Assembly: GCF_018035235.1 (NCBI RefSeq) | Contig: NZ_WPCV01000004.1 | Coordinates: 124,001-188,000, forward strand | Length of the DNA: 64,000 nt | Source: Citrobacter sp. On2M | GTDB lineage: Bacteria; Pseudomonadota; Gammaproteobacteria; Enterobacterales; Enterobacteriaceae | Reading direction: 5' to 3' | In this document: one piece after another, positions 1 through 64,000 of the stretch | Layout: every line of letters begins with the position of its first letter | Numbering within the stretch: the stretch's first letter is position 1 | Program-made: the position numbers and the translations under genes | Notes under the pieces: generated by a model | What the model saw: only the letters and a program-made list of their open reading frames with translations | The model's database searches: none | What the model was told of the DNA's origin: nothing

Positions 1-431
1 GGCTGCGTCTGGGATATCTGGTCAACAGTAACGAGCAGGCCGTTGCACAAATGCGCAGCCGACAAATGCCATGGTCAATTAATGCGTTTGCTGCTCTGGC
101 CGGCGAGATTATTTTATGCGACAGCGCTTATCAGCAGGCGACGTGGAAATGGCTGGAACAAGAGGGAGCGCGGTTTGAGCAACAGCTACAAAACCTGCCT
201 GGCCTGACGGTGTATCCCGGCCAGGCAAATTATCGTTTATTACGCTGCGATCGCGCGGATATTGATTTGCAACGGACGTTGCTGGAACAGCATGTCTTGA
301 TTCGCAGTTGTGCCAATTACCCTGGGTTGGACGCGCGTTATTATCGGGTTGCTGTTCGCAGTCAGGAAGAAAATGACCGCCTGCTGGCGGCATTAAACAA
401 CACGCTTAGCGGTACAACCCCTGCTGATTGA
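1..431 (+). CDS. cobD: Threonine-phosphate decarboxylase CobD, C-terminal part
   Basis: The frame is open from the first bases of the window (from base 3) to the stop at 431, so this is the C-terminal ~142 residues of a gene that starts outside. It resembles the end of CobD, the PLP-dependent decarboxylase that makes (R)-1-amino-2-propanol phosphate for the cobalamin nucleotide loop. Visible support is the small-domain pattern of class I/II aminotransferases, with the run RLGYLVNS near the start and a late YYRVAVR segment that would carry the substrate-carboxylate arginine. Its position facing nadD matches Salmonella; E. coli K-12 lacks cobD. The last 26 bp overlap the end of nadD in convergent orientation. 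The family call rests on similarity plus context. Confidence 0.85.
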
Positions 432-1047
432 TATAGTCAAGCACTGCGCCTGGCATCAGGTCGTCGCACGGCTCGCCTTTTTCCAGGCGCTCGCGAATGA
501 GCGTGGCGGAGATGTTGAACCACGGCGTTTCGGCCAGGTAAATTTTCCCGCAAGGCAGGTTGTGCAGGTCATCCGGAGAATGAGTCAGATGATCCTCCAG
601 CCATTGCTGGTGCTTTTCCTGCACCATTTCGAGCGGATAACCCGGACGTCGGCACACGATGAGATGGGTATTGCCCAGAATCGTGTGGTAGTCGTGCCAG
701 GAAGGGAAGGTCAGCAGCGAATCCTGACCAATGATAAACGCTAACGGCACGTTCGGGCCTTGCTCTTCGCGCCACTCTTTTAGCGTTTGCGCGGTGTAGG
801 AGGCGGTATCGCGTTTCAGTTCGCGTTCATCCAGGGAGAACAGCGGTTTATCAGCAATGGCCAGTTCAACCATGCGCTTACGTTGCTCACTGGATGCTTC
901 AGGCTGTGCGCGATGTGGTGGGACGTTATTGGGCATGATGATGACCCGGGAAAGGCCAATCAGATTCGCCAGAATTTCAACCGGTTTAAGATGACCATAA
1001 TGCACCGGATCAAAGGTGCCGCCGAACAGAGCCTGCAATGATTTCAT
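406..1047 (-). CDS. nadD: Nicotinate-nucleotide adenylyltransferase NadD
   Basis: NadD joins nicotinate mononucleotide to ATP to make deamido-NAD, an essential step of NAD synthesis in the cytoplasm. From the ATG at 1047 the protein is 213 residues, the E. coli length. The nucleotidyltransferase motif [12 protein letters not shown] is at residues 9-20 (H16 and H19 bind the nucleotide), and [10 protein letters not shown] near the C-terminus is the second ATP-binding motif. A longer frame reaches 1134, but the extra residues lie inside holA and precede the conserved [10 protein letters not shown] start. The start codon overlaps the last codons of holA, which suggests translational coupling. The 3' end overlaps convergent cobD. 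Confidence 0.97.
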
Positions 1048-1048
1048 A

Positions 1049-2080
1049 TCAACCATCAATAAAAACATCGGCCAGTGATTTATGGCAGAGCAAAAGGGAA
1101 AGTCCCTCAAGTTCAGCCCACACTGACTGACCATAGTCTTGTTTAAGCGTAATTTCTGTACGCGTTAACAGCGTTACTGCCTGACGTAGCTGTGCCGGGT
1201 TCAGCCGGTTTAGTGCATCACCCATCATGCCCCGGCGATTTTGCCACACCCGGTGTTTATCAAACAACGTGCGCAAGGGGGTATTCGCCGACTGCCGTTT
1301 TAGGTTGACCAGCAACAGCAATTCACGCTGTATCGTACGCAGCAAAATAACCGGCTCACTGCCTTCCAGACGTAGCTGTTGCAGAATGTGCAGCGCGCGT
1401 TTGCTTTTGCCCATCAGCAGCGCATCCACCCAGTGGAACGGGGTAAAGTGCGCGGCATCGTTAACGGCTTTCTCCACGCGAGGTAGCGTTAGTTTGCCGT
1501 CAGGCCAAAGCAATGCTAACCGTTCCAGCGCTTGCGCCAGTGCTAACAGGTTGCCTTCATAGCAATAGCACAATAGCTGATTGGCTGCGTCATCCAGTTG
1601 CAGGTTGTTAAGTTTTGCCCTCGCGGCGACCCAACGCGGGAGCTGCGACTGCTCTGGCGTCTGACAGCTTACCTGAACCGCGTTATTCGCCAGTCCGGTA
1701 CACCACGCGGCGTTCTCCTGCGCTTTGGTGAGTTTGTTGCCGCGAACAATCAGCAGCAGATCGTCATGTAACAGCGTGACGAGCGAAGCGAGTTGTTCGT
1801 TAATGGCAGCGTTAGGCCCATTTTCAGGCAGTTGCAGAAGTAGCGTTTGGCGGCTGGCAAACAGGCTCATCGCCTGGCAGAGCGAAAAAATCTCTCCCCA
1901 GTCGGTGCTGTTGTCCAGAGTGAAAGCGTGATGTTCTTCGAATCCTTGCGTTGCGGCAGCCTGACGGATGGCGTCCTGACTTTCCTGCAATAAAAGGGGA
2001 TCGTTACCTAAGAGTAAATACGCCGCGCGCAGCCCTTCATTGAGCTGTGCGCGGAGTTGTTCAGGGTACAACTTGAGCAT
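1049..2080 (-). CDS. holA: DNA polymerase III delta subunit HolA
   Basis: HolA (delta) is the clamp-loader subunit that opens the beta sliding clamp during replication. The 343-residue product has the E. coli length and begins [16 protein letters not shown]. The early segment [13 protein letters not shown] corresponds to the nucleotide-fold region that is degenerate in delta and lacks a working P-loop, and the clamp-contacting part follows it ([10 protein letters not shown]). The gene sits between lptE and nadD with end-to-start overlaps on both sides (its ATG overlaps the lptE stop at 2080), so the three are probably read from one message with leuS upstream. Nothing unusual was seen. Confidence 0.97.
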
Positions 2081-2673
2081 CAGTTACCCAGCGTGGTGGA
2101 AACACGCGCCGGAGATGACGCCGGCGTCGCGGCTTTATTTACCGCCGGTTCAGCATCAGCATTGGATGACTGAGTATCGGCCAGATGTACGCTTGGCAGC
2201 TTACGAATCAACTGTTCAGCCGCTTTGTCATACATCTCTTTGATGATCATGTCCTGCTCGTTATCTTTCGCCAGTGCAGCCTGCGGGTTGTCAAAGAACG
2301 AACGATAAACTTTGGCGCTGATTGGGTATATATCATGACCAGGAATCAGCACAGTAGCACTTACGGACAACACCATCTGGTATTCAGCCGTTTGACCGTT
2401 CTGGAATACCGACGCCGTATCCTGTGAAATGCTGACCGCGCCAAGACGTAAGGATGTTACGTCTTTACGCATTGTACCGTCTTCAAGCAGCGTCACACCG
2501 TTCAGACGCAGCTGGTTACGGACTGCACGGCTTAACGGGCCGTTCGGATCGCCAGAGTTCAGGATCATGGTTTTCATTGAGGGTGGAACCTGCGTAGTGC
2601 TACGCAGATGCCAGCCACACCCGGCGGTGACCAGCACCGCCAGAGATAACAACAATGTTGTCAGAAATCGCAC
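2080..2673 (-). CDS. lptE: LPS-assembly lipoprotein LptE (RlpB)
   Basis: LptE is the outer-membrane lipoprotein that plugs the LptD barrel and helps deliver lipopolysaccharide to the cell surface. The 197-residue product starts with a lipoprotein signal peptide: a hydrophobic stretch followed by TAGC, with the lipidated cysteine at residue 19. The mature part has the family pattern ([17 protein letters not shown] early, then a conserved YQMVLSVSA strand). The C-terminal ~30 residues are rich in Ala, Ser, Thr and Pro and probably disordered. The gene follows leuS by 14 bp and overlaps the holA start. Confidence 0.96.
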
Positions 2674-2687
2674 GCTTCCTCCCGCGC

Positions 2688-5270
2688 TTAGCCAACGACC
2701 AGATTGAGGAGTTTACCCGGTACATAAATCACTTTACGTACGGTAACGCCATCAAGATATTTTGCCACCAGAGGCTCCTGGCCCGCACGTTCACGAACCT
2801 GCTCTTCAGTGGCGTTTACCGGAACGGTGATTTTGCCACGTACTTTGCCGTTTACCTGAACCACAACCAGCGTTGAGTCTTCAACCATTGCGGCGTCGTC
2901 AGCTACCGGCCACGGCGCGTTGTCGATATCGCCTTCACCTTTCAGCGCTTGCCACAGGGTGAAGCAAACGTGTGGAGTGAACGGGTTGAGCATGCGTACA
3001 ACGGCAAGCAATGCTTCCTGCATCAGAGCTCTGTCCTGCTCGTCTTCCTGCGGTGCTTTCGCCAGCTTGTTCATCAGCTCCATAATCGCCGCAATTGCGG
3101 TGTTAAAGGTCTGACGACGACCGATATCATCGGTAACTTTAGCAATGGTTTTGTGCACGTCGCGACGCAGCGCTTTTTGATCTTCTGTCAGTGCTGCAAC
3201 GTTAAGCGCCGGTGCATCACCCTGTGAAGTGTGTTCGTAAACCAGTTTCCAGACACGCTTCAGGAAGCGGTTCGCCCCTTCAACGCCGGATTCCTGCCAT
3301 TCCAGGGTCATGTCAGCCGGAGAGGCGAACATCATGAACAGACGTACGGTGTCGGCACCATAGCGTTCAACCATAACCTGCGGGTCGATACCGTTGTTTT
3401 TCGACTTGGACATTTTGCTCATGCCGGTATACACCAGTTCATGGCCTTCTGCGTCCTTAGCCTTAACGATACGACCTTTTTCGTCGCGTTCAACGATGGC
3501 ATCAACCGGAGAAACCCAGTTGCGTTCGCCGTTTGCGCCCACGTAGTAGAACGCATCGGCCAGCACCATCCCCTGACACAGCAGTTGTTTAGCCGGTTCG
3601 TCAGAGTTGACCATGCCCGCATCGCGCATCAGTTTATGGAAGAAGCGGAAGTAGAGCAGGTGCATGATGGCGTGTTCAATACCGCCAATGTAGATATCAA
3701 CCGGCAGCCAGTAGTTGGCGGCTTTGGAATCCAACATGCCTTCCTGATACTGCGGACAGGTGTAGCGCGCGTAGTACCATGATGACTCCATAAAGGTATC
3801 GAAGGTGTCGGTTTCACGTAGCGCAGGCATACCATTAACGGTGGTTTTTGCCCACTCCGGGTCGGCTTTGATCGGGCTGGTAATACCGTCCATGACCACG
3901 TCTTCCGGCAGAATAACCGGCAGTTGATCTTCTGGCGTCGGCAGCACGGTGCCATCTTCCAGCGTCACCATCGGGATTGGCGCCCCCCAGTAACGCTGAC
4001 GGGAAACCCCCCAGTCACGCAGGCGGTAGTTAACTTTACGCTTACCCACGCCTTTATCGACCAGTTTGTCAGCAATGGCGTTGAAGGCAGCGTCGAAGTC
4101 GAGACCGTCAAACTCACCGGAGTTAAACAGCACGCCTTTGTCGGTCAGCGCCTGTTCAGACAGATCCGGCTCTGCGCCTTCAGAAGTCAGAATTACCGGC
4201 TTGATGGTCAGGCTGTATTTGGTGGCAAATTCGTAGTCGCGCTGATCGTGACCCGGAACGGCCATGACGGCGCCTGTGCCGTATTCCATCAGGACGAAGT
4301 TTGCCGCCCAAACCGGGATTTCTTCGCCAGTCAGCGGATGAACGGCTTTAAAGCCAGTGTCGACGCCTTTTTTCTCCATGGTCGCCATTTCGGCTTCAGC
4401 AACCTTGGTATTACGGCATTCGTCAATGAAGGCAGCCAGTTCAGGGTTATTTGCAGCGGCTTTCTGCGCCAGCGGATGACCTGCGGCAACGGCCAGGTAG
4501 GTCGCACCCATAAAGGTGTCCGGGCGGGTAGTGTAAACGGTCAGCGTGTTGTCGTAACCGTTCACATCAAAGGTGATTTCCACGCCTTCAGAACGGCCAA
4601 TCCAGTTGCGCTGCATCGTTTTCACGGTGTCAGGCCAGTGATCCAGGTTATCCAGGTCACGCAGCAGTTCGTCAGCGTAAGCGGTGATTTTGATAAACCA
4701 CTGCGGGATCTCTTTACGCTCTACTTTGGTATCGCAACGCCAGCAGCAGCCGTCAATAACCTGTTCGTTCGCCAGTACGGTCTGGTCGTTCGGGCACCAG
4801 TTGACCGCAGACGTTTTCTTGTACACCAGGCCTTTTTTGTACAGCTCGGTGAAGAATTTCTGTTCCCAACGGTAGTATTCCGGGGTACAGGTTGCCAGCT
4901 CACGGCTCCAGTCGTAACCAAAACCCAGCATTTTGAGCTGGTTTTTCATATAAGCGATGTTGTCGTACGTCCACGGTGCTGGGGCGGTGTTATTTTTAAC
5001 CGCCGCGCCTTCCGCAGGAAGGCCGAAGGCATCCCAGCCAATGGGCTGTAGGACGTTTTTACCCAGCATACGCTGATAGCGGGCGATCACATCACCGATG
5101 GTGTAGTTACGTACGTGGCCCATGTGTAGTCGACCAGAAGGATAGGGAAGCATAGACAGGCAGTAATACTTCTCTTTGCTCTCGTCTTCGGTAACTTCAA
5201 ATGTGCGCTTCTCATCCCAGTGAAGCTGTACTTTGGATTCTATCTCTTCCGGGCGGTATTGCTCTTGCAT
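2688..5270 (-). CDS. leuS: Leucyl-tRNA synthetase LeuS
   Basis: LeuS charges tRNA-Leu with leucine. Starting at the ATG at 5270 ([12 protein letters not shown]) the protein has 860 residues, as in E. coli; an in-frame ATG at 5294 would add eight unconserved residues. Class I signatures are clear: [11 protein letters not shown] at residues 42-52 (HIGH motif) and KMSKSK near residue 619. A CCWRC zinc-binding knuckle precedes the large editing (CP1) domain, which carries [12 protein letters not shown] and the [15 protein letters not shown] editing-site motif. It is the first gene of the leuS-lptE-holA-nadD cluster and is divergent from ybeL across a 235-bp gap that should hold both promoters. 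Confidence 0.98.
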
Positions 5271-5505
5271 GGCAGCCAGTGGTCCTGTTTTCAATACAGC
5301 TACAAACGTAGCTCTAGATGTGGTGTTTCAGATCCGCATAGCATAGCCCAAACGCCCGCGTCAAAACAGCCTTTCGCGCATTCAGCGTTGAATTCCTGCA
5401 AGGATAATTCTTGCACAAATTTACACACTCTGTGGGCAGCCTTGCAAAGCGTTGTGTAAATAACGTCTATTATTATAGACAGTTAACGACCCAGGAGGCG
5501 AAGCG

Positions 5506-5988
5506 ATGAACAAGGTTGCTCAATATTACCGTGAACTGGTGGCTTCACTGAGCGAACGTCTGCGCAACGGCGAACGCGATATTGATGCATTGGTGGAGCA
5601 GGCGCGGCAGAGAGTTATGCAGACCGGGGAGTTAACGCGAACCGAGGTGGAAGAACTCACCCGGGCCGTCAGACGCGACCTGGAAGAGTTTGCTCTGAGC
5701 TATGAAGAGAGCCTTGATGAGGAGACCGACAGCGTCTTTATGCGGGTTATCAAGGAGAGTATCTGGCAAGAGCTGGCCGATATCACCGACAAAACGCAGC
5801 TTGAATGGCGTGAGGTATTTCAGGATCTTAGCCATCATGGGGTTTATCACAGTGGCGAGGTAGTGGGACTGGGAAATCTGGTCTGCGAGAAGTGCCATTT
5901 CCATTTAGCGGTTTACACGCCGGATGTGCTGCCGCTGTGTCCGAAATGCGGTCACGATCAGTTCCAGCGGCGACCGTTTGAGCCGTGA
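5506..5988 (+). CDS. ybeL: YbeL family zinc-ribbon protein (DUF1451)
   Basis: This 160-residue cytoplasmic protein of unknown function matches E. coli YbeL. The first two thirds are acidic, charged and helical (probable coiled coil, residues 1-75, with many Glu/Arg heptad-like stretches). The C-terminus is a zinc ribbon with two CxxC knuckles, CEKCHF and CPKCGH, about 20 residues apart. A good ribosome-binding site (AGGAGG) lies 9 bases before the ATG. It is divergent from leuS and ends at a strong hairpin. No function can be assigned from the sequence. Confidence 0.92.
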   Translation: MNKVAQYYRELVASLSERLRNGERDIDALVEQARQRVMQTGELTRTEVEELTRAVRRDLEEFALSYEESLDEETDSVFMRVIKESIWQELADITDKTQLEWREVFQDLSHHGVYHSGEVVGLGNLVCEKCHFHLAVYTPDVLPLCPKCGHDQFQRRPFEP

Positions 5989-6013
5989 TAATTAGGCGTG
6001 CTAATCGTCAATT

Positions 6014-6055
6014 GCAGGCCTGATAACATGCGCCACCATCAGGCCTGCAGTTTTT
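6014..6055 (+). terminator. ybeL terminator / palindrome
   Basis: An 11-bp perfect inverted repeat (GCAGGCCTGAT ... ATCAGGCCTGC) with a 13-base loop is followed by five T residues on the plus strand. It works as a rho-independent terminator for ybeL and touches the stop codon of convergent rihA. The stem resembles the REP-type palindromes found elsewhere in this window. Confidence 0.8.
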
Positions 6056-6989
6056 ATGCGTAGTACCTTAAACGCTCCGCTAGCAGATCGACAAACCCTT
6101 CGCGATCCACGTCCACCATCACGGTGGTGTTTGGCTTATTGCCACTCAGGAAGTAGTAATCCACCACGGTCATGCCCTGCGTGTATTTGCCCTGGGTTTC
6201 CACACCAACCCAACGCTCAACGGTAGTAAACAGCTCAGGTTTCAGCAGCCAAGCAATGGTGCAGGGGTCGTGCAGCGGCGCGCCAATGAATCCCCATTTT
6301 TCGTCTTTGTGGTATTCGAAGAAGAAGTCGAGTAGTTCAGCAACGATCGTTGAAACAGGATTGCCGATAGCGCGGAACCGCTCGGTATCTTCGCGATGAA
6401 TTTGCGCTTTATGTGTCACGTCCAGACCAGCCATCACCACCGGAATGCCTGACTGGAATACAATTTCAGCAGCTTCAGGATCCACAAAAATATTGAACTC
6501 GGCGGCGGGCGTCCAGTTTCCGAGACCCATTGCCCCACCCATTATCACGATACGGGCGATGTTGGCGTGCAGTTCTGGATGGCTATTCAGCAGCAATGCC
6601 ACGTTTGTTTGCGGCCCGGTGGAGACGATGGTCACCGGTTCCGGGCTTTCACGCAGTGTTTTCGCCATCAGTTCCACAGCTGTGCATGGCTGCGGCGCAA
6701 AGGTTGGTTCCGGGAGCGCCGGGCCATCTAACCCACTCTCGCCGTGGACGTTATCGGCAATAATCAGATCGCGCATCAGCGGTTTCACAGCGCCACCGGC
6801 GACGGGAATATCACTACGATTGAGCAGCGTTAGCATGCGCAATACGTTACGCAGCGTTTTGTCGGGCGTCTGATTCCCGGCAGAAGAGGTTATGGCTTTA
6901 ACGTCCAGCTCTGGTGAGGCGAGGGCGAGAACAATTGCGATAGCGTCGTCATGACCTGGATCGCAATCAAACAGGATAGGAAGTGCCAT
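6054..6989 (-). CDS. rihA: Pyrimidine-specific ribonucleoside hydrolase RihA
   Basis: RihA cleaves pyrimidine ribonucleosides (cytidine, uridine) to base and ribose. The start at 6989 ([16 protein letters not shown]) gives 311 residues, the E. coli length; an upstream in-frame start at 7103 would add 38 unconserved residues. The calcium-binding signature DCDPGHDD is at residues 8-15, and the family's later motif [12 protein letters not shown] carries the second calcium aspartate. The 5' leader contains AAGGAGCAA just before the ATG. It lies downstream of gltL in the same direction with a 116-bp gap, so it may be partly read through from the glt operon. Confidence 0.96.
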
Positions 6990-7105
6990 TGTTGCTCCTT
7001 GTAAGTGGGACTCTGTGACAAGGTTAACGCTGGGCTGTATCTGTTTCGAGAAGTGAAGAGGTAAATCGTGAGATGGCGCGCACATGGCGGTGCGCGCCAG
7101 CAAGA

Positions 7106-7831
7106 TTAGTGCAGGATTTTTGCGAGGAAGTCTTTGGCTCGGTCTGATTTCGGATTGGCGAAGAACTCTTCTTTCGGCGAGTCTTCAACAATCTTCCCTT
7201 CATCCATGAAGATCACCCGGTTCGCCACTTTACGCGCAAAGCCCATTTCGTGGGTGACTACCATCATGGTCATCCCTTCATTGGCCAGTTCAACCATGAC
7301 GTCCAGCACTTCGTTGATCATTTCAGGATCAAGCGCTGATGTCGGTTCGTCAAACAGCATGGCGATAGGATCCATACACAGCGCCCTGGCAATGGCGACA
7401 CGCTGTTGTTGGCCCCCGGAGAGCTGAGCCGGAAACTTATCGGCGTGCGCTGACAGACCAACGCGTTCCAGTAACTTTTGCGCTTTGTCACGAGCAGGCT
7501 TTTTATCGCGCTTAAGCACTTTTACCTGCGCCAGAGTCAGGTTCTCAATGATCGACAGATGCGGGAACAGTTCAAAGTGCTGGAACACCATGCCAACGCG
7601 TGAGCGCAGTTTGGCCAGATCGGTTTTTTTATCATTTACCACGGTGCCGTCAACGGTGATGACGCCCTTTTGTACCGGCTCCAGTCCGTTCACCGTTTTG
7701 ATAAGCGTTGATTTACCTGAACCTGACGGGCCGCAGACCACCACTACTTCACCTTTTTTCACTTCCGTGGAGCAGTCGGTCAGCACCTGAAAGTGACCAT
7801 ACCATTTAGAAACATTTTTCAGGGTAATCAT
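7106..7831 (-). CDS. gltL: Glutamate/aspartate ABC transporter ATP-binding protein GltL
   Basis: GltL is the ATPase of the GltIJKL glutamate/aspartate importer on the inner face of the cytoplasmic membrane. The 241-residue product has Walker [10 protein letters not shown] (about residues 34-42), the Q-loop, the ABC signature [15 protein letters not shown], Walker [12 protein letters not shown] and the H-loop VVTHEMGFA. It is the last gene of the operon; its ATG overlaps the gltK stop by one base (position 7831), which implies coupled translation. Confidence 0.97.
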
Positions 7832-8505
7832 TAAACTGTCCTTTTCTTCAAATAGCTGACCAACAACGATGCGCTCAGACTGAATACAAAATAAACGGCG
7901 CCAGCAAACAGGATCATTTCAACCTGCGTGCCGTCACGCTCGCCAATGGTGGAGGCGGTACGGAAGAAGTCTGCCAGACTCAATACATACACCAACGAGG
8001 TATCCTGGAACAGTACGATGCCCTGAGTAAGCAGTAGCGGTACCATTGCGCGGAATGCCTGTGGCAGAATGATCAGCTTCATCGACTGCCAGTGGGTCAT
8101 TCCCAGCGCCAGCGCGGCACTCGACTGCCCACGAGAAATACTCTGGATACCGGCACGGATAATCTCGGAATAGTACGCGGCTTCAAACATCGAAAACGCG
8201 ACCATCGCCGAGATCAGGCGAATATCGGTTTTTGGCGACAGGCCCAACACGTTTTGCAGGAAGCCGGGCACAATCAGGTAGAACCACAGCAGTACCATTA
8301 CCAGCGGAATGGAGCGAAATACGTTGACGTAGCCTTTCGCAAACCAGGCAATTGGCGCGAAGCTGGACAGACGCATGACGGCAAGGATGGTCCCCCAGAC
8401 GATACCAATGACGACCGCTGTAACGGTGATTTTCAACGTGATGATCAGCCCGTCCAGCAGATACGGCAGGGAAGGGACGATAGAACTCCAGTCAAATTCG
8501 TACAT
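7831..8505 (-). CDS. gltK: Glutamate/aspartate ABC transporter permease GltK
   Basis: GltK is one of the two membrane permease subunits of the importer. The 224-residue protein has about five hydrophobic membrane segments and the cytoplasmic EAA-loop ([22 protein letters not shown]) typical of the polar amino acid permease family. Its start codon overlaps the end of gltJ and its stop overlaps the start of gltL, so GltJ, GltK and GltL are likely made in fixed proportion. Confidence 0.97.
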
Positions 8506-9245
8506 TATTTGCCTCCCAAATTGCCAGGCAGGCGGATTTTGCGTTCGACGAGATTCATTACCAGCATGATGACGGCGTTAATCAATACGTAGGCCAGCGT
8601 GATGGCGGTAAACGATTCCCACGCGTGAGCGGAGTAATCCAGCAGTTTTCCCGCCTGCGCAGCCATATCCACCAGACCGATAGTGGAGGCGATCGCGGAG
8701 TTCTTCACCAGATTCATCATCTCTGAGGTCATTGGCGGAACAATCACGCGGTAAGCGTTTGGCAGCAGGACATAGCGATAGGCTTGCGGCAGCGTTAGAC
8801 CCATCGCCAGCGCGGCGTTTTTCTGCCCGCGAGGCAGGGACTGAATCGCTGCACGAACTTGCTCACAGACGCGCGCGGCGGTAAACAGCCCAAGACAAAG
8901 CATGGATGAGAGGAAGAACTGAATGTTGGGATCCAGTTCTGACTTGAACCACATGCCAATGTTTTCCGGCAGCAGTTCAGGAATGACCAGATACCAGGTA
9001 AAGAACTGGACGATGAGTGGAACGTTACGAAACAACTCAACGTACAGCGTGCCGATCCCGGAAAGGAAACGGTTTGGTACGGTACGTAATATGCCGAATA
9101 AAGAGCCTATGAGGAAAGCGATAATCCAGGCGGTGATAGATAACGCGACTGTGACCTGGAAACCACTCCAGAGCCAGCCGAGATAGGTGGTGTTGCCGAA
9201 CGGGGCCTGTTGTAAAAAAATACCCCAGTTCCAGTTTATAGACAT
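8505..9245 (-). CDS. gltJ: Glutamate/aspartate ABC transporter permease GltJ
   Basis: GltJ pairs with GltK to form the membrane channel of the glutamate/aspartate importer. The 246-residue product has an N-terminal [20 protein letters not shown] segment, several membrane helices and an EAA-loop ([20 protein letters not shown]). It starts only 14 bases after the SroC terminator hairpin, so translation of gltJ depends on transcripts that read through or are processed at that point. Confidence 0.97.
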
Positions 9246-9258
9246 AAATCTACTCCAG

Positions 9259-9421
9259 AAAAAAAAGGGTAGCAGCGCTACCCTCGAAGATTGTTATTCG
9301 GCGTTTTGCGGTTTTCAGGCCTGATGGGGAACGACCATCAGGCTTATAGTCTGTCCGTACCGAATAGCAATCGAGAGGGAGGGGAAGCCTCCCATTTATT
9401 TTAGTTAGTTAAGCGCTTTAT
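9259..9421 (-). ncRNA. sroC: SroC small RNA (3' fragment of gltI message)
   Basis: The gltI-gltJ gap holds a perfect hairpin (GGGTAGC GCT GCTACCC on the minus strand, 9267-9283) followed by eight U residues (9259-9266), a full rho-independent terminator inside the operon. In E. coli and Salmonella this is the 3' end of SroC, a ~160-nt RNA cut from gltI mRNA that acts as a sponge for the sRNA GcvB. A second hairpin (CAGGCCTGAT / ATCAGGCTT, about 9316-9344) lies in its middle. The 5' end is placed by analogy at ~160 nt from the terminator and so overlaps the gltI stop; only the 3' end is read directly. Confidence 0.8.
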
Positions 9422-10313
9422 CATTCGGTTCTTTGAACAGGGCTTTCATCTCGTCTGACAGTTCGAAATTCATGTTCAGGTTCTTGGGTGGAATTGGATT
9501 TTTAAACCACTTATCAAACCATTTCTCAGCTTCGCCTGAGGTCTGAGCCTTGGCGATAGTGTCGTCCATCAGCTTTTTGAACTGCGGATCATCTTTGCGC
9601 AGCATGCAGCCGTAGGCTTCCTGAGACTGCGGTTTGCCGACGATCTCCCAGTTGTCTGGTTTCTTCGCCTTTGCGCGTTCGCCAGCCAGCAGTGCATCAT
9701 CCATCATAAAGGCAACGGCGCGACCGCTTTCCAGAGTACGGAAAGAGTCACCGTGGTCTTTCGCGCTGATGATGCGCATATCCATTTTTTGTTCTTCGTT
9801 CAGTTTGTGCAGCAGTACTTCTGAGGTCGTACCCGAAGTCACGACCACGGCCTTACCTTTCAGGTCCGCAAAATCTTTGACGTCGCCGCCTTTTTTCGCC
9901 AGCAGACGGGTACCGACAACGAAAATAGTGTCAGAGAAAGCTGCTTGTTTTTGGCGCTCAACGTTGTTAGTGGTGGAACCACATTCAAAGTCGAAAGTGC
10001 CGTTTTGCAGCAGTGGGATACGGTTCTGTGATGTAATCGGGATCAGTTTCACCTGCAGATCGGGCTTGTTCAGCTTTTTCTTCACCGCTTCAACGATCGC
10101 GTTGGAGTAATCCTGTGAATAACCAACCACTTTTTGCTGGTTATCGTAGTAAGAAAACGGCACCGAGGATTCACGGTGACCAACCACGATCACACCGTTT
10201 TTGGCGATTTTGTCCAGCGTGCTGCCTGCCGCTGGTGCTGCGTCTTCTGCGTGCGCCAGACCGGCGGACATTCCCATGACCAGCATGGCAGTGGCGAGCT
10301 TACGTAATTGCAT
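9405..10313 (-). CDS. gltI: Glutamate/aspartate periplasmic binding protein GltI
   Basis: GltI is the periplasmic receptor that hands glutamate and aspartate to GltJK. The start at 10313 (MQLRKLATAMLV) gives 302 residues with a classic signal peptide ending AHA-ED near residue 22; an in-frame upstream start at 10358 is rejected because it would bury the signal peptide behind 15 polar residues. The mature protein carries the family segments VPFSYYD and GYSQDYSNAIVEAV and the ligand-domain run VVTSGTTSEVLL. It is the first gene of gltIJKL and has a long, CA-rich leader, the kind of sequence that GcvB pairs with in relatives. Confidence 0.97.
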   Translation of the reverse strand: MQLRKLATAMLVMGMSAGLAHAEDAAPAAGSTLDKIAKNGVIVVGHRESSVPFSYYDNQQKVVGYSQDYSNAIVEAVKKKLNKPDLQVKLIPITSQNRIPLLQNGTFDFECGSTTNNVERQKQAAFSDTIFVVGTRLLAKKGGDVKDFADLKGKAVVVTSGTTSEVLLHKLNEEQKMDMRIISAKDHGDSFRTLESGRAVAFMMDDALLAGERAKAKKPDNWEIVGKPQSQEAYGCMLRKDDPQFKKLMDDTIAKAQTSGEAEKWFDKWFKNPIPPKNLNMNFELSDEMKALFKEPNDKALN

Positions 10314-10474
10314 ATCCAACTCCTTTATCGTCTGCGCCAGGGACGCATTGATACCCATTGTGATGTTGTTATTGTTTGCTACTAAAAAGTGCAGTCTTGT
10401 ATGTGTTTGTTAACATTTAGTTTGGATGAATGTAAAGAATTTGATGTTTTATTGTTTATTTTTGCGAAGTGCGC

Positions 10475-10491
10475 CGCACCATTTGGGGGCA
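10475..10491. promoter_or_regulatory. NtrC-like site 1
   Basis: CGCACC-ATTTG-GGGGCA compares with the NtrC consensus TGCACY-N5-GGTGCA with two mismatches. It lies 29 bp (centre to centre) from a better second match. Both sit downstream of the sigma-54 promoter motif in the direction of gltI, an unusual arrangement. Confidence 0.35.
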
Positions 10492-10503
10492 AAAATATCC
10501 TGT

Positions 10504-10520
10504 TGCACTTTCCAGGTGCT
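10504..10520. promoter_or_regulatory. NtrC-like site 2
   Basis: TGCACT-TTCCA-GGTGCT matches the NtrC consensus TGCACY-N5-GGTGCA at all fixed positions but the last. If functional it would link gltIJKL to nitrogen limitation. Confidence 0.45.
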
Positions 10521-10588
10521 ACCTATGCTCAACTTTGGTGCGACCAGGTTGCACATTCAGCCAAAACTACGTTTGCCTTGTAGAACAA

Positions 10589-10604
10589 AGCAATAGGCGT
10601 GCCA
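10589..10604 (-). promoter_or_regulatory. Sigma-54 promoter upstream of gltI
   Basis: Read on the minus strand the sequence is TGGCACG-CCTA-TTGCT, a full match to the -24/-12 consensus TGGCACGNNNNTTGCW. It points toward gltI with a predicted start near 10577 and a leader of about 265 nt. Nitrogen control of glutamate/aspartate uptake is plausible biology. Confidence 0.65.
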
Positions 10605-10628
10605 GAATGGGATGCGGGAATGTGTGTG

Positions 10629-10656
10629 GGCCGGATAAGCGAGGTGTTATCCGGCC
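10629..10656. repeat. REP-like palindrome downstream of lnt
   Basis: Perfect 10-bp arms GGCCGGATAA and TTATCCGGCC flank an 8-base loop, 13 bases past the lnt stop. It is like the palindromic units of REP elements and may protect or end the lnt message. There is no clear U-tract. Confidence 0.65.
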
Positions 10657-10669
10657 AGGGGAAGAAGGG

Positions 10670-12214
<1,545 letters not shown>

Positions 12215-12232
12215 TTAGATCCAGTTTCGGGT

Positions 12233-13111
12233 TTATTCGTCCAGTTTGGGCTGGGGTGAGTCGTCCGGAATTCTGACATGAACCTGAATAATACGACGGC
12301 TGTCGGCCATTGCCACTTTAAACTGGTAACCATCAATGTCGATAGTTTCCCCACGTGCGGGCAGATGACCAAAGGCCTGCATAACCAGCCCGCCAATAGT
12401 ATCGACTTCTTCGTCGCTAAAGTGGGTCCCAAAAGCGTCGTTGAAGTCTTCAATAGACGCCAAAGCGCGGATAGTCCAGGTGTGGCGACTGAGCTGACGG
12501 AAGTCAATATCGTCTTCTTCGTCGTACTCATCTTCAATTTCACCGACGATCAGTTCAAGGATGTCTTCAATGGTCACCAGACCTGAGACACCGCCAAATT
12601 CGTCGATGACGATAGCCATATGATAACGCTGGGAGCGAAACTCTTTCAGCATGCGGTCAACCCGCTTGCTTTCAGGTACGACAACCGCCTGGCGTAACAC
12701 TTTCTCCATGCTGAAGGCTTCGGCATCGCTGCGCATAAACGGCAGCAGATCTTTGGCCATCAGAATCCCTTCAATGTGATCTTTATCTTCGCTGATCACC
12801 GGGAAACGCGAGTGGGCAGACTCGATAATGACATCGAGACATTCATCCAGGGTCTGGTTGCGTTTCAGGGTAATCATCTGAGAGCGGGGGATCATGATGT
12901 CGCGCACGCGTTGGTCCGCAATATCCATCACCCCTTCGAGCATATCGCGCGTATCTTCATCGATAAGGTCGTTTTGCCCGGAATCACGGATCAGCTCCAA
13001 CAGTTCGTCGCGGTTTTTGGGTTCACCGTGGAAAAGTTGGCTCAGTAACAGGGAAAAAAATCCCTTTTTGCTGTTTAAGGTGTCACTACTGTGTGAATTG
13101 TCGTCGCTCAT
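12233..13111 (-). CDS. ybeX: CorC (YbeX) CBS-domain protein
   Basis: This 292-residue protein carries two CBS domains (about residues 70-190: [19 protein letters not shown] and [20 protein letters not shown]) and a C-terminal CorC/HlyC domain (from about residue 205; [21 protein letters not shown]). It has no membrane helices, unlike the related CorB proteins. It was named for a role in cobalt/magnesium efflux linked to CorA; newer work on E. coli YbeX ties it to ribosome maturation, which fits its neighbours ybeY and ybeZ. The exact biochemical role is not settled. Confidence 0.93.
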
Positions 13112-13207
13112 GGCGTCGTATGGGTTCTCATGTTAGTTAATAGGTCGCTCAATGCGCGTAAACTCAGCGCATGGCTTTATGGGAAACCCGGGCTGATGCC
13201 CGACGGC

Positions 13208-13675
13208 TTATTCCTTCTCGGCAATGTACGGATCCTCATAGCCCAGAGCAAGCATAATCTCAGTTTCGAGGGATTCCATTTCCTCCGCTTCACCGTCTTC
13301 GATATGATCGTAGCCGAGTAAATGCAGGCTTCCGTGCACCACCATGTGCGCCCAGTGGGCTTCAAGCGGCTTACCTTGTTCCTGCGCTTCCTTCTCGACG
13401 ACCTGACGGCAGATGATCAAATCACCCAGCAGCGGCATCTCAATGCCCGGCGGAGCTTCAAACGGGAAAGAGAGCACGTTGGTTGATTTATCTTTCCCGC
13501 GATAGGTCAGGTTTAGCTCATGGCTTTCCGCGTCATCGACCAGACGAATAGTTACTTCAGACTCTTCCTGAAACTGCGGGATCACCGCATCGAGCCACCC
13601 CTGAAACTGACTTTCTGTGGGTAAACCGGATTCGTCTTCACATGCCAGCTGTAAATCGAGAATAACCTGACTCAT
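13208..13675 (-). CDS. ybeY: Endoribonuclease YbeY
   Basis: YbeY is a zinc metalloprotein needed for 16S rRNA 3'-end maturation and ribosome quality control. The 155-residue product has the UPF0054 signature [15 protein letters not shown] near residues 112-126, with three metal-binding histidines (H-x3-H-x5-H), and the earlier motif [16 protein letters not shown]. Its start overlaps the end of ybeZ by 4 bp, consistent with joint expression with the YbeZ ATPase. A 96-bp gap separates it from corC. Confidence 0.96.
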
Positions 13676-14718
13676 TTTTGTTCCTGCTCCTGAGCTTCGC
13701 GCTTGCGTTCTGCAGCCTGCTCGGCTTTGCGTTTCTGTTCTGCTTCTTCCCAGGCTTCATACGCCGTGACGATACGGGCCACCACCGGATGGCGAACCAC
13801 GTCTTCGCTATGGAAGAAATTAAAACTAATCTCGTCGACCTCAGCCAGCACTTCAATGGCATGACGCAGACCGGATTTGGTGCTACGCGGCAGGTCAATT
13901 TGGGTGATATCGCCGGTGATAACCGCTTTGGAGTTAAAGCCGATACGGGTCAGGAACATTTTCATCTGTTCGATGGTGGTGTTCTGGCTCTCATCAAGAA
14001 TGATGAACGCATCGTTGAGTGTACGTCCGCGCATATAGGCCAGCGGCGCAACTTCAATGACGTTACGCTCAATCAGCTTTTCAACCTTCTCAAAACCGAG
14101 CATTTCGAACAGCGCGTCATACAGCGGTCGTAAATAGGGATCGACTTTCTGGCTCAGGTCGCCAGGCAGGAAACCGAGTTTTTCACCTGCTTCCACTGCT
14201 GGACGGGTCAGCAGAATACGACGGATCTCCTGACGCTCAAGCGCATCGACCGCGGCAGCAACCGCAAGATACGTTTTACCCGTACCCGCAGGGCCAACGC
14301 CGAAGGTGATGTCGTGGTCGAGGATATTCGCAATGTACTGCGCCTGGTTCGGCGTACGCGGTTTAATGACTCCGCGCTTGGTTTTGATATTCACCGCTTT
14401 GCCAAATTCCGGCACGCTGTCTGCGCTTTGCTCAAGCACACGCGCTTCTTTGATTGCCAGATGAATTTGTTCAGGCTCAATGTCCTGCGTCTGACCGCGC
14501 ATGGGGGCGGTATCGACGTACAGGCTGCGTAAAATATCTGCCGCTGCGGTAACGCAAATTGGGCGACCTGTCAGTTTAAAATGGTTATCACGGCGGTTAA
14601 TTTCGATGCCGAGGCGACGCTCCAGCTGTTTGATGTTGTCATCAAATGGGCCGCAAAGGCTCAACAGGCGGGCATTGTCTGCGGGTTCAAGGGTGATTTC
14701 GCGAGTGTCTATGTTCAA
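13672..14718 (-). CDS. ybeZ: PhoH-like ATPase YbeZ
   Basis: YbeZ is a PhoH-family nucleoside triphosphatase, a likely RNA helicase partner of YbeY. I place the start at the TTG at 14718 because AGAGGA lies 5-6 bases upstream and the conserved protein begins at [11 protein letters not shown]. In-frame ATGs at 14736 and 14757 would extend it by 6 or 13 residues. The protein then has 348 residues, with Walker A GPAGTGKT and Walker [11 protein letters not shown]. The C-terminus is a charged [20 protein letters not shown] tail. Confidence 0.93.
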
Positions 14719-14875
14719 ACTGTTCCTCTTATGCATGTCTTGCCGGACGTTGAACATTTACCGGCACCTAAGGAAATTATTCACGCCATGGGGGAAAGGC
14801 GCAAGCATTGCAATAAATATGGGGATGCCAGGGCAAATTACAAGGCTCGCCGGAGCAGCGAGCCAGGAAGTTTAG

Positions 14876-14901
14876 GCCCGATAGGCGTGGTGCCATCGGG
14901 C
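14876..14901. repeat. Hairpin downstream of miaB
   Basis: Seven-bp arms GCCCGAT and ATCGGGC with a 12-base loop lie 24 bp past the miaB stop. It is a REP-like stem that could end or protect the miaB message; there is no good U-tract. Confidence 0.5.
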
Positions 14902-14924
14902 ATTGTTTGCGTTTTTCAGCAGGA

Positions 14925-16355
14925 TTAAGGCTGATAAATACCGACGCCCAGATCGTTTTCTTTGCGGGTACGCGCAATAACCGACTCAGGGGATTCTGCG
15001 ATGCGCAGGCCCATTTCGTCTTCAGTACGTACCACTTTGCCGCGCAGGGAGTTCGTCCAGACATCGGTAATTTCAACATCCACAAACTTACCGACCATAT
15101 CCGGAGTACCTTCAAAGTTCACCACGCGGTTATTTTCGGTACGCCCTGACAGTTCCATGATGCTCTTACGCGATGTGCCTTCAACCAGAATGCGCTGGGT
15201 CGTGCCGACCATACGACGGCTCCAGGCCATAGCTTGCTGGTTAATACGTTCCTGCAGAATGTATAAACGTTGTTTTTTCTCTTCTTCTGGTACGTCATCA
15301 ACCATATCGGCGGCAGGTGTGCCTGGACGTGCAGAGAAGATAAAGCTGTAGCTCATATCAAAATTGACGTCAGCAATCAGCTTCATGGTCTGCTCGAAAT
15401 CCTGCGTAGTTTCACCCGGGAAGCCAACGATGAAATCGGAGCTAATCTGGATATCCGGACGTGCTGCGCGCAGTTTGCGGATGATCGCTTTATATTCCAG
15501 TGCGGTATGGGTGCGCCCCATCAGATTCAGCACGCGATCTGAACCGCTCTGTACCGGCAGGTGCAGGAAGCTGACCAGTTCCGGCGTATCGCGATAAACT
15601 TCCACGATATCGTCGGTAAATTCGATCGGATGGCTGGTGGTGAAGCGGATACGGTCAATGCCGTCGATCGCCGCGACCAGACGCAGCAGATCGGCAAAAG
15701 ATCCGATCGTGCCGTCGTAGTTCTCACCGCGCCAGGCGTTGACGTTTTGCCCCAGCAGGTTCACTTCACGCACGCCTTGCGCTGCCAGCTGGGCGATTTC
15801 AAACAGGATATCATCCGCCGGACGGCTGACTTCCTCACCGCGGGTGTAGGGCACCACGCAATAAGTACAATATTTATTACAACCTTCCATGATGGACACA
15901 AACGCGCTTGGACCTTCAGCACGCGGTTCCGGCAGGCGATCGAACTTTTCGATCTCCGGGAAACTGATATCAACCACTGGGCTACGAGTCGTGCTTCCAC
16001 GCACTTTGTTGATCATTTCCGGCAGACGGTGCAGGGTTTGCGGCCCAAAAATAATATCGACATAGTGGGCGCGCTGGCGAATATGGTCGCCTTCCTGAGA
16101 CGCAACACAACCACCGACGCCGATAATGAGCTTGGGATTCTTCTCTTTTAACAGCTTCCAGCGACCTAACTGATGGAAGACTTTTTCCTGAGCCTTCTCA
16201 CGGATAGAGCAGGTATTCAGCAGTAGCACATCTGCTTCTTCGGCCACGTCGGTCAGTTGATAGCCATGGGTGGCATCCAGCAGATCGGCCATCTTCGATG
16301 AATCGTATTCGTTCATCTGACAGCCCCAGGTTTTAATATGGAGTTTTTTGGTCAT
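14925..16355 (-). CDS. miaB: tRNA-2-methylthio-N6-dimethylallyladenosine synthase MiaB
   Basis: MiaB is a radical-SAM enzyme that adds a methylthio group to i6A37 in tRNAs reading UNN codons. Starting at 16355 ([12 protein letters not shown]) it has 476 residues, two more than I recall for E. coli (a small insert near [11 protein letters not shown]). The N-terminal cluster domain carries three cysteines ([26 protein letters not shown]). The radical-SAM motif CNKYCTYC lies near residue 160, and a C-terminal TRAM domain begins about residue 380. An in-frame upstream start at 16448 is rejected because it adds basic unconserved residues. It is divergent from ubiF. Confidence 0.97.
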
Positions 16356-16500
16356 CGACTTGCTCTTGCGAAATTGTGGCTGAAATGCAGGGCGCATAGT
16401 GTACTGCTTTGGCGCGGTTGTGACCAGTATGACGGATGTCAGCCTCAAGGGGTAAAAAATCCTGTAAACTTAAGCAATACATGTAACAGGATAATTGACC

Positions 16501-17676
16501 ATGACAAATCAACCAACGGAAATTGCCATTGTCGGCGGGGGGATGGTCGGCGGTGCGCTGGCGCTGGGACTGGCGCAGCATGGATTTACGGTAACGGTTA
16601 TTGAACATGCTGCTCCTGCGCCATTTGTGACTGACGGACAGCCTGATGTCAGAATTTCGGCCATTAGCTCCGCGTCCGTGTCGTTGCTGAAAGGGCTGGG
16701 TATCTGGGATACGATTCAGGGGATGCGCAGTCATCCTTACCGTCGTCTGGAAACGTGGGAATGGGAAAATGCCCATGTAATGTTTGATGCCGCCGAACTT
16801 AAGTTACCTTTGCTCGGCTATATGGTCGAAAACACGGTTCTGCAACAGGCACTCTGGCAGGCGCTGGAAGTTCACCCCAAAGTTACGCTGCGCGTGCCTG
16901 CATCGCTTCTCTCTTTGCATCAACATCACGATCGGCATGAACTTGAGCTGGCAGACGGTGAAAAAATCAGCGCGAAGCTGGTCATCGGTGCGGATGGGGC
17001 CAATTCTCAGGTGCGTAAAATGGCCGGGATTGGCATTCATGCCTGGCAGTATGCGCAGTCCTGTATGTTGATAACCGTACAATGCGAGAATTCGCCGGGA
17101 GACAGTACCTGGCAGCAATTTACGCCTGACGGTCCGCGCGCGTTTTTACCGCTGTTCGATAACTGGGCCTCGCTGGTGTGGTACGACTCACCGGCGCGCA
17201 TCCGCCAGTTGCAAGGCCTGAACATGCCCCAGCTGCAGACGGAGATCGCCAAACATTTCCCGTCTCGACTGGGCAACGTGACGCCTGTGGCGGCGGGAGC
17301 ATTTCCGCTTACGCGTCGCCACGCACTGCAATATGTGCAGCCGGGCCTGGCGCTGGTGGGTGACGCTGCGCATACCATTCATCCGCTGGCAGGGCAGGGC
17401 GTTAATCTGGGATTCCGTGATGTGGATGCGCTGATTGACGTGCTGGTGAATGCGCGTAGCTACGGCGAGACCTGGGCCAGCCAACCGGTGCTGAAACGCT
17501 ATCAGAATCGTCGTATGACTGACAATTTCATTATGCAAAGCGGCATGGATCTGTTTTACGCCGGTTTTAGCAACAACCTGCAGCCGCTGCGTATCATGCG
17601 TAATCTCGGGCTAATGGCTGCAGAGCGCGCAGGTGTGCTGAAGCGTCAGGCGCTGAAGTATGCGTTAGGATTATAA
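16501..17676 (+). CDS. ubiF: 3-demethoxyubiquinol 3-hydroxylase UbiF
   Basis: UbiF is the FAD monooxygenase that hydroxylates 2-octaprenyl-3-methyl-6-methoxy-1,4-benzoquinol in ubiquinone synthesis. The 391-residue product starts MTNQPTEIAIVGGGMVGG, giving the GxGxxG FAD fold at residues 12-17. Later motifs are the DG segment VIGADGANSQVR and the second FAD motif LALVGDAAHTIHPLAGQGVN. A TTG six bases upstream is also in frame but the ATG fits the family start. It is divergent from miaB and convergent with the tRNA operon. Confidence 0.97.
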   Translation: MTNQPTEIAIVGGGMVGGALALGLAQHGFTVTVIEHAAPAPFVTDGQPDVRISAISSASVSLLKGLGIWDTIQGMRSHPYRRLETWEWENAHVMFDAAELKLPLLGYMVENTVLQQALWQALEVHPKVTLRVPASLLSLHQHHDRHELELADGEKISAKLVIGADGANSQVRKMAGIGIHAWQYAQSCMLITVQCENSPGDSTWQQFTPDGPRAFLPLFDNWASLVWYDSPARIRQLQGLNMPQLQTEIAKHFPSRLGNVTPVAAGAFPLTRRHALQYVQPGLALVGDAAHTIHPLAGQGVNLGFRDVDALIDVLVNARSYGETWASQPVLKRYQNRRMTDNFIMQSGMDLFYAGFSNNLQPLRIMRNLGLMAAERAGVLKRQALKYALGL

Positions 17677-17682
17677 TTCAGA

Positions 17683-17710
17683 CAGGCCTATAGCAAACGT
17701 TGTAGGCCTG
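17683..17710. repeat. Palindrome downstream of ubiF
   Basis: Eight-bp arms CAGGCCTA and TAGGCCTG lie six bases past the ubiF stop. The sequence just after (TGATAAGCGGAGTGCCATCAG) resembles the rest of a REP unit. Confidence 0.55.
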
Positions 17711-17756
17711 ATAAGCGGAGTGCCATCAGACAATCAATCCAGGAATGCAGAAAAGC

Positions 17757-17786
17757 AAAAAGCTCGCCGAAGCGAGCTTTTTTTAT
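17757..17786 (-). terminator. tRNA operon terminator
   Basis: On the minus strand the sequence after glnX is AAGCTCGC-TTCG-GCGAGCTT followed by T residues, a stable tetraloop hairpin with U-tract. The complement also ends in seven T residues, so it can act for ubiF transcripts too. Confidence 0.9.
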
Positions 17787-17787
17787 A

Positions 17788-17862
17788 TGGCTGGGGTACG
17801 AGGATTCGAACCTCGGAATGCTGGTATCAGAAACCAGAGCCTTACCGCTTGGCGATACCCCA
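17788..17862 (-). tRNA. glnX: tRNA-Gln (CUG), glnX position
   Basis: A 75-nt tRNA with encoded CCA and anticodon CTG, the last gene of the operon. Its anticodon stem (CTGGT / ACCAG) differs from the other CUG copy (CCGGA / TCCGG) by two paired changes plus a change at position 26, while the acceptor, D and T arms are identical. The pairing is kept, so the tRNA should fold normally. Confidence 0.97.
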
Positions 17863-17898
17863 ACGGGCGCATCCACAAAATGGACGACTTGTTAAAAT

Positions 17899-17973
17899 TG
17901 GCTGGGGTACGAGGATTCGAACCTCGGAATGCCGGAATCAGAATCCGGTGCCTTACCGCTTGGCGATACCCCA
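17899..17973 (-). tRNA. glnV: tRNA-Gln (CUG), glnV position
   Basis: A 75-nt tRNA with encoded CCA and anticodon CTG. Its sequence fits the standard enteric glnV/glnX form with the CCGGA / TCCGG anticodon stem. Confidence 0.98.
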
Positions 17974-18016
17974 ACAATTTTTTGACTTTATCGAGCGAGT
18001 CGACAGGCCTTTAATA

Positions 18017-18093
18017 TGGTGGCTACGACGGGATTCGAACCTGTGACCCCATCATTATGAGTGATGTGCTCTAACCAGCTGAGCTACGTAGCC
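18017..18093 (-). tRNA. metU: tRNA-Met (elongator, CAU)
   Basis: A 77-nt elongator tRNA-Met with encoded CCA and anticodon CAT (loop CTCATAA). It is identical to the metT copy at 18417-18493. The acceptor stem starts with the paired GGCTACG, unlike initiator tRNA. Confidence 0.98.
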
Positions 18094-18113
18094 ATATACT
18101 ACTTAATCTTCGA

Positions 18114-18188
18114 TGGCTGGGGTACCTGGATTCGAACCAGGGAATGCCGGTATCAAAAACCGGTGCCTTACCGCTTGGCGATACCCCA
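18114..18188 (-). tRNA. glnW: tRNA-Gln (UUG)
   Basis: A 75-nt tRNA with encoded CCA and anticodon TTG (stem CCGGT / ACCGG). It is identical to glnU at 18226-18300. Confidence 0.98.
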
Positions 18189-18225
18189 AAGACCGTTGCG
18201 GTGAACCGCTATATCGAAGAAAAAA

Positions 18226-18300
18226 TGGCTGGGGTACCTGGATTCGAACCAGGGAATGCCGGTATCAAAAACCGGTGCCTTACCGCTTGGCGATACCCCA
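18226..18300 (-). tRNA. glnU: tRNA-Gln (UUG)
   Basis: A 75-nt tRNA with encoded CCA and anticodon TTG; a duplicate of glnW. The four Gln tRNA genes here probably supply most or all glutamine tRNA of the cell. Confidence 0.98.
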
Positions 18301-18323
18301 TCCGTGCAACGCTTACGGGTGAA

Positions 18324-18408
18324 TGGTGCGGGAGGCGAGACTTGAACTCGCACACCTTGCGGCGCCAGAACCTAAATCTGGTGCGTCTACCAATTTCGCC
18401 ACTCCCGC
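18324..18408 (-). tRNA. leuW: tRNA-Leu (UAG)
   Basis: An 85-nt class II tRNA with a long variable arm and encoded CCA. The anticodon is TAG, which reads CUN leucine codons. Confidence 0.98.
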
Positions 18409-18416
18409 AAAAAAGA

Positions 18417-18493
18417 TGGTGGCTACGACGGGATTCGAACCTGTGACCCCATCATTATGAGTGATGTGCTCTAACCAGCTGAGCTACGTAGCC
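18417..18493 (-). tRNA. metT: tRNA-Met (elongator, CAU)
   Basis: A 77-nt elongator tRNA-Met, the first gene of the seven-tRNA operon, identical to metU. It lies 40 bp after the promoter -10 box. Confidence 0.98.
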
Positions 18494-18532
18494 ATCTTTT
18501 TTTCGCGTAACCTTATCGGCGTTGCGGGGCGC

Positions 18533-18561
18533 ATTATGCGTATTGAGCCTTGAAGCGTCAA
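18533..18561 (-). promoter_or_regulatory. Sigma-70 promoter of the tRNA operon
   Basis: On the minus strand, TTGACG (-35, 18556-18561) and CATAAT (-10, 18533-18538) are 17 bp apart and followed by the GC-rich run GCGCCCCGC. A GC-rich discriminator is typical of stringently controlled stable-RNA promoters. Confidence 0.88.
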
Positions 18562-18677
18562 CCCCTTTTTCATTGAAAATAGCTGGAATGTGACTGTTTG
18601 GTTAGGTTGCGAACAGCATGACGCAATATTCGGCAATTATTAGTTATTAATTGTTTTTTAGCACAGAAAACAGACAT

Positions 18678-18704
18678 AAAAAAAGAGCCCCGCAGGGCCC
18701 TTTT
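18678..18704 (-). terminator. asnB terminator
   Basis: On the minus strand, AAGGGCCC-TGC-GGGGCTCTT is followed by seven T residues, 13 bp past the asnB stop. It insulates asnB from the tRNA operon promoter. Confidence 0.85.
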
Positions 18705-18716
18705 CCAGTGATTAAC

Positions 18717-20381
18717 TTATTTATAAGCGGATTGGTGTACGCCAACTGCACGACCTGAAGGATCGTTCATGGTTTTAAACGCTTCATCCCATTCGATCGC
18801 TTTGGCCGAAGAACAGGCAACCGACGGCCCGCCTGGTACACATTCTGCCGCGCTCGCAACCGGGAACAGCTCTTCGAAAATTTCACGATACAAATACGCC
18901 TCTTTAGATGATGGCGTGTTGTACGGGAAACGGAAGCTGGCGGTTTCCAGTTGTTGGTCAGAAACTTGTTCAGCAGCGACTTCTTTCAGTGTATCAATCC
19001 AACTGTAACCGACACCGTCAGAGAACTGCTCTTTCTGCCGCCATGCGACGCTTGCCGGCAGGTAGGATTCAAAACATTCGCGCAGAACATGTTTTTCCAT
19101 TTTGCCGTTGCCGCACATTTTATCCTGCGGGTTGATGCGCATCGCCACATCAAGGAATTTCTTATCCAGGAAGGGCACACGAGCCTCCACGCCCCAGGCT
19201 GACATGGCTTTGTTGGCGCGAGCGCAGTCGAACATATGCAGCGCCTGTAGCTTGCGCACGGTCTCTTCATGCAGCTCTTTTGCATCCGGCGCTTTGTGGA
19301 AATAGAGATAGCCGCCAAACACTTCGTCCGAACCTTCACCCGACAGCACCATTTTAATGCCCATCGCTTTAATTTTACGCGACATTAAGTACATTGGCGT
19401 CGAGGCGCGAATGGTTGTGACATCGTAAGTTTCAATGTGATAAATCACGTCGCGGATAGCATCCAGACCTTCCTGCACGGTGAAGTGGATCTCGTGGTGC
19501 ACGGTACCCAGATGGTTCGCCACTTCTTGTGCGGCTTTCAGATCTGGTGCGCCCTCCAGGCCGACGGCGAAGGAGTGCAGTTGCGGCCACCATGCTTCGC
19601 TACGTTCCTGATCTTCAACACGACGCGCCGCGTATTTTTTGGTGATTGCGGAAATGACCGAAGAATCCAGACCGCCGGACAGCAATACACCGTAAGGAAC
19701 ATCTGACATCAGGTGACTTTTCACCGCATCTTCCAGCGCCTGACGCAGCTCGTTTTTATCGGTAACGTTGTCTTTAACCGCATCATATTCAAACCAGTCG
19801 CGCTGGTAGTACTGACGAATTTCGCCGTCTTTGCTCCATAAATAGCTACCTGCCGGGAATTCTTTGATCGTGCGGCATACAGGAACAAGGGCTTTCATTT
19901 CAGACGCGACGTAGAAGTTACCGTGCTCGTCGTAACCCATATATAGCGGGATGATCCCAATATGATCGCGACCGATCAGATAAGCGTCCTGCTCGCTGTC
20001 GTACAGGGCAAAAGCAAACATGCCTTGCAGGTCATCCAGGAACTCTGGGCCTTTTTCCTGGTACAGCGCGAGGATAACTTCGCAGTCGGAACCGGTCTGG
20101 AACTGGTAGCGATCGCCGTATTCAGCGCGCAGCGCCTGATGGTTATAAATTTCACCGTTAACTGCCAGGATATGCGTTTTCTTTACGTTGTACAGCGGTT
20201 GAGCTCCGGCATTGACGTCGACGATGGACAGACGTTCATGCGCCAGAATGGCGTTATCATCGGCGTAAATACCCGACCAGTCCGGACCGCGATGGCGCAT
20301 CAGACGAGACAATTCCAGGGCTTTTTTACGCAGTTCAACTGCGTCAGTTTTAATATCGAATACGCCAAAAATAGAACACAT
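18717..20381 (-). CDS. asnB: Asparagine synthetase B (glutamine-hydrolysing) AsnB
   Basis: AsnB makes asparagine from aspartate, ATP and glutamine. The 554-residue protein has E. coli length. It starts MCSIFGVFD, so Cys2 becomes the N-terminal nucleophile of the glutaminase domain (to about residue 190; motifs RGPDWSG and NGEIYNH). The synthetase domain carries the pyrophosphate loop LSGGLDSS near residue 232 and LSGEGSDEVFGGY further on. It lies downstream of nagD in the same direction with a 251-bp gap, so it probably has its own promoter. Confidence 0.98.
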   Translation of the reverse strand: MCSIFGVFDIKTDAVELRKKALELSRLMRHRGPDWSGIYADDNAILAHERLSIVDVNAGAQPLYNVKKTHILAVNGEIYNHQALRAEYGDRYQFQTGSDCEVILALYQEKGPEFLDDLQGMFAFALYDSEQDAYLIGRDHIGIIPLYMGYDEHGNFYVASEMKALVPVCRTIKEFPAGSYLWSKDGEIRQYYQRDWFEYDAVKDNVTDKNELRQALEDAVKSHLMSDVPYGVLLSGGLDSSVISAITKKYAARRVEDQERSEAWWPQLHSFAVGLEGAPDLKAAQEVANHLGTVHHEIHFTVQEGLDAIRDVIYHIETYDVTTIRASTPMYLMSRKIKAMGIKMVLSGEGSDEVFGGYLYFHKAPDAKELHEETVRKLQALHMFDCARANKAMSAWGVEARVPFLDKKFLDVAMRINPQDKMCGNGKMEKHVLRECFESYLPASVAWRQKEQFSDGVGYSWIDTLKEVAAEQVSDQQLETASFRFPYNTPSSKEAYLYREIFEELFPVASAAECVPGGPSVACSSAKAIEWDEAFKTMNDPSGRAVGVHQSAYK

Positions 20382-20594
20382 AACCTTCTCCGTTAACCTG
20401 TTGCGTGATGCTTTTTATGTTTGCTTGATAAAGAAAATGCCGCAAAGCGGGAGAGGGCGCAAGCGAATTACGGGTCAGAAAATAAAAAACGCAATGGTCA
20501 TTGTGGATTGGTGAAAAAAGATTATGTAATGAACATTGTTATTGATGAATCAGCAATGAAATGGTGATTTTATTGAATGGATGGGTTTTGCAGA

Positions 20595-20623
20595 CCGGAT
20601 AGCTTGCAGGTAGTGTTATCCGG
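20595..20623. repeat. REP-like palindrome between nagD and asnB
   Basis: Arms CCGGATA and TATCCGG with a 15-base loop lie 10 bp past the nagD stop. It is similar to the palindromic unit behind lnt and may stabilise the 3' end of the nagBACD message. Confidence 0.6.
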
Positions 20624-20632
20624 CCTGGGGGA

Positions 20633-21385
20633 TTAAATGACGTCTATCTCAGCAACGGACGGGTAAATCCAGCTAGGTCTGAACGGCATGCTGTCGATGT
20701 CATCAAGCGTCGATACGCCAGACAATACCAGGATGGTTTCCAGACCCGCCTGGAAGCCCGCCAGAATATCGGTACGCAGGTTGTCGCCAACGATAACCGT
20801 CTCTTCCGAGTGCGCCTGCATTTTGTTGAGCGCTGCACGAATAATCCACGGGCTGGGTTTCCCCACATAAAACGGCTTACGGCCAGAGATTTTTTCGATA
20901 CCGGCGCACAGCGCACCGCAGGCAGGATAAAAGCCACGGCCGTGAGTATCCGGGTTTGTGGCGATGAAACGCGCGCCGTTAGCCACAAAATAGGCGGCTT
21001 TATGCATCATGTCCCAGTTATAGGAACGCGTCTCGCCAACAATCACAAAATCCGGGTTCACGTCGGTAATCGTAAATCCGGCTTTATACAGTTCGTGGAT
21101 CAGCGCTCCTTCACCTACCACGTAGGCCTTTTTACCTTCCTGGCGACGAAGAAAATCAGCGGTAGCCATGGCAGAAGTATAAAAGACGCTATCGGGGACA
21201 TTCACACCTGCGGTGGCGAAGCGGTTGGCCAGATCTTGCCCGGTCTGTGAAGGGTAGTTAGTTAGCAAAACGAGCGGCAGACCTTTTTCCAGAATCCCGG
21301 TCAGAAATTCTGCCGCACCCGGTACGGCAACATTGTCGTGCATCAGCACGCCGTCGATATCACAAATTACATTCTTAATGGCCAT
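20633..21385 (-). CDS. nagD: UMP phosphatase NagD (UmpH)
   Basis: NagD is a HAD-superfamily phosphatase that removes phosphate from UMP and other nucleotides; despite its place in the nag operon it has no proven role in amino-sugar use. Starting at 21385 (MAIKNVICDIDGVLMHD) it has 250 residues, the E. coli length. The nucleophile motif DIDGVL is at residues 9-14, motif II LLTNYPS follows, and the motif IV region IVGDNLRTDI is near residue 200. An in-frame upstream start at 21613 is rejected: those codons are part of an ERIC element. Confidence 0.96.
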   Translation of the reverse strand: MAIKNVICDIDGVLMHDNVAVPGAAEFLTGILEKGLPLVLLTNYPSQTGQDLANRFATAGVNVPDSVFYTSAMATADFLRRQEGKKAYVVGEGALIHELYKAGFTITDVNPDFVIVGETRSYNWDMMHKAAYFVANGARFIATNPDTHGRGFYPACGALCAGIEKISGRKPFYVGKPSPWIIRAALNKMQAHSEETVIVGDNLRTDILAGFQAGLETILVLSGVSTLDDIDSMPFRPSWIYPSVAEIDVI

Positions 21386-21433
21386 GGACAATCCGACATT
21401 AAAAAAAGAAGGCATTACTATACACAAAATACA

Positions 21434-21563
21434 CGACATCATTCGAGTTGCATCAAGGCGGCAAGTCTGCGAAACCCCGGAGCTTACTGAAGTAAGTGAC
21501 CGGGCTGAGCAGATGCAGCTAACGCAGATGCAGCTAACGCAGAGGCAGCTTGAAGGATGACAT
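21434..21563. repeat. ERIC element between nagC and nagD
   Basis: This ~130-bp imperfect palindrome has the ERIC core (GGAGCTTACTGAAGTAAGTG then a CGGGCTGAGC run) with outer arms TTCGAGTTGC and GCAGCTTGAA. One arm is expanded by a 15-bp direct repeat (AGATGCAGCTAACGC, 21511-21525 and 21526-21540, then a partial third copy). It lies inside the nagBACD operon, is transcribed, and should form a long hairpin in the mRNA between nagC and nagD. Confidence 0.9.
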
Positions 21564-21566
21564 GTA

Positions 21567-22787
21567 TTAGCTTTCCAGCAAACGTTGCAGCAAAGTCCCG
21601 TTGAGCATTGCACGCTTCACCAGCGCAAAGGCGCCAATGGCGGAGCGGTGATCCAGCGTGGAACGAACCACCGGTAAATTGTGACGAAACGCCTTCAACG
21701 CCTGCGTGTTGATACAGCTCTCTATGGCTGGCAGTAGCACTTTATCCGCTTCGGTAATTTCGCCTGCAATGACGATTTTTTGCGGGTTAAACAGGTTGAT
21801 GGCGATAGCGATGGTTTTACCCAGGTGTCGACCAACGTGCTCGATGACTTCTGCTGCCAGATTGTCGCCTTTATTCGCTGCCCTGCAGATGGCTTTGATA
21901 CTGCAATCATCCAGCGTGAGCCGACTTGGATAGCCTTGTTTTAGCAAGTTTTGTACGCGGTGTTCGATAGAAGCATTAGCCGCAATGGTTTCCAGACAGC
22001 CGAAATTACCGCAGTGACAGCGCTCACCCAGCGGTTCTACCTGAATATGACCAATCTCACCTACGTTGCCATTGCGACCGATGAAAATGCGACCATTGGA
22101 AATAATTCCCGCGCCGGTTCCGCGGTGAACACGCACCAAAATGGAGTCTTCGCAATCCTGACTTGCCCCGAAATAGTGCTCGGCCAGAGCCAGACTGCGA
22201 ATATCGTGACCGACAAAGCAGGTGACCTTAAAGCGTTTTTCAAGCGCTTCGACCAGCCCCCAGTTTTCAACCTGAATGTGTGGCATATAGCGAATAACAC
22301 CGCTTTCAGGGTCAACCAGGCCTGGCAGGATGACGGAAATCGCAATCAGCTCGCGGATTTTCCGCTGGCAGCTCTCAATAAAGGAGGCAATGGTGTTGAG
22401 CAGCGCATACTCCAGCGTTTCCTGGGTACGCTCCGGGAGAGGGTAGTGCTCTTCAGCGACCACTTTACTGCTCATGTCATAGAGCGTGAGCGTGGTATCG
22501 TGACGGCCCAGTCGCACACCAATCGCGTGGAAATTGCGGGTTTCGGTGACGATGGAGATAGCGCGGCGGCCCCCGGTGGAGGCCTGCTGATCGACTTCTT
22601 TGATCAACCCGCGTTCGATCAACTGACGCGTAATTTTGGTTACGCTGGCGGGGGCAAGCTGGCTTTGCTCGGCAATTTGAATTCGCGAGATTGGCCCATG
22701 CTGGTCAATCAGGCGATAAACCGCCGCGCTGTTAAGCTGTTTTACGAGGTCAACATTACCTATTTGAGCTTGTCCGCCTGGTGTCAT
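21567..22787 (-). CDS. nagC: N-acetylglucosamine repressor NagC
   Basis: NagC is the ROK-family repressor of nagE, nagBACD and other amino-sugar genes and is induced by GlcNAc-6-phosphate. The 406-residue product has an N-terminal winged HTH (about residues 20-65; ISRIQIAEQSQLAPASVTKI) and a ROK sugar-binding domain with GTGAGIISNG. The zinc-binding segment CHCGNFGCLETIA carries three cysteines. It lies 8 bp after nagA in the operon, so NagC regulates its own synthesis. Confidence 0.97.
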   Translation of the reverse strand: MTPGGQAQIGNVDLVKQLNSAAVYRLIDQHGPISRIQIAEQSQLAPASVTKITRQLIERGLIKEVDQQASTGGRRAISIVTETRNFHAIGVRLGRHDTTLTLYDMSSKVVAEEHYPLPERTQETLEYALLNTIASFIESCQRKIRELIAISVILPGLVDPESGVIRYMPHIQVENWGLVEALEKRFKVTCFVGHDIRSLALAEHYFGASQDCEDSILVRVHRGTGAGIISNGRIFIGRNGNVGEIGHIQVEPLGERCHCGNFGCLETIAANASIEHRVQNLLKQGYPSRLTLDDCSIKAICRAANKGDNLAAEVIEHVGRHLGKTIAIAINLFNPQKIVIAGEITEADKVLLPAIESCINTQALKAFRHNLPVVRSTLDHRSAIGAFALVKRAMLNGTLLQRLLES

Positions 22788-22795
22788 TCTTTCTC

Positions 22796-23980
<1,185 letters not shown>

Positions 23981-24004
23981 TCATCGACAGGGCGGAGACA
24001 TCAA

Positions 24005-24805
24005 TTACAGACCTTTAATATTTTCCGCTTCTAACTCGTTAAAGTATTTCAGCGTTTTCACTTTCAGTTCCATGGTGGAAGGCTCATCGCAGACCACAAC
24101 GGCTTTCGGATGCAACTGCAGGCAACTGATGGTCCACATATGGTTAACATTGCCTTCAACGGCAGCTTGTAGGGCCTGCGCTTTCTGGTGACCCAGAACC
24201 AAAATCATCACTTCTTCAGCATCCAGCAGAGTACCCACGCCAACGGTCAGCGCATATTTAGGCACCTGGTTTACGTCACCGTCAAAGAAGCGTGAGTTAG
24301 CAACACGCGTGTCGTGAGTCAGCGTTTTGATGCGGGTACGGGAAGCCAAAGAGGAAGCCGGTTCGTTGAACGCGATGTGACCATCATTACCTACACCGCC
24401 CATGAACAGGTGGATTTTACCGTAAGAACGGATTTTTTCTTCGTACTGACGGCATTCTGCATCAATATCCGGCGCATTACCATTGAGGAGGTTGATGTTT
24501 TCTGCTGGAATATCAACGTGATCAAAGAAGTTACGATGCATGAAACTATGATAGCTTTCCGGATGTTCCTTCGGCAGGCCTACATATTCATCCATGTTGA
24601 AAGTGACAACATGTTTGAAGCTCACCTGGCCCGCTTTGTGCATTTCGACTAATGCTTTATAGGCTGTCAGCGGAGTACCGCCAGTCGGCAGGCCCAGAAC
24701 GAACGGACGATCTGCCGTTGGTTTGAACGCGTTAATACGGTTAACGATATGGCGAGCAGCCCATTTGCCGACTTGTTCAGCGGTATTCAGGGGGATCAGT
24801 CTCAT
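24005..24805 (-). CDS. nagB: Glucosamine-6-phosphate deaminase NagB
   Basis: NagB converts glucosamine-6-phosphate to fructose-6-phosphate and ammonia, linking amino-sugar breakdown to glycolysis. The 266-residue protein has the signatures FNMDEYVGL (catalytic Asp72), [13 protein letters not shown] (with Asp141/His143) and LPTGGTPL for phosphate binding. It is the first gene of nagBACD and is divergent from nagE; both are controlled by the shared region at 24806-25147. Confidence 0.98.
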
Positions 24806-24967
24806 TCTTCACCTCAAAAGTAAATGTAAGCAATTGGCGGATTGAGTCTCTGTGCAGTATTAAGCGTAACCTGGTTTTGCATCGGTAAGGATCAATCCGT
24901 TTCGATTTTTTGAATGATAAAATAAGTTTTCTTAGTTAGCCAGTGAAAGGGAGGGTTAATAACGATA

Positions 24968-24989
24968 TTTGGTGACTGAAATCACAAAA
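24968..24989. promoter_or_regulatory. CRP-like site
   Basis: The core GGTGA-CTGAAA-TCACA matches the CRP consensus TGTGA-N6-TCACA at nine of ten core positions. It fits the known cAMP-CRP activation of nag genes. Confidence 0.65.
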
Positions 24990-24997
24990 AACATGCT

Positions 24998-25020
24998 TTT
25001 AATTTGCGATACGAATTAAA
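24998..25020. promoter_or_regulatory. NagC operator (nagE side)
   Basis: The palindrome TTTAATT-TGCGATACG-AATTAAA has 7-bp perfect arms and lies 128 bp before the nagE start. Its AT-rich arms and central CG-containing core fit NagC operators. Confidence 0.65.
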
Positions 25021-25147
25021 TTTTCACACACTCTGAATGTAGATGAATGGTTAATATCGTTGTTCCAGAATCTTGTTGTCAGGAATGGTCGCACAATAAA
25101 AATATGGCTTCAAAGAAGCCTAATCGGGGTCTCGTAGGGGGAATAAA

Positions 25148-27097
25148 ATGAATATTTTAGGTTTTTTCCAGCGGCTGGGTAGGGCGTTACAGCTCCCCAT
25201 CGCTGTGCTGCCAGTCGCGGCACTGCTGCTGCGATTCGGCCAACCAGATTTACTTAACGTACCCTTCATCGCGCAAGCGGGTGGGGCCATTTTTGATAAC
25301 CTCGCGTTAATTTTCGCGATCGGTGTGGCATCCAGCTGGTCAAAAGACAGCGCAGGTGCGGCAGCGCTGGCGGGTGCGGTCGGTTATTTCATATTGACCA
25401 AAGCAATGGTTACCATTAACCCAGCCATCAACATGGGTGTGCTGGCGGGTATCATTACCGGTCTGGTCGGCGGCGCCGTCTATAACCGCTGGTCTGGTAT
25501 CAAACTGCCTGACTTCCTGAGCTTCTTTGGCGGCAAACGCTTCGTGCCGATCGCCACTGGCTTTTTCTGTCTGGTGCTGGCTGCAATCTTTGGCTACGTG
25601 TGGCCGCCGGTGCAGAACGCCATCCACGCGGGTGGTGAGTGGATCGTAGGCGCTGGCGCGCTGGGTTCAGGTATCTTTGGTTTCATCAACCGTCTGCTGA
25701 TCCCAACCGGTCTGCATCAGGTTCTGAACACCATCGCCTGGTTCCAGATTGGCGAATTTACTAACGCCGCAGGAACCGTATTCCACGGTGACATCAACCG
25801 CTTCTATGCGGGTGACGGTACTGCGGGTATGTTCATGTCTGGCTTCTTCCCGATCATGATGTTTGGTCTGCCGGGTGCGGCGCTGGCGATGTACTTCGCT
25901 GCTCCAAAAGCACGTCGTCCGATGGTTGGCGGTATGCTGCTGTCCGTGGCGATCACTGCATTCCTGACTGGTGTTACCGAGCCGCTGGAATTCCTGTTCA
26001 TGTTCCTGGCTCCGCTGCTGTACCTCCTGCACGCAGTGTTAACGGGTATCAGCCTGTTCGTTGCGACACTGCTGGGGATCCACGCGGGCTTCTCCTTCTC
26101 CGCAGGTGCTATCGACTACGTGTTGATGTACAACCTGCCGGCAGCAAGTAAGAACGTCTGGATGCTGGTGGTGATGGGGCTGGTGTTCTTCGTTATTTAC
26201 TTCGTGTTGTTCAGCGCGGTTATTCGTCTGTTTAACCTGAAAACGCCGGGCCGCGAAGATAAAGAAGACGATATCGTCACTGAAGAAGCGAACAGCAATA
26301 CTGAAGAAGGTCTGGCTCAACTGGCAACCAGCTACATTGCAGCGGTTGGCGGTACCGATAACCTGAAAGCGATTGATGCCTGTATTACCCGTCTGCGTCT
26401 GACCGTTGCCGACTCTGGTCGCGTAAACGATGCGATGTGTAAACGCTTAGGCGCTTCTGGTGTGGTTAAGCTGAACAAGCAAACTATTCAGGTCATCGTG
26501 GGTGCAAAAGCTGAATCCATTGGCGATGAAATGAAGAAAGTTGTCGCGCGTGGTCCGGTGGCGGCAGCGTTTGGTGAAAGTGCGCCAGCGGCGGCAGCTC
26601 CAGTTGCAAAGCCGCAGGCTGTCGCGAATGCGGTCACCGTTGAAGCGTTGGTTTCTCCTATTACCGGTGATGTGGTTGCACTGGAACAGGTTCCTGATGA
26701 AGCCTTCGCCAGCAAAGCAGTAGGTGACGGCGTGGCGGTAAAACCGACCGATAAAATCGTGGTTGCTCCGGCTGCGGGCACTATCGTGAAAATCTTCAAC
26801 ACTAACCATGCGTTCTGCCTGGAAACCGTGAAAGGCGCGGAAATTGTGGTCCATATGGGCATCGATACTGTAGCGCTGGAAGGTAAAGGCTTTAAGCGTC
26901 TGGTTGAAGAAGGTGCGGAAGTAACGGCAGGTCAACCGATTCTGGAAATGGATCTGGAGTTCCTGAACGCCAACGCACGTTCCATGATTAGCCCGGTTGT
27001 GTGCAGCAACAGCGATGATTTCGGCGCGCTGGTCATTAAAGCCGAAGGTCATGTGGTTGCTGGTCAGACACCGCTGTATGAAATTAAAGGTAAATAA
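25148..27097 (+). CDS. nagE: PTS N-acetylglucosamine transporter NagE (EIICBA)
   Basis: NagE imports and phosphorylates N-acetylglucosamine. The 649-residue protein joins three PTS domains: membrane EIIC (to about residue 370, about ten hydrophobic segments), EIIB with the phosphocysteine C412 in DACITRLRL, and EIIA with the phosphohistidine H569 in VVHMGIDTVAL. An Ala/Pro-rich linker (about residues 475-500) separates B from A. The ATG follows a GTAGGGGG ribosome-binding site. It is divergent from nagBACD under shared NagC and CRP control. Confidence 0.98.
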   Translation: MNILGFFQRLGRALQLPIAVLPVAALLLRFGQPDLLNVPFIAQAGGAIFDNLALIFAIGVASSWSKDSAGAAALAGAVGYFILTKAMVTINPAINMGVLAGIITGLVGGAVYNRWSGIKLPDFLSFFGGKRFVPIATGFFCLVLAAIFGYVWPPVQNAIHAGGEWIVGAGALGSGIFGFINRLLIPTGLHQVLNTIAWFQIGEFTNAAGTVFHGDINRFYAGDGTAGMFMSGFFPIMMFGLPGAALAMYFAAPKARRPMVGGMLLSVAITAFLTGVTEPLEFLFMFLAPLLYLLHAVLTGISLFVATLLGIHAGFSFSAGAIDYVLMYNLPAASKNVWMLVVMGLVFFVIYFVLFSAVIRLFNLKTPGREDKEDDIVTEEANSNTEEGLAQLATSYIAAVGGTDNLKAIDACITRLRLTVADSGRVNDAMCKRLGASGVVKLNKQTIQVIVGAKAESIGDEMKKVVARGPVAAAFGESAPAAAAPVAKPQAVANAVTVEALVSPITGDVVALEQVPDEAFASKAVGDGVAVKPTDKIVVAPAAGTIVKIFNTNHAFCLETVKGAEIVVHMGIDTVALEGKGFKRLVEEGAEVTAGQPILEMDLEFLNANARSMISPVVCSNSDDFGALVIKAEGHVVAGQTPLYEIKGK

Positions 27098-27130
27098 CTG
27101 CTCCTGAGTAAAGTAAGTTAAGTGCCTTAA

Positions 27131-27163
27131 GCGGCGGGGGATAATCCTCCGCCGCTTTTTTTT
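27131..27163 (+). terminator. nagE terminator
   Basis: GCGGCGGGGG-ATAAT-CCTCCGCCGC is followed by eight T residues, a strong rho-independent terminator. Confidence 0.95.
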
Positions 27164-27284
27164 ACAGCAAATACCCTCATATATCCTGCTGAAACACCTT
27201 TTTTGTGCAACTAATAGTTGTCTCCTGACGTCGCTTATAAGATCATGTTCCGTTATACGTTGTTTACGCTTTGAGGAATCCACG

Positions 27285-28952
27285 ATGAGTGAGGCTGAAG
27301 CCCGCCCGAGTAACTTTATTCGTCAGATCATCGATGAAGATCTGGCCAGTGGTAAGCACACCACTATCCATACACGTTTTCCGCCGGAGCCAAATGGCTA
27401 TCTGCACATTGGCCACGCGAAATCCATTTGTCTGAACTTTGGCATTGCGCAAGATTACCAGGGCCAGTGCAACCTGCGTTTTGATGATACGAACCCGGTT
27501 AAAGAAGATATCGAGTACGTTGAGTCGATTAAAAACGACGTTGAATGGTTAGGTTTCCACTGGACTGGCGACATTCGCTACTCTTCGGATTACTTCGATC
27601 AGCTTCACGCCTATGCGGTAGAGCTTATTAATAAAGGCCTGGCGTACGTTGACGAACTGTCAGCGGACGAAATCCGCGAATACCGTGGCACGCTGACTCA
27701 GCCGGGCAAAAACAGCCCGTTCCGCGATCGTAGCGTCGAAGAGAACCTCGCGCTGTTCGAAAAAATGCGTACCGGTGGTTTTGAAGAGGGTAAAGCCTGC
27801 CTGCGCGCGAAAATCGACATGGCGTCGCCGTTTATCGTGATGCGCGATCCGGTGCTGTACCGTATTAAGTTCGCTGAACACCACCAGACCGGCAACAAGT
27901 GGTGCATCTACCCGATGTACGACTTTACCCACTGCATCAGCGATGCGCTGGAAGGCATTACGCATTCTCTGTGTACGCTGGAGTTCCAGGATAACCGTCG
28001 TCTGTACGACTGGGTGTTGGATAACATCACCATCCCGGTTCACCCGCGCCAGTACGAATTCTCGCGCCTGAATCTGGAATACACCGTGATGTCCAAGCGC
28101 AAGCTGAACCTGCTGGTTACCGACAAGCACGTTGAGGGCTGGGACGATCCGCGTATGCCAACGATTTCTGGCCTGCGTCGTCGCGGTTACACCGCTGCCG
28201 CGATCCGCGAGTTCTGCAAACGCATTGGCGTGACTAAGCAGGACAACACCATTGAGATCGCTTCTCTGGAATCCTGTATCCGCGAAGATCTGAACGAAAA
28301 CGCTCCGCGCGCGATGGCGGTTATCGATCCGGTGAAACTGGTTATCGAAAACTACCCACAGGGCGAAAGCGAGCTGGTCACTATGCCTAACCATCCGAAC
28401 AAACCGGAAATGGGCAGCCGTGAAGTACCATTTAGCGGTGAAATTTGGATCGATCGTGCAGACTTCCGCGAAGAAGCGAACAAGCAATACAAACGTCTGG
28501 TGATGGGCAAAGAAGTGCGTCTGCGTAACGCTTACGTGATCAAGGCCGAACGTGTCGAGAAAGATGCGGAAGGGAATATCACCACTATTTTCTGCACCTA
28601 TGATGCCGATACCCTGAGCAAAGATCCGGCTGATGGTCGTAAAGTTAAAGGCGTTATTCACTGGGTGAGCGCGTCCCATGCGCTGCCGATTGAAATCCGT
28701 CTGTACGATCGCCTGTTTAGCGTTCCAAACCCAGGCGCGGCGGAAGACTTCCTGTCCGTCATTAACCCGGAATCGTTGGTTATTAAGCAGGGCTACGGTG
28801 AGCCATCGCTGCAGGCTGCGGTTGCAGGCAAAGCGTTCCAGTTTGAGCGTGAAGGTTACTTCTGTCTGGACAGCCGCTATGCAACAGCAGACAAGCTGGT
28901 GTTTAACCGCACCGTTGGTCTGCGCGACACGTGGGCTAAAGTCGGCGAATAA
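27285..28952 (+). CDS. glnS: Glutaminyl-tRNA synthetase GlnS
   Basis: GlnS charges tRNA-Gln with glutamine; its substrates are encoded by the tRNA operon 9 kb upstream. The 555-residue protein has the class I motif [13 protein letters not shown] near residue 35 and the KMSKS-type motif VMSKRKL near residue 268. The C-terminal beta-barrel anticodon-binding domain spans about residue 340 onward. The ribosome-binding site GAGGAA precedes the ATG. Confidence 0.98.
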
Positions 28953-28972
28953 GTCGCAATACCTCCAGTCTA

Positions 28973-28999
28973 AACGCCGCGTCATGCGGCGTTTTTTTT
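28973..28999 (+). terminator. glnS terminator
   Basis: AACGCCGC-GTCAT-GCGGCGTT followed by a T-rich run forms a rho-independent terminator 20 bp past the glnS stop. Confidence 0.93.
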
Positions 29000-29382
29000 C
29001 GCAAAAAAACCGTACGCCAGGCTCCGTTTGCGGAGCGAATTAATTACATGTCTGTAATAATGGAATAGCTGAATATTTTTACGTTTAAATAACTTACCTC
29101 AATATGAAATAGGCTGAAACCGATTTCATCCTCATGGAAAACAAGCGATTTTTTCAACTTTTCAACGCTTTTTTATCTGTCGATGAAAATGTAACAGAAA
29201 GCAATCAAATATGTGCGGTTGCTCATACTATTACATACTCGTTACAGAAAGAGATTGATAATTCGCGTCGCGAAAAATAGTCTATTCATTGTAGTCACTG
29301 AGGTTTTCTTAGCGCTACTTTTTTTATTTTTTTCGCTGTCCGCTTTTGTCGGCAGCATTTTTATGTCAAAGAGGATTAACAT
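29000..29382 (+). promoter_or_regulatory. chiP promoter and leader region
   Basis: This ~380-bp AT-rich stretch between glnS and chiP holds no convincing gene. It should contain the chiPQ promoter and NagC operators: the nearly symmetric AATATTTTTACGTTTAAATAA around 29070-29092 is a candidate NagC site. The last 20 bases hold the ChiX pairing site. In relatives, chiPQ is turned on by NagC inactivation and by loss of ChiX silencing when chitooligosaccharides are present. Confidence 0.5.
29365..29375 (+). promoter_or_regulatory. ChiX sRNA pairing site over the chiP ribosome-binding site
   Basis: The 11-base run GTCAAAGAGGA contains the chiP Shine-Dalgarno sequence and is the exact complement of the seed TCCTCTTTGAC in the known sRNA ChiX. 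Pairing blocks ribosome entry at chiP. Confidence 0.85.
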
Positions 29383-30789
29383 ATGCGTACGTTTAGTGGC
29401 AAACGTAGTACGCTGGCGCTGGCTATCGCCGGTATCACAGCAATGTCGGGTTTTGTTGTCGCTCCCCAGGTACACGCCGAAGGATTTATTGATGACTCTA
29501 CCTTAACCGGCGGCATCTACTACTGGCAGCGTGAGCGTGACCGTAAAGATGTGACCGATCACGACAAATACAAAACCAACCTTTCTCACTCCACCTGGAA
29601 TGCTAACCTCGACTTCCAGTCCGGTTACGCGGCTGATATGTTTGGTATTGATATCGCAGCATTCACTGCTATTGAAATGAACGAAAGTAGCGAAAGCGGC
29701 CATCCAAACGAAATTGCATTCTCTTCCAAAAATAAAGGCTATGACGAAGATTACTCCGGCGATAAGAGCGGGATTAGCCTTTATAAAGCAGCAGCTAAAT
29801 TTAAATATGGTCCAGCCTGGGCGCGTGCCGGTTACATTCAACCAACCGGACAGACTTTGCTGGCTCCGCACTGGAGCTTTATGCCAGGTACCTATCAGGG
29901 TGCTGAAGCTGGCGCCAACTTCGACTATGGCGATGCTGGTGCGCTGAGCTTCTCCTATATGTGGGCCAATGAATATAAAGCACCGTGGCACACCGAAGTT
30001 GATAAATTCTATCAGGCCGATAAGAAAACCAGCGTAGATTACCTGCACTCAATCGGTGCGAAATATGATTTCAAAAATAACCTGCTACTGGAAGCGGCAT
30101 TTGGCCAGTCAGAGGGCTACGTCGATCAGTACTTCGCCAAAGCCAGCTACAAATTCGATTTAGGGGGTAATCCGTTTACCACCAGCTATCAGTTCTACGG
30201 CGCACGTGACAAAGTTGACGATCGCACCGTGAACGATATTTATGACGGTACGGCCTGGCTGCAGGCGCTGACCTTCGGTTATAAAGTAGCGGAAGTGGTT
30301 GACCTGCGTCTGGAAGGTACCTGGGTTAAAGCGGACGGGCAGCAGGGCTACTTCCTGCAGCGTATGACCCCGACCTACGCTTCATCAAACGGTCGCCTGG
30401 ATATCTGGTGGGATAACCGTTCTGACTTCAACGCCAACGGCGAAAAGGCAGTTTTCTTCGGCGCAATGTATGATCTGAAGAACTGGAACCTGCCTGGCTG
30501 GGCAGTGGGCGCGTCCTACGTTTACGCATGGGATGCCAAACCAGCGACCTGGCAGCTCAACCCGGATGCGTACTACGACAAAAACCGCACTATCGAAGAG
30601 TCCTCTTACAGCCTGGATGCGGTCTACACCCTGCAAGATGGTCGTGCGAAGGGCACTATGTTTAAACTGCACTTCACCCAGTACGACAACCATTCAGACA
30701 TTCCGAGCTGGGGCGGTGGTTACGGCAACATCTTCCAGGATGAGCGCGACGTGAAGTTCATCGTTATTGCTCCATTCACCATCTTCTAA
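29383..30789 (+). CDS. chiP: Chitoporin ChiP
   Basis: ChiP is an outer-membrane porin of the OprD type that lets chitooligosaccharides cross into the periplasm. The 468-residue product begins with a signal peptide (basic [10 protein letters not shown], hydrophobic core, cleavage near VHAEG at residue ~29). The mature chain is rich in aromatic, Asp and Gly residues in alternating strands, and ends in ...[10 protein letters not shown] with a terminal phenylalanine as outer-membrane barrels do. It is followed 49 bp later by lipoprotein gene chiQ. It is translated under ChiX control. Confidence 0.96.
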
Positions 30790-30838
30790 TGCCAATAGCG
30801 GCAGGCCGGGCGCCTGCCGCCTCGTTGAGGAAAGTGCT

Positions 30839-31171
30839 ATGAAAAAACTGATACTCATCGCCGTTATGGCATCAGGGCTGGTGGCTTGTACGCAATCCCC
30901 TGCACCGAAAGAAGACAGCCGCCTGAAAGAAGCCTACAGCGCGTGTATTAATACCGCGCAAGGATCGCCGGAAAAAATAGAAGCCTGCCAAAGCGTGTTG
31001 AATGTACTGAAGAAAGAAAAACAGCACCAGCAGTTTGCCAATGAAGAAAGCGTACGTGTGCTGGATTATCAGCAGTGTATCCAGGCCACGCGTACGGGGA
31101 ACGATCAGGCCGTTAATGCTGATTGTGACAAAGTTTGGCAGGAAATTCGCAGCAAGAATGCCGCGCAGTAA
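30839..31171 (+). CDS. chiQ: Lipoprotein ChiQ
   Basis: ChiQ is a small lipoprotein of unknown precise role made with ChiP. From the ATG at 30839 it has 110 residues with a lipoprotein signal peptide ending LVAC, Cys17 being the lipidated residue. The mature part has four further cysteines in helical, charged sequence that might form disulfide bonds. A longer frame from 30767 is rejected since it starts inside chiP and buries the signal peptide. AGGAAAGTGCT precedes the ATG. Confidence 0.93.
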   Translation: MKKLILIAVMASGLVACTQSPAPKEDSRLKEAYSACINTAQGSPEKIEACQSVLNVLKKEKQHQQFANEESVRVLDYQQCIQATRTGNDQAVNADCDKVWQEIRSKNAAQ

Positions 31172-31181
31172 TTCAAAAAAT

Positions 31182-31218
31182 GAAAAAGACAACGGGCGGA
31201 GATTTCTCCGCCCGTTTG
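31182..31218. terminator. Bidirectional terminator between chiQ and tcuC
   Basis: CGGGCGGAG-ATTT-CTCCGCCCG forms a strong stem flanked by an A-rich run on one side and TTTGCATTT on the other. It can end both convergent operons, chiPQ and tcuRABC. Confidence 0.88.
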
Positions 31219-31222
31219 CATT

Positions 31223-32518
31223 TCAGAGTTTATGTTCGAGCGGCTGATAATCCCGGCTCAACCGGATAAACAGCATTGCTGTAGCGGCGAGTCCGCAAAG
31301 TGCCGCACACATCAGCCACCATCCTGGTGAACTTTTATCCCCGGTTAGCTGGACCAGCGCTGTGGATATAACGGGTGTAAGGCCGCCAAAAATAGCTGTG
31401 GCAAGGCTGAATGCCAGTGAAAAACCCACTGTACGGACGTAGACAGGCATCACCTCGGTGAGTGCGGCAACCATTGCCCCGTTGTACATACCAAAAAAGA
31501 ACGAAAACCAAAGCAGAACCAGTGTCATGCGCGTGAAATCTGGCGCGGCGGTGAGCCAGTGCATTACCGGCCAGGTGGTGATCAGTGCAAGTACAGTTAT
31601 ACCCATCAGCACCGGACGACGACCAATTCGGTCAGAAATCGCTCCGCCAATCGGCAGCCAGATAAAGTTAGAAATACCGACCAGCATAGTGACTACCAGG
31701 CTGTCGCGCGCGCTCAGGTGGAGTACAGCCCTGCCGTAGGTCGGGGTATAGACGGTGATGAAGTAAAACGTCGTTGTGGTCATCGCCACCAGCAGCGTGC
31801 CTGCAGCGATGAGACGCCAGTTTTTGACGATAGTGGTGAAAATTTCCCTGGTGTCGGGACGGTGCGTGCGTTGTAAAAATGCCTCGGTTTCCTGCAGCGA
31901 GCGGCGGAGCACGAAGATCAAAGGAATAATCATGCAACCAATAAAAAAGGGAATGCGCCAGCCCCATTCCGAGATCTCATCATGTCCCAGGGTGGCGTTC
32001 AGGCCATAACCAATCAGCGCCGCCACCACAATGGCGACCTGTTGACTGGCGGATTGCCAGCTGGTGTAGAAGCCTTTATTGCCAGGCGTGGCGATTTCAG
32101 AAAGATAAACTGAGACGCCGCCTAACTCCACGCCTGCAGAAAATCCCTGTAATAATCGTCCAAGTAATACCAGCACGGGAGCCAGCAGACCAATACTGTG
32201 ATAGCCGGGTACCAGGGCAATCAGCAGAGTACCGCAGCCCATAATCGCCAGCGTTACCATCAGACCTTTACGACGACCAATTCTGTCGATGTAAGCACCC
32301 AGTACAATGGCACCAACGGGTCGCATTAAGAAACCCGAGCCAAAAACGGCGAAAGTTAACATTAGCCCGGCAAATTCACTCTCCGCGGGAAAGAAGGTCT
32401 TTGCGATATAGGTGGCGTAAAACCCGAACAGAAAAAAGTCGAACTGTTCGAGGAAATTACCGCTGGTTACCCGCAGTATTGCGCCGAAAGTTCCGGCACG
32501 CGATGGATGTTGTGTCAT
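31223..32518 (-). CDS. tcuC: Tricarballylate/citrate-type proton symporter TcuC
   Basis: TcuC is a major facilitator superfamily transporter of the CitA/metabolite:H+ symporter family that imports tricarballylate. The 431-residue product has twelve predicted membrane helices and the MFS loop motif twice (DRIGRRKG after helix 2 and DRIGRRPV after helix 8). The citrate-family pattern [15 protein letters not shown] lies in helix 4. It is the last gene of the tcuRABC group, 53 bp after tcuB. The CitA family also includes citrate carriers, so substrate assignment rests on the tcuA/tcuB neighbours. Confidence 0.9.
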
Positions 32519-32571
32519 TGGGTTTGCTCCACTGTCTTATCATAATATTTATAGAGGTAAGAGTGTGCGGG

Positions 32572-33711
32572 TTAGTTGTCTGTGATCCCCGCCTGTTTGC
32601 CGCGCCGTTTCTCAATCGCCCACTTGAGTAAGGCTGCGCAGCGGTAAAATCCATGGGCAAATTTTCCGTAAGGAATGGTCAGAAAGAGCGCCATGACCAC
32701 GCCGAGGTGAATGGCGAGTAAAACAGCCATCCATGACGTGTCTCTTCCCGCCAGAAGCGCTAAACCGGTCAGACTGGTCAGCAGCAGCAGTAAAATAAAA
32801 CCGCGATCCATCGGTTTTTGCCGTGCGTCGCCATGCAGCGGTGAGCGCTTAACGTTCAGCCATAACAAACCCGCTGGGCCGATAATCAGGCCAATACCGC
32901 CTAATGTGCCCAATATTACCGGCACGCTGAGGAACGGATAGGGCGCTTCAATACCTGCGAAATAGTGATAGCCCGTCGCCACCACGGTGGCGGCAAAGCA
33001 GAGCATAAAACCGTAGAAGGTAAAGTGATGGTAACGGCGGCGCATCAGGGTGAAGGCATCATCTGCTTCGTTACACCCTTTGCCGTGCCCACCATCGAGA
33101 TATTTCAGCGTCAGCGCATTGTGTGAGGCTTCAGCAATGTCGGTGGAAAGCGGTATTCCCGGAGAAATTTCGCGCCAGAATCGGATAACGCCCGCCATTA
33201 GCAGAACGATTGCCAGAATAAAGACTGAACCAAACATCCAGGCCAGCAGGTTATGCGGGAAAATTTGATAGAAATCACCGGCCAGTGGAGGATGGAGTAA
33301 CGAGCCCTTTAACCCCATGGCGAGAAGTAAAAACAGGATCAGACCGAAAACCAGTGCCAGCGTCACGGTGACGCCAGCACGACGATAAAGCGCACCCAAG
33401 GCGGCGGGTTGTGCGTAGTGCTGATAGGTTTCCAGCCGGACTTCCGCCATTGCCTTCGGCACGTTGATGGCAAATTCATGAGGCGGGGCATACTGACACG
33501 CGTGCAGGCAGGCGCCGCAGTTATGGCACAGGTTCGCCAGATAGTTGATATCCGCTTTACCGAATTCCAGACGCTGCGTCATTGCCGGGAACACGGCGCA
33601 AAATCCTTCACAATAGCGGCAGGCGTTACACACCTGCATCACACGTTCAACTTCAGCTTCCGACTCGGTGATGATTTGCGCGTCGATGATCAATTTCTCA
33701 AGCTGTTTCAT
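32572..33711 (-). CDS. tcuB: Tricarballylate oxidation electron-transfer protein TcuB
   Basis: TcuB reoxidises the flavin of TcuA and passes electrons to the membrane quinone pool. From 33711 ([12 protein letters not shown]) it has 379 residues. The N-terminal part holds two ferredoxin-like cysteine clusters ([11 protein letters not shown] near residue 28 and [11 protein letters not shown] near residue 65), each with a CxxCxxC core. The C-terminal half has about six membrane helices with histidines that may bind heme. It overlaps the 3' end of tcuA by 14 bp. An upstream in-frame start at 33819 is rejected because it lies deep in tcuA. Confidence 0.93.
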
Positions 33712-35101
33712 AACGTACCTCCTTCTGTGCTGCCAGAGCAGCCTCCTTTCCGGCAATGCGGCCAAAAGTGGTGCCGATCGACATCCCCACGCCTGCGGTG
33801 TAGCCCTTGCCCAGCACATTGCCTGCCATCATCTCTCCGGCGACGAACAGGTTGCGGCTTGGAAGCCCTGCAAAGTGTACGGCAGCGCGTTCATTCACTT
33901 TCAATCCGAGATAGGTGAAGGTGATCCCTGGCCGCAGGGCATACCCGTAGTAAGGCGGCTGGTCCAGCGGTCGCGCCCAGTGTGTCTTTGCGGGGGCTAA
34001 CGCTTTCGTCGTGCAGTTATCCAGAATGGTATGGTCGAAATGGCCTGGCTGGCAGGCGTTGTTATACTGCGTTACGGTGTGGGTAAAACGTTCAGCATTG
34101 AGACCCAACTGATGCGCCAGATCCGCCAGCGTATTGGCCTGTGCGCCAGGAAAGACCGGTGGCATGAAGTGGCCGATGGCCTTACTGTCGATAATGGAGT
34201 AACCAATCTGCCCTGGCTGTTGGGCGACCAGTCGTCCCCAGATGGCGTAGCGTTTGGGCCAGAAATCTTCGCCTTCATCATAAAAACGCTCAGCGTCACG
34301 GTTGACGACAATGCCAAGCGAAACGCAGTCCACGCGGGTGCAAATTCCGCCGTCATATAATGGTGCTCTGGCATCAATGGCTACACAGTGTGACTGGGAG
34401 GGGTCGCCGATGATGTCCGCCCCGGCGTCGATCATAAATTTGAGCAGTACGCCCTGATTAAAGCGTGTGCCGCGAATCAGGAAGTTATCCGCAGGCCACT
34501 CACCGCGTTCATTTTCCCCCCAGGCTTCACGTAGCCATTCGCGGTTTGATTCAAACCCGCCAGCGGCAAGCACGCAGGATTTCGCTGTAATACGCTCTTT
34601 GCCCGCCAGCGCCGCCACGAATTCGCCGTTATGCAGTTCAAGCGCCTGTACCGGGGTGTTATAGCGGATTTGCACACCTAACTTTTCTGCGCTGCGATAA
34701 TAGGCATTCACGAGGGCTTTCCCGCCGCCCATAAAAAAGGCGTTGGTTCGCGCCACGTGTAAAGCGCCAGAGAGGGGAGGTTGAAAATTCACGCCGTGTC
34801 GGCGCATCCAGTCGCGGCATTGTGAAGAGGTGCGGATCACCAGACGTGCCAGGGCTTCGTTGGTATTGCCCTCCGTGACGCGCTGCAGATCCTGCCAATA
34901 CTCCTCTTCAGGATAGCTTTCCACCAGCACATCCTGCGGCGCATCATGCATACAGCGCAGATTACGCGTGTGTTGGGAGTTTCCCCCGCGCCATTCCCGG
35001 GGGGCTGCTTCGAGCAGGAGTACCGAAGCTCCTTGCTCCCGGGCGGTTAGGGCAGCACATAACGCGGCATTGCCACCGCCAATCACCAGAACGTCAACCA
35101 T
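33698..35101 (-). CDS. tcuA: Tricarballylate dehydrogenase TcuA
   Basis: TcuA is an FAD enzyme related to fumarate reductase flavoproteins that oxidises tricarballylate to cis-aconitate, which then enters the TCA cycle. The chosen start at 35101 ([17 protein letters not shown]) has GGAG eight bases upstream and gives 467 residues, the Salmonella length; an in-frame ATG six codons earlier has poorer support. The FAD fold GGGNAA is at residues 8-13 and a family segment [11 protein letters not shown] near residue 40. The C-terminal [20 protein letters not shown] closes the FAD site. It starts 97 bp after tcuR. Confidence 0.94.
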
Positions 35102-35198
35102 CGTATACTCCATTACCATTTAACTAATTGTTAAATTTGTAATTGAAATGTATACGTGCAGCTTGTGCGGGCGCTATAACGCAGTGCTAAAGGGGGTT

Positions 35199-36125
35199 TT
35201 AGTTATTGTAAAGGATAGCGCCAGGCCAGCGTCCCGCTTCTACCAGTTGATGCATCACTTTCGTCAGCACCACGCGGGCTGCGAGCCCCGCCGGGGTGAG
35301 TTCATCGTCAGAGAGGCTGACCAGAAAGTTGGGGCGACTCAGTATTGGATTATGGACGCCGATCACTCTTAGCGTCTCTTTATCGAGATGGGAAATTGCC
35401 GCGCCGGGCTGGAGAGTAGCGCCGATCCCACTGCGAACGGCGCGCATTAGTAGCGCCAGACCATCAATTTCTGTTGCGATCTCAATGCGTAGCGCGTGTT
35501 CCTGACAAATCGCTTCCAGTCTGCCGCGCAGACCGTGGCCTGGGCTAGGCATTATCAATGGAATATGTGCCAATTGGGCTGGAGCAATATTGTCATCAGT
35601 AATATCAGCCAGTAAAGCATGAGTGCCAATTAAAAACAGCCGCTCTTCGAGAATCGGTCTGGCGCTCCAGCGCAGGAGCTTTTCTTTTTGAAACACAACG
35701 GCCAGGTCAATCTGACGAGTGCTGATCATTCGTTCCAGGTTACCAGAGAGGCTTTCCACCACATGCAGACGGACATCACTATAGGTCTCTCGCATGGCGT
35801 TGATAAAAGGCATGCCGAGAATGGAAGCGGTACTGGGGGCCATGCCGACGCTGACGTGTCCGGAAAGGCGGGATTCTCGTGCGGCGAGGATTGCATCGTC
35901 TGCGTGACGGAGCGCCAGCTGCGCCTGGGCGTAAAATGCCAGCCCGGCACTGGTGGGCGTCACGCCACGCGAGGTGCGTTGCAGCAGGCGAATAGCAAGT
36001 TCATTTTCCAGGCGGGACATTTGCTGGCTGAGTGCCGAAACCCCAATATTGAGATCGAGCGCCGCACTACCCATGCTGCCAGTTTCGACAATGCGAACAA
36101 AATAACGTAGCTGGCGAAGTTCCAT
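35199..36125 (-). CDS. tcuR: LysR-type regulator TcuR
   Basis: TcuR is the LysR-family activator of the tcu genes in Salmonella, responding to tricarballylate. From 36125 (MELRQLRYFVRIVETGSMG) it has 308 residues. The N-terminal winged HTH spans residues 1-60 (AALDLNIGVSALSQQMSRLE), followed by a periplasmic-binding-like effector domain. It lies upstream of tcuA in the same direction, so tcuR and tcuABC could share a message, though the 97-bp gap before tcuA may hold a separate promoter. Confidence 0.9.
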   Translation of the reverse strand: MELRQLRYFVRIVETGSMGSAALDLNIGVSALSQQMSRLENELAIRLLQRTSRGVTPTSAGLAFYAQAQLALRHADDAILAARESRLSGHVSVGMAPSTASILGMPFINAMRETYSDVRLHVVESLSGNLERMISTRQIDLAVVFQKEKLLRWSARPILEERLFLIGTHALLADITDDNIAPAQLAHIPLIMPSPGHGLRGRLEAICQEHALRIEIATEIDGLALLMRAVRSGIGATLQPGAAISHLDKETLRVIGVHNPILSRPNFLVSLSDDELTPAGLAARVVLTKVMHQLVEAGRWPGAILYNN

Positions 36126-36211
36126 TTCGATTCTCCGGAAGGGACAATTGATTTTTACATTAAAGCAACACAAGAGTGGAGGGAAGGGGGGAACGGGCTG
36201 AAAACGTGCAT

Positions 36212-36240
36212 AAAAAAAGCCAACCGGATGGTTGGCTTTT
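36212..36240. terminator. Terminator between fur and tcuR
   Basis: AAAAAGCCAACC-GGAT-GGTTGGCTTTT is a strong stem with A-tract and T-tract on both sides. It is 14 bp past the fur stop and isolates fur from tcuR downstream. Confidence 0.92.
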
Positions 36241-36254
36241 CAGAAAGCATCACA

Positions 36255-36701
36255 TTACTTGCCGTCGTGCGCGTGCTCATCTTCGCGACAATCACCTTCG
36301 GCGCAGTGACCGTAAAGATACAGGCTATGGTTGGTTAAACGAATACCATGTTTAGCCGCAATCTCACGCTGGCGCGCTTCGATGGAATCATCGCTGAACT
36401 CGACCACTTTGCCGCAGTCGAGGCAAATGAGGTGATCGTGATGATGCTGTTGAGTCAGTTCGAAGACGGATTTACCACCTTCAAAATTATGGCGGGTCAC
36501 GATACCGGCATCATCAAACTGGTTCAGCACGCGATACACGGTCGCCAGACCAATTTCTTCACCCATATCGATCAGGCGTTTGTACAAGTCTTCCGCACTG
36601 ACGTGATGGTTATCCGGTTCCTGAAGAACTTCCAGAATTTTTAAACGAGGAAGCGTTACTTTCAGGCCAGCCTTCTTTAATGCGGTATTGTTGTCAGTCA
36701 T
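36255..36701 (-). CDS. fur: Ferric uptake regulator Fur
   Basis: Fur is the iron-responsive repressor of siderophore and iron-uptake genes. The 148-residue product starts MTDNNTALKKAGLKVTLPRL and is nearly identical to E. coli Fur. The DNA-binding wing-helix is in residues 1-82. The metal region carries HHHDHLICLDCG (Cys93, Cys96) and the C-terminal pair in HCAEGDC. The reading frame overlaps the end of uof by eight bases, and translation is coupled to it in E. coli, where RyhB acts on uof to lower Fur. Confidence 0.99.
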   Translation of the reverse strand: MTDNNTALKKAGLKVTLPRLKILEVLQEPDNHHVSAEDLYKRLIDMGEEIGLATVYRVLNQFDDAGIVTRHNFEGGKSVFELTQQHHHDHLICLDCGKVVEFSDDSIEARQREIAAKHGIRLTNHSLYLYGHCAEGDCREDEHAHDGK

Positions 36702-36780
36702 GCGGAATCTGTCCTGTAGCTAAACGATTCACTTCATTAACAGAAGTGACAGAAATTGCACTTGAGATAATGCGATTCAT
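36694..36780 (-). CDS. uof: Uof, leader peptide coupled to fur
   Basis: A 28-codon frame begins at the ATG at 36780 (MNRIISSAISVTSVNEVN...) and stops at TGA inside the fur start region, in the same arrangement and length as E. coli uof. Translation of uof enables fur translation, and the sRNA RyhB represses fur through uof. It is too short for usual gene callers. Confidence 0.85.
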   Translation of the reverse strand: MNRIISSAISVTSVNEVNRLATGQIPHD

Positions 36781-36784
36781 TATA
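36766..36784. promoter_or_regulatory. Fur box at the uof start
   Basis: GATAATGCGATTCATTATA matches the 19-bp Fur consensus GATAATGATAATCATTATC at 15 positions. It overlaps the uof start codon and fits Fur autoregulation. Confidence 0.6.
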
Positions 36785-36990
36785 GAACTGCCATGGCTAA
36801 ATGAAAACTGCAAGTCTCTGGCAAATATTGTTAATCAAAACGTGGTATCGCCGACAAACACACTGTGCAACACCCGATTGGCATCCAGCCATTGTACAGG
36901 GTCAGACGGAAAAGTTACAAATTTGTAGCAATTATTTTGATTGGTTTTATCTATTGATGCGGCGCAGATAGAAATCTACGCCGTACAAAA

Positions 36991-37521
36991 TCAGGCATTG
37001 ATGATTTCGTCGAGGTGCAGCTCTTCAGAGATCTGCTTAACCCATTTTTCTACGCGCTCTGCGGTCAGCTCAGGCTGACGGTCTTCATCGATAGCCAGCC
37101 CGACAAAGTGGTCGTCGTCAGCCAGACCTTTGGACGCTTCAAAGTGATAACCTGCAGTCGGCCAGTGACCAACGATGGTTGCGCCGCGCGGTTCGATGAT
37201 GTCGCGAATGGTACCTAACGCGTCGCAGAAGTATTCTGCGTAATCTTCCTGGTCGCCGCAGCCGAACAATGCAACCAGTTTACCGTTAAAATCAATGTCT
37301 TCGAGGGTAGGGAAGAAATCGTCCCAGTCACACTGTGCTTCACCGTAGTACCAGGTTGGAATGCCAAGCAGCAGAATGTCATACCCTTCGAGATCTTCTT
37401 TGCTGCTTTTTGCAATGTCATGAACGTCGGCAACGTCTTTACCAAGCTGTTTTTGAATCATTTTTGCGATATTTTCGGTGTTACCGGTGTCGCTGCCGAA
37501 AAAGATGCCAGTGATTGCCAT
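36991..37521 (-). CDS. fldA: Flavodoxin 1 FldA
   Basis: FldA is the essential FMN electron carrier that serves enzymes such as the IspG/IspH isoprenoid steps, biotin synthase and methionine synthase reactivation. From 37521 ([20 protein letters not shown]) it has 176 residues. The phosphate-binding loop GSDTGNTE is at residues 9-16, and the flavin-stacking residues are in IPTWYYGE and [11 protein letters not shown]. The chain is highly acidic. It lies between ybfE and fur, all on the minus strand. Confidence 0.98.
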
Positions 37522-37676
37522 GAGTAAAATAACCTCTTGAAACTTATTGAAATGGTGGTGGCGCATTGCCCACGGATAAGGGCAATCATAGCAGAACAGT
37601 CAGGCATGCGGAAACAGCAAACACACAGGACTGCACTCTGTGCTACACGATTTATGATTTAGAGCAGAAATTCAGA

Positions 37677-37964
37677 CTATGCCTGATCGCGCAACGCGCT
37701 GAGTTGGGTCATCAGCATCTCTTCGATGAGTTCACTGCGACTCATGTTGCGCGCCTCGGCCAGCTCGTTCAGAGCGTCAACGGCATCAGCGTTCAGTTTC
37801 AGTTCGACACGCTTAAGCCCGCGAACTTTATCGCGTTTAAGCTGATTACGTTTGTTAATACGTAACTGTTCATCACGCGAGAGCGGATTAGTTTTGGGTC
37901 GTCCCGGGCGACGCTCCTGCGCGAACAGATCTAATGTCGTACGGTCCGTTTGTTCTTTGGCCAT
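37677..37964 (-). CDS. ybfE: LexA-regulated protein YbfE
   Basis: YbfE is a small CopB/ribbon-helix-helix-like protein of unknown function induced in the SOS response in E. coli. From the ATG at 37964 (MAKEQTDRTTLDLFAQE) it has 95 residues: a basic N-terminal half rich in Arg/Lys and a C-terminal motif VELKLNADAVDALNELAE...MSRSELIEEML typical of ribbon-helix-helix repressors. A longer frame from 38075 has no conserved start. A LexA box lies 117 bp upstream. Confidence 0.88.
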   Translation of the reverse strand: MAKEQTDRTTLDLFAQERRPGRPKTNPLSRDEQLRINKRNQLKRDKVRGLKRVELKLNADAVDALNELAEARNMSRSELIEEMLMTQLSALRDQA

Positions 37965-38080
37965 GATCTTGGTGACTTCGGGGAAACAATCAGCCAGGCG
38001 TCTGCCCGGATGGATAGCGCGCCATAATACATCAGCAGGGGAGACACGCCAACGTCCACGCGCGTAATCGCGCACAGACG

Positions 38081-38096
38081 CTGAGTTTTTAATCAG
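38081..38096. promoter_or_regulatory. LexA (SOS) box upstream of ybfE
   Basis: CTG-AGTTTTTAAT-CAG matches the LexA consensus CTG-N10-CAG with an AT-rich centre. It overlaps the stop codon of upstream ybfF and lies in the right place to control ybfE. Confidence 0.8.
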
Positions 38097-38866
38097 TTAG
38101 CCTGTTCATTCAGATAACGACGGATGGCGCGCAGCACCGCCTCCGGTTTTTCTGCATGCACCCAATGCCCGGCACCTGCTATAACGTGCGCCCGAGCCTG
38201 CGGGAATTGCGCCAGCAGCTGGTCACGATACGCTTCGGTAACATACGGTGAATTGCCACCCGGGATAAACAGCGCCGGGTGCTCCCATGCCGGAATGGTC
38301 TCCCAACCGACGATATGAGGATATTGATCCCACAGCACAGGAACATTAAAGCGCCACTCGCCGTCAACAAAGGATTTCAGCAGAAACTGGATCACACCTT
38401 CTTCTTGCAGGTGCTGACGCATAACGCTCGCCGCCTGCTGACGTGAAGAGGATTGCGCGTCAGTTACCGCGTTAATGGCAGCAAAAATCTTATCGTGGCG
38501 GCGAACATGGTAGTCAACGGGAGCAATGTCGATGGCGACCAGCCGTTCGACACGTTCAGGGGCCAGCGCGGTCAGCGCCATGACGGCTTTGCCACCCATC
38601 GAGTGACCAATAAAGATCGCTTTTTCGATCTGCCGATCGTCCAGCGTATCCAGCAGATCTTGCGCCATAGCCGGATAATTCATCTCAGGTGAACGAGGGG
38701 AGAGGCCATGATTTCGCATATCAACCTGGATGATATCGTGATCGGCCACTAGATCGCGTGCCAGGATCCCGAGGTTATCCAGACTGCCAAACAGGCCGTG
38801 AACCAGGACGATGGGAGAATTATTGTGCAGGTTTTGCGCAGATTGCGCTCGGATATTCAATTTCAT
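38093..38866 (-). CDS. ybfF: Alpha/beta-hydrolase esterase YbfF
   Basis: YbfF is a cytoplasmic esterase (acyl-CoA and short-chain ester activity in E. coli). From 38866 (MKLNIRAQSAQNLHNNS) it has 257 residues. The nucleophile elbow GHSMGG lies near residue 90, the oxyanion segment VLVHGLFGS near residue 20, and the catalytic histidine in GAGHWVHAEKP close to the C-terminus. The upstream frame to 38926 is rejected for lack of conservation. It is divergent from seqA. Confidence 0.95.
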   Translation of the reverse strand: MKLNIRAQSAQNLHNNSPIVLVHGLFGSLDNLGILARDLVADHDIIQVDMRNHGLSPRSPEMNYPAMAQDLLDTLDDRQIEKAIFIGHSMGGKAVMALTALAPERVERLVAIDIAPVDYHVRRHDKIFAAINAVTDAQSSSRQQAASVMRQHLQEEGVIQFLLKSFVDGEWRFNVPVLWDQYPHIVGWETIPAWEHPALFIPGGNSPYVTEAYRDQLLAQFPQARAHVIAGAGHWVHAEKPEAVLRAIRRYLNEQAN

Positions 38867-39059
38867 GGCAAAGTTCTTTTTTTCACACTGACGGGTTAGG
38901 GTATCATGTTGACCATTCTGCCACATGGCTGCAACAACTACGGTTACTCCGAGTTTTGCGTGCCACCAGGCTTGACGCTATCCGCTGTTGGGATTTGCCT
39001 TTACACTACGCGTGTTGACCCAACAACTTGTATTCAGCTAAACACTGCACTGGATTAAG

Positions 39060-39602
39060 ATGAAAACGATTGAAGTTGATGATGAACTCTATAGCTATAT
39101 TGCCAGCCACACCAAGCATATCGGCGAGAGCGCATCCGACATTTTACGGCGTATGTTGAAATTTTCCGCCGCATCACAGCCTGTCATTCCGGTAGTAAAA
39201 GAAGTCCGCGCTGTGCAAGCTGTCGTGGAAGCCAAGCCGGTTAACCCCGTAAAAGATAAAGTGCGCGCGATGCGTGAACTGCTGCTGTCCGACGAATACG
39301 CTGAACAGAAGAAAGCAGTAAATCGCTTTATGCTGGTGCTGTCTACACTCTATTCACTGGATCACAACGCGTTCGCCGAAGCAACGGAATCGTTGCACGG
39401 ACGTACGCGCGTTTATTTTGCAGCGGATGAACAGACGCTGTTGAAAAATGGTAATCAAACCAAACCGAAGCACGTGCCAGGCACGCCGTACTGGGTGATC
39501 ACCAATACCAATACCGGCCGTAAATGCAGCATGGTTGAGCACATCATGCAGTCAATGCAATTCCCTGCGGAATTGATTGAAAAGGTTTGCGGAACAATTT
39601 AA
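39060..39602 (+). CDS. seqA: Replication initiation regulator SeqA
   Basis: SeqA binds hemimethylated GATC sites, sequesters oriC after initiation and organises new DNA behind the fork. The 180-residue product starts MKTIEVDDELYSYIASHTKH, the multimerisation domain (residues 1-35). A linker follows, and the C-terminal DNA-binding domain (from about residue 71) includes LHGRTRVYFAADEQTLLKNG and the GTPYWVITNTNTGRK motif that contacts methylated GATC. It precedes pgm by 24 bp and is co-transcribed with it in E. coli. Confidence 0.98.
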   Translation: MKTIEVDDELYSYIASHTKHIGESASDILRRMLKFSAASQPVIPVVKEVRAVQAVVEAKPVNPVKDKVRAMRELLLSDEYAEQKKAVNRFMLVLSTLYSLDHNAFAEATESLHGRTRVYFAADEQTLLKNGNQTKPKHVPGTPYWVITNTNTGRKCSMVEHIMQSMQFPAELIEKVCGTI

Positions 39603-39626
39603 TCCTTGCATTAGAAGGACCAGGCA

Positions 39627-41267
39627 ATGGCAATCCACAACCGTGCAGGTCAACCTGCGCAACAGAGTGATTTGATTAACGTCGCCCAACTGACGGCACA
39701 GTACTACGTACTGAAACCAACGGCAGGGAACGCTGAGCACGCCGTCAAGTTCGGTACGTCCGGACATCGCGGCAGTGCAGGTCGTCATAGTTTTAACGAG
39801 CCGCATATTCTGGCTATCGCTCAGGCGATTGCTGAAGAGCGTGCGAAAAACGGGATTACTGGCCCGTGCTATGTGGGCAAGGACACCCACGCGTTGTCTG
39901 AACCGGCTTTCATCTCTGTACTGGAAGTGCTGGCGGCGAACGGCGTTGATGTCATCGTGCAGGAAAATAACGGCTTTACGCCAACGCCTGCCGTGTCGAA
40001 TGCAATCCTGGTCCATAATAAAAAAGGCGGCCCGCTGGCTGATGGCATTGTGATCACGCCGTCTCACAACCCGCCGGAAGACGGCGGTATTAAGTACAAT
40101 CCGCCTAACGGTGGTCCGGCTGATACTAATGTTACCAAAGTGGTTGAAGACAGAGCCAACGCGCTGCTGGCCGACGGTCTGCAAGGCGTGAAGCGCATGT
40201 CGCTGGATGCCGCGTTGGCATCCGGTCATGTTAAAGAACAGGATCTGGTGCAGCCTTTCGTGGAAGGGCTGGCTGACATCGTCGACATGGCGGCGATTCA
40301 GAAAGCGGGCCTGACGCTGGGTGTCGATCCGCTGGGCGGTTCCGGTATCGAATACTGGAAGCGTATTGCGAAGCACTACAACCTGAACCTGACTATTGTT
40401 AACGATCACGTTGATCAGACTTTCCGCTTTATGCATCTCGACAAAGACGGTGCGATCCGTATGGACTGCTCCTCCGAGTGCGCGATGGCGGGCCTGCTGG
40501 CGCTGCGCGACAAGTTCGATCTCGCTTTTGCCAACGATCCGGATTACGACCGTCATGGCATCGTCACGCCCGCTGGTCTGATGAACCCGAACCACTACCT
40601 GGCGGTGGCGATTAACTACCTGTTCCAGCACCGTCCACAGTGGGGCAAAGACGTTGCCGTCGGTAAGACGCTGGTTTCTTCGGCGATGATTGACCGCGTG
40701 GTGAATGCTTTAGGGCGTAAACTGGTTGAAGTCCCGGTTGGCTTTAAATGGTTCGTTGACGGTCTGTTTGATGGCAGCTTTGGTTTTGGCGGTGAAGAGA
40801 GTGCGGGTGCCTCTTTCCTGCGTTTCGATGGTACACCGTGGTCAACGGATAAAGACGGCATCATCATGTGTCTGTTGGCGGCTGAAATTACCGCAGTGAC
40901 CGGTAAAAACCCGCAAGAGCACTACAACGAGCTGGCTGCTCGTTTTGGCGCGCCGAGCTACAACCGCCTGCAGGCCAGCGCGACCTCTGCGCAGAAAGCG
41001 GCGCTGTCTAAGCTGTCTCCGGAAATGGTGAGTGCCAGCACGCTTGCGGGTGACCCGATCACCGCACGTCTGACGTCGGCACCGGGTAACGGTGCTTCTA
41101 TCGGTGGTCTGAAAGTGATGACCGACAACGGCTGGTTTGCCGCACGTCCTTCCGGTACAGAAGACGCTTACAAGATCTACTGCGAAAGCTTCCTCGGTGA
41201 AGAGCACCGCAAGCAGATCGAGAAAGAGGCGGTCGAGATTGTCAGCGAAGTGTTGAAAAACGCGTAA
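39627..41267 (+). CDS. pgm: Phosphoglucomutase Pgm
   Basis: Pgm interconverts glucose-1- and glucose-6-phosphate, feeding UDP-glucose, glycogen and LPS precursors. The 546-residue protein has E. coli length. The phosphoserine motif [17 protein letters not shown] carries Ser146, the magnesium loop is in NDPDYDRHG, and the sugar loop [10 protein letters not shown] and phosphate loop [12 protein letters not shown] follow. It shares its operon with seqA. Confidence 0.98.
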
Positions 41268-41294
41268 GTACTGTTCGCACTGACGCGTTTTATA

Positions 41295-41326
41295 GGCCCG
41301 GTAAGCTAGCGCTACCGGGCTTTTTT
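41295..41326 (+). terminator. pgm terminator
   Basis: GCCCGGTA-AGCTAGCGC-TACCGGGC followed by six T residues forms a strong rho-independent terminator ending the seqA-pgm unit. Confidence 0.93.
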
Positions 41327-41336
41327 GTGCCGATAT

Positions 41337-42656
41337 TTAACTATGTTTATTTTTCAGTTCAAAACGCGGTGAGACCAGGCCATACAGCGTCCAGCCGAGG
41401 AAAGTCACGATAGAACCATACAGCATTGCTTCTTCGCCAGAGGAGTAGAGTGCATAGAAGCTGTATAATGCGCCAATAAACGCGACAAAGTTTGCTGGTT
41501 TCGCTTTTGACGATGGGACATTCGCCATCTTCTGAATAATAACCAGTGCGGCCATCGACAAGATATACGGGATGATATTCGTCACGACAGCCAGGTTGAC
41601 CAGCACGTTGAACTGGCTGTTCAGCGACGGGCTGATGGTCATCAGCGATAAGCCACTCTGGATTATTACGATGGTCAGCATTCCCTGAACTGGCGCATCC
41701 ACTTTAGTTACACGGGAGAAGATTTTCGGGAAGTAACCTTCATCAGCCGACGATTTAAAGACCTGAGCGATAGTAAACTGCCAGCCCAGCAGTGAACCAC
41801 AGCAGGACATTACCATCAACGCCATGATCACTTTACCGACTTCCGGGGTGAACATCTGCGCAAAGGCCAAACCGAAAGGCGCAGTGGAGTTAGCCAGATC
41901 CATATTTGGCACAATCCCGGCGATCACATTGGTCGAAATGATGTAAATCACTGCCGCGCCCAACGTACCGCCCAGTACAGCGATGGGTACGTTGCGCTCC
42001 GGATTTTCAACCACTTCGGCGTTAGCGCAGGCCGATTCCAGACCGAGAAAAGCCCACAGGGTCATCGCAATCGAAGAACCGACTGCCGTGAAGAACGGGA
42101 CGTGGTGTGGGTTCCAGGAGTTAGCGTACAGCGTCGGACTGAACCAGAACCAGCCGATGATGCACAAACCGACAACCGGAATAATAACGCCCCAGACGGT
42201 GATACTGCTGAGCTGCCCAGTAATACGTGCCCCGCCAAAGTTAGCGACGGTGCAGATCCACAGCACGCCGATAGTGGCCAGGCCAATCTGCACGGGTGTC
42301 AATGTGGCACCAAACAGTTCGGTACCGTAGCCCACGGCGGAGATAGCGATAGCCACGTTGGCAATTAACAGCGAAACGCCATAGGTGTAGTTCGCCATAA
42401 AGTTACCGGATTTGCCAAAGGCATATTCAGCATAACCGCCCATACCACCGGATTTACGACTGAACATACCGCATTTTGCGAAGGCCCACGCCAGTGCCAT
42501 TGAACCGACAGCGGTCACCAGCCACGAGATGATCGAAATGGTGCCGACTTCTGCAAGTTTGGTAGGCAACATGATGATCCCTGAGCCCATCATATTGACC
42601 ATGGTCAGGATGGTGAGCTGGACGACACCCATTTTGTTGGATTTGGCTTTGCTCAT
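41337..42656 (-). CDS. potE: Putrescine-ornithine antiporter PotE
   Basis: PotE exchanges external ornithine for internal putrescine; with SpeF it gives acid resistance and polyamine supply. The 439-residue protein belongs to the amino acid-polyamine-organocation family with twelve predicted helices and the early motif MVNMMGSGIIMLPTKLAEVG that carries the helix-1 substrate turn. It overlaps speF by 4 bp, so the two are translationally coupled. Confidence 0.97.
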   Translation of the reverse strand: MSKAKSNKMGVVQLTILTMVNMMGSGIIMLPTKLAEVGTISIISWLVTAVGSMALAWAFAKCGMFSRKSGGMGGYAEYAFGKSGNFMANYTYGVSLLIANVAIAISAVGYGTELFGATLTPVQIGLATIGVLWICTVANFGGARITGQLSSITVWGVIIPVVGLCIIGWFWFSPTLYANSWNPHHVPFFTAVGSSIAMTLWAFLGLESACANAEVVENPERNVPIAVLGGTLGAAVIYIISTNVIAGIVPNMDLANSTAPFGLAFAQMFTPEVGKVIMALMVMSCCGSLLGWQFTIAQVFKSSADEGYFPKIFSRVTKVDAPVQGMLTIVIIQSGLSLMTISPSLNSQFNVLVNLAVVTNIIPYILSMAALVIIQKMANVPSSKAKPANFVAFIGALYSFYALYSSGEEAMLYGSIVTFLGWTLYGLVSPRFELKNKHS

Positions 42657-44851
42657 AACATTTCCCCTTTCAACAGATCGTCTTGCGCGTCTTTTGGCTT
42701 AATGACATAGCACCACACCTGTTTACGCCCGTCGTGTTCTTCGATGTAGACACCCTGAAGTTCAGGCGCAAAACCCGGCAGCAGATTGATTCCCTCTTCC
42801 AGCGCGCTAAAGTAACGCAATACTGAACCACCCCAGATTTCACCCGGAACCACACACAGCACGCCAGGAGGATAAGGCAACGCACCTTCCGCGGCGATTC
42901 GGCCTTCCGCGTCCGGTAGTCGCACCAACTCAACTTCACCGCGCAGATAGGCGTAGTTGGCCTCCTGGGGATTCATGCTGACGCGCGGGAAATGATCCTT
43001 ACGGAACATCTCTTTCTGAAGCTGTTTCACGTTGTGACGGGCGTACAAATCGTGCATTTCCTGGCACAGCTGACGCAGGGTATAACCGGCATAACGGGCT
43101 TCATGTTGTTTGTAGAGAGAGGGCAGAACCTCAGCCAGCGGGGCATCGGCTTCCAGCAGTTTTTCGAAACGCACCAGCAGGGCGACAAGTTGCTGCATCT
43201 TCGCCATATCTTCTGCCGGGGTCATCAGGAACAGGATGGAGTTAAGGTCGCATTTTTCGGGAACTACGCCATTTTCCCGCAGGAAGTTAGCCAGAATGGT
43301 GGCCGGAACGCCGAACGTGTCATATTCGCCGTTACGCGTTTTGATCCCCGGTGTGGTGAGCAGCAGTTTGCATGGATCCACAAAGTACTGGTGTTCGGCG
43401 TAGCCTTCAAAGGCATGCCAGTGTTCACCAGGAACAAAATGGAAGAAACGTAGATCGCTGGCAATTTCAGCGGTGGAATAAGCCTGCCACGGTTTACCTT
43501 CCACCATCTCAGGCACAAATGGCCGGATATGGTGGCAGTTTTCCAGGATCAATTTACGCGTATCAATTCCGTTGACGACGCAGTCCATCCACATGTTGCG
43601 CCCGCTGACGCCTTCATGCATTTTGGCGTTGATGTCGAGCGCGGCAAAGAGCGGATAGAACGGGCTGGTGGAGGCGTGCATCATGAACGCGTTATTCATT
43701 CGTTTATGGGGCACGTAGCGAGACTGGCCTTTAATATGGCTGTCTTTTTTGTGGATCTGCGATGTCTGGGAGAAACCCGCCTGCTGTTTGTGTACCGACT
43801 GGGTGACCAGAATACCAGGATCGTTTTCATTCAGATCCAGCAACAATGGAGAACAATCGGCCATCATCGGAATGAACTGCTCATAGCCCACCCACGCGGA
43901 GTCAAACAGGATGTAGTCGCACAGGTGACCGATGTTATCCACTACCTGACGCGCGTTATAGATAGTGCCATCGTAGGTACCTAACTGAATCACGGCCAGT
44001 CGGAATGGACGGACATCATTTTTACGTTTTGGCGCGACTTCACCGATCCTTTCTCGCAGATAGCTTTCTTCAAAGCAGTGAGCGTCAATCCCGCCGATAA
44101 AGCCGTACGGGTTGCGTGCAGTCTCCAGATAGACCGGCGTGGCCCCAGCCTGTAATAACGCGCCGTGGTGGTTTGACTTGTGGTTGTTGCGGTCAAACAA
44201 CACCAGATCGCCTGGGGTGAGCAGCGCGTTAAGCACCACTTTGTTTGATGATGAGGTTCCGTTCAGGACAAAGTAGGTCTTATCCGCGTTGAACACTTTG
44301 GCCGCATGCTGTTGGGCGATGCAAGGCGCACCTTCGTGGATCAACAAATCACCCATTGCCACATCGGCATTACACAAATCAGAGCGGAAAAGCGTTTCGC
44401 CGAAGTACTCCACAAACTGATTACCCGCAGGATGGCGACGGAAAAATTCGCCCCCCTGATGACCAGGACAATCAAATGCGCTGTTACCCTGATTGACGTA
44501 ATCGACCAATGCGCGGAAGAATGGGGGACGTAGCTGCGTTTCGTAGTGGCTGGCGGCGGTTTCTAACTGACGACCATAAAATGCTGAGCGGGCTTCATTG
44601 CATTCGAATACGCCGGAGATCCGTGGCAGATACTCTGCTGGAACACGCTCTTCATTTTCGGTGGCGATAAAAACGGGAATGCCGTAGCCGGTGGCGTCAA
44701 TTTCTTCGAGTTTTCCTCGTTCAATATCATTGATGGATAACACGATGGCAGCAACATCAATGAAATTACTTTCATCGATATTTACGCAGGAACGCTGCGT
44801 AGAAAAACAATCAGGACAGGAACGGCTTACGGCAATTTTTAATTCAGACAT
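42653..44851 (-). CDS. speF: Inducible ornithine decarboxylase SpeF
   Basis: SpeF is the PLP-dependent ornithine decarboxylase induced by acid and ornithine, making putrescine. The chosen ATG at 44851 (MSELKIAVSRSCPDC) gives 732 residues as in E. coli; an ATG two codons upstream is also possible. The PLP lysine is K355 in SVHKQQAGFSQTSQ. The N-terminal wing domain has regulatory cysteines (SRSCPDCFSTQRSC). Expression depends on the SpeFL arrest peptide 380 bp upstream. The operon continues to potE. Confidence 0.98.
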   Translation of the reverse strand: MSELKIAVSRSCPDCFSTQRSCVNIDESNFIDVAAIVLSINDIERGKLEEIDATGYGIPVFIATENEERVPAEYLPRISGVFECNEARSAFYGRQLETAASHYETQLRPPFFRALVDYVNQGNSAFDCPGHQGGEFFRRHPAGNQFVEYFGETLFRSDLCNADVAMGDLLIHEGAPCIAQQHAAKVFNADKTYFVLNGTSSSNKVVLNALLTPGDLVLFDRNNHKSNHHGALLQAGATPVYLETARNPYGFIGGIDAHCFEESYLRERIGEVAPKRKNDVRPFRLAVIQLGTYDGTIYNARQVVDNIGHLCDYILFDSAWVGYEQFIPMMADCSPLLLDLNENDPGILVTQSVHKQQAGFSQTSQIHKKDSHIKGQSRYVPHKRMNNAFMMHASTSPFYPLFAALDINAKMHEGVSGRNMWMDCVVNGIDTRKLILENCHHIRPFVPEMVEGKPWQAYSTAEIASDLRFFHFVPGEHWHAFEGYAEHQYFVDPCKLLLTTPGIKTRNGEYDTFGVPATILANFLRENGVVPEKCDLNSILFLMTPAEDMAKMQQLVALLVRFEKLLEADAPLAEVLPSLYKQHEARYAGYTLRQLCQEMHDLYARHNVKQLQKEMFRKDHFPRVSMNPQEANYAYLRGEVELVRLPDAEGRIAAEGALPYPPGVLCVVPGEIWGGSVLRYFSALEEGINLLPGFAPELQGVYIEEHDGRKQVWCYVIKPKDAQDDLLKGEML

Positions 44852-45231
44852 TTTCATCTCTTTATTTTAGGTAATAGCAGGTCCTCAATTTCTCAAATGA
44901 GAAATTGATAACTCCGGAAAAAAAAGCAAAGTAATACCGCTGATAAATAAATCAGTAAATTGCTTTTTTGAAGATGCAATAAACCCTAACCGGTCCGGTC
45001 ACAGGTAATACAGGGTTATGCAGGGAGAGCACTGTGGATACAGGCATTATACCCGTCGTCTTTCAAGCTGCATCTGTGTTGGCTTTACTCGCTTATCCCA
45101 GTCACGTACTGATGTACGCTCCCGGGCTTCGCTGCATCGCCGTCTTGATGCAACTCGAAATCTATTGGGTATATATCTGCGATACAGAGAGTCAGGATGA
45201 CCTGTATACTGGAGTGCCCTTAGTCGGAAGA
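44852..45231 (-). promoter_or_regulatory. speFL-speF leader with ERIC insertion
   Basis: This transcribed leader of about 380 nt lies between the arrest peptide gene and speF. In E. coli, ornithine-bound SpeFL stalls the ribosome and blocks Rho termination in this leader. Here an ERIC element (45048-45175) occupies a third of the leader, while the last 190 nt before speF remain AT-rich. Confidence 0.7.
45048..45175. repeat. ERIC element in the speF leader
   Basis: A 128-bp copy of the ERIC family. The reverse strand shows GAGCGTACATCAGTACGTGA then CTGGGATAAGCGAG, with outer arms TTCGAGTTGCAT and ATGCAGCTTGAA and terminal TATACCC inverted repeats. It is roughly 75% like the copy at 21434-21563 by eye and should fold into a long RNA hairpin. 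Confidence 0.9.
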
Positions 45232-45336
45232 CTAACGGGCATTAAAGAAATGAAAGTCGAAACTATTGCGGTGGGCAAACATCATAATATGCGTTGTTCG
45301 CCTTATATGTGGCATTGTACGGCTATTATTTTCCAT
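45232..45336 (-). CDS. speFL: SpeFL ornithine-sensing leader peptide
   Basis: A 34-codon frame starts at ATG 45336 with AAAGG about nine bases upstream and encodes MENNSRTMPHIRRTTHIM then MFAHRNSFDFHFFNAR. It matches the E. coli SpeFL arrest peptide (also called ORF34) over nearly its full length. In E. coli this peptide binds ornithine in the ribosome exit tunnel, stalls at its 3' end and turns on speF-potE. The C-terminal HRNSFDFHFFNAR arrest segment is intact. Residue 19 is Met here, where I recall Lys in E. coli. Confidence 0.9.
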   Translation of the reverse strand: MENNSRTMPHIRRTTHIMMFAHRNSFDFHFFNAR

Positions 45337-45613
45337 TTTGGTTACCTTTACTGGATAAGTGGAAGGTGTGGGTATTTTATCCAGGAAATGGCTATGAACT
45401 GTGAAGAAGATCAATAAAAAATGATCGTTTCCAAAATATTTAGTCGCCGATTATGCATATCGTGAGATAAGATACTGTTTTGTTGTTTATATGTTATTTA
45501 TTTGTATTTTATTATTTTGAGTATAACCTTATCGGCTGCGTAATAAATATTATGCAGCCTTAAGGATAATAGATAATATATTTGTTATTTAATCAAAATA
45601 AATGAATAAAAAT
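45337..45613 (-). promoter_or_regulatory. speFL promoter region, AT-rich
   Basis: This AT-rich 277-bp gap between kdpE and speFL contains no gene. It must hold the acid- and anaerobiosis-inducible speF promoter. An inverted repeat (GGCTGCGTAATA / TATTATGCAGCC, 45533-45558) lies 60 bp after the kdpE stop and could end or protect the kdp message, but no U-tract follows it. Confidence 0.5.
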
Positions 45614-46291
45614 TCAAGGCATAAACCGATAACCAATTCCGGTCTCGGTCAGAAAATGACGCGGGCGGGCCGGGTCCAGTTCCAGCTTCTGGCGCAAGTG
45701 TCCCATATAAATGCGCAGATAGTGACTGTGTTCGACGGCGTTTGGTCCCCAAACCTGATTCAATAACTGACGTTGCGTCAGTACCTTCCCGGCATTATTC
45801 AGCAGTACCGCCAACAGGCGAAACTCAATCGGCGTCAAGTGAATTTCTTCATCACCTCGGTGTACGAGGCGAGCAGCGATATCCACTTTAACATTAGAAA
45901 AATGTACGACCGGTTCGGGAGACGTCCCACTGGCGTGGCGACGCAATGCCACGCGCAATCGCGCCTGTAGCTCGCCAATACCAAAAGGTTTGCTGAGATA
46001 GTCATCGGCTCCGGCATCCAGCGCGGCGATTTTATCGCTTTCCTCACTGCGGGCTGAAAGCACAATCACTGGAATCGCGCTCCATTGACGCAGGTCGCGA
46101 ATAAAATCAATGCCGTCGCCATCCGGCAGGCCAAGATCGAGAATGATGAGATCGGGTTTTCGCGTGGCGGCTTCCAGCAGACCGCGTTGCAGCGTTTCCG
46201 CTTCAAATACACGTAGGCCATCGGCCTCCAGCGCGGTGCGCAGAAAGCGGCGAATGGCCTGTTCATCTTCAACAATCAGTACGTTCGTCAC
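45614..46291 (-). CDS. kdpE: Response regulator KdpE
   Basis: KdpE is the OmpR-type response regulator that activates kdpFABC when phosphorylated by KdpD. The 225-residue product has the receiver domain with acidic pocket (VEDEQA) and phospho-acceptor D52 in LIILDLGLPDGDG, a conserved LSARSEESDKI, and a C-terminal winged-helix domain (MGHLRQKLELDPARPRHFLTE). Its start overlaps the kdpD stop by 4 bp. Confidence 0.98.
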   Translation of the reverse strand: MTNVLIVEDEQAIRRFLRTALEADGLRVFEAETLQRGLLEAATRKPDLIILDLGLPDGDGIDFIRDLRQWSAIPVIVLSARSEESDKIAALDAGADDYLSKPFGIGELQARLRVALRRHASGTSPEPVVHFSNVKVDIAARLVHRGDEEIHLTPIEFRLLAVLLNNAGKVLTQRQLLNQVWGPNAVEHSHYLRIYMGHLRQKLELDPARPRHFLTETGIGYRFMP

Positions 46292-48972
46292 ATATCCTCA
46301 TGAAAATCTTCAAGTTGAGGGGGGATTTCCTGGGGCAGTGTAACACGAAAACATGCTCCTCCCTGCGCGCGATTGTGGACAGAAATAGTCCCGCCATGCA
46401 CGTCCACAATGGCCTGACAAATTGCCAGCCCCAGCCCGACGCCTGGCACCGATGACTCTTTATTCCCTCGGGAGAACTTGTCAAAAACGCGCTGTTCCAT
46501 ACCCGACGGAACACCCGGCCCATTATCCCAGACGTCTAATTGCAGGTGTTCTCCATTGACGCTGGCATCAATACCGATCTGCGCCTGTGGACCCGCGTAT
46601 TTGACGGCGTTTTCCAGCAGGTTAATCAGCACCCGTTCAAAGAGTGGGCCATCGACGTGAATCAATGTCAACGGTTCTGGTAACGACAGATTTATTGGGG
46701 CAGAGAGACCTGGCTCCAGCATCTGCAGGGCGCTACCCACCACCTCTTCCAGCGTTAACCACTCCTTCTTAAGATTAAAGCCGCCAGACTGAATTCGCGC
46801 CATATCCAGCAGGTTATTCACCAGTCGGGTCGTGTTCAGAACGTGCTGGCGAATCTCGCTGGCCTGGCGTGCGTGCGGCGATCCCTCGCTTGCCAGATCC
46901 AGCGTTAAGATTTCTGCCTGGCCGAACAACACCGTCAATGGCGTGCGCAAATCGTGGGACAGGGCTGCGAGCAGGGCGTTGCGAATACTTTCGCGCTCGC
47001 TGGCAAAGCGAGCCTGCTCTTCGCTGGCAGTCAGCGTCAGGCGCTCCAGCGCACTGGCGACCAGCAACGTGAAGGTTTCCAGCAGGCGTTGCTGTTCAGG
47101 GATCATCAGTTGGCGTAAATTTCCCGGTTCCACGATCAGCAATCCATGCGTTTTGTCGGCGCTTTTTAACGGTAAAATTTGATACGGCACGCCGGGTAAC
47201 GTATCAGTGCCTGCGCCGGCGGGTTGCCCTTTATCAAAGCTCCATTGGGCAATGGCGTCATCCCACGGTGTCATGCCCTGTTGATGAGTGAGAGGGGCCA
47301 GCTTACCGTTTTCGCCGGGCAGTAAAACCTGGCTACGGGCCTGAAACGTTGAAGCGATAAACTGTTCGCTGGTGGCGGCGATATCCGTCTGACTGCGTCC
47401 GACGGCCAACGCTTTGGACATCTCATACAAATGACGCGTACGCTGTTCACGATAACGCGCTACCCGTGCCTGATACCGCACCCCGGCGGTCAGATTACCG
47501 ATAACCAGCCCTACCGTGAGCATTACGGCAAAGGTAAGCAGGTACTGGACGTCGGAAACGGCCAGCGTTCCGCGCGGAGCAATAAAGAAGAGATCGAAGC
47601 TGGCGACGTTAATAAAAGTGGCCAGAACGGACGGCCAGCGTCCGTAAAAGAGTGCGATAACCACCACGCCCAATAAATAGATCATCACCAGGTTGGCGGC
47701 GTCAAACGCCATCAGCCACTGCATGGCGATTAGCGTAATGATGGCGCACAGCGCAACAGCGACCACGCACCCCTGAATTTGTACCCGCCATTTATCCTTA
47801 AAGGTACGGCTGTCTGCGGTTTGCAGCACAGGACGTGAAGGGGGCTCATCGAGGGCGACAATCATCAGGTCGAGATCGGGTGCGCGGTGGGCCAGTTTGT
47901 CGGCAAAGGAGTCGCTGCGCCACCAGCGTCGCGTCGTTGGACGCCCGAGCACAATTTTTCCCAGATTATGCTCGCGGGCATAGCGGATTACCGCTTTGTC
48001 TTCGGCGGGATCGGAAAGGGTGGCGGTTTCTGCGCCTAACTCCTGGGCCAGTCGCAGAGCGCTTAAAATCGCGCGGCGCTGTTTTTCAGGCAGTCGGTGC
48101 AGCGCTGGCGTTTCGACATACACCGCATGCCAGACGCTACCCAGACGCGCTGCCAGACGTGCGGCGGCACGTACCAGTTTTTCGCTGCCGGTGTTGTGCC
48201 CAATGCACAGTAAAATAGCGTCGCGGGTATGCCAGACTTTTTCTTCACCCGGACGTCCCCGCCAGGCGCGCATCTGATCGTCCACCCGATCGGCCGTACG
48301 GCGCAGGGCCAGTTCACGTAGTGCAATCAGATTACCTTTGCGAAAGAAATGCTCGATGGCTCTTTCCGCCTGGCCGGCGATGTAGACCTTGCCTTCGTTC
48401 AGACGCTGGCGTAAATCGTCGGGGGGAAGATCGACCAACACCACATCGTCGGCGGCATCGAAAAAAGGATCGGGGACGGTTTCGCGAACCTGAATGCCGG
48501 TAACGCCGCTGACCACATCATTGAGACTTTCCAGATGTTGCACGTTGACGGTAGTAAAAACGTCAATGCCAGCTTCCAGCAGCTCTTCAATGTCCTGCCA
48601 GCGCTTAGGATGCCGTGAGCCTGGCGCATTACTGTGCGCCAGTTCATCCATCAAAATGAGCGCCGGACGGCGGGCCAGCGCAGCGTCGAGATCGAACTCA
48701 CTGATATGACGACCATGACGTGACTGCCGCTTGAGCGGCAGGATGCTGAGACCGTCCAGCAGCGCGGCGGTCTCTTTGCGCCCGTGGGTTTCCACCACGC
48801 CAATCAGCACATCTAACCCTTGCGCCCGCAGTCGCTGGGCCTCCGCCAGCATGGCCCAGGTTTTGCCGACGCCCGCGCAGGCACCGAAGAAAATTTTCAG
48901 TTTTCCCCGGTGCGGAGCGGTGGTCTGCTCCAGCAGGCGATCGGGGTCGGGGCGTAACGGTTCGTTATGCAT
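46288..48972 (-). CDS. kdpD: Potassium-sensing histidine kinase KdpD
   Basis: KdpD senses low potassium and turgor and controls KdpE. The 894-residue protein has an N-terminal KdpD domain with Walker A GACAGVGKTWAM (about residues 31-42), a universal-stress (Usp) domain (about residues 250-375) and four membrane helices (about 400-500). A GAF-like region follows, then the kinase core with phospho-acceptor His673 in SHDLRTPL, N-box LLENAVKYAG and G-box DNGPGVP. It begins 10 bp after kdpC and overlaps kdpE. Confidence 0.98.
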   Translation of the reverse strand: MHNEPLRPDPDRLLEQTTAPHRGKLKIFFGACAGVGKTWAMLAEAQRLRAQGLDVLIGVVETHGRKETAALLDGLSILPLKRQSRHGRHISEFDLDAALARRPALILMDELAHSNAPGSRHPKRWQDIEELLEAGIDVFTTVNVQHLESLNDVVSGVTGIQVRETVPDPFFDAADDVVLVDLPPDDLRQRLNEGKVYIAGQAERAIEHFFRKGNLIALRELALRRTADRVDDQMRAWRGRPGEEKVWHTRDAILLCIGHNTGSEKLVRAAARLAARLGSVWHAVYVETPALHRLPEKQRRAILSALRLAQELGAETATLSDPAEDKAVIRYAREHNLGKIVLGRPTTRRWWRSDSFADKLAHRAPDLDLMIVALDEPPSRPVLQTADSRTFKDKWRVQIQGCVVAVALCAIITLIAMQWLMAFDAANLVMIYLLGVVVIALFYGRWPSVLATFINVASFDLFFIAPRGTLAVSDVQYLLTFAVMLTVGLVIGNLTAGVRYQARVARYREQRTRHLYEMSKALAVGRSQTDIAATSEQFIASTFQARSQVLLPGENGKLAPLTHQQGMTPWDDAIAQWSFDKGQPAGAGTDTLPGVPYQILPLKSADKTHGLLIVEPGNLRQLMIPEQQRLLETFTLLVASALERLTLTASEEQARFASERESIRNALLAALSHDLRTPLTVLFGQAEILTLDLASEGSPHARQASEIRQHVLNTTRLVNNLLDMARIQSGGFNLKKEWLTLEEVVGSALQMLEPGLSAPINLSLPEPLTLIHVDGPLFERVLINLLENAVKYAGPQAQIGIDASVNGEHLQLDVWDNGPGVPSGMEQRVFDKFSRGNKESSVPGVGLGLAICQAIVDVHGGTISVHNRAQGGACFRVTLPQEIPPQLEDFHEDM

Positions 48973-48982
48973 GTCCTTTTTC

Positions 48983-49561
48983 TCAGTGCTTATCCAGCGC
49001 TAAATTAAGTTCCACCAGGTTCACCACCGGCTGGCCGATAAAACTGACCAACGGCTTTTGCGTATATTGTGCAACCAACCGCGTAACCTCTTCAACGCTG
49101 AGGTTGCGAGCCTGCGCCACGCGGGGAATTTGCCAGGCTACTGCGGCTGGCGTCAGGTTGTTATCCAGTCCGCTGGAAGAAGCTGTTACCAGTTCAACCG
49201 GAACCGCAGGATTTGCCTGCGGGTTGGCGGCACGCAGCGCGGCAATCCGGCTTTGTAGCTGTTTATCCAGTTCCGGGTTGCTGGCTGCCAGATTACTGCC
49301 GCCTGAAGCCATTGGATTATAGGGCATTTCCGCTGTCGCTGAGGGGCGTCCCTGAAAATAACCGGCAGCGGTAAACTGTTGCCCAATAAGCTCAGAGCCG
49401 CGAACAGTCTGACCTTCGCGCAGAAGCGAACCGTTAGCCTGGTGGGGAAACCACCATTGCCCCAACGCAGTGGTCAGCAGCGGATAAGCACCACCGGTGA
49501 TAAGCATCAGGAAAATCAATGTTGATAATGCAGGACGTAATCCACTCATCTGAAACCTCAC
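48983..49561 (-). CDS. kdpC: K+-transporting ATPase subunit KdpC
   Basis: KdpC is the single-pass membrane subunit that stabilises the KdpFABC complex and aids potassium entry. The 192-residue product has one N-terminal membrane helix (about residues 10-30) and a periplasmic domain with the conserved [18 protein letters not shown] and [11 protein letters not shown] motifs. It overlaps kdpB by 4 bp and precedes kdpD by 10 bp. Confidence 0.98.
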
Positions 49562-51606
49562 ACCAGACCCAGCAGGGTCAGCAGTAAATCAATCGCTTTG
49601 ATACCGATAAACGGCACAACCAAACCACCCAGACCATAGATCCACAAATTGCGGCGCAACATCGCGGATGCGGACAACGGTTTGTAGCTCACGCCTTTCA
49701 GTGCCAGTGGGATTAGAAAGACGATGACCAGCGCGTTAAAGATGACCGCGCTGAGGATCGCCGAGTCCGGCGAATGCAGCCCCATCACGTTCAGCGCGTT
49801 GAGCTGCGGGTAGGTGGCGGCGAATGCGGCCGGGATGATGGCAAAATACTTCGCTACGTCGTTGGCGATACTGAAGGTGGTCAGCGAACCGCGCGTCATC
49901 AGCATCTGTTTACCAATGTGCACCACTTCAATCAGTTTGGTGGGATTGGAGTCGAGGTCCACCATGTTGCCCGCTTCTTTCGCTGCCTGGGTTCCGGAGT
50001 TCATGGCAACGGCAACATCGGCCTGCGCAAGGGCTGGAGCATCGTTGGTTCCGTCGCCGGTCATCGCCACCAGACGACCTTCCGCCTGATACTGACGAAT
50101 TAGCGCCAGCTTGGCTTCCGGTGTGGCTTCCGCTAAGAAGTCATCCACACCGGCTTCTGCGGCGATTGCTGCGGCGGTCAGGCGGTTGTCACCGGTGATC
50201 ATCACCGTTTTGATCCCCATTTTACGCAGTTGGGCAAAACGTTCTTTAATTCCGCCTTTTACGATATCTTTCAGGGCAATCACACCCAGTACGTGAGAGC
50301 CTTCGGCCACCACCAGCGGCGTTGCGCCAAGACGAGCGACGTTTTCGACCTTCTGCTCCACATCGGCAGGAAAGTGGCCGCCGTTGGCTTCAACGTGACG
50401 ACGAATGGCATCAACCGAGCCTTTGCGGATCATACGGTTGTCAATGTTGATGCCGCTCATCCGGCTTTGGGCGGTAAACGGCACAAAGGTGGCGTGCAGC
50501 GATTGCACGTCGCGAATACGCAGATTAAAGCGCTGTTTAGCCAGGACAACAATGCTGCGGCCTTCCGGTGTTTCATCGGCCAGGGATGAAAGCTGCGCGG
50601 CATCGGCCAGCGTTTTGACGTCCACACCCTGAGCGGGCAGAAAATCTGAAGCCTGACGATTACCCAGCGTAATAGTGCCGGTTTTATCCAGCAGTAGTAC
50701 GTCCACATCACCTGCCGCCTCTACGGCACGTCCGCTGGTGGCGATGACGTTCGCGCCCAGCATACGGCTCATCCCGGCGACGCCAATCGCGGAGAGCAGC
50801 CCGCCTATCGTCGTAGGGATTAAACACACCAGTAGCGCAACCAACACCGTGACGCTGACTGCGCTTCCTCCCCAGGCGGAAAACGGCCATAGCGTGGCGG
50901 TCGCCAACAAAAAGATAATGGTCAGGGCAATCAGCAGGATTGTCAGGGCGATTTCATTGGGCGTTTTACGCCGCTGTGCGCCTTCAACCATGGCGATCAT
51001 CCGGTCGAGGAACGTTTCACCGGGGTTTACGCTGCATTCGATAACCAGCCAGTCGGAGAGAATGCGGGTGCCGCCAGTGACGGAGGCGAAATCACCACCG
51101 GATTCACGAATCACAGGTGCGGATTCACCGGTAATGGCACTTTCATCTACCGACGCGCCGCCTTCGATCACCTCGCCGTCACACGGAATAATATCGCCAG
51201 CTTCCACCAGCACGATGTCGCCTTTACGTAAATCATCTGCGGGGACGTGATCCATCGCCGCGCCGTATTTCGGTTCGCGAAGTTTGCGGGCGAAGGCGGT
51301 TTTTTTGACGCCTTTCAGGCTGTTGGCCTGAGCTTTACTGCGTCCTTCCGCCAGCGCTTCAGCAAAATTGGCGAACAGAACGGTAATCCACAGCCACAGA
51401 CTTATCGCGCCGGTAAACCTCGGGCTGCCCGGCATATGGCCTGTTGCCATCGCCACGGTTAACAGGGTCGTTAACAGACTGCCCAACCAGACGATAAACA
51501 TCACCGGATTACGCCACTGGGTATGTGGGCTTAATTTTTTCACGGCGTCCATCAGCGCTTGTGCGACCAGAGAGGGTTCGAACAGCGCCAGTTGCTTGCG
51601 ACTCAT
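49558..51606 (-). CDS. kdpB: K+-transporting P-type ATPase KdpB
   Basis: KdpB is the P-type ATPase that powers potassium uptake. The 682-residue protein has the phosphorylation motif DKTGTIT with Asp307, the actuator motif ITGES, the hinge [17 protein letters not shown] and the [15 protein letters not shown] membrane helix 4 segment. Length and motifs match E. coli. It lies 20 bp after kdpA. Confidence 0.98.
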
Positions 51607-51626
51607 AGTAATGTGCTCCGCATCAC

Positions 51627-53306
51627 TTAGTGTAATGACAGGTATTCTGCGACTGGGCCAAGCGCCAGGGCAGGAACAAAGGTGAGAGCGCCAACCAGTA
51701 ACACCGTACCGATTAACAACCCAACAAACAGTGCGCCATGGGTAGGTAGCGTGCCGGGGCTTGCTGGCTGGATCTTTTTACTTACCAGCGATCCGGCAAT
51801 CGCCATCACGGGAATGATCACGCCGAAGCGGCCGAAGAACATGCACAAGGCCAGCAGGCAGTTCCAGAACGGGCTATTGGCGCTTAATCCGGCGAATGCG
51901 CTACCGTTGTTGTTCGAGGCAGACGACACGGCATACAGCACTTCGCTAAACCCGTGTGGACCCGGGTTTAGCATGGCGCTGCGGCCAGCTTCGGACATCA
52001 TCGCTATCGCCGTACCGAGCAGAACCAGCGTAGGGGTGACCAGAATCGCCAACGCGGTCATTTTCATTTCGCGCACGTCGATTTTCTTACCCAGATATTC
52101 CGGCGTGCGGCCAATCATTAACCCAGCGATAAATACCGCCAGCAACACGAATAACAGCATGCCATACAGACCTGAACCCACACCGCCGAAGACCACTTCG
52201 CCAATCTGCATTAACCACATCGGTACCATGCCGCCCAGTGCAGTGAAGGAGTCATGCATCGCATCAACAGCACCGCAGGATGCGGCTGTCGTGACGACGG
52301 CAAACAGACTCGTGGCCAGCACGCCAAAGCGGTTCTCTTTACCTTCCATGTTGATATTGCTGTCTGCACCGAATGCCATCAGGTGCGGGTTGCCCTGAAC
52401 TTCGGCCCACATCACGACGGCTACGCAGACCACAAAAATCAGTGACATGGCCCACAGTAGGGTCCGCCCCTGGCGGCGATCGCCCACCACATCACCAAAG
52501 GCAAAACACAAGGCGGTGGGAATTAAGAAAATGGCCAGCATTTGGACCAGGTTGGTCAGCGCGGTTGGGTTTTCAAACGGATGTGATGAGTTTGCATTAA
52601 AGAAACCACCGCCGTTTGTACCGAGCATCTTAATCGCTTCCTGTGAGGCGACCGGCCCCATTGGCAGCAGTTGTTTCACCCCTTCAAGGGTGGTAATGGG
52701 CTGATAAGGCAATAGATTTTGCAACGTACCTTGCTGAATGAAGAACAGAGTAATGATCAACGCGATGGGAACCAGGATCCACAGCGTAATGCGAACCAAA
52801 TCGACCCAGGCGTTGCCCAGCGTATTCATACTCTGGCGCGTGAAGGCGCGAGTCAGGGCAAAAATCACCGCAATACCGGTCGCCGCAGACAGGAAGTTCT
52901 GCACGGTCAACCCGGCCATCTGGCTGAAATAGCTTAAGGTGGTTTCGCCAGCATAGGATTGCCAGTTGGTATTAGTGACAAAACTCACTGCGGTGTTGAG
53001 CGCCAGATCCCACGAAAGCCCTGGCAGTTGCTGTGGATTTAACGGCAGCAGGTTTTGCGCCATCAGCATCGAAAACAGGACCAACAGGCCAAGCACATTG
53101 AGCGCGAGGATAGCCAGCAAATACTGCCGCCAGTTCATCTCCTGCTGCGAGATGCCCAGACCGCGCCAGAGCAGATGCTCCACACCAGCCAGACCCGGCA
53201 GGGATGTATTGTTGATCAGTCGAGCCAGCCCGAACCCTAACGGTCTGGCGATGACAAACAGCACCAGCAAGAAACTGGCAATAAGTAAGAATCCTTGGGC
53301 CGCCAT
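51627..53306 (-). CDS. kdpA: K+-transporting ATPase subunit KdpA
   Basis: KdpA is the potassium-channel-like subunit that selects and passes K+. The 559-residue product has about ten membrane helices and the filter-like glycine motifs of this superfamily ([33 protein letters not shown] and [13 protein letters not shown]). The ATG overlaps the kdpF stop by one base. Confidence 0.98.
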
Positions 53307-53395
53307 CAGAACGCCTCCGCATTAATCAGGGCATACACCAGGTAACCTAATAATAAAAAGACCAGCACAATGCCGGTTATCACGCCTGCACTCAC
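53306..53395 (-). CDS. kdpF: Small membrane subunit KdpF
   Basis: KdpF is a 29-residue single-helix membrane peptide that stabilises the KdpABC complex. The frame starts with GTG at 53395 ([20 protein letters not shown] follows the initiator) and ends with TGA overlapping the kdpA ATG. The sequence matches E. coli KdpF closely. GGAGGTGCACT just upstream is a strong ribosome-binding site. Confidence 0.95.
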
Positions 53396-53703
53396 AGTGC
53401 ACCTCCAGTGGCATAAATGTGATAACCAGAGCGTAGATTTTTACCTGCAAAGATTTCGCAAAAATCAGCGGGCGGGGTATAAAAAAAGTATAAAAATGGC
53501 AAAAACCATTATTTAACTAATGATTAGTATTAATTTAACTTTTATGTAACTTAATTACAGTTTTAAGCTAAACGGAGCATCAATAGATAAAAATAAGTGG
53601 TCGGATGAGTAGCAAAATTACACACAAGGCGGTATTATTTTCATCAGTTAACCAAATTTATTTTTCCGGTGCGATTCACCGAGCAGATATATGGGAGAGG
53701 ATT
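53396..53703. promoter_or_regulatory. kdpF-ybfA intergenic region
   Basis: This 308-bp divergent gap carries the kdpFABC promoter with a KdpE-like box (53477-53496) and the ybfA promoter. An open frame runs from 53605 into ybfA but its first 33 codons are not conserved with YbfA. Confidence 0.7.
53477..53496 (-). promoter_or_regulatory. KdpE-like operator
   Basis: On the minus strand TTTTTATACTTTTTTTATAC is a pair of T-rich half sites like the KdpE box of E. coli kdpFABC. It lies about 80-100 bp upstream of the kdpF start. Confidence 0.75.
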
Positions 53704-53910
53704 ATGGACTTATATAAAGAGTATCCAGCACACATTGTTTTCTTACGCCGTACCTTTGCCGTTGTGGCGGGCGTGCTGGCGCTACCGGTCATGCTTTTCT
53801 GGAAAGACCGCGCCCGTTTTTACAGCTATCTGCATCGCGTATGGTCTAAAACCAGCGATAAACCGGTGTGGATGGAGCAGGCTGAAAAAGCCACCTGCGA
53901 TTTCTACTAA
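53704..53910 (+). CDS. ybfA: YbfA, small membrane protein of unknown function
   Basis: A 68-residue protein from the ATG at 53704 ([18 protein letters not shown]), with GAGAGGATT upstream. It has one hydrophobic membrane segment (about residues 17-34, [17 protein letters not shown]) followed by a basic, aromatic-rich tail. It matches E. coli YbfA in length and sequence. Function is not known; its place facing kdpF is conserved. Confidence 0.9.
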
Positions 53911-53925
53911 GTTATCGTTCTTGCT

Positions 53926-53963
53926 TAAAAAAACCGCTCACAGCAATGTGGCGGTTTTTTTTT
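53926..53963 (+). terminator. ybfA terminator
   Basis: AAAACCGC and GCGGTTTT arms with an inner CACA/TGTG pairing are followed by a run of T residues. It is a strong rho-independent terminator 15 bp past the ybfA stop. Confidence 0.93.
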
Positions 53964-54035
53964 ATGTGTAGATGTCTACACTTGTCGGTGTAATGAACAA
54001 AGCGTGGCAATGACTAATTTATATCCGGGAGTATT

Positions 54036-55454
54036 ATGACCACCCATCTGGTCTGGTTTCGACGTGATTTACGTCTGCATGACAACCTCGCGTTAGCGGC
54101 AGCCTGTCGCGATCCTTCCGCGCAAGTTTTAGCGCTCTATATCTCTACTCCTGAGCAGTGGAAAGCCCACGAAATGGCCCCACGTCAGGCTGCGTTTGTG
54201 AATGCGCAGTTGAATGCCTTGCAGGCGGCGTTGACGGAAAAGGGCATCCCGCTCTTGTTTGATGAAGTTGCAGATTTCGCGGCCAGCGTAGAAACCGTCA
54301 AAAACGTCTGCGCACAGCATAACGTCAGCCGGTTATTTTATAACTATCAATACGAAATAAACGAACGTCAGCGTGATGCCGCCGTCGAGAAATCATTACT
54401 CCATGTGGTGTGCGAAGGTTTTGACGACAGCGTGATCCTGCCTCCGGGGTCAGTCATGACCGGCAATCATGAGATGTATAAAGTCTTTACACCGTTTAAA
54501 AATGCCTGGCTGAAGCGAGTTAAAGAGGGGGTTCCAGAATGCGTTAGCGCGCCGAAGGTGAGAGAAAGCGGTGCGCTTGATGTTCCGTTAACATCAATAA
54601 CGCTGAGCTATTCGCAGCAAGATTTTGATGCGCAGCTATTTGCGGCAGAAGAGAAATTAGCGATCGCGCAATTACGTAAGTTTTGCCAGCAGGCCGCGGG
54701 AGAATATGAGCAACTACGTGATTTTCCGGCGGTTGACGGTACCAGCCGATTGTCCGCGAACCTGGCGACAGGCGGGCTTTCGCCGCGCCAGTGCCTGAAT
54801 CGACTGATCGCGGAGCAGCCGCAGGCTCTGGAGGGCGGGGCGGGCAGCGTCTGGCTGAACGAACTTATTTGGCGTGAATTTTATCGTCATCTGATGGCTT
54901 ATCATCCGGCGCTGTGCCGGCATCAGCCGTTCATCCGTTGGACCGATCGTGTGCAATGGCAGAATAACCCGACACATTTGCAGGCCTGGCAAACGGGGAA
55001 TACCGGATACCCTATTGTCGATGCGGCGATGCGTCAGCTCAACGCTACAGGCTGGATGCATAATCGATTACGCATGATTACGGCCAGTTTTTTAGTCAAA
55101 GATCTGCTAATCGACTGGCGTAAAGGCGAGCAATATTTTATGTCGCAGCTGATCGATGGCGATCTGGCGGCCAATAACGGTGGCTGGCAGTGGGCTGCCT
55201 CAACCGGAACCGACGCTGCGCCGTATTTCCGTATCTTTAACCCTACAACTCAGGGCGAAAAATTTGACCGTGACGGCGAGTTTATCCGCCAATGGCTGCC
55301 GGAACTGCGTGAAGTGCCGGGGAAAGCCATTCATGACCCGTGGACGTGGGCTGAAAAAGCGCAGGTGTCGCTCAACTATCCTCGTCCAATTGTCGATCAC
55401 AAACAGGCAAGGCTGGCAACGCTGGCGGCCTATGAGGCGGCACGTAAAGGATAG
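54036..55454 (+). CDS. phrB: Deoxyribodipyrimidine photolyase PhrB
   Basis: PhrB repairs UV cyclobutane pyrimidine dimers using light, FAD and a folate antenna. The 472-residue product has the N-terminal alpha/beta antenna domain (HLVWFRRDLRLHDNLAL) and a C-terminal helical FAD domain with the signatures TGYPIVDAAMRQLNATGWMHN (split over residues ~325-345) and NNGGWQWAASTGTDA. E. coli has ybgA just upstream; it is missing here, and phrB follows the ybfA terminator by about 70 bp. Confidence 0.97.
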   Translation: MTTHLVWFRRDLRLHDNLALAAACRDPSAQVLALYISTPEQWKAHEMAPRQAAFVNAQLNALQAALTEKGIPLLFDEVADFAASVETVKNVCAQHNVSRLFYNYQYEINERQRDAAVEKSLLHVVCEGFDDSVILPPGSVMTGNHEMYKVFTPFKNAWLKRVKEGVPECVSAPKVRESGALDVPLTSITLSYSQQDFDAQLFAAEEKLAIAQLRKFCQQAAGEYEQLRDFPAVDGTSRLSANLATGGLSPRQCLNRLIAEQPQALEGGAGSVWLNELIWREFYRHLMAYHPALCRHQPFIRWTDRVQWQNNPTHLQAWQTGNTGYPIVDAAMRQLNATGWMHNRLRMITASFLVKDLLIDWRKGEQYFMSQLIDGDLAANNGGWQWAASTGTDAAPYFRIFNPTTQGEKFDRDGEFIRQWLPELREVPGKAIHDPWTWAEKAQVSLNYPRPIVDHKQARLATLAAYEAARKG

Positions 55455-55551
55455 CGTAAACCATGTTGGAGCAGGGAATAGATCGCGAAATGGTAAAACT
55501 GGTGACAGGTGTTTCTGAAACGGATTTGGCTGTAAGCCATGCATAATCGCC

Positions 55552-55590
55552 AAAAAACAGGCCCGAATCTTATCACATCATCGGGCCTGT
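55552..55590 (-). terminator. dtpD terminator
   Basis: On the minus strand CAGGCCCGA and TCGGGCCTG arms (about 9-10 bp) are followed by six T residues. It lies just past the dtpD stop. Confidence 0.85.
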
Positions 55591-55594
55591 ACAT

Positions 55595-57076
55595 TCAGGA
55601 CTCTACTGCCAGCGGACGGTTTCTGAATTTAAGCGACTGGTATAACCAAATCAGCAGCACCAGCACCACGCAGGCCAACGCGCCCCAGGTAATTTCGCTA
55701 AAGACATCAATATACGCATTGATCGAATAGTTGATCGCCCCCGCACTGTCAAACGAGCCTTGCGACGTCTGATCGGCGATAACGCCTGCCAGATAGTTGG
55801 CGATGGCGCCGGAAAGCAGCATATAAATGCCTGTTAATACGCCGGTCACCCCAGGGATCTCGATACGCGTAATTTGCGACATCGCCACCGGGTCGATAAA
55901 CAGTTCGGCAAAGCCCATGACCGCCAGCCCCAATACCATCAGCGGCATGGAAGAGTGGCCGTAGGCTGCGGACCAGCGGGCGCTTAAGGTCAGAATGCAG
56001 AACCCTGCGCTCATCAAACCGAGGCCCAGGGCGAATTTACCCCAGATACGTACGGTTCGATTGCCGCCAACGCTTTCTTTGACTACCCAGGCCAGCACGA
56101 TACCGCACAGCATAACGGCAAAGGCGTTAACCGACTGGAACATCGCGGTCGGGACGGAATACCCCAAAATATCGCGATTAACGAAGCGGTCAATATACAG
56201 GCTAATCGAGCTGCCGCCCTGTTGAGCAAAGGCCCAGAACAGCAGGCTGAAGAAGGTCAGCGTCACGATAAGCCCCAATTCTTTGCGCTGCTTCTGGTTT
56301 TGCGCCTGACGGTAAATCTTCGCCAGAACCGCCAGACCAATAACCGTGGCAACGATCAGTGCGTAAACGGACCACTCTTTCCAGAACAGGACGGTAATCA
56401 GCAACGGTGCTGCAACCAGCAGAACTAACAGCCAGGCCCAGTTTGGCAGCATATACTTTTTCGCACACAGCACGGTTTTGTTGACGCCAGTGGTATGAGC
56501 GAAATGGCGATTACCGCATAAGAAAATCACCAACCCTGCCAGCATGCCAATCGCAGCCAGCGCAAAACCCATCGCCCAACTGTACTCTTCCTGCACGTAG
56601 CCGCAGGCAATGGGCGCAATGATCGAACCGATGTTACCGGCAGCGTAGAGCAGAGAGAATCCACCGTCGCGGCGCGGATCTTCAGGCTGATACAACTCGC
56701 CCAGCAGGCAACTGATATTGGATTTAAACAGACCGTAGCCGCAGACAATAATCGCCAGCGACAAATAAAGGAACGCCGGAGCCATTTCACTGGCGCCCAG
56801 GACCAGATGTCCCACCGCCATTAAAAATGCGCCGATCATTACCGCCATACGATTGCCGAGCACCTTATCGGCCAGGTACCCCCCGAGAATAGGCGTGACG
56901 TAGACCAGAGAGCAATAGGCGCTGAACAGTTCATATGCGTGATTATCGTCGTACTTCAGCTGGTTGGTGAGATAGAGGATCAGCAGTGCACGCATGCCGT
57001 AAAAACTGAAGTATTCCCAGATTTGTAGCGCGACGACGTAGTAAATCGCCCGCGGTTGAGATGCTTGTTTATTCAT
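55595..57076 (-). CDS. dtpD: Proton-dependent dipeptide permease DtpD
   Basis: DtpD (YbgH) is a POT/PTR-family H+-coupled di- and tripeptide importer of the inner membrane. The 493-residue product has about fourteen hydrophobic helices. The helix 1 signature [13 protein letters not shown] matches the ExxERFxYYG motif in degenerate form, as in E. coli DtpD, and [13 protein letters not shown] is the family's loop motif. It is convergent with phrB and divergent from ybgI. The adjacent 5-oxoproline operon makes peptide uptake a fitting neighbour function. Confidence 0.95.
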
Positions 57077-57365
57077 TATTTTCTCGAAGTCAATGCCTCG
57101 CGACTGGCCTAACGTGCTGCGCGAGTGTGTTTCCTTAAAGTTGTAACTTTGATACAGATCTGATTATTTTTGCAATATGCTGTCTGATTGCATAAATATA
57201 CATGAATTAGATCGCGTGAGGGGAAGCAAATTGCCTTCAAAGATGGTGTGATTGTTTCTTGATGTGTCAGTGAAATGGCTATCGACGAATGCTGGCGGGG
57301 ACGCTATTTTAACCTAAGCTGTGATGCTGATTGGGCAGGCAGAACTAATGACTACGAGGACGACG

Positions 57366-58109
57366 ATGAAAAACACCGAACTGGAACAACTGATCAACGA
57401 CAAACTGAATAGCGCCGCCATTAGCGACTATGCGCCGAATGGTTTGCAGGTTGAGGGCAAAGAAACGGTGCATAAAATCGTGACCGGCGTGACCGCAAGT
57501 CAGGCGTTACTGGACGAGGCGGTACGCCTGCAGGCGGATGCGGTCATCGTTCATCATGGTTATTTCTGGAAAGGTGAATCCCCGGTAATTCGCGGCATGA
57601 AGCGCCATCGTCTGAAAACGCTGCTGGAAAATGATATCAACTTGTATGGCTGGCACCTGCCATTGGACGCTCATCCCGAGCTGGGGAATAACGCGCAACT
57701 GGCCGCGCTGTTGGGGATTACTGTGATGGGGGAAATCGAGCCCCTGGTGCCATGGGGAGAACTCTCCATGCCGGTTCCGGGGCTGGAACTGGCATCGTGG
57801 ATTGAAGCGCGTTTAGGCCGTAAACCGTTATGGTGCGGTGATACCGGGCCGGAAACCGTTCAGCGCGTCGCCTGGTGTACGGGAGGCGGTCAAAGTTTTA
57901 TTGATAGCGCAGCCCGGTTTGGCGTCGACGCTTTCATCACCGGTGAAGTTTCAGAGCAAACCATTCATTCGGCCCGCGAACAAGGGCTGCATTTTTATGC
58001 TGCCGGCCACCATGCGACCGAACGTGGCGGCATTCGCGCATTAAGTGATTGGCTCAATGAAAATACCGATCTGGACGTGACCTTTATCGATATTCCTAAT
58101 CCGGCGTAA
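57366..58109 (+). CDS. ybgI: Dinuclear metal-binding protein YbgI (DUF34/NIF3 family)
   Basis: YbgI is a NIF3-family protein that binds a two-metal site in a ring-shaped hexamer; its substrate is unknown. From the ATG at 57366 (MKNTELEQLINDKLN) it has 247 residues. Metal ligands sit in VIVHHGYFWKG (two His), WHLPLDAHPELGNN (Asp) and AGHHATERGG (His and Glu near residues 215-219). The upstream frame from 57321 starts in AT-rich leader and is not conserved. It precedes pxpB by 15 bp, as in E. coli. Confidence 0.94.
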   Translation: MKNTELEQLINDKLNSAAISDYAPNGLQVEGKETVHKIVTGVTASQALLDEAVRLQADAVIVHHGYFWKGESPVIRGMKRHRLKTLLENDINLYGWHLPLDAHPELGNNAQLAALLGITVMGEIEPLVPWGELSMPVPGLELASWIEARLGRKPLWCGDTGPETVQRVAWCTGGGQSFIDSAARFGVDAFITGEVSEQTIHSAREQGLHFYAAGHHATERGGIRALSDWLNENTDLDVTFIDIPNPA

Positions 58110-58124
58110 TAAAGAGGGACGAAA

Positions 58125-58781
58125 GTGCAGCGAGCGCGTTGTTATCTGTTAGGTGAAACAGCGGTGGTTCTAGAACTGGAACCGCCCATTACGCTGGCGA
58201 CTCAGAAACGCATCTGGCGTCTGGCGCAGCGTCTGGTTGATGCCCCTAATGTACTGGAAGCTATTCCGGGTATGAACAATATCACGGTGACCTTGCGCGA
58301 CCCGCAAACGCTGGCTCTGGATGCGATTGAACGCCTGCAGCGCTGGTGGGAAGAGAGTGAGGCGCTGGAGCCGGACTCACGCTTTATTGAAATACCCGTT
58401 ACCTATGGCGGTGAGGCCGGCCCCGATCTGGCAGAGGTCGCCCGGCACAGCGGATTAAGCGACAAGCAGGTTGTTGAGCTTCATGCGTCGGTTGATTACG
58501 TGGTGTGGTTTATCGGATTCCAGCCCGGATTTCCCTATCTGGGGAGTTTACCTGAACAGCTCCATACACCCAGGCGTGCAGAACCGCGTCTGCTTGTTCC
58601 GGCAGGTTCTGTGGGTATTGGCGGATCCCAGACGGGGGTCTATCCGCTTTCCACGCCTGGCGGGTGGCAATTGATTGGCCGTACCTCCGTTGCATTATTT
58701 GATCCAAAACGGCAAGAGCCGATTCTGTTACGGGCTGGTGATACCGTGCGGTTTGTCCCGCAGAAGGAGGGGGTATGTTAA
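58125..58781 (+). CDS. pxpB: 5-oxoprolinase subunit PxpB (YbgJ, KipI-like)
   Basis: PxpB forms, with PxpC and PxpA, the ATP-dependent 5-oxoprolinase that opens 5-oxoproline to glutamate. The 218-residue product starts at GTG 58125, with GAGGGACGAAA as ribosome-binding site, and belongs to the allophanate-hydrolase subunit 1 (KipI) family. The family motif [10 protein letters not shown] lies near residue 130, with [11 protein letters not shown] and [12 protein letters not shown] toward the C-terminus. It overlaps pxpC by 7 bp. Confidence 0.95.
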
Positions 58782-59707
58782 ATATTATTCGCGCTGGCAT
58801 GTATACCTCAGTCCAGGACGGGGGACGCCATAGTTTTCGTCAATCCGGAATCAGTCACTGCGGCGCGCTGGATAAACCGGCACTGAACGTTGCCAACCTG
58901 CTGGTGGGCAACGATGCGAATGCCGCTGCGCTGGAAATCACGCTGGGGCAGCTGGTGGTGGAATTTGAAGCCGATGGCTGGTTTGCCCTGACCGGTGCGG
59001 GATGCGAAGCGCAGCTGGATCGTACTCCCGTATGGAGCGGATGGCGGCTACCGGTGAAAGCCGGGCAGCGCCTGACGCTAAAACGTCCGCATCACGGCAT
59101 GCGCAGCTATCTGGCGGTAGCGGGCGGTTTTGATGTTCCCGAAGTTATGGGTTCGCGCAGTACCGATCTCAAAGTGGGCATTGGCGGGCTGGAAGGGCGC
59201 CTGCTATGTGATGGCGATCGGCTGGCAATTGGCACTTCAACCCGGCAATTCAGCGGGCCGCAGGGCGTAAAACAGCTGATGTGGGGAAACAATATTCGTG
59301 CGCTGCCCGGGCCTGAATATCAGGAGTTCGACGAGGTATCGCAGGCTTCTTTCTGGCGTTCGCCGTGGCAGCTCAGCCCACAAAGTAACCGGATGGGGTA
59401 TCGTCTGCAAGGGCAGCCGCTGACGCGCACGACCGATCGCGAGCTGCTGTCACATGGTTTGCTTCCCGGTGTGGTGCAGGTTCCGCATAACGGCCAGCCG
59501 ATCGTACTGATGAACGATGCGCAGACGACAGGCGGCTATCCGCGCATCGCCTGTATCATCGAGGCGGATATGTATCATCTGGCGCAGATCCCGCTCGGCC
59601 AGCCGATTCATTTTGTGCAGTGTTCGCTGGAGGAAGCGCTCAAGGCGCGCCAGGATCGGCAGCGTTATCTGGAACAATTAGCATGGAGACTAAACAATGA
59701 AAATTGA
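58775..59707 (+). CDS. pxpC: 5-oxoprolinase subunit PxpC (YbgK, KipA-like)
   Basis: PxpC is the KipA/allophanate-hydrolase subunit 2 partner of PxpB. The 310-residue product starts [18 protein letters not shown], the family's signature start, followed by [18 protein letters not shown]. Later motifs are [20 protein letters not shown] and [10 protein letters not shown]. Overlaps of 7 bp with pxpB and 11 bp with pxpA show a coupled three-subunit enzyme. Confidence 0.95.
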
Positions 59708-60431
59708 TCTCAATGCAGACCTCGGCGAGGGATGCGCTAACGATGCCGCGTTGCTGCAACTGGTCTCTTCAGCCAACATTGCCTGTGGGTTTCACGCTGG
59801 TGATGCGCAGACAATGCTCTTAAGCGTGCGTGAAGCGCTAAAAAATGGCGTGGCGATAGGTGCGCATCCGAGCTTTCCGGATCGGGAAAATTTTGGCCGT
59901 AGCGCTATGACCTTGCCTGTGGAAACGGTGTATGCGCAAACGCTGTATCAAATTGGTGCGTTGGCTGCTATTACGCGGGCTGAGGGTGGCGCAATGCGTC
60001 ATGTCAAACCGCACGGTATGCTGTATAACCAGGCCGCTAAAGATCCTCAGTTAGCCGATGCGATTGCCAAAGCGGTACATGCCTGCGATCCGTCGCTGGT
60101 TCTGGTGGGCCTTGCAGGCAGTGAGCTGATCCGTGCCGGAGAACACTATGGCCTGGTAACGCGCCAGGAAGTGTTTGCCGATCGGGGTTATCAGGCTGAT
60201 GGCAGTCTTGTAGCGCGCAGCCAGCCAGGCGCACTGATTGAAGATGAAGAGCTGGCGCTGGCGCAAACGTTAGAAATGGTGCAATCCGGCAGAGTAAAAA
60301 GCCAGAGTGGAACATGGGCGAGCGTGACGGCCCAGACGGTATGCATTCATGGGGATGGCGAGCACGCACTCGCTTTTACCCGTCGCTTGCGTAGCGCCTT
60401 TGAAGCATGCAATATTCAAATTAGCGCATAA
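59697..60431 (+). CDS. pxpA: 5-oxoprolinase subunit PxpA (YbgL, LamB/YcsF family)
   Basis: PxpA is the LamB/YcsF-family subunit of 5-oxoprolinase. The 244-residue product starts [20 protein letters not shown], the family hallmark, with further motifs [34 protein letters not shown] and [10 protein letters not shown]. The ordered Asp, His and Glu residues suggest a metal or substrate site in a TIM-like barrel. It is followed 53 bp later by the DUF969 gene. Confidence 0.96.
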
Positions 60432-60484
60432 AATTATTCATACAAAACAATAACATATTACACAACAACATAAGGGATTTAATT

Positions 60485-61207
60485 ATGGGAGAGGCTATTT
60501 CTCTCTGGCCATTGACGGGGATCGCCGTCATCGTGGTCGGATTTCTTTTACGTTTTAACCCGGTATTGGTGGTTATTATTGCCGGGATCGTCACGGGACT
60601 GGCGGCGCATATGCCTATCGCCACTATTCTCGAGAAACTGGGTGAAGGTTTTCTTAACACACGCAACCTGCCGTTTATCCTGCTGATCCCACTGGCGGTA
60701 ATCGGTCTGCTGGAGCGTCACGGTCTGAAAGAACGTGCACAGACGTGGATCGCAAAAATTCGCAGCGCAACCAGCGGCCGTCTGCTGATTGTTTATTTGT
60801 TCATTCGCGAAGCGACCGCTGCGTTAGGGCTGACCAGTCTGGGGGGACATCCGCAAATGGTGCGTCCGCTGCTGGCGCCGATGGCGGAAGGAGCCGCTGA
60901 GAAAAATCACGGCGAGATACCTGGGGCGGTACGCTATCGACTGCGCGCCATGTCCGCTGCGACCGATAATGTCGGGCTGTTTTTCGGTGAAGATATCTTT
61001 GTTGCTTTCGGCGCCATCATCTTCATGCACAACTTTATGCTGGAGTCCGGCGGGATCCAGACTGAACCGTTACACATTGCCCTGTGGGGGATCCCGACGG
61101 CAATTTGTGCCTTCTTGATCCATGGCGCACGTCTGTGGCGTCTGGATAGCTATTTGCAACGTGAAGTGGCGAAAGCGAATGCCGTAGCGAAAGGGGAAGC
61201 ACAATGA
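60485..61207 (+). CDS. DUF969 family membrane protein, likely transporter half
   Basis: A 240-residue membrane protein with about five to six hydrophobic segments (residues 5-40, 62-76, 102-120, 160-182, 195-212) and no signal peptide. Conserved-looking loops are REATAALGLTSLGGHPQMVR and ATDNVGLFFGEDIF, which break membrane helices with glycines and polar residues like the re-entrant loops of ion-transporter-superfamily permeases. AAGGGATTTAATT precedes the ATG. It overlaps the DUF979 gene by 4 bp, so the two products are probably subunits of one complex. No function is established to my knowledge; the operon points to transport of 5-oxoproline or pyroglutamyl peptides. Confidence 0.85.
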   Translation: MGEAISLWPLTGIAVIVVGFLLRFNPVLVVIIAGIVTGLAAHMPIATILEKLGEGFLNTRNLPFILLIPLAVIGLLERHGLKERAQTWIAKIRSATSGRLLIVYLFIREATAALGLTSLGGHPQMVRPLLAPMAEGAAEKNHGEIPGAVRYRLRAMSAATDNVGLFFGEDIFVAFGAIIFMHNFMLESGGIQTEPLHIALWGIPTAICAFLIHGARLWRLDSYLQREVAKANAVAKGEAQ

Positions 61208-62199
61208 ATTTTCAACAAAGCTACCTCTACTGGCTGGCGGGCGCGGTATTACTGATTGTGGCCGTCATGTCCTGGCAGGATAAAGCGAACCCGCGTCGTT
61301 TCACCACTGGTCTGTTTTGGGGCATATACGGCGTACTGTTTCTGCTTGGTGACTGGACATACTCGCTGTTTGGCGACAAACGCGCGGTACATATTGCCGT
61401 CGGTGTTGCGGTGGTCGTCCTGGCGCTGATTGCCGGTTTTGGTGGCGTGAAGCTGGGAAGCTACCATCAACGTACACAACAACAGCGTGAAGAGAGCGCC
61501 AGCCGACTGGGTAACCGTTTGTTTTTCCCTGCGCTGGCTATCCCGGTGGTGACCGTTATCGGCGTGCTGATGTTTAATCACATTCCGGGCTTACAGGATG
61601 CGCTATTTGGGCCGGGCAATCACGCCACGCTGGTGACGCTGTTTTCGATGACCGCAGGTTCATTAATTGGTCTGGCAATGGCGGTTAAAATGACCCATGA
61701 GCGGGCGCATCAACCGATCCAGGAGGCGCGTCGCCTGCTGGATTCCATTGGCTGGGCTTTCATCTTGCCGCAGATTCTGGCTACGCTCGGACTGTTGTTT
61801 ACGGCAGCGGGCGTAGGCAGCGGCATTTCATATCTGACGCAGGAATATCTGGCGGTAGACAGCCGTTTTATCGCGGTGGCAGTGTACACCATCGGCATGG
61901 CATTGCTGACGATGGTGATGGGTAATGCGTTTGCAGCTTTTCCGATCGTGACCGCCGGGATTGGTATTCCGATCCTCGTGCTGCAGCACGGCGGTAATCC
62001 GGCGGTAATGGCGGCAATTGGTATGTTCTCCGGTTATTGCGGGACATTGATGACACCGATGGCGGCGAATTTTAACATTGTCCCTGCTGCGCTACTTGAG
62101 CTACCGGACAAAAACGCGGTGATTAAGGCGCAGGTGCCAACCGGCATACTGCTGCTGCTGGTCAACGTGTTCCTGATGTATTTCCTGATGTTCTTGTAA
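61204..62199 (+). CDS. DUF979 family membrane protein, likely transporter half
   Basis: A 331-residue membrane protein with about nine hydrophobic segments. Two glycine-rich polar breaks look like re-entrant hairpins: GNAFAAFPIVTAGIGIPI (about residues 240-257) and GMFSGYCGTLMTPMAANFN (about residues 272-290). The latter resembles the substrate loops of citrate/gluconate-type carriers. It begins inside the DUF969 stop and ends 9 bp before pcp, so these genes form one translated unit with the pxp genes. Function is inferred from context, not shown. Confidence 0.85.
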   Translation: MNFQQSYLYWLAGAVLLIVAVMSWQDKANPRRFTTGLFWGIYGVLFLLGDWTYSLFGDKRAVHIAVGVAVVVLALIAGFGGVKLGSYHQRTQQQREESASRLGNRLFFPALAIPVVTVIGVLMFNHIPGLQDALFGPGNHATLVTLFSMTAGSLIGLAMAVKMTHERAHQPIQEARRLLDSIGWAFILPQILATLGLLFTAAGVGSGISYLTQEYLAVDSRFIAVAVYTIGMALLTMVMGNAFAAFPIVTAGIGIPILVLQHGGNPAVMAAIGMFSGYCGTLMTPMAANFNIVPAALLELPDKNAVIKAQVPTGILLLLVNVFLMYFLMFL

Positions 62200-62208
62200 G
62201 GTGACAGG

Positions 62209-62853
62209 ATGAAAACAGTACTCATCACGGGATTTGAACCCTTTGGCGGCGAGTCAGTTAACCCTTCCTGGGAAGTGGTCTCGGGTCTCGACAATGCTAT
62301 CATCGGTGGGTGTCGCGTCGTCGCCCGCCAGTTGCCGTGCGTCTTTGGCGAGGCTCTTGTCGTACTCAATGACGCGATTGACGCGCTGTCGCCATCGCTG
62401 GTGCTCGCAGTCGGGCAGGCCGGGGGCCGCACGGATATCACCGTGGAACGCGTGGCAATCAACGTGGACGATGCGCGTATCGCGGACAATCAAGGTCAAC
62501 AGCCAGTAGATGTGCCGATTGTGGCCGATGGTCCGGCGGCATGGTTTAGTACACTGCCGATCAAAGCGATGGTTGTGGCGATGCGCAACGCGGGAGTTCC
62601 GGCCTCGGTTTCCCAGACCGCTGGCACTTTCGTGTGTAACCACGTGATGTATGGCCTGCTGCATAAACTACGCGACGCACCGGCGGTGAAGGGCGGCTTT
62701 ATTCATATCCCTTATTTGCCGCAACAGGCCGCACAGCATCCCGGGGCGCCAAGTATGGCGGCTGAAACAGTGCGCCGGGCGCTGGAAGTCGCAATTGCCA
62801 CAGCATTGCAGGTGGAAAATGACATCGCAGTGACGGGCGGCGCAACACATTAA
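62209..62853 (+). CDS. pcp: Pyrrolidone-carboxylate peptidase Pcp
   Basis: Pcp removes N-terminal pyroglutamate (5-oxoproline) from peptides. The 214-residue product has the C15 cysteine-peptidase triad: Glu80 in [14 protein letters not shown], Cys143 in [13 protein letters not shown] and His166 in [12 protein letters not shown]. The start [15 protein letters not shown] is the family's usual N-terminus. It lies 9 bp after the DUF979 gene. E. coli and Salmonella test negative for this activity, Citrobacter positive; that fits the proposed genus. Confidence 0.97.
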
Positions 62854-62867
62854 CAAAGGACAGTATT

Positions 62868-63659
62868 ATGCCTGAAGGCCCGGAGATCCGCCGCGCGGCG
62901 GATAACCTGGAGGCGGCAGTCAAAGGCAAACCCCTGACCGATGTCTGGTTTGCCTTTGAGCAGCTAAAACCGTATCAATCTCAACTGATTGGGCAGCGTG
63001 TTACTCAGCTTGAAACGCGGGGGAAAGCATTACTGACCCATTTCTCTAATGGTCTGACGCTGTACAGCCACAATCAGCTCTATGGTGTGTGGCGAGTGGT
63101 GGAGACGGGCAACATCCCGCAGACCTCACGGGTACTCCGTGTCAGTTTGCAAACACAAGACAAAACTATCCTGCTCTATAGCGCGTCTGATATCGAGATG
63201 CTGACGCCAGAACAACTTACCACCCATCCGTTCCTGCTGCGGGTTGGGCCGGACATACTGGATCTACGTTTAACGCCCGATGACGTTAAAGCACGTCTGT
63301 TATCCCCGCGTTTTCGCAACCGGCAGTTTTCTGGCCTGCTGCTTGATCAGACATTTCTCGCCGGATTAGGTAACTACTTGCGGGTAGAGATTCTCTGGCA
63401 GGTAGGGTTGACCGGGCAGCATAAAGCGTCGCAGCTTGCCGATGAACAGTTGGATGCGTTGGCGCATGCGCTGCTTGATATTCCACGTCTGTCCTATAAC
63501 ACCCGCGGGCTGGTGGATGAGAACAAACATCACGGCGCGCTGTTTCGCTTTAAGGTCTTTCACCGCAATGGCGAAGTCTGTGAGCGCTGTGGTGGAATCA
63601 TTGAGAAAACGACGCTCTCTTCGCGACCCTTTTACTGGTGTCCGGGATGTCAAAGATAG
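62868..63659 (+). CDS. nei: Endonuclease VIII Nei
   Basis: Nei is a DNA glycosylase/AP lyase for oxidised pyrimidines. The 263-residue product starts [15 protein letters not shown], with catalytic Pro2 and Glu3 of the Fpg/Nei family. A helix-two-turn-helix ([16 protein letters not shown]) and a C-terminal zinc finger (CERCGG and CPGCQR) complete it. It lies 14 bp after pcp and so is probably the last gene of the 5-oxoproline operon; in E. coli it follows ybgL (pxpA) directly. Confidence 0.97.
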
Positions 63660-63661
63660 GT

Positions 63662-64000
63662 CTATACCGAAGCATAGGTTTTGCGATATTGCAGCGGCGT
63701 TTTACCCATGTTTTTGCGAAAGCTGGTAATAAACCAGGCATATTCGGAGAAGCCGACCTGGGCGGCGATATCGCGTACCGAGCCGTTGGTATGTAACAGC
63801 AGTTCGCAGGCCTGACGAATACGCCGCATCATCAGGTATTCCTGAATAGTGCCCCCGGTCTCTTCGTGAAAACGGCGCGAGGCATGACCTCGTGAACACC
63901 CCATTTCACTGGCGATATCTTCCAGCGAGCAGCGCTGATGAAAGTGTGTTTCGATCCAACGGATAATGCTTACCGAAAATGTATTTTGCCCCGTGGCCTG
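63662..64000 (-). CDS. AraC-family transcriptional regulator, C-terminal part
   Basis: The frame runs from the window end (minus strand, in frame at base 64000) to the stop at 63662, giving the last 112 residues. It holds the two helix-turn-helix motifs of AraC regulators: CSLEDIASEMGCSRGHASRRF and SVRDIAAQVGFSEYAWFITSF (first helix pair and second), followed by KNMGKTPLQYRK, the family signature end. It converges on nei with a 2-bp gap. The identity is unknown; E. coli has abrB at this place. The missing N-terminus prevents naming a ligand. Confidence 0.88.
   Translation of the reverse strand, partial: QATGQNTFSVSIIRWIETHFHQRCSLEDIASEMGCSRGHASRRFHEETGGTIQEYLMMRRIRQACELLLHTNGSVRDIAAQVGFSEYAWFITSFRKNMGKTPLQYRKTYASV

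Follow-up and report, generated by a model that had tools for sequence, protein, structure and literature searches.

The closest described counterparts of the locus analyzed here are the speFL-speF leaders of Escherichia coli and Salmonella, in the latter of which speFL goes by the name orf34, together with the repeat element ERIC. SpeFL is also the subject of the work of Herrero del Valle and colleagues from 2020. The S. Typhimurium orf34 begins at +32 and contains the proposed rut site (nt 112–124), with the Rho-dependent 3′ end mapped at +157; mutations have shown the importance of a duplex that pairs the last part of speFL with the speF ribosome site, and nt 175–449 of the leader constitute a ring that is cut by RNase G (PMC6386406). 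ERIC, also termed IRU or RU-1, is a 127-bp enterobacterial MITE found in many intergenic copies, with TA-flanked terminal repeats and a palindromic RNA hairpin. TA ends and target duplication are given as typical of it in the excerpted text of PMC2229807, and in Yersinia an orientation-dependent effect of RNase E on mRNA decay is described for cases in which ribosomes enter the element (De Gregorio et al., 2005, as relayed in excerpts of PMC2229807 and PMC10969869). ERIC is nowhere mentioned in PMC6386406, and we found no paper on ERIC in a speF leader in the open-licence literature, which is not proof of its being unpublished.

An ERIC element between speFL and speF

The window, a stretch of 64,000 nucleotides from Citrobacter sp. 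On2M, carries on its minus strand, in this order, kdpE (named by its place and by annotated E. coli records), speFL, a 374-nt leader (measured between the stop codon of speFL and the first ATG of speF), speF, and potE:

45232–45336, minus strand: speFL, 34-codon leader peptide gene (open reading frame and translation; Pfam PF10940, 27.5 bits against a cut-off of 25)
45047–45174, minus strand: ERIC, full length, sense relative to speF, with TA at both flanks (profile, covariance model, and fold)
42653–44857, minus strand: speF, inducible ornithine decarboxylase (uninterrupted 734-aa frame; Pfam OKR_DC_1, 650.7 bits)
41337–42656, minus strand: potE, putrescine/ornithine antiporter (uninterrupted 439-aa frame; Pfam AA_permease_2, 160.9 bits)

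Over its full length, SpeF matches the decarboxylase family of Pfam, as PotE does the permease family; for the second, which we take to be PotE from its position and length, Pfam itself indicates only an amino acid permease. The speFL reading frame is intact, as the first-pass annotation had said of the arrest peptide, and it combines the PF10940 core with a position ahead of speF. Judged by sequence, SpeFL would be the counterpart of the ornithine-sensing arrest peptide of E. coli, with putative arrest and Rho control. Elsewhere in the window, the minus strand also encodes the sroC small RNA (9250–9409) and a run of seven tRNA genes (17791–18493).

With a profile made from 21 ERIC copies that Citrobacter carries elsewhere than in this leader, positions 45047–45174 score 125 bits over profile positions 2–128, the best of 8,700 dinucleotide-shuffled leaders used as decoys reaching 8.8 bits, and our covariance model R1 recovers the same segment as a full-length match of 140.2 bits. 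The element is 128 nt long and begins 57 nt past the speFL stop, where the first-pass annotation had placed it. Its termini read TA-TACCC...GGGTA-TA where C. braakii has a single TA, so that both the terminal inverted repeats and the TA duplication are present. The same genome yields 60 ERIC matches with the covariance model and 19 with blastn, the leader copy included. The leader element is thus an ordinary ERIC, a non-autonomous MITE that differs in nothing from other members of its class; what is notable is its place, unusual but tolerated, in a leader under leader-peptide control. A scan of 44800–45620 recovered no sigma-70 promoter within the ERIC, its one site, fewer than in shuffled sequences, being on the plus strand outside the element; a terminator-like site occurs on the minus strand at the conserved segment P3 (45001–44987; 1 vs 0.4 in shuffles). 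The 3′ junction of the ERIC creates an ATG that opens a 31-codon reading frame within the leader (44952–45047, minus strand), ahead of which we saw no clear ribosome site.

Two further ERICs of this genome may be recorded here. One is a partial match (77% identity) within the window at about 21442–21535 (G000:C5:145442–145535). The other lies in pheM-pheS, which is likewise controlled by a leader peptide (L172, G000:C5:783252–787380); at 2002–2127 of that locus, it follows directly on the U-tract that closes the pheM attenuator and stops 42 nt short of pheS.

The nearest named relative at the leader, C. braakii ATCC 51113, is ERIC-free: its leader measures 250 nt and is 97–98% identical to ours on either side of the ERIC site. 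The empty site, GCAGGC-TAAC-GCCTGT, folds into a hairpin of six base pairs, which we call P2 and whose loop holds the TA. Two further Citrobacter genomes also have the site without ERIC, and 13 of 17 Citrobacter genomes gave no match to the speFL leader. In the window, P2 is represented by:

45041–45045, minus strand: 3′ arm (GCCTG) of P2, the small hairpin whose loop took the ERIC (fold of the C. braakii empty site)

The 5′ arm (45177–45180 and adjoining bases) is altered in this genome, and P2 no longer forms as it does in C. braakii. The element would have inserted into the TA of that loop, in a small and non-essential hairpin, probably after the split from C. braakii.

Predicted fold and ornithine control of the filled leader

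The following features of the leader RNA bear on how the insertion might act:

45244–45255, minus strand: strand of a predicted long-range duplex, inside speFL and complementary to the speF ribosome-binding region (pair probabilities 0.65–1.0, equal with and without the ERIC)
44852–44863, minus strand: speF ribosome-binding region, partner of the speFL duplex strand (fold)
45182–45207, minus strand: match to the Salmonella ‘downstream of stop’ (DS) hairpin (alignment and PMC6386406, section 12)
44981–45018, minus strand: P3, conserved leader segment (alignment of 77 leaders)
44920–44969, minus strand: P4, conserved hairpin, AAAAGCAA...TTGCTTTT (alignment; pair probabilities 0.90–1.0 with and without the ERIC)
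44887–44908, minus strand: P5, conserved hairpin, CAATTTCTC...GAGAAATTG, just upstream of the speF ribosome site (alignment; probabilities 1.0 with and without the ERIC)

The locus thereby shares with the leaders of E. coli and Salmonella the SpeFL peptide, the anti-ribosome-site duplex, a DS-like sequence, P4, P5, and the speF-potE order (PMC6386406), and differs from them in the 128-nt ERIC at leader position 58 and the broken P2. When the full-length RNA is folded, the DS-like hairpin occurs only as a minor conformer, with a probability of about 0.09.

Folded alone, the ERIC reaches −59.2 kcal/mol (z −9.6), with shuffled versions at −26.6 ± 3.4 and 0/200 of them as good; the leader is predicted at −171.4 with the element and −111.3 without it. 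In the lowest-energy fold of the 541-nt start of the transcript, 41 pairs lie inside the ERIC and none connects it to the rest. When the element is removed in silico, the other 125 pairs are unchanged and the probabilities of the anti-ribosome-site duplex stay equal. These are single-sequence predictions for the full-length RNA, which leave co-transcriptional folding aside. Because the ERIC folds as its own closed hairpin and the other predicted pairs are unchanged, ornithine control would be expected to work as in ERIC-free relatives.

We favor, as the probable reading, that an ordinary ERIC occupies a TA site within the loop of a non-essential leader hairpin, with the control parts outside it and ornithine control expected to be unchanged. 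SpeFL sensing, the C-rich proposed Rho loading stretch, the anti-ribosome-site duplex, P4, and P5 would all operate outside the ERIC. The element would add 128 nt as a closed hairpin without altering other predicted pairs and would be nearly neutral, with at most a slight change in mRNA stability or timing; the linker that joins speFL to the conserved 3′ half would be a stretch in which inserts are tolerated.

The mapped elements of the Salmonella leader speak to the same point. If the same transcription start is assumed, the ERIC begins at about +194 in S. Typhimurium numbering; since this is downstream of the proposed rut site and of the mapped 3′ end alike, the proposed Rho loading region is untouched. 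In 78-nt windows, C exceeds G from about nt 21 to 248, and the zone around the speFL stop is again upstream of the ERIC, which itself has 36 G to 27 C. The first-pass annotation had suggested that the ERIC could hide Rho loading sites, an idea that these positions do not support; its companion view, that control is probably kept, agrees with the intact speFL and with the unchanged 125 non-ERIC pairs of the computed fold. Should Rho termination occur further downstream in other species, the ERIC hairpin could matter there.

The alternative, already put forward in the first-pass annotation, is that the ERIC tunes control: its hairpin might impede Rho, RNase III or RNase E might act on it, or the additional 128 nt might alter coupling, so that speF output shifts and ornithine sensing is kept. 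The great stability of the hairpin would suit such a role, as would the excess of G over C by which it interrupts the C-rich stretch around the speFL stop. The orientation-dependent decay effect in Yersinia, as the excerpted accounts give it, also concerns an ERIC transcribed within an mRNA, where orientation is possibly relevant; in those accounts, however, ribosomes enter the ERIC at the end of a gene, whereas here the element is untranslated and speFL translation ends 57 nt before it. In Salmonella, the leader lacking nt 170–313 gives a stabilized RNA, a change in mRNA stability that also counts against a neutral reading. Yet the mapped 3′ end and proposed rut site lie upstream of the ERIC position, the computed pairs outside the element are unchanged, and relatives with and without it coexist. 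Two other inserts, moreover, do not follow the rule of G over C: the copy in Pluralibacter has 33 C to 30 G, and the insert in Salmonella 30 C to 23 G. On balance, we regard tuning as unlikely. The same two base counts weaken the separate idea that Rho filters the orientation of ERICs through their excess of G over C.

Recurrence of ERIC in other speF leaders

We collected leaders from 67 named loci, which gave 64 (L103, L104, and L106 gave none), and from 45 further SpeFL loci, which gave 31; the 77-leader alignment omits 11, namely nine distant ones and two near-duplicates from E. coli. Of the 87 distinct leaders, 10 contain a clear ERIC (at least 49.5 bits), which occupies one of three positions and is always in the sense orientation; the figure is not a prevalence, because six E. 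coli leaders were picked by hand, four of them for their length. Five of these clear cases fall among the 64 named leaders. The P2 loop is filled in this Citrobacter and in C. amalonaticus, the linker before P2 in two Kluyvera leaders and one Pluralibacter, and the P3 segment or its homologue in Kluyvera ascorbata and four E. coli leaders; none of the 87 has an ERIC in P4, P5, or the ribosome site. If sites shared within a genus are counted once, we infer six insertions, and several Enterobacteriaceae would have filled the linker independently. The first-pass annotation, which took the insertion for a peculiarity of this genome, is corrected in this respect.

Within Kluyvera, nine leaders were recovered, of which three have a full ERIC, one a footprint (a 14-nt terminal piece recognized by eye), and five none; presence and absence of the element are hence both tolerated. 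In two Kluyvera leaders (L066 and L157), almost the whole interior of the ERIC is deleted, so that only its two ends persist, meeting as CATACCCTAGGGTATAA in a tiny hairpin. Searches with the Citrobacter query retrieved 17 of 5,426 genomes at more than 80% coverage. In E. coli, 2,141 records reach 80% coverage. The full element is present in 31 records among the best-ranked matches listed, and the matches listed below these first 31 (19 in one listing, 30 in another) span 326–327 nt, the shortened form. From the coverage counts and these listed spans, about 2,100 E. coli would carry a shortened remnant. The 19 lower-ranked E. coli records listed have their best match in an ERIC located elsewhere; a K-12 type leader (DH1) has no ERIC. 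One E. coli leader (L038) has a shortened and a full ERIC in tandem at about 103–280, another (L041) the full one only, and most of this leader type only the shortened one. Kluyvera and E. coli thus offer a natural series in which the same arrest-peptide leader is empty, filled by ERIC, or left with a shortened remnant, and the behavior of a MITE hairpin inside a Rho-controlled leader can therefore be asked about directly, in an easy test.

Whether such recurrence makes the leader a true ERIC hotspot, through a favored hairpin-loop TA target or a favored orientation, was assessed against density and control regions. At uniform intergenic density (24 other genomes with SpeFL, holding 817 ERICs in all, and 10, 12, or 15% of the DNA assumed to be intergenic), 0.28–0.42 filled speF leaders are expected and three are seen (P 0.002–0.0075; 22 of the 24 genomes gave a leader, G043 and G210 not). 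This excess, at first sight in favor of a hotspot and counting against a neutral reading, is weakened by four control regions, chosen because each also carries an ERIC in the window genome: 12 of 96 other loci have an ERIC (pheS 2, sucA 8, gltP 0, metK 2), about the rate of speF (3 of 22 recovered, 24 searched). The control comparison is rough, because a single old insertion may account for several of the sucA cases: the matches there are mostly partial (14–54 bits), with one full copy at 92.5. Each control set has 24 loci, that of gltP being 23 genomes plus a second copy in G089, with gene ends guessed from open reading frames. That this Citrobacter and C. amalonaticus, and perhaps Salmonella, have the same P2 loop filled, the first two by copies that are not each other's nearest, would fit a preferred target, as would the single orientation throughout; pheS, too, has all three of its copies in one orientation. 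A hotspot is in our judgment improbable. With controls at a similar rate, recurrence seems a property of permissive intergenic regions in general, and the speF leader appears to be one such region and not a proven hotspot.

The orientation bias itself also stands against a neutral reading: each of the six insertions that we infer reads in the sense direction (two-sided p about 0.03, by hand), whereas 25 ERICs located between tandem genes, drawn from 38 top-scoring copies in four genomes with gene calls by reading-frame length, divide into 12 sense and 13 antisense. It could mean selection, and we treat it as a hint.

That the ERICs of this Citrobacter and C. amalonaticus derive from a single ancestral insertion, lost in C. 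braakii and others, is quite unlikely: they share the loop and the ERIC subfamily and are about 89–90% identical, but the flanks are 97–98% identical to those of C. braakii with its clean loop, clean losses would be required several times, and each copy is closer to an ERIC elsewhere in another Citrobacter genome.

Inserts of other long leaders

The seven Salmonella leaders that we examined are all 378–379 nt long, with a 126-nt insert in the P2 loop, which places it within the RNase G-sensitive ring. The ERIC profile gives this insert −0.1 to 0.4 bits in the four of seven leaders that yield a match with nhmmer, below the decoy maximum of 8.8, and end-to-end alignment with ERIC gives z-scores of 3.5–5.2 forward and −0.5 to 2.1 reverse, which are only suggestive. 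With a profile score short of significance and a weak alignment, we set aside its assignment as an ERIC and keep it as a lead only. The deletion of nt 170–313 that makes the RNA more stable removes most of the insert and part of the DS hairpin (PMC6386406). One might speculate that the speFL-speF linker is a repeated landing place where ERIC inserts become regulatory parts, the Salmonella insert being an ancient, decayed ERIC that provides much of the 5′ half of the RNase G-sensitive ring, and the younger copies of Citrobacter, Kluyvera, Pluralibacter, and E. coli, in their one orientation, representing earlier stages; we rate this as very unlikely. Were the insert an old ERIC, it would be the sole case of such an insert with a measured effect, and a published mRNA-decay element would gain a mobile-element origin.

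Two more genera have long leaders with inserts that the ERIC profile does not recognize. In Atlantibacter (L092), the leader has 375 nt and its alignment with ERIC gives z of about 2; in Intestinirhabdus (L058), it has 357 nt, with a profile score of 4.4 bits and alignment z up to 6.8.
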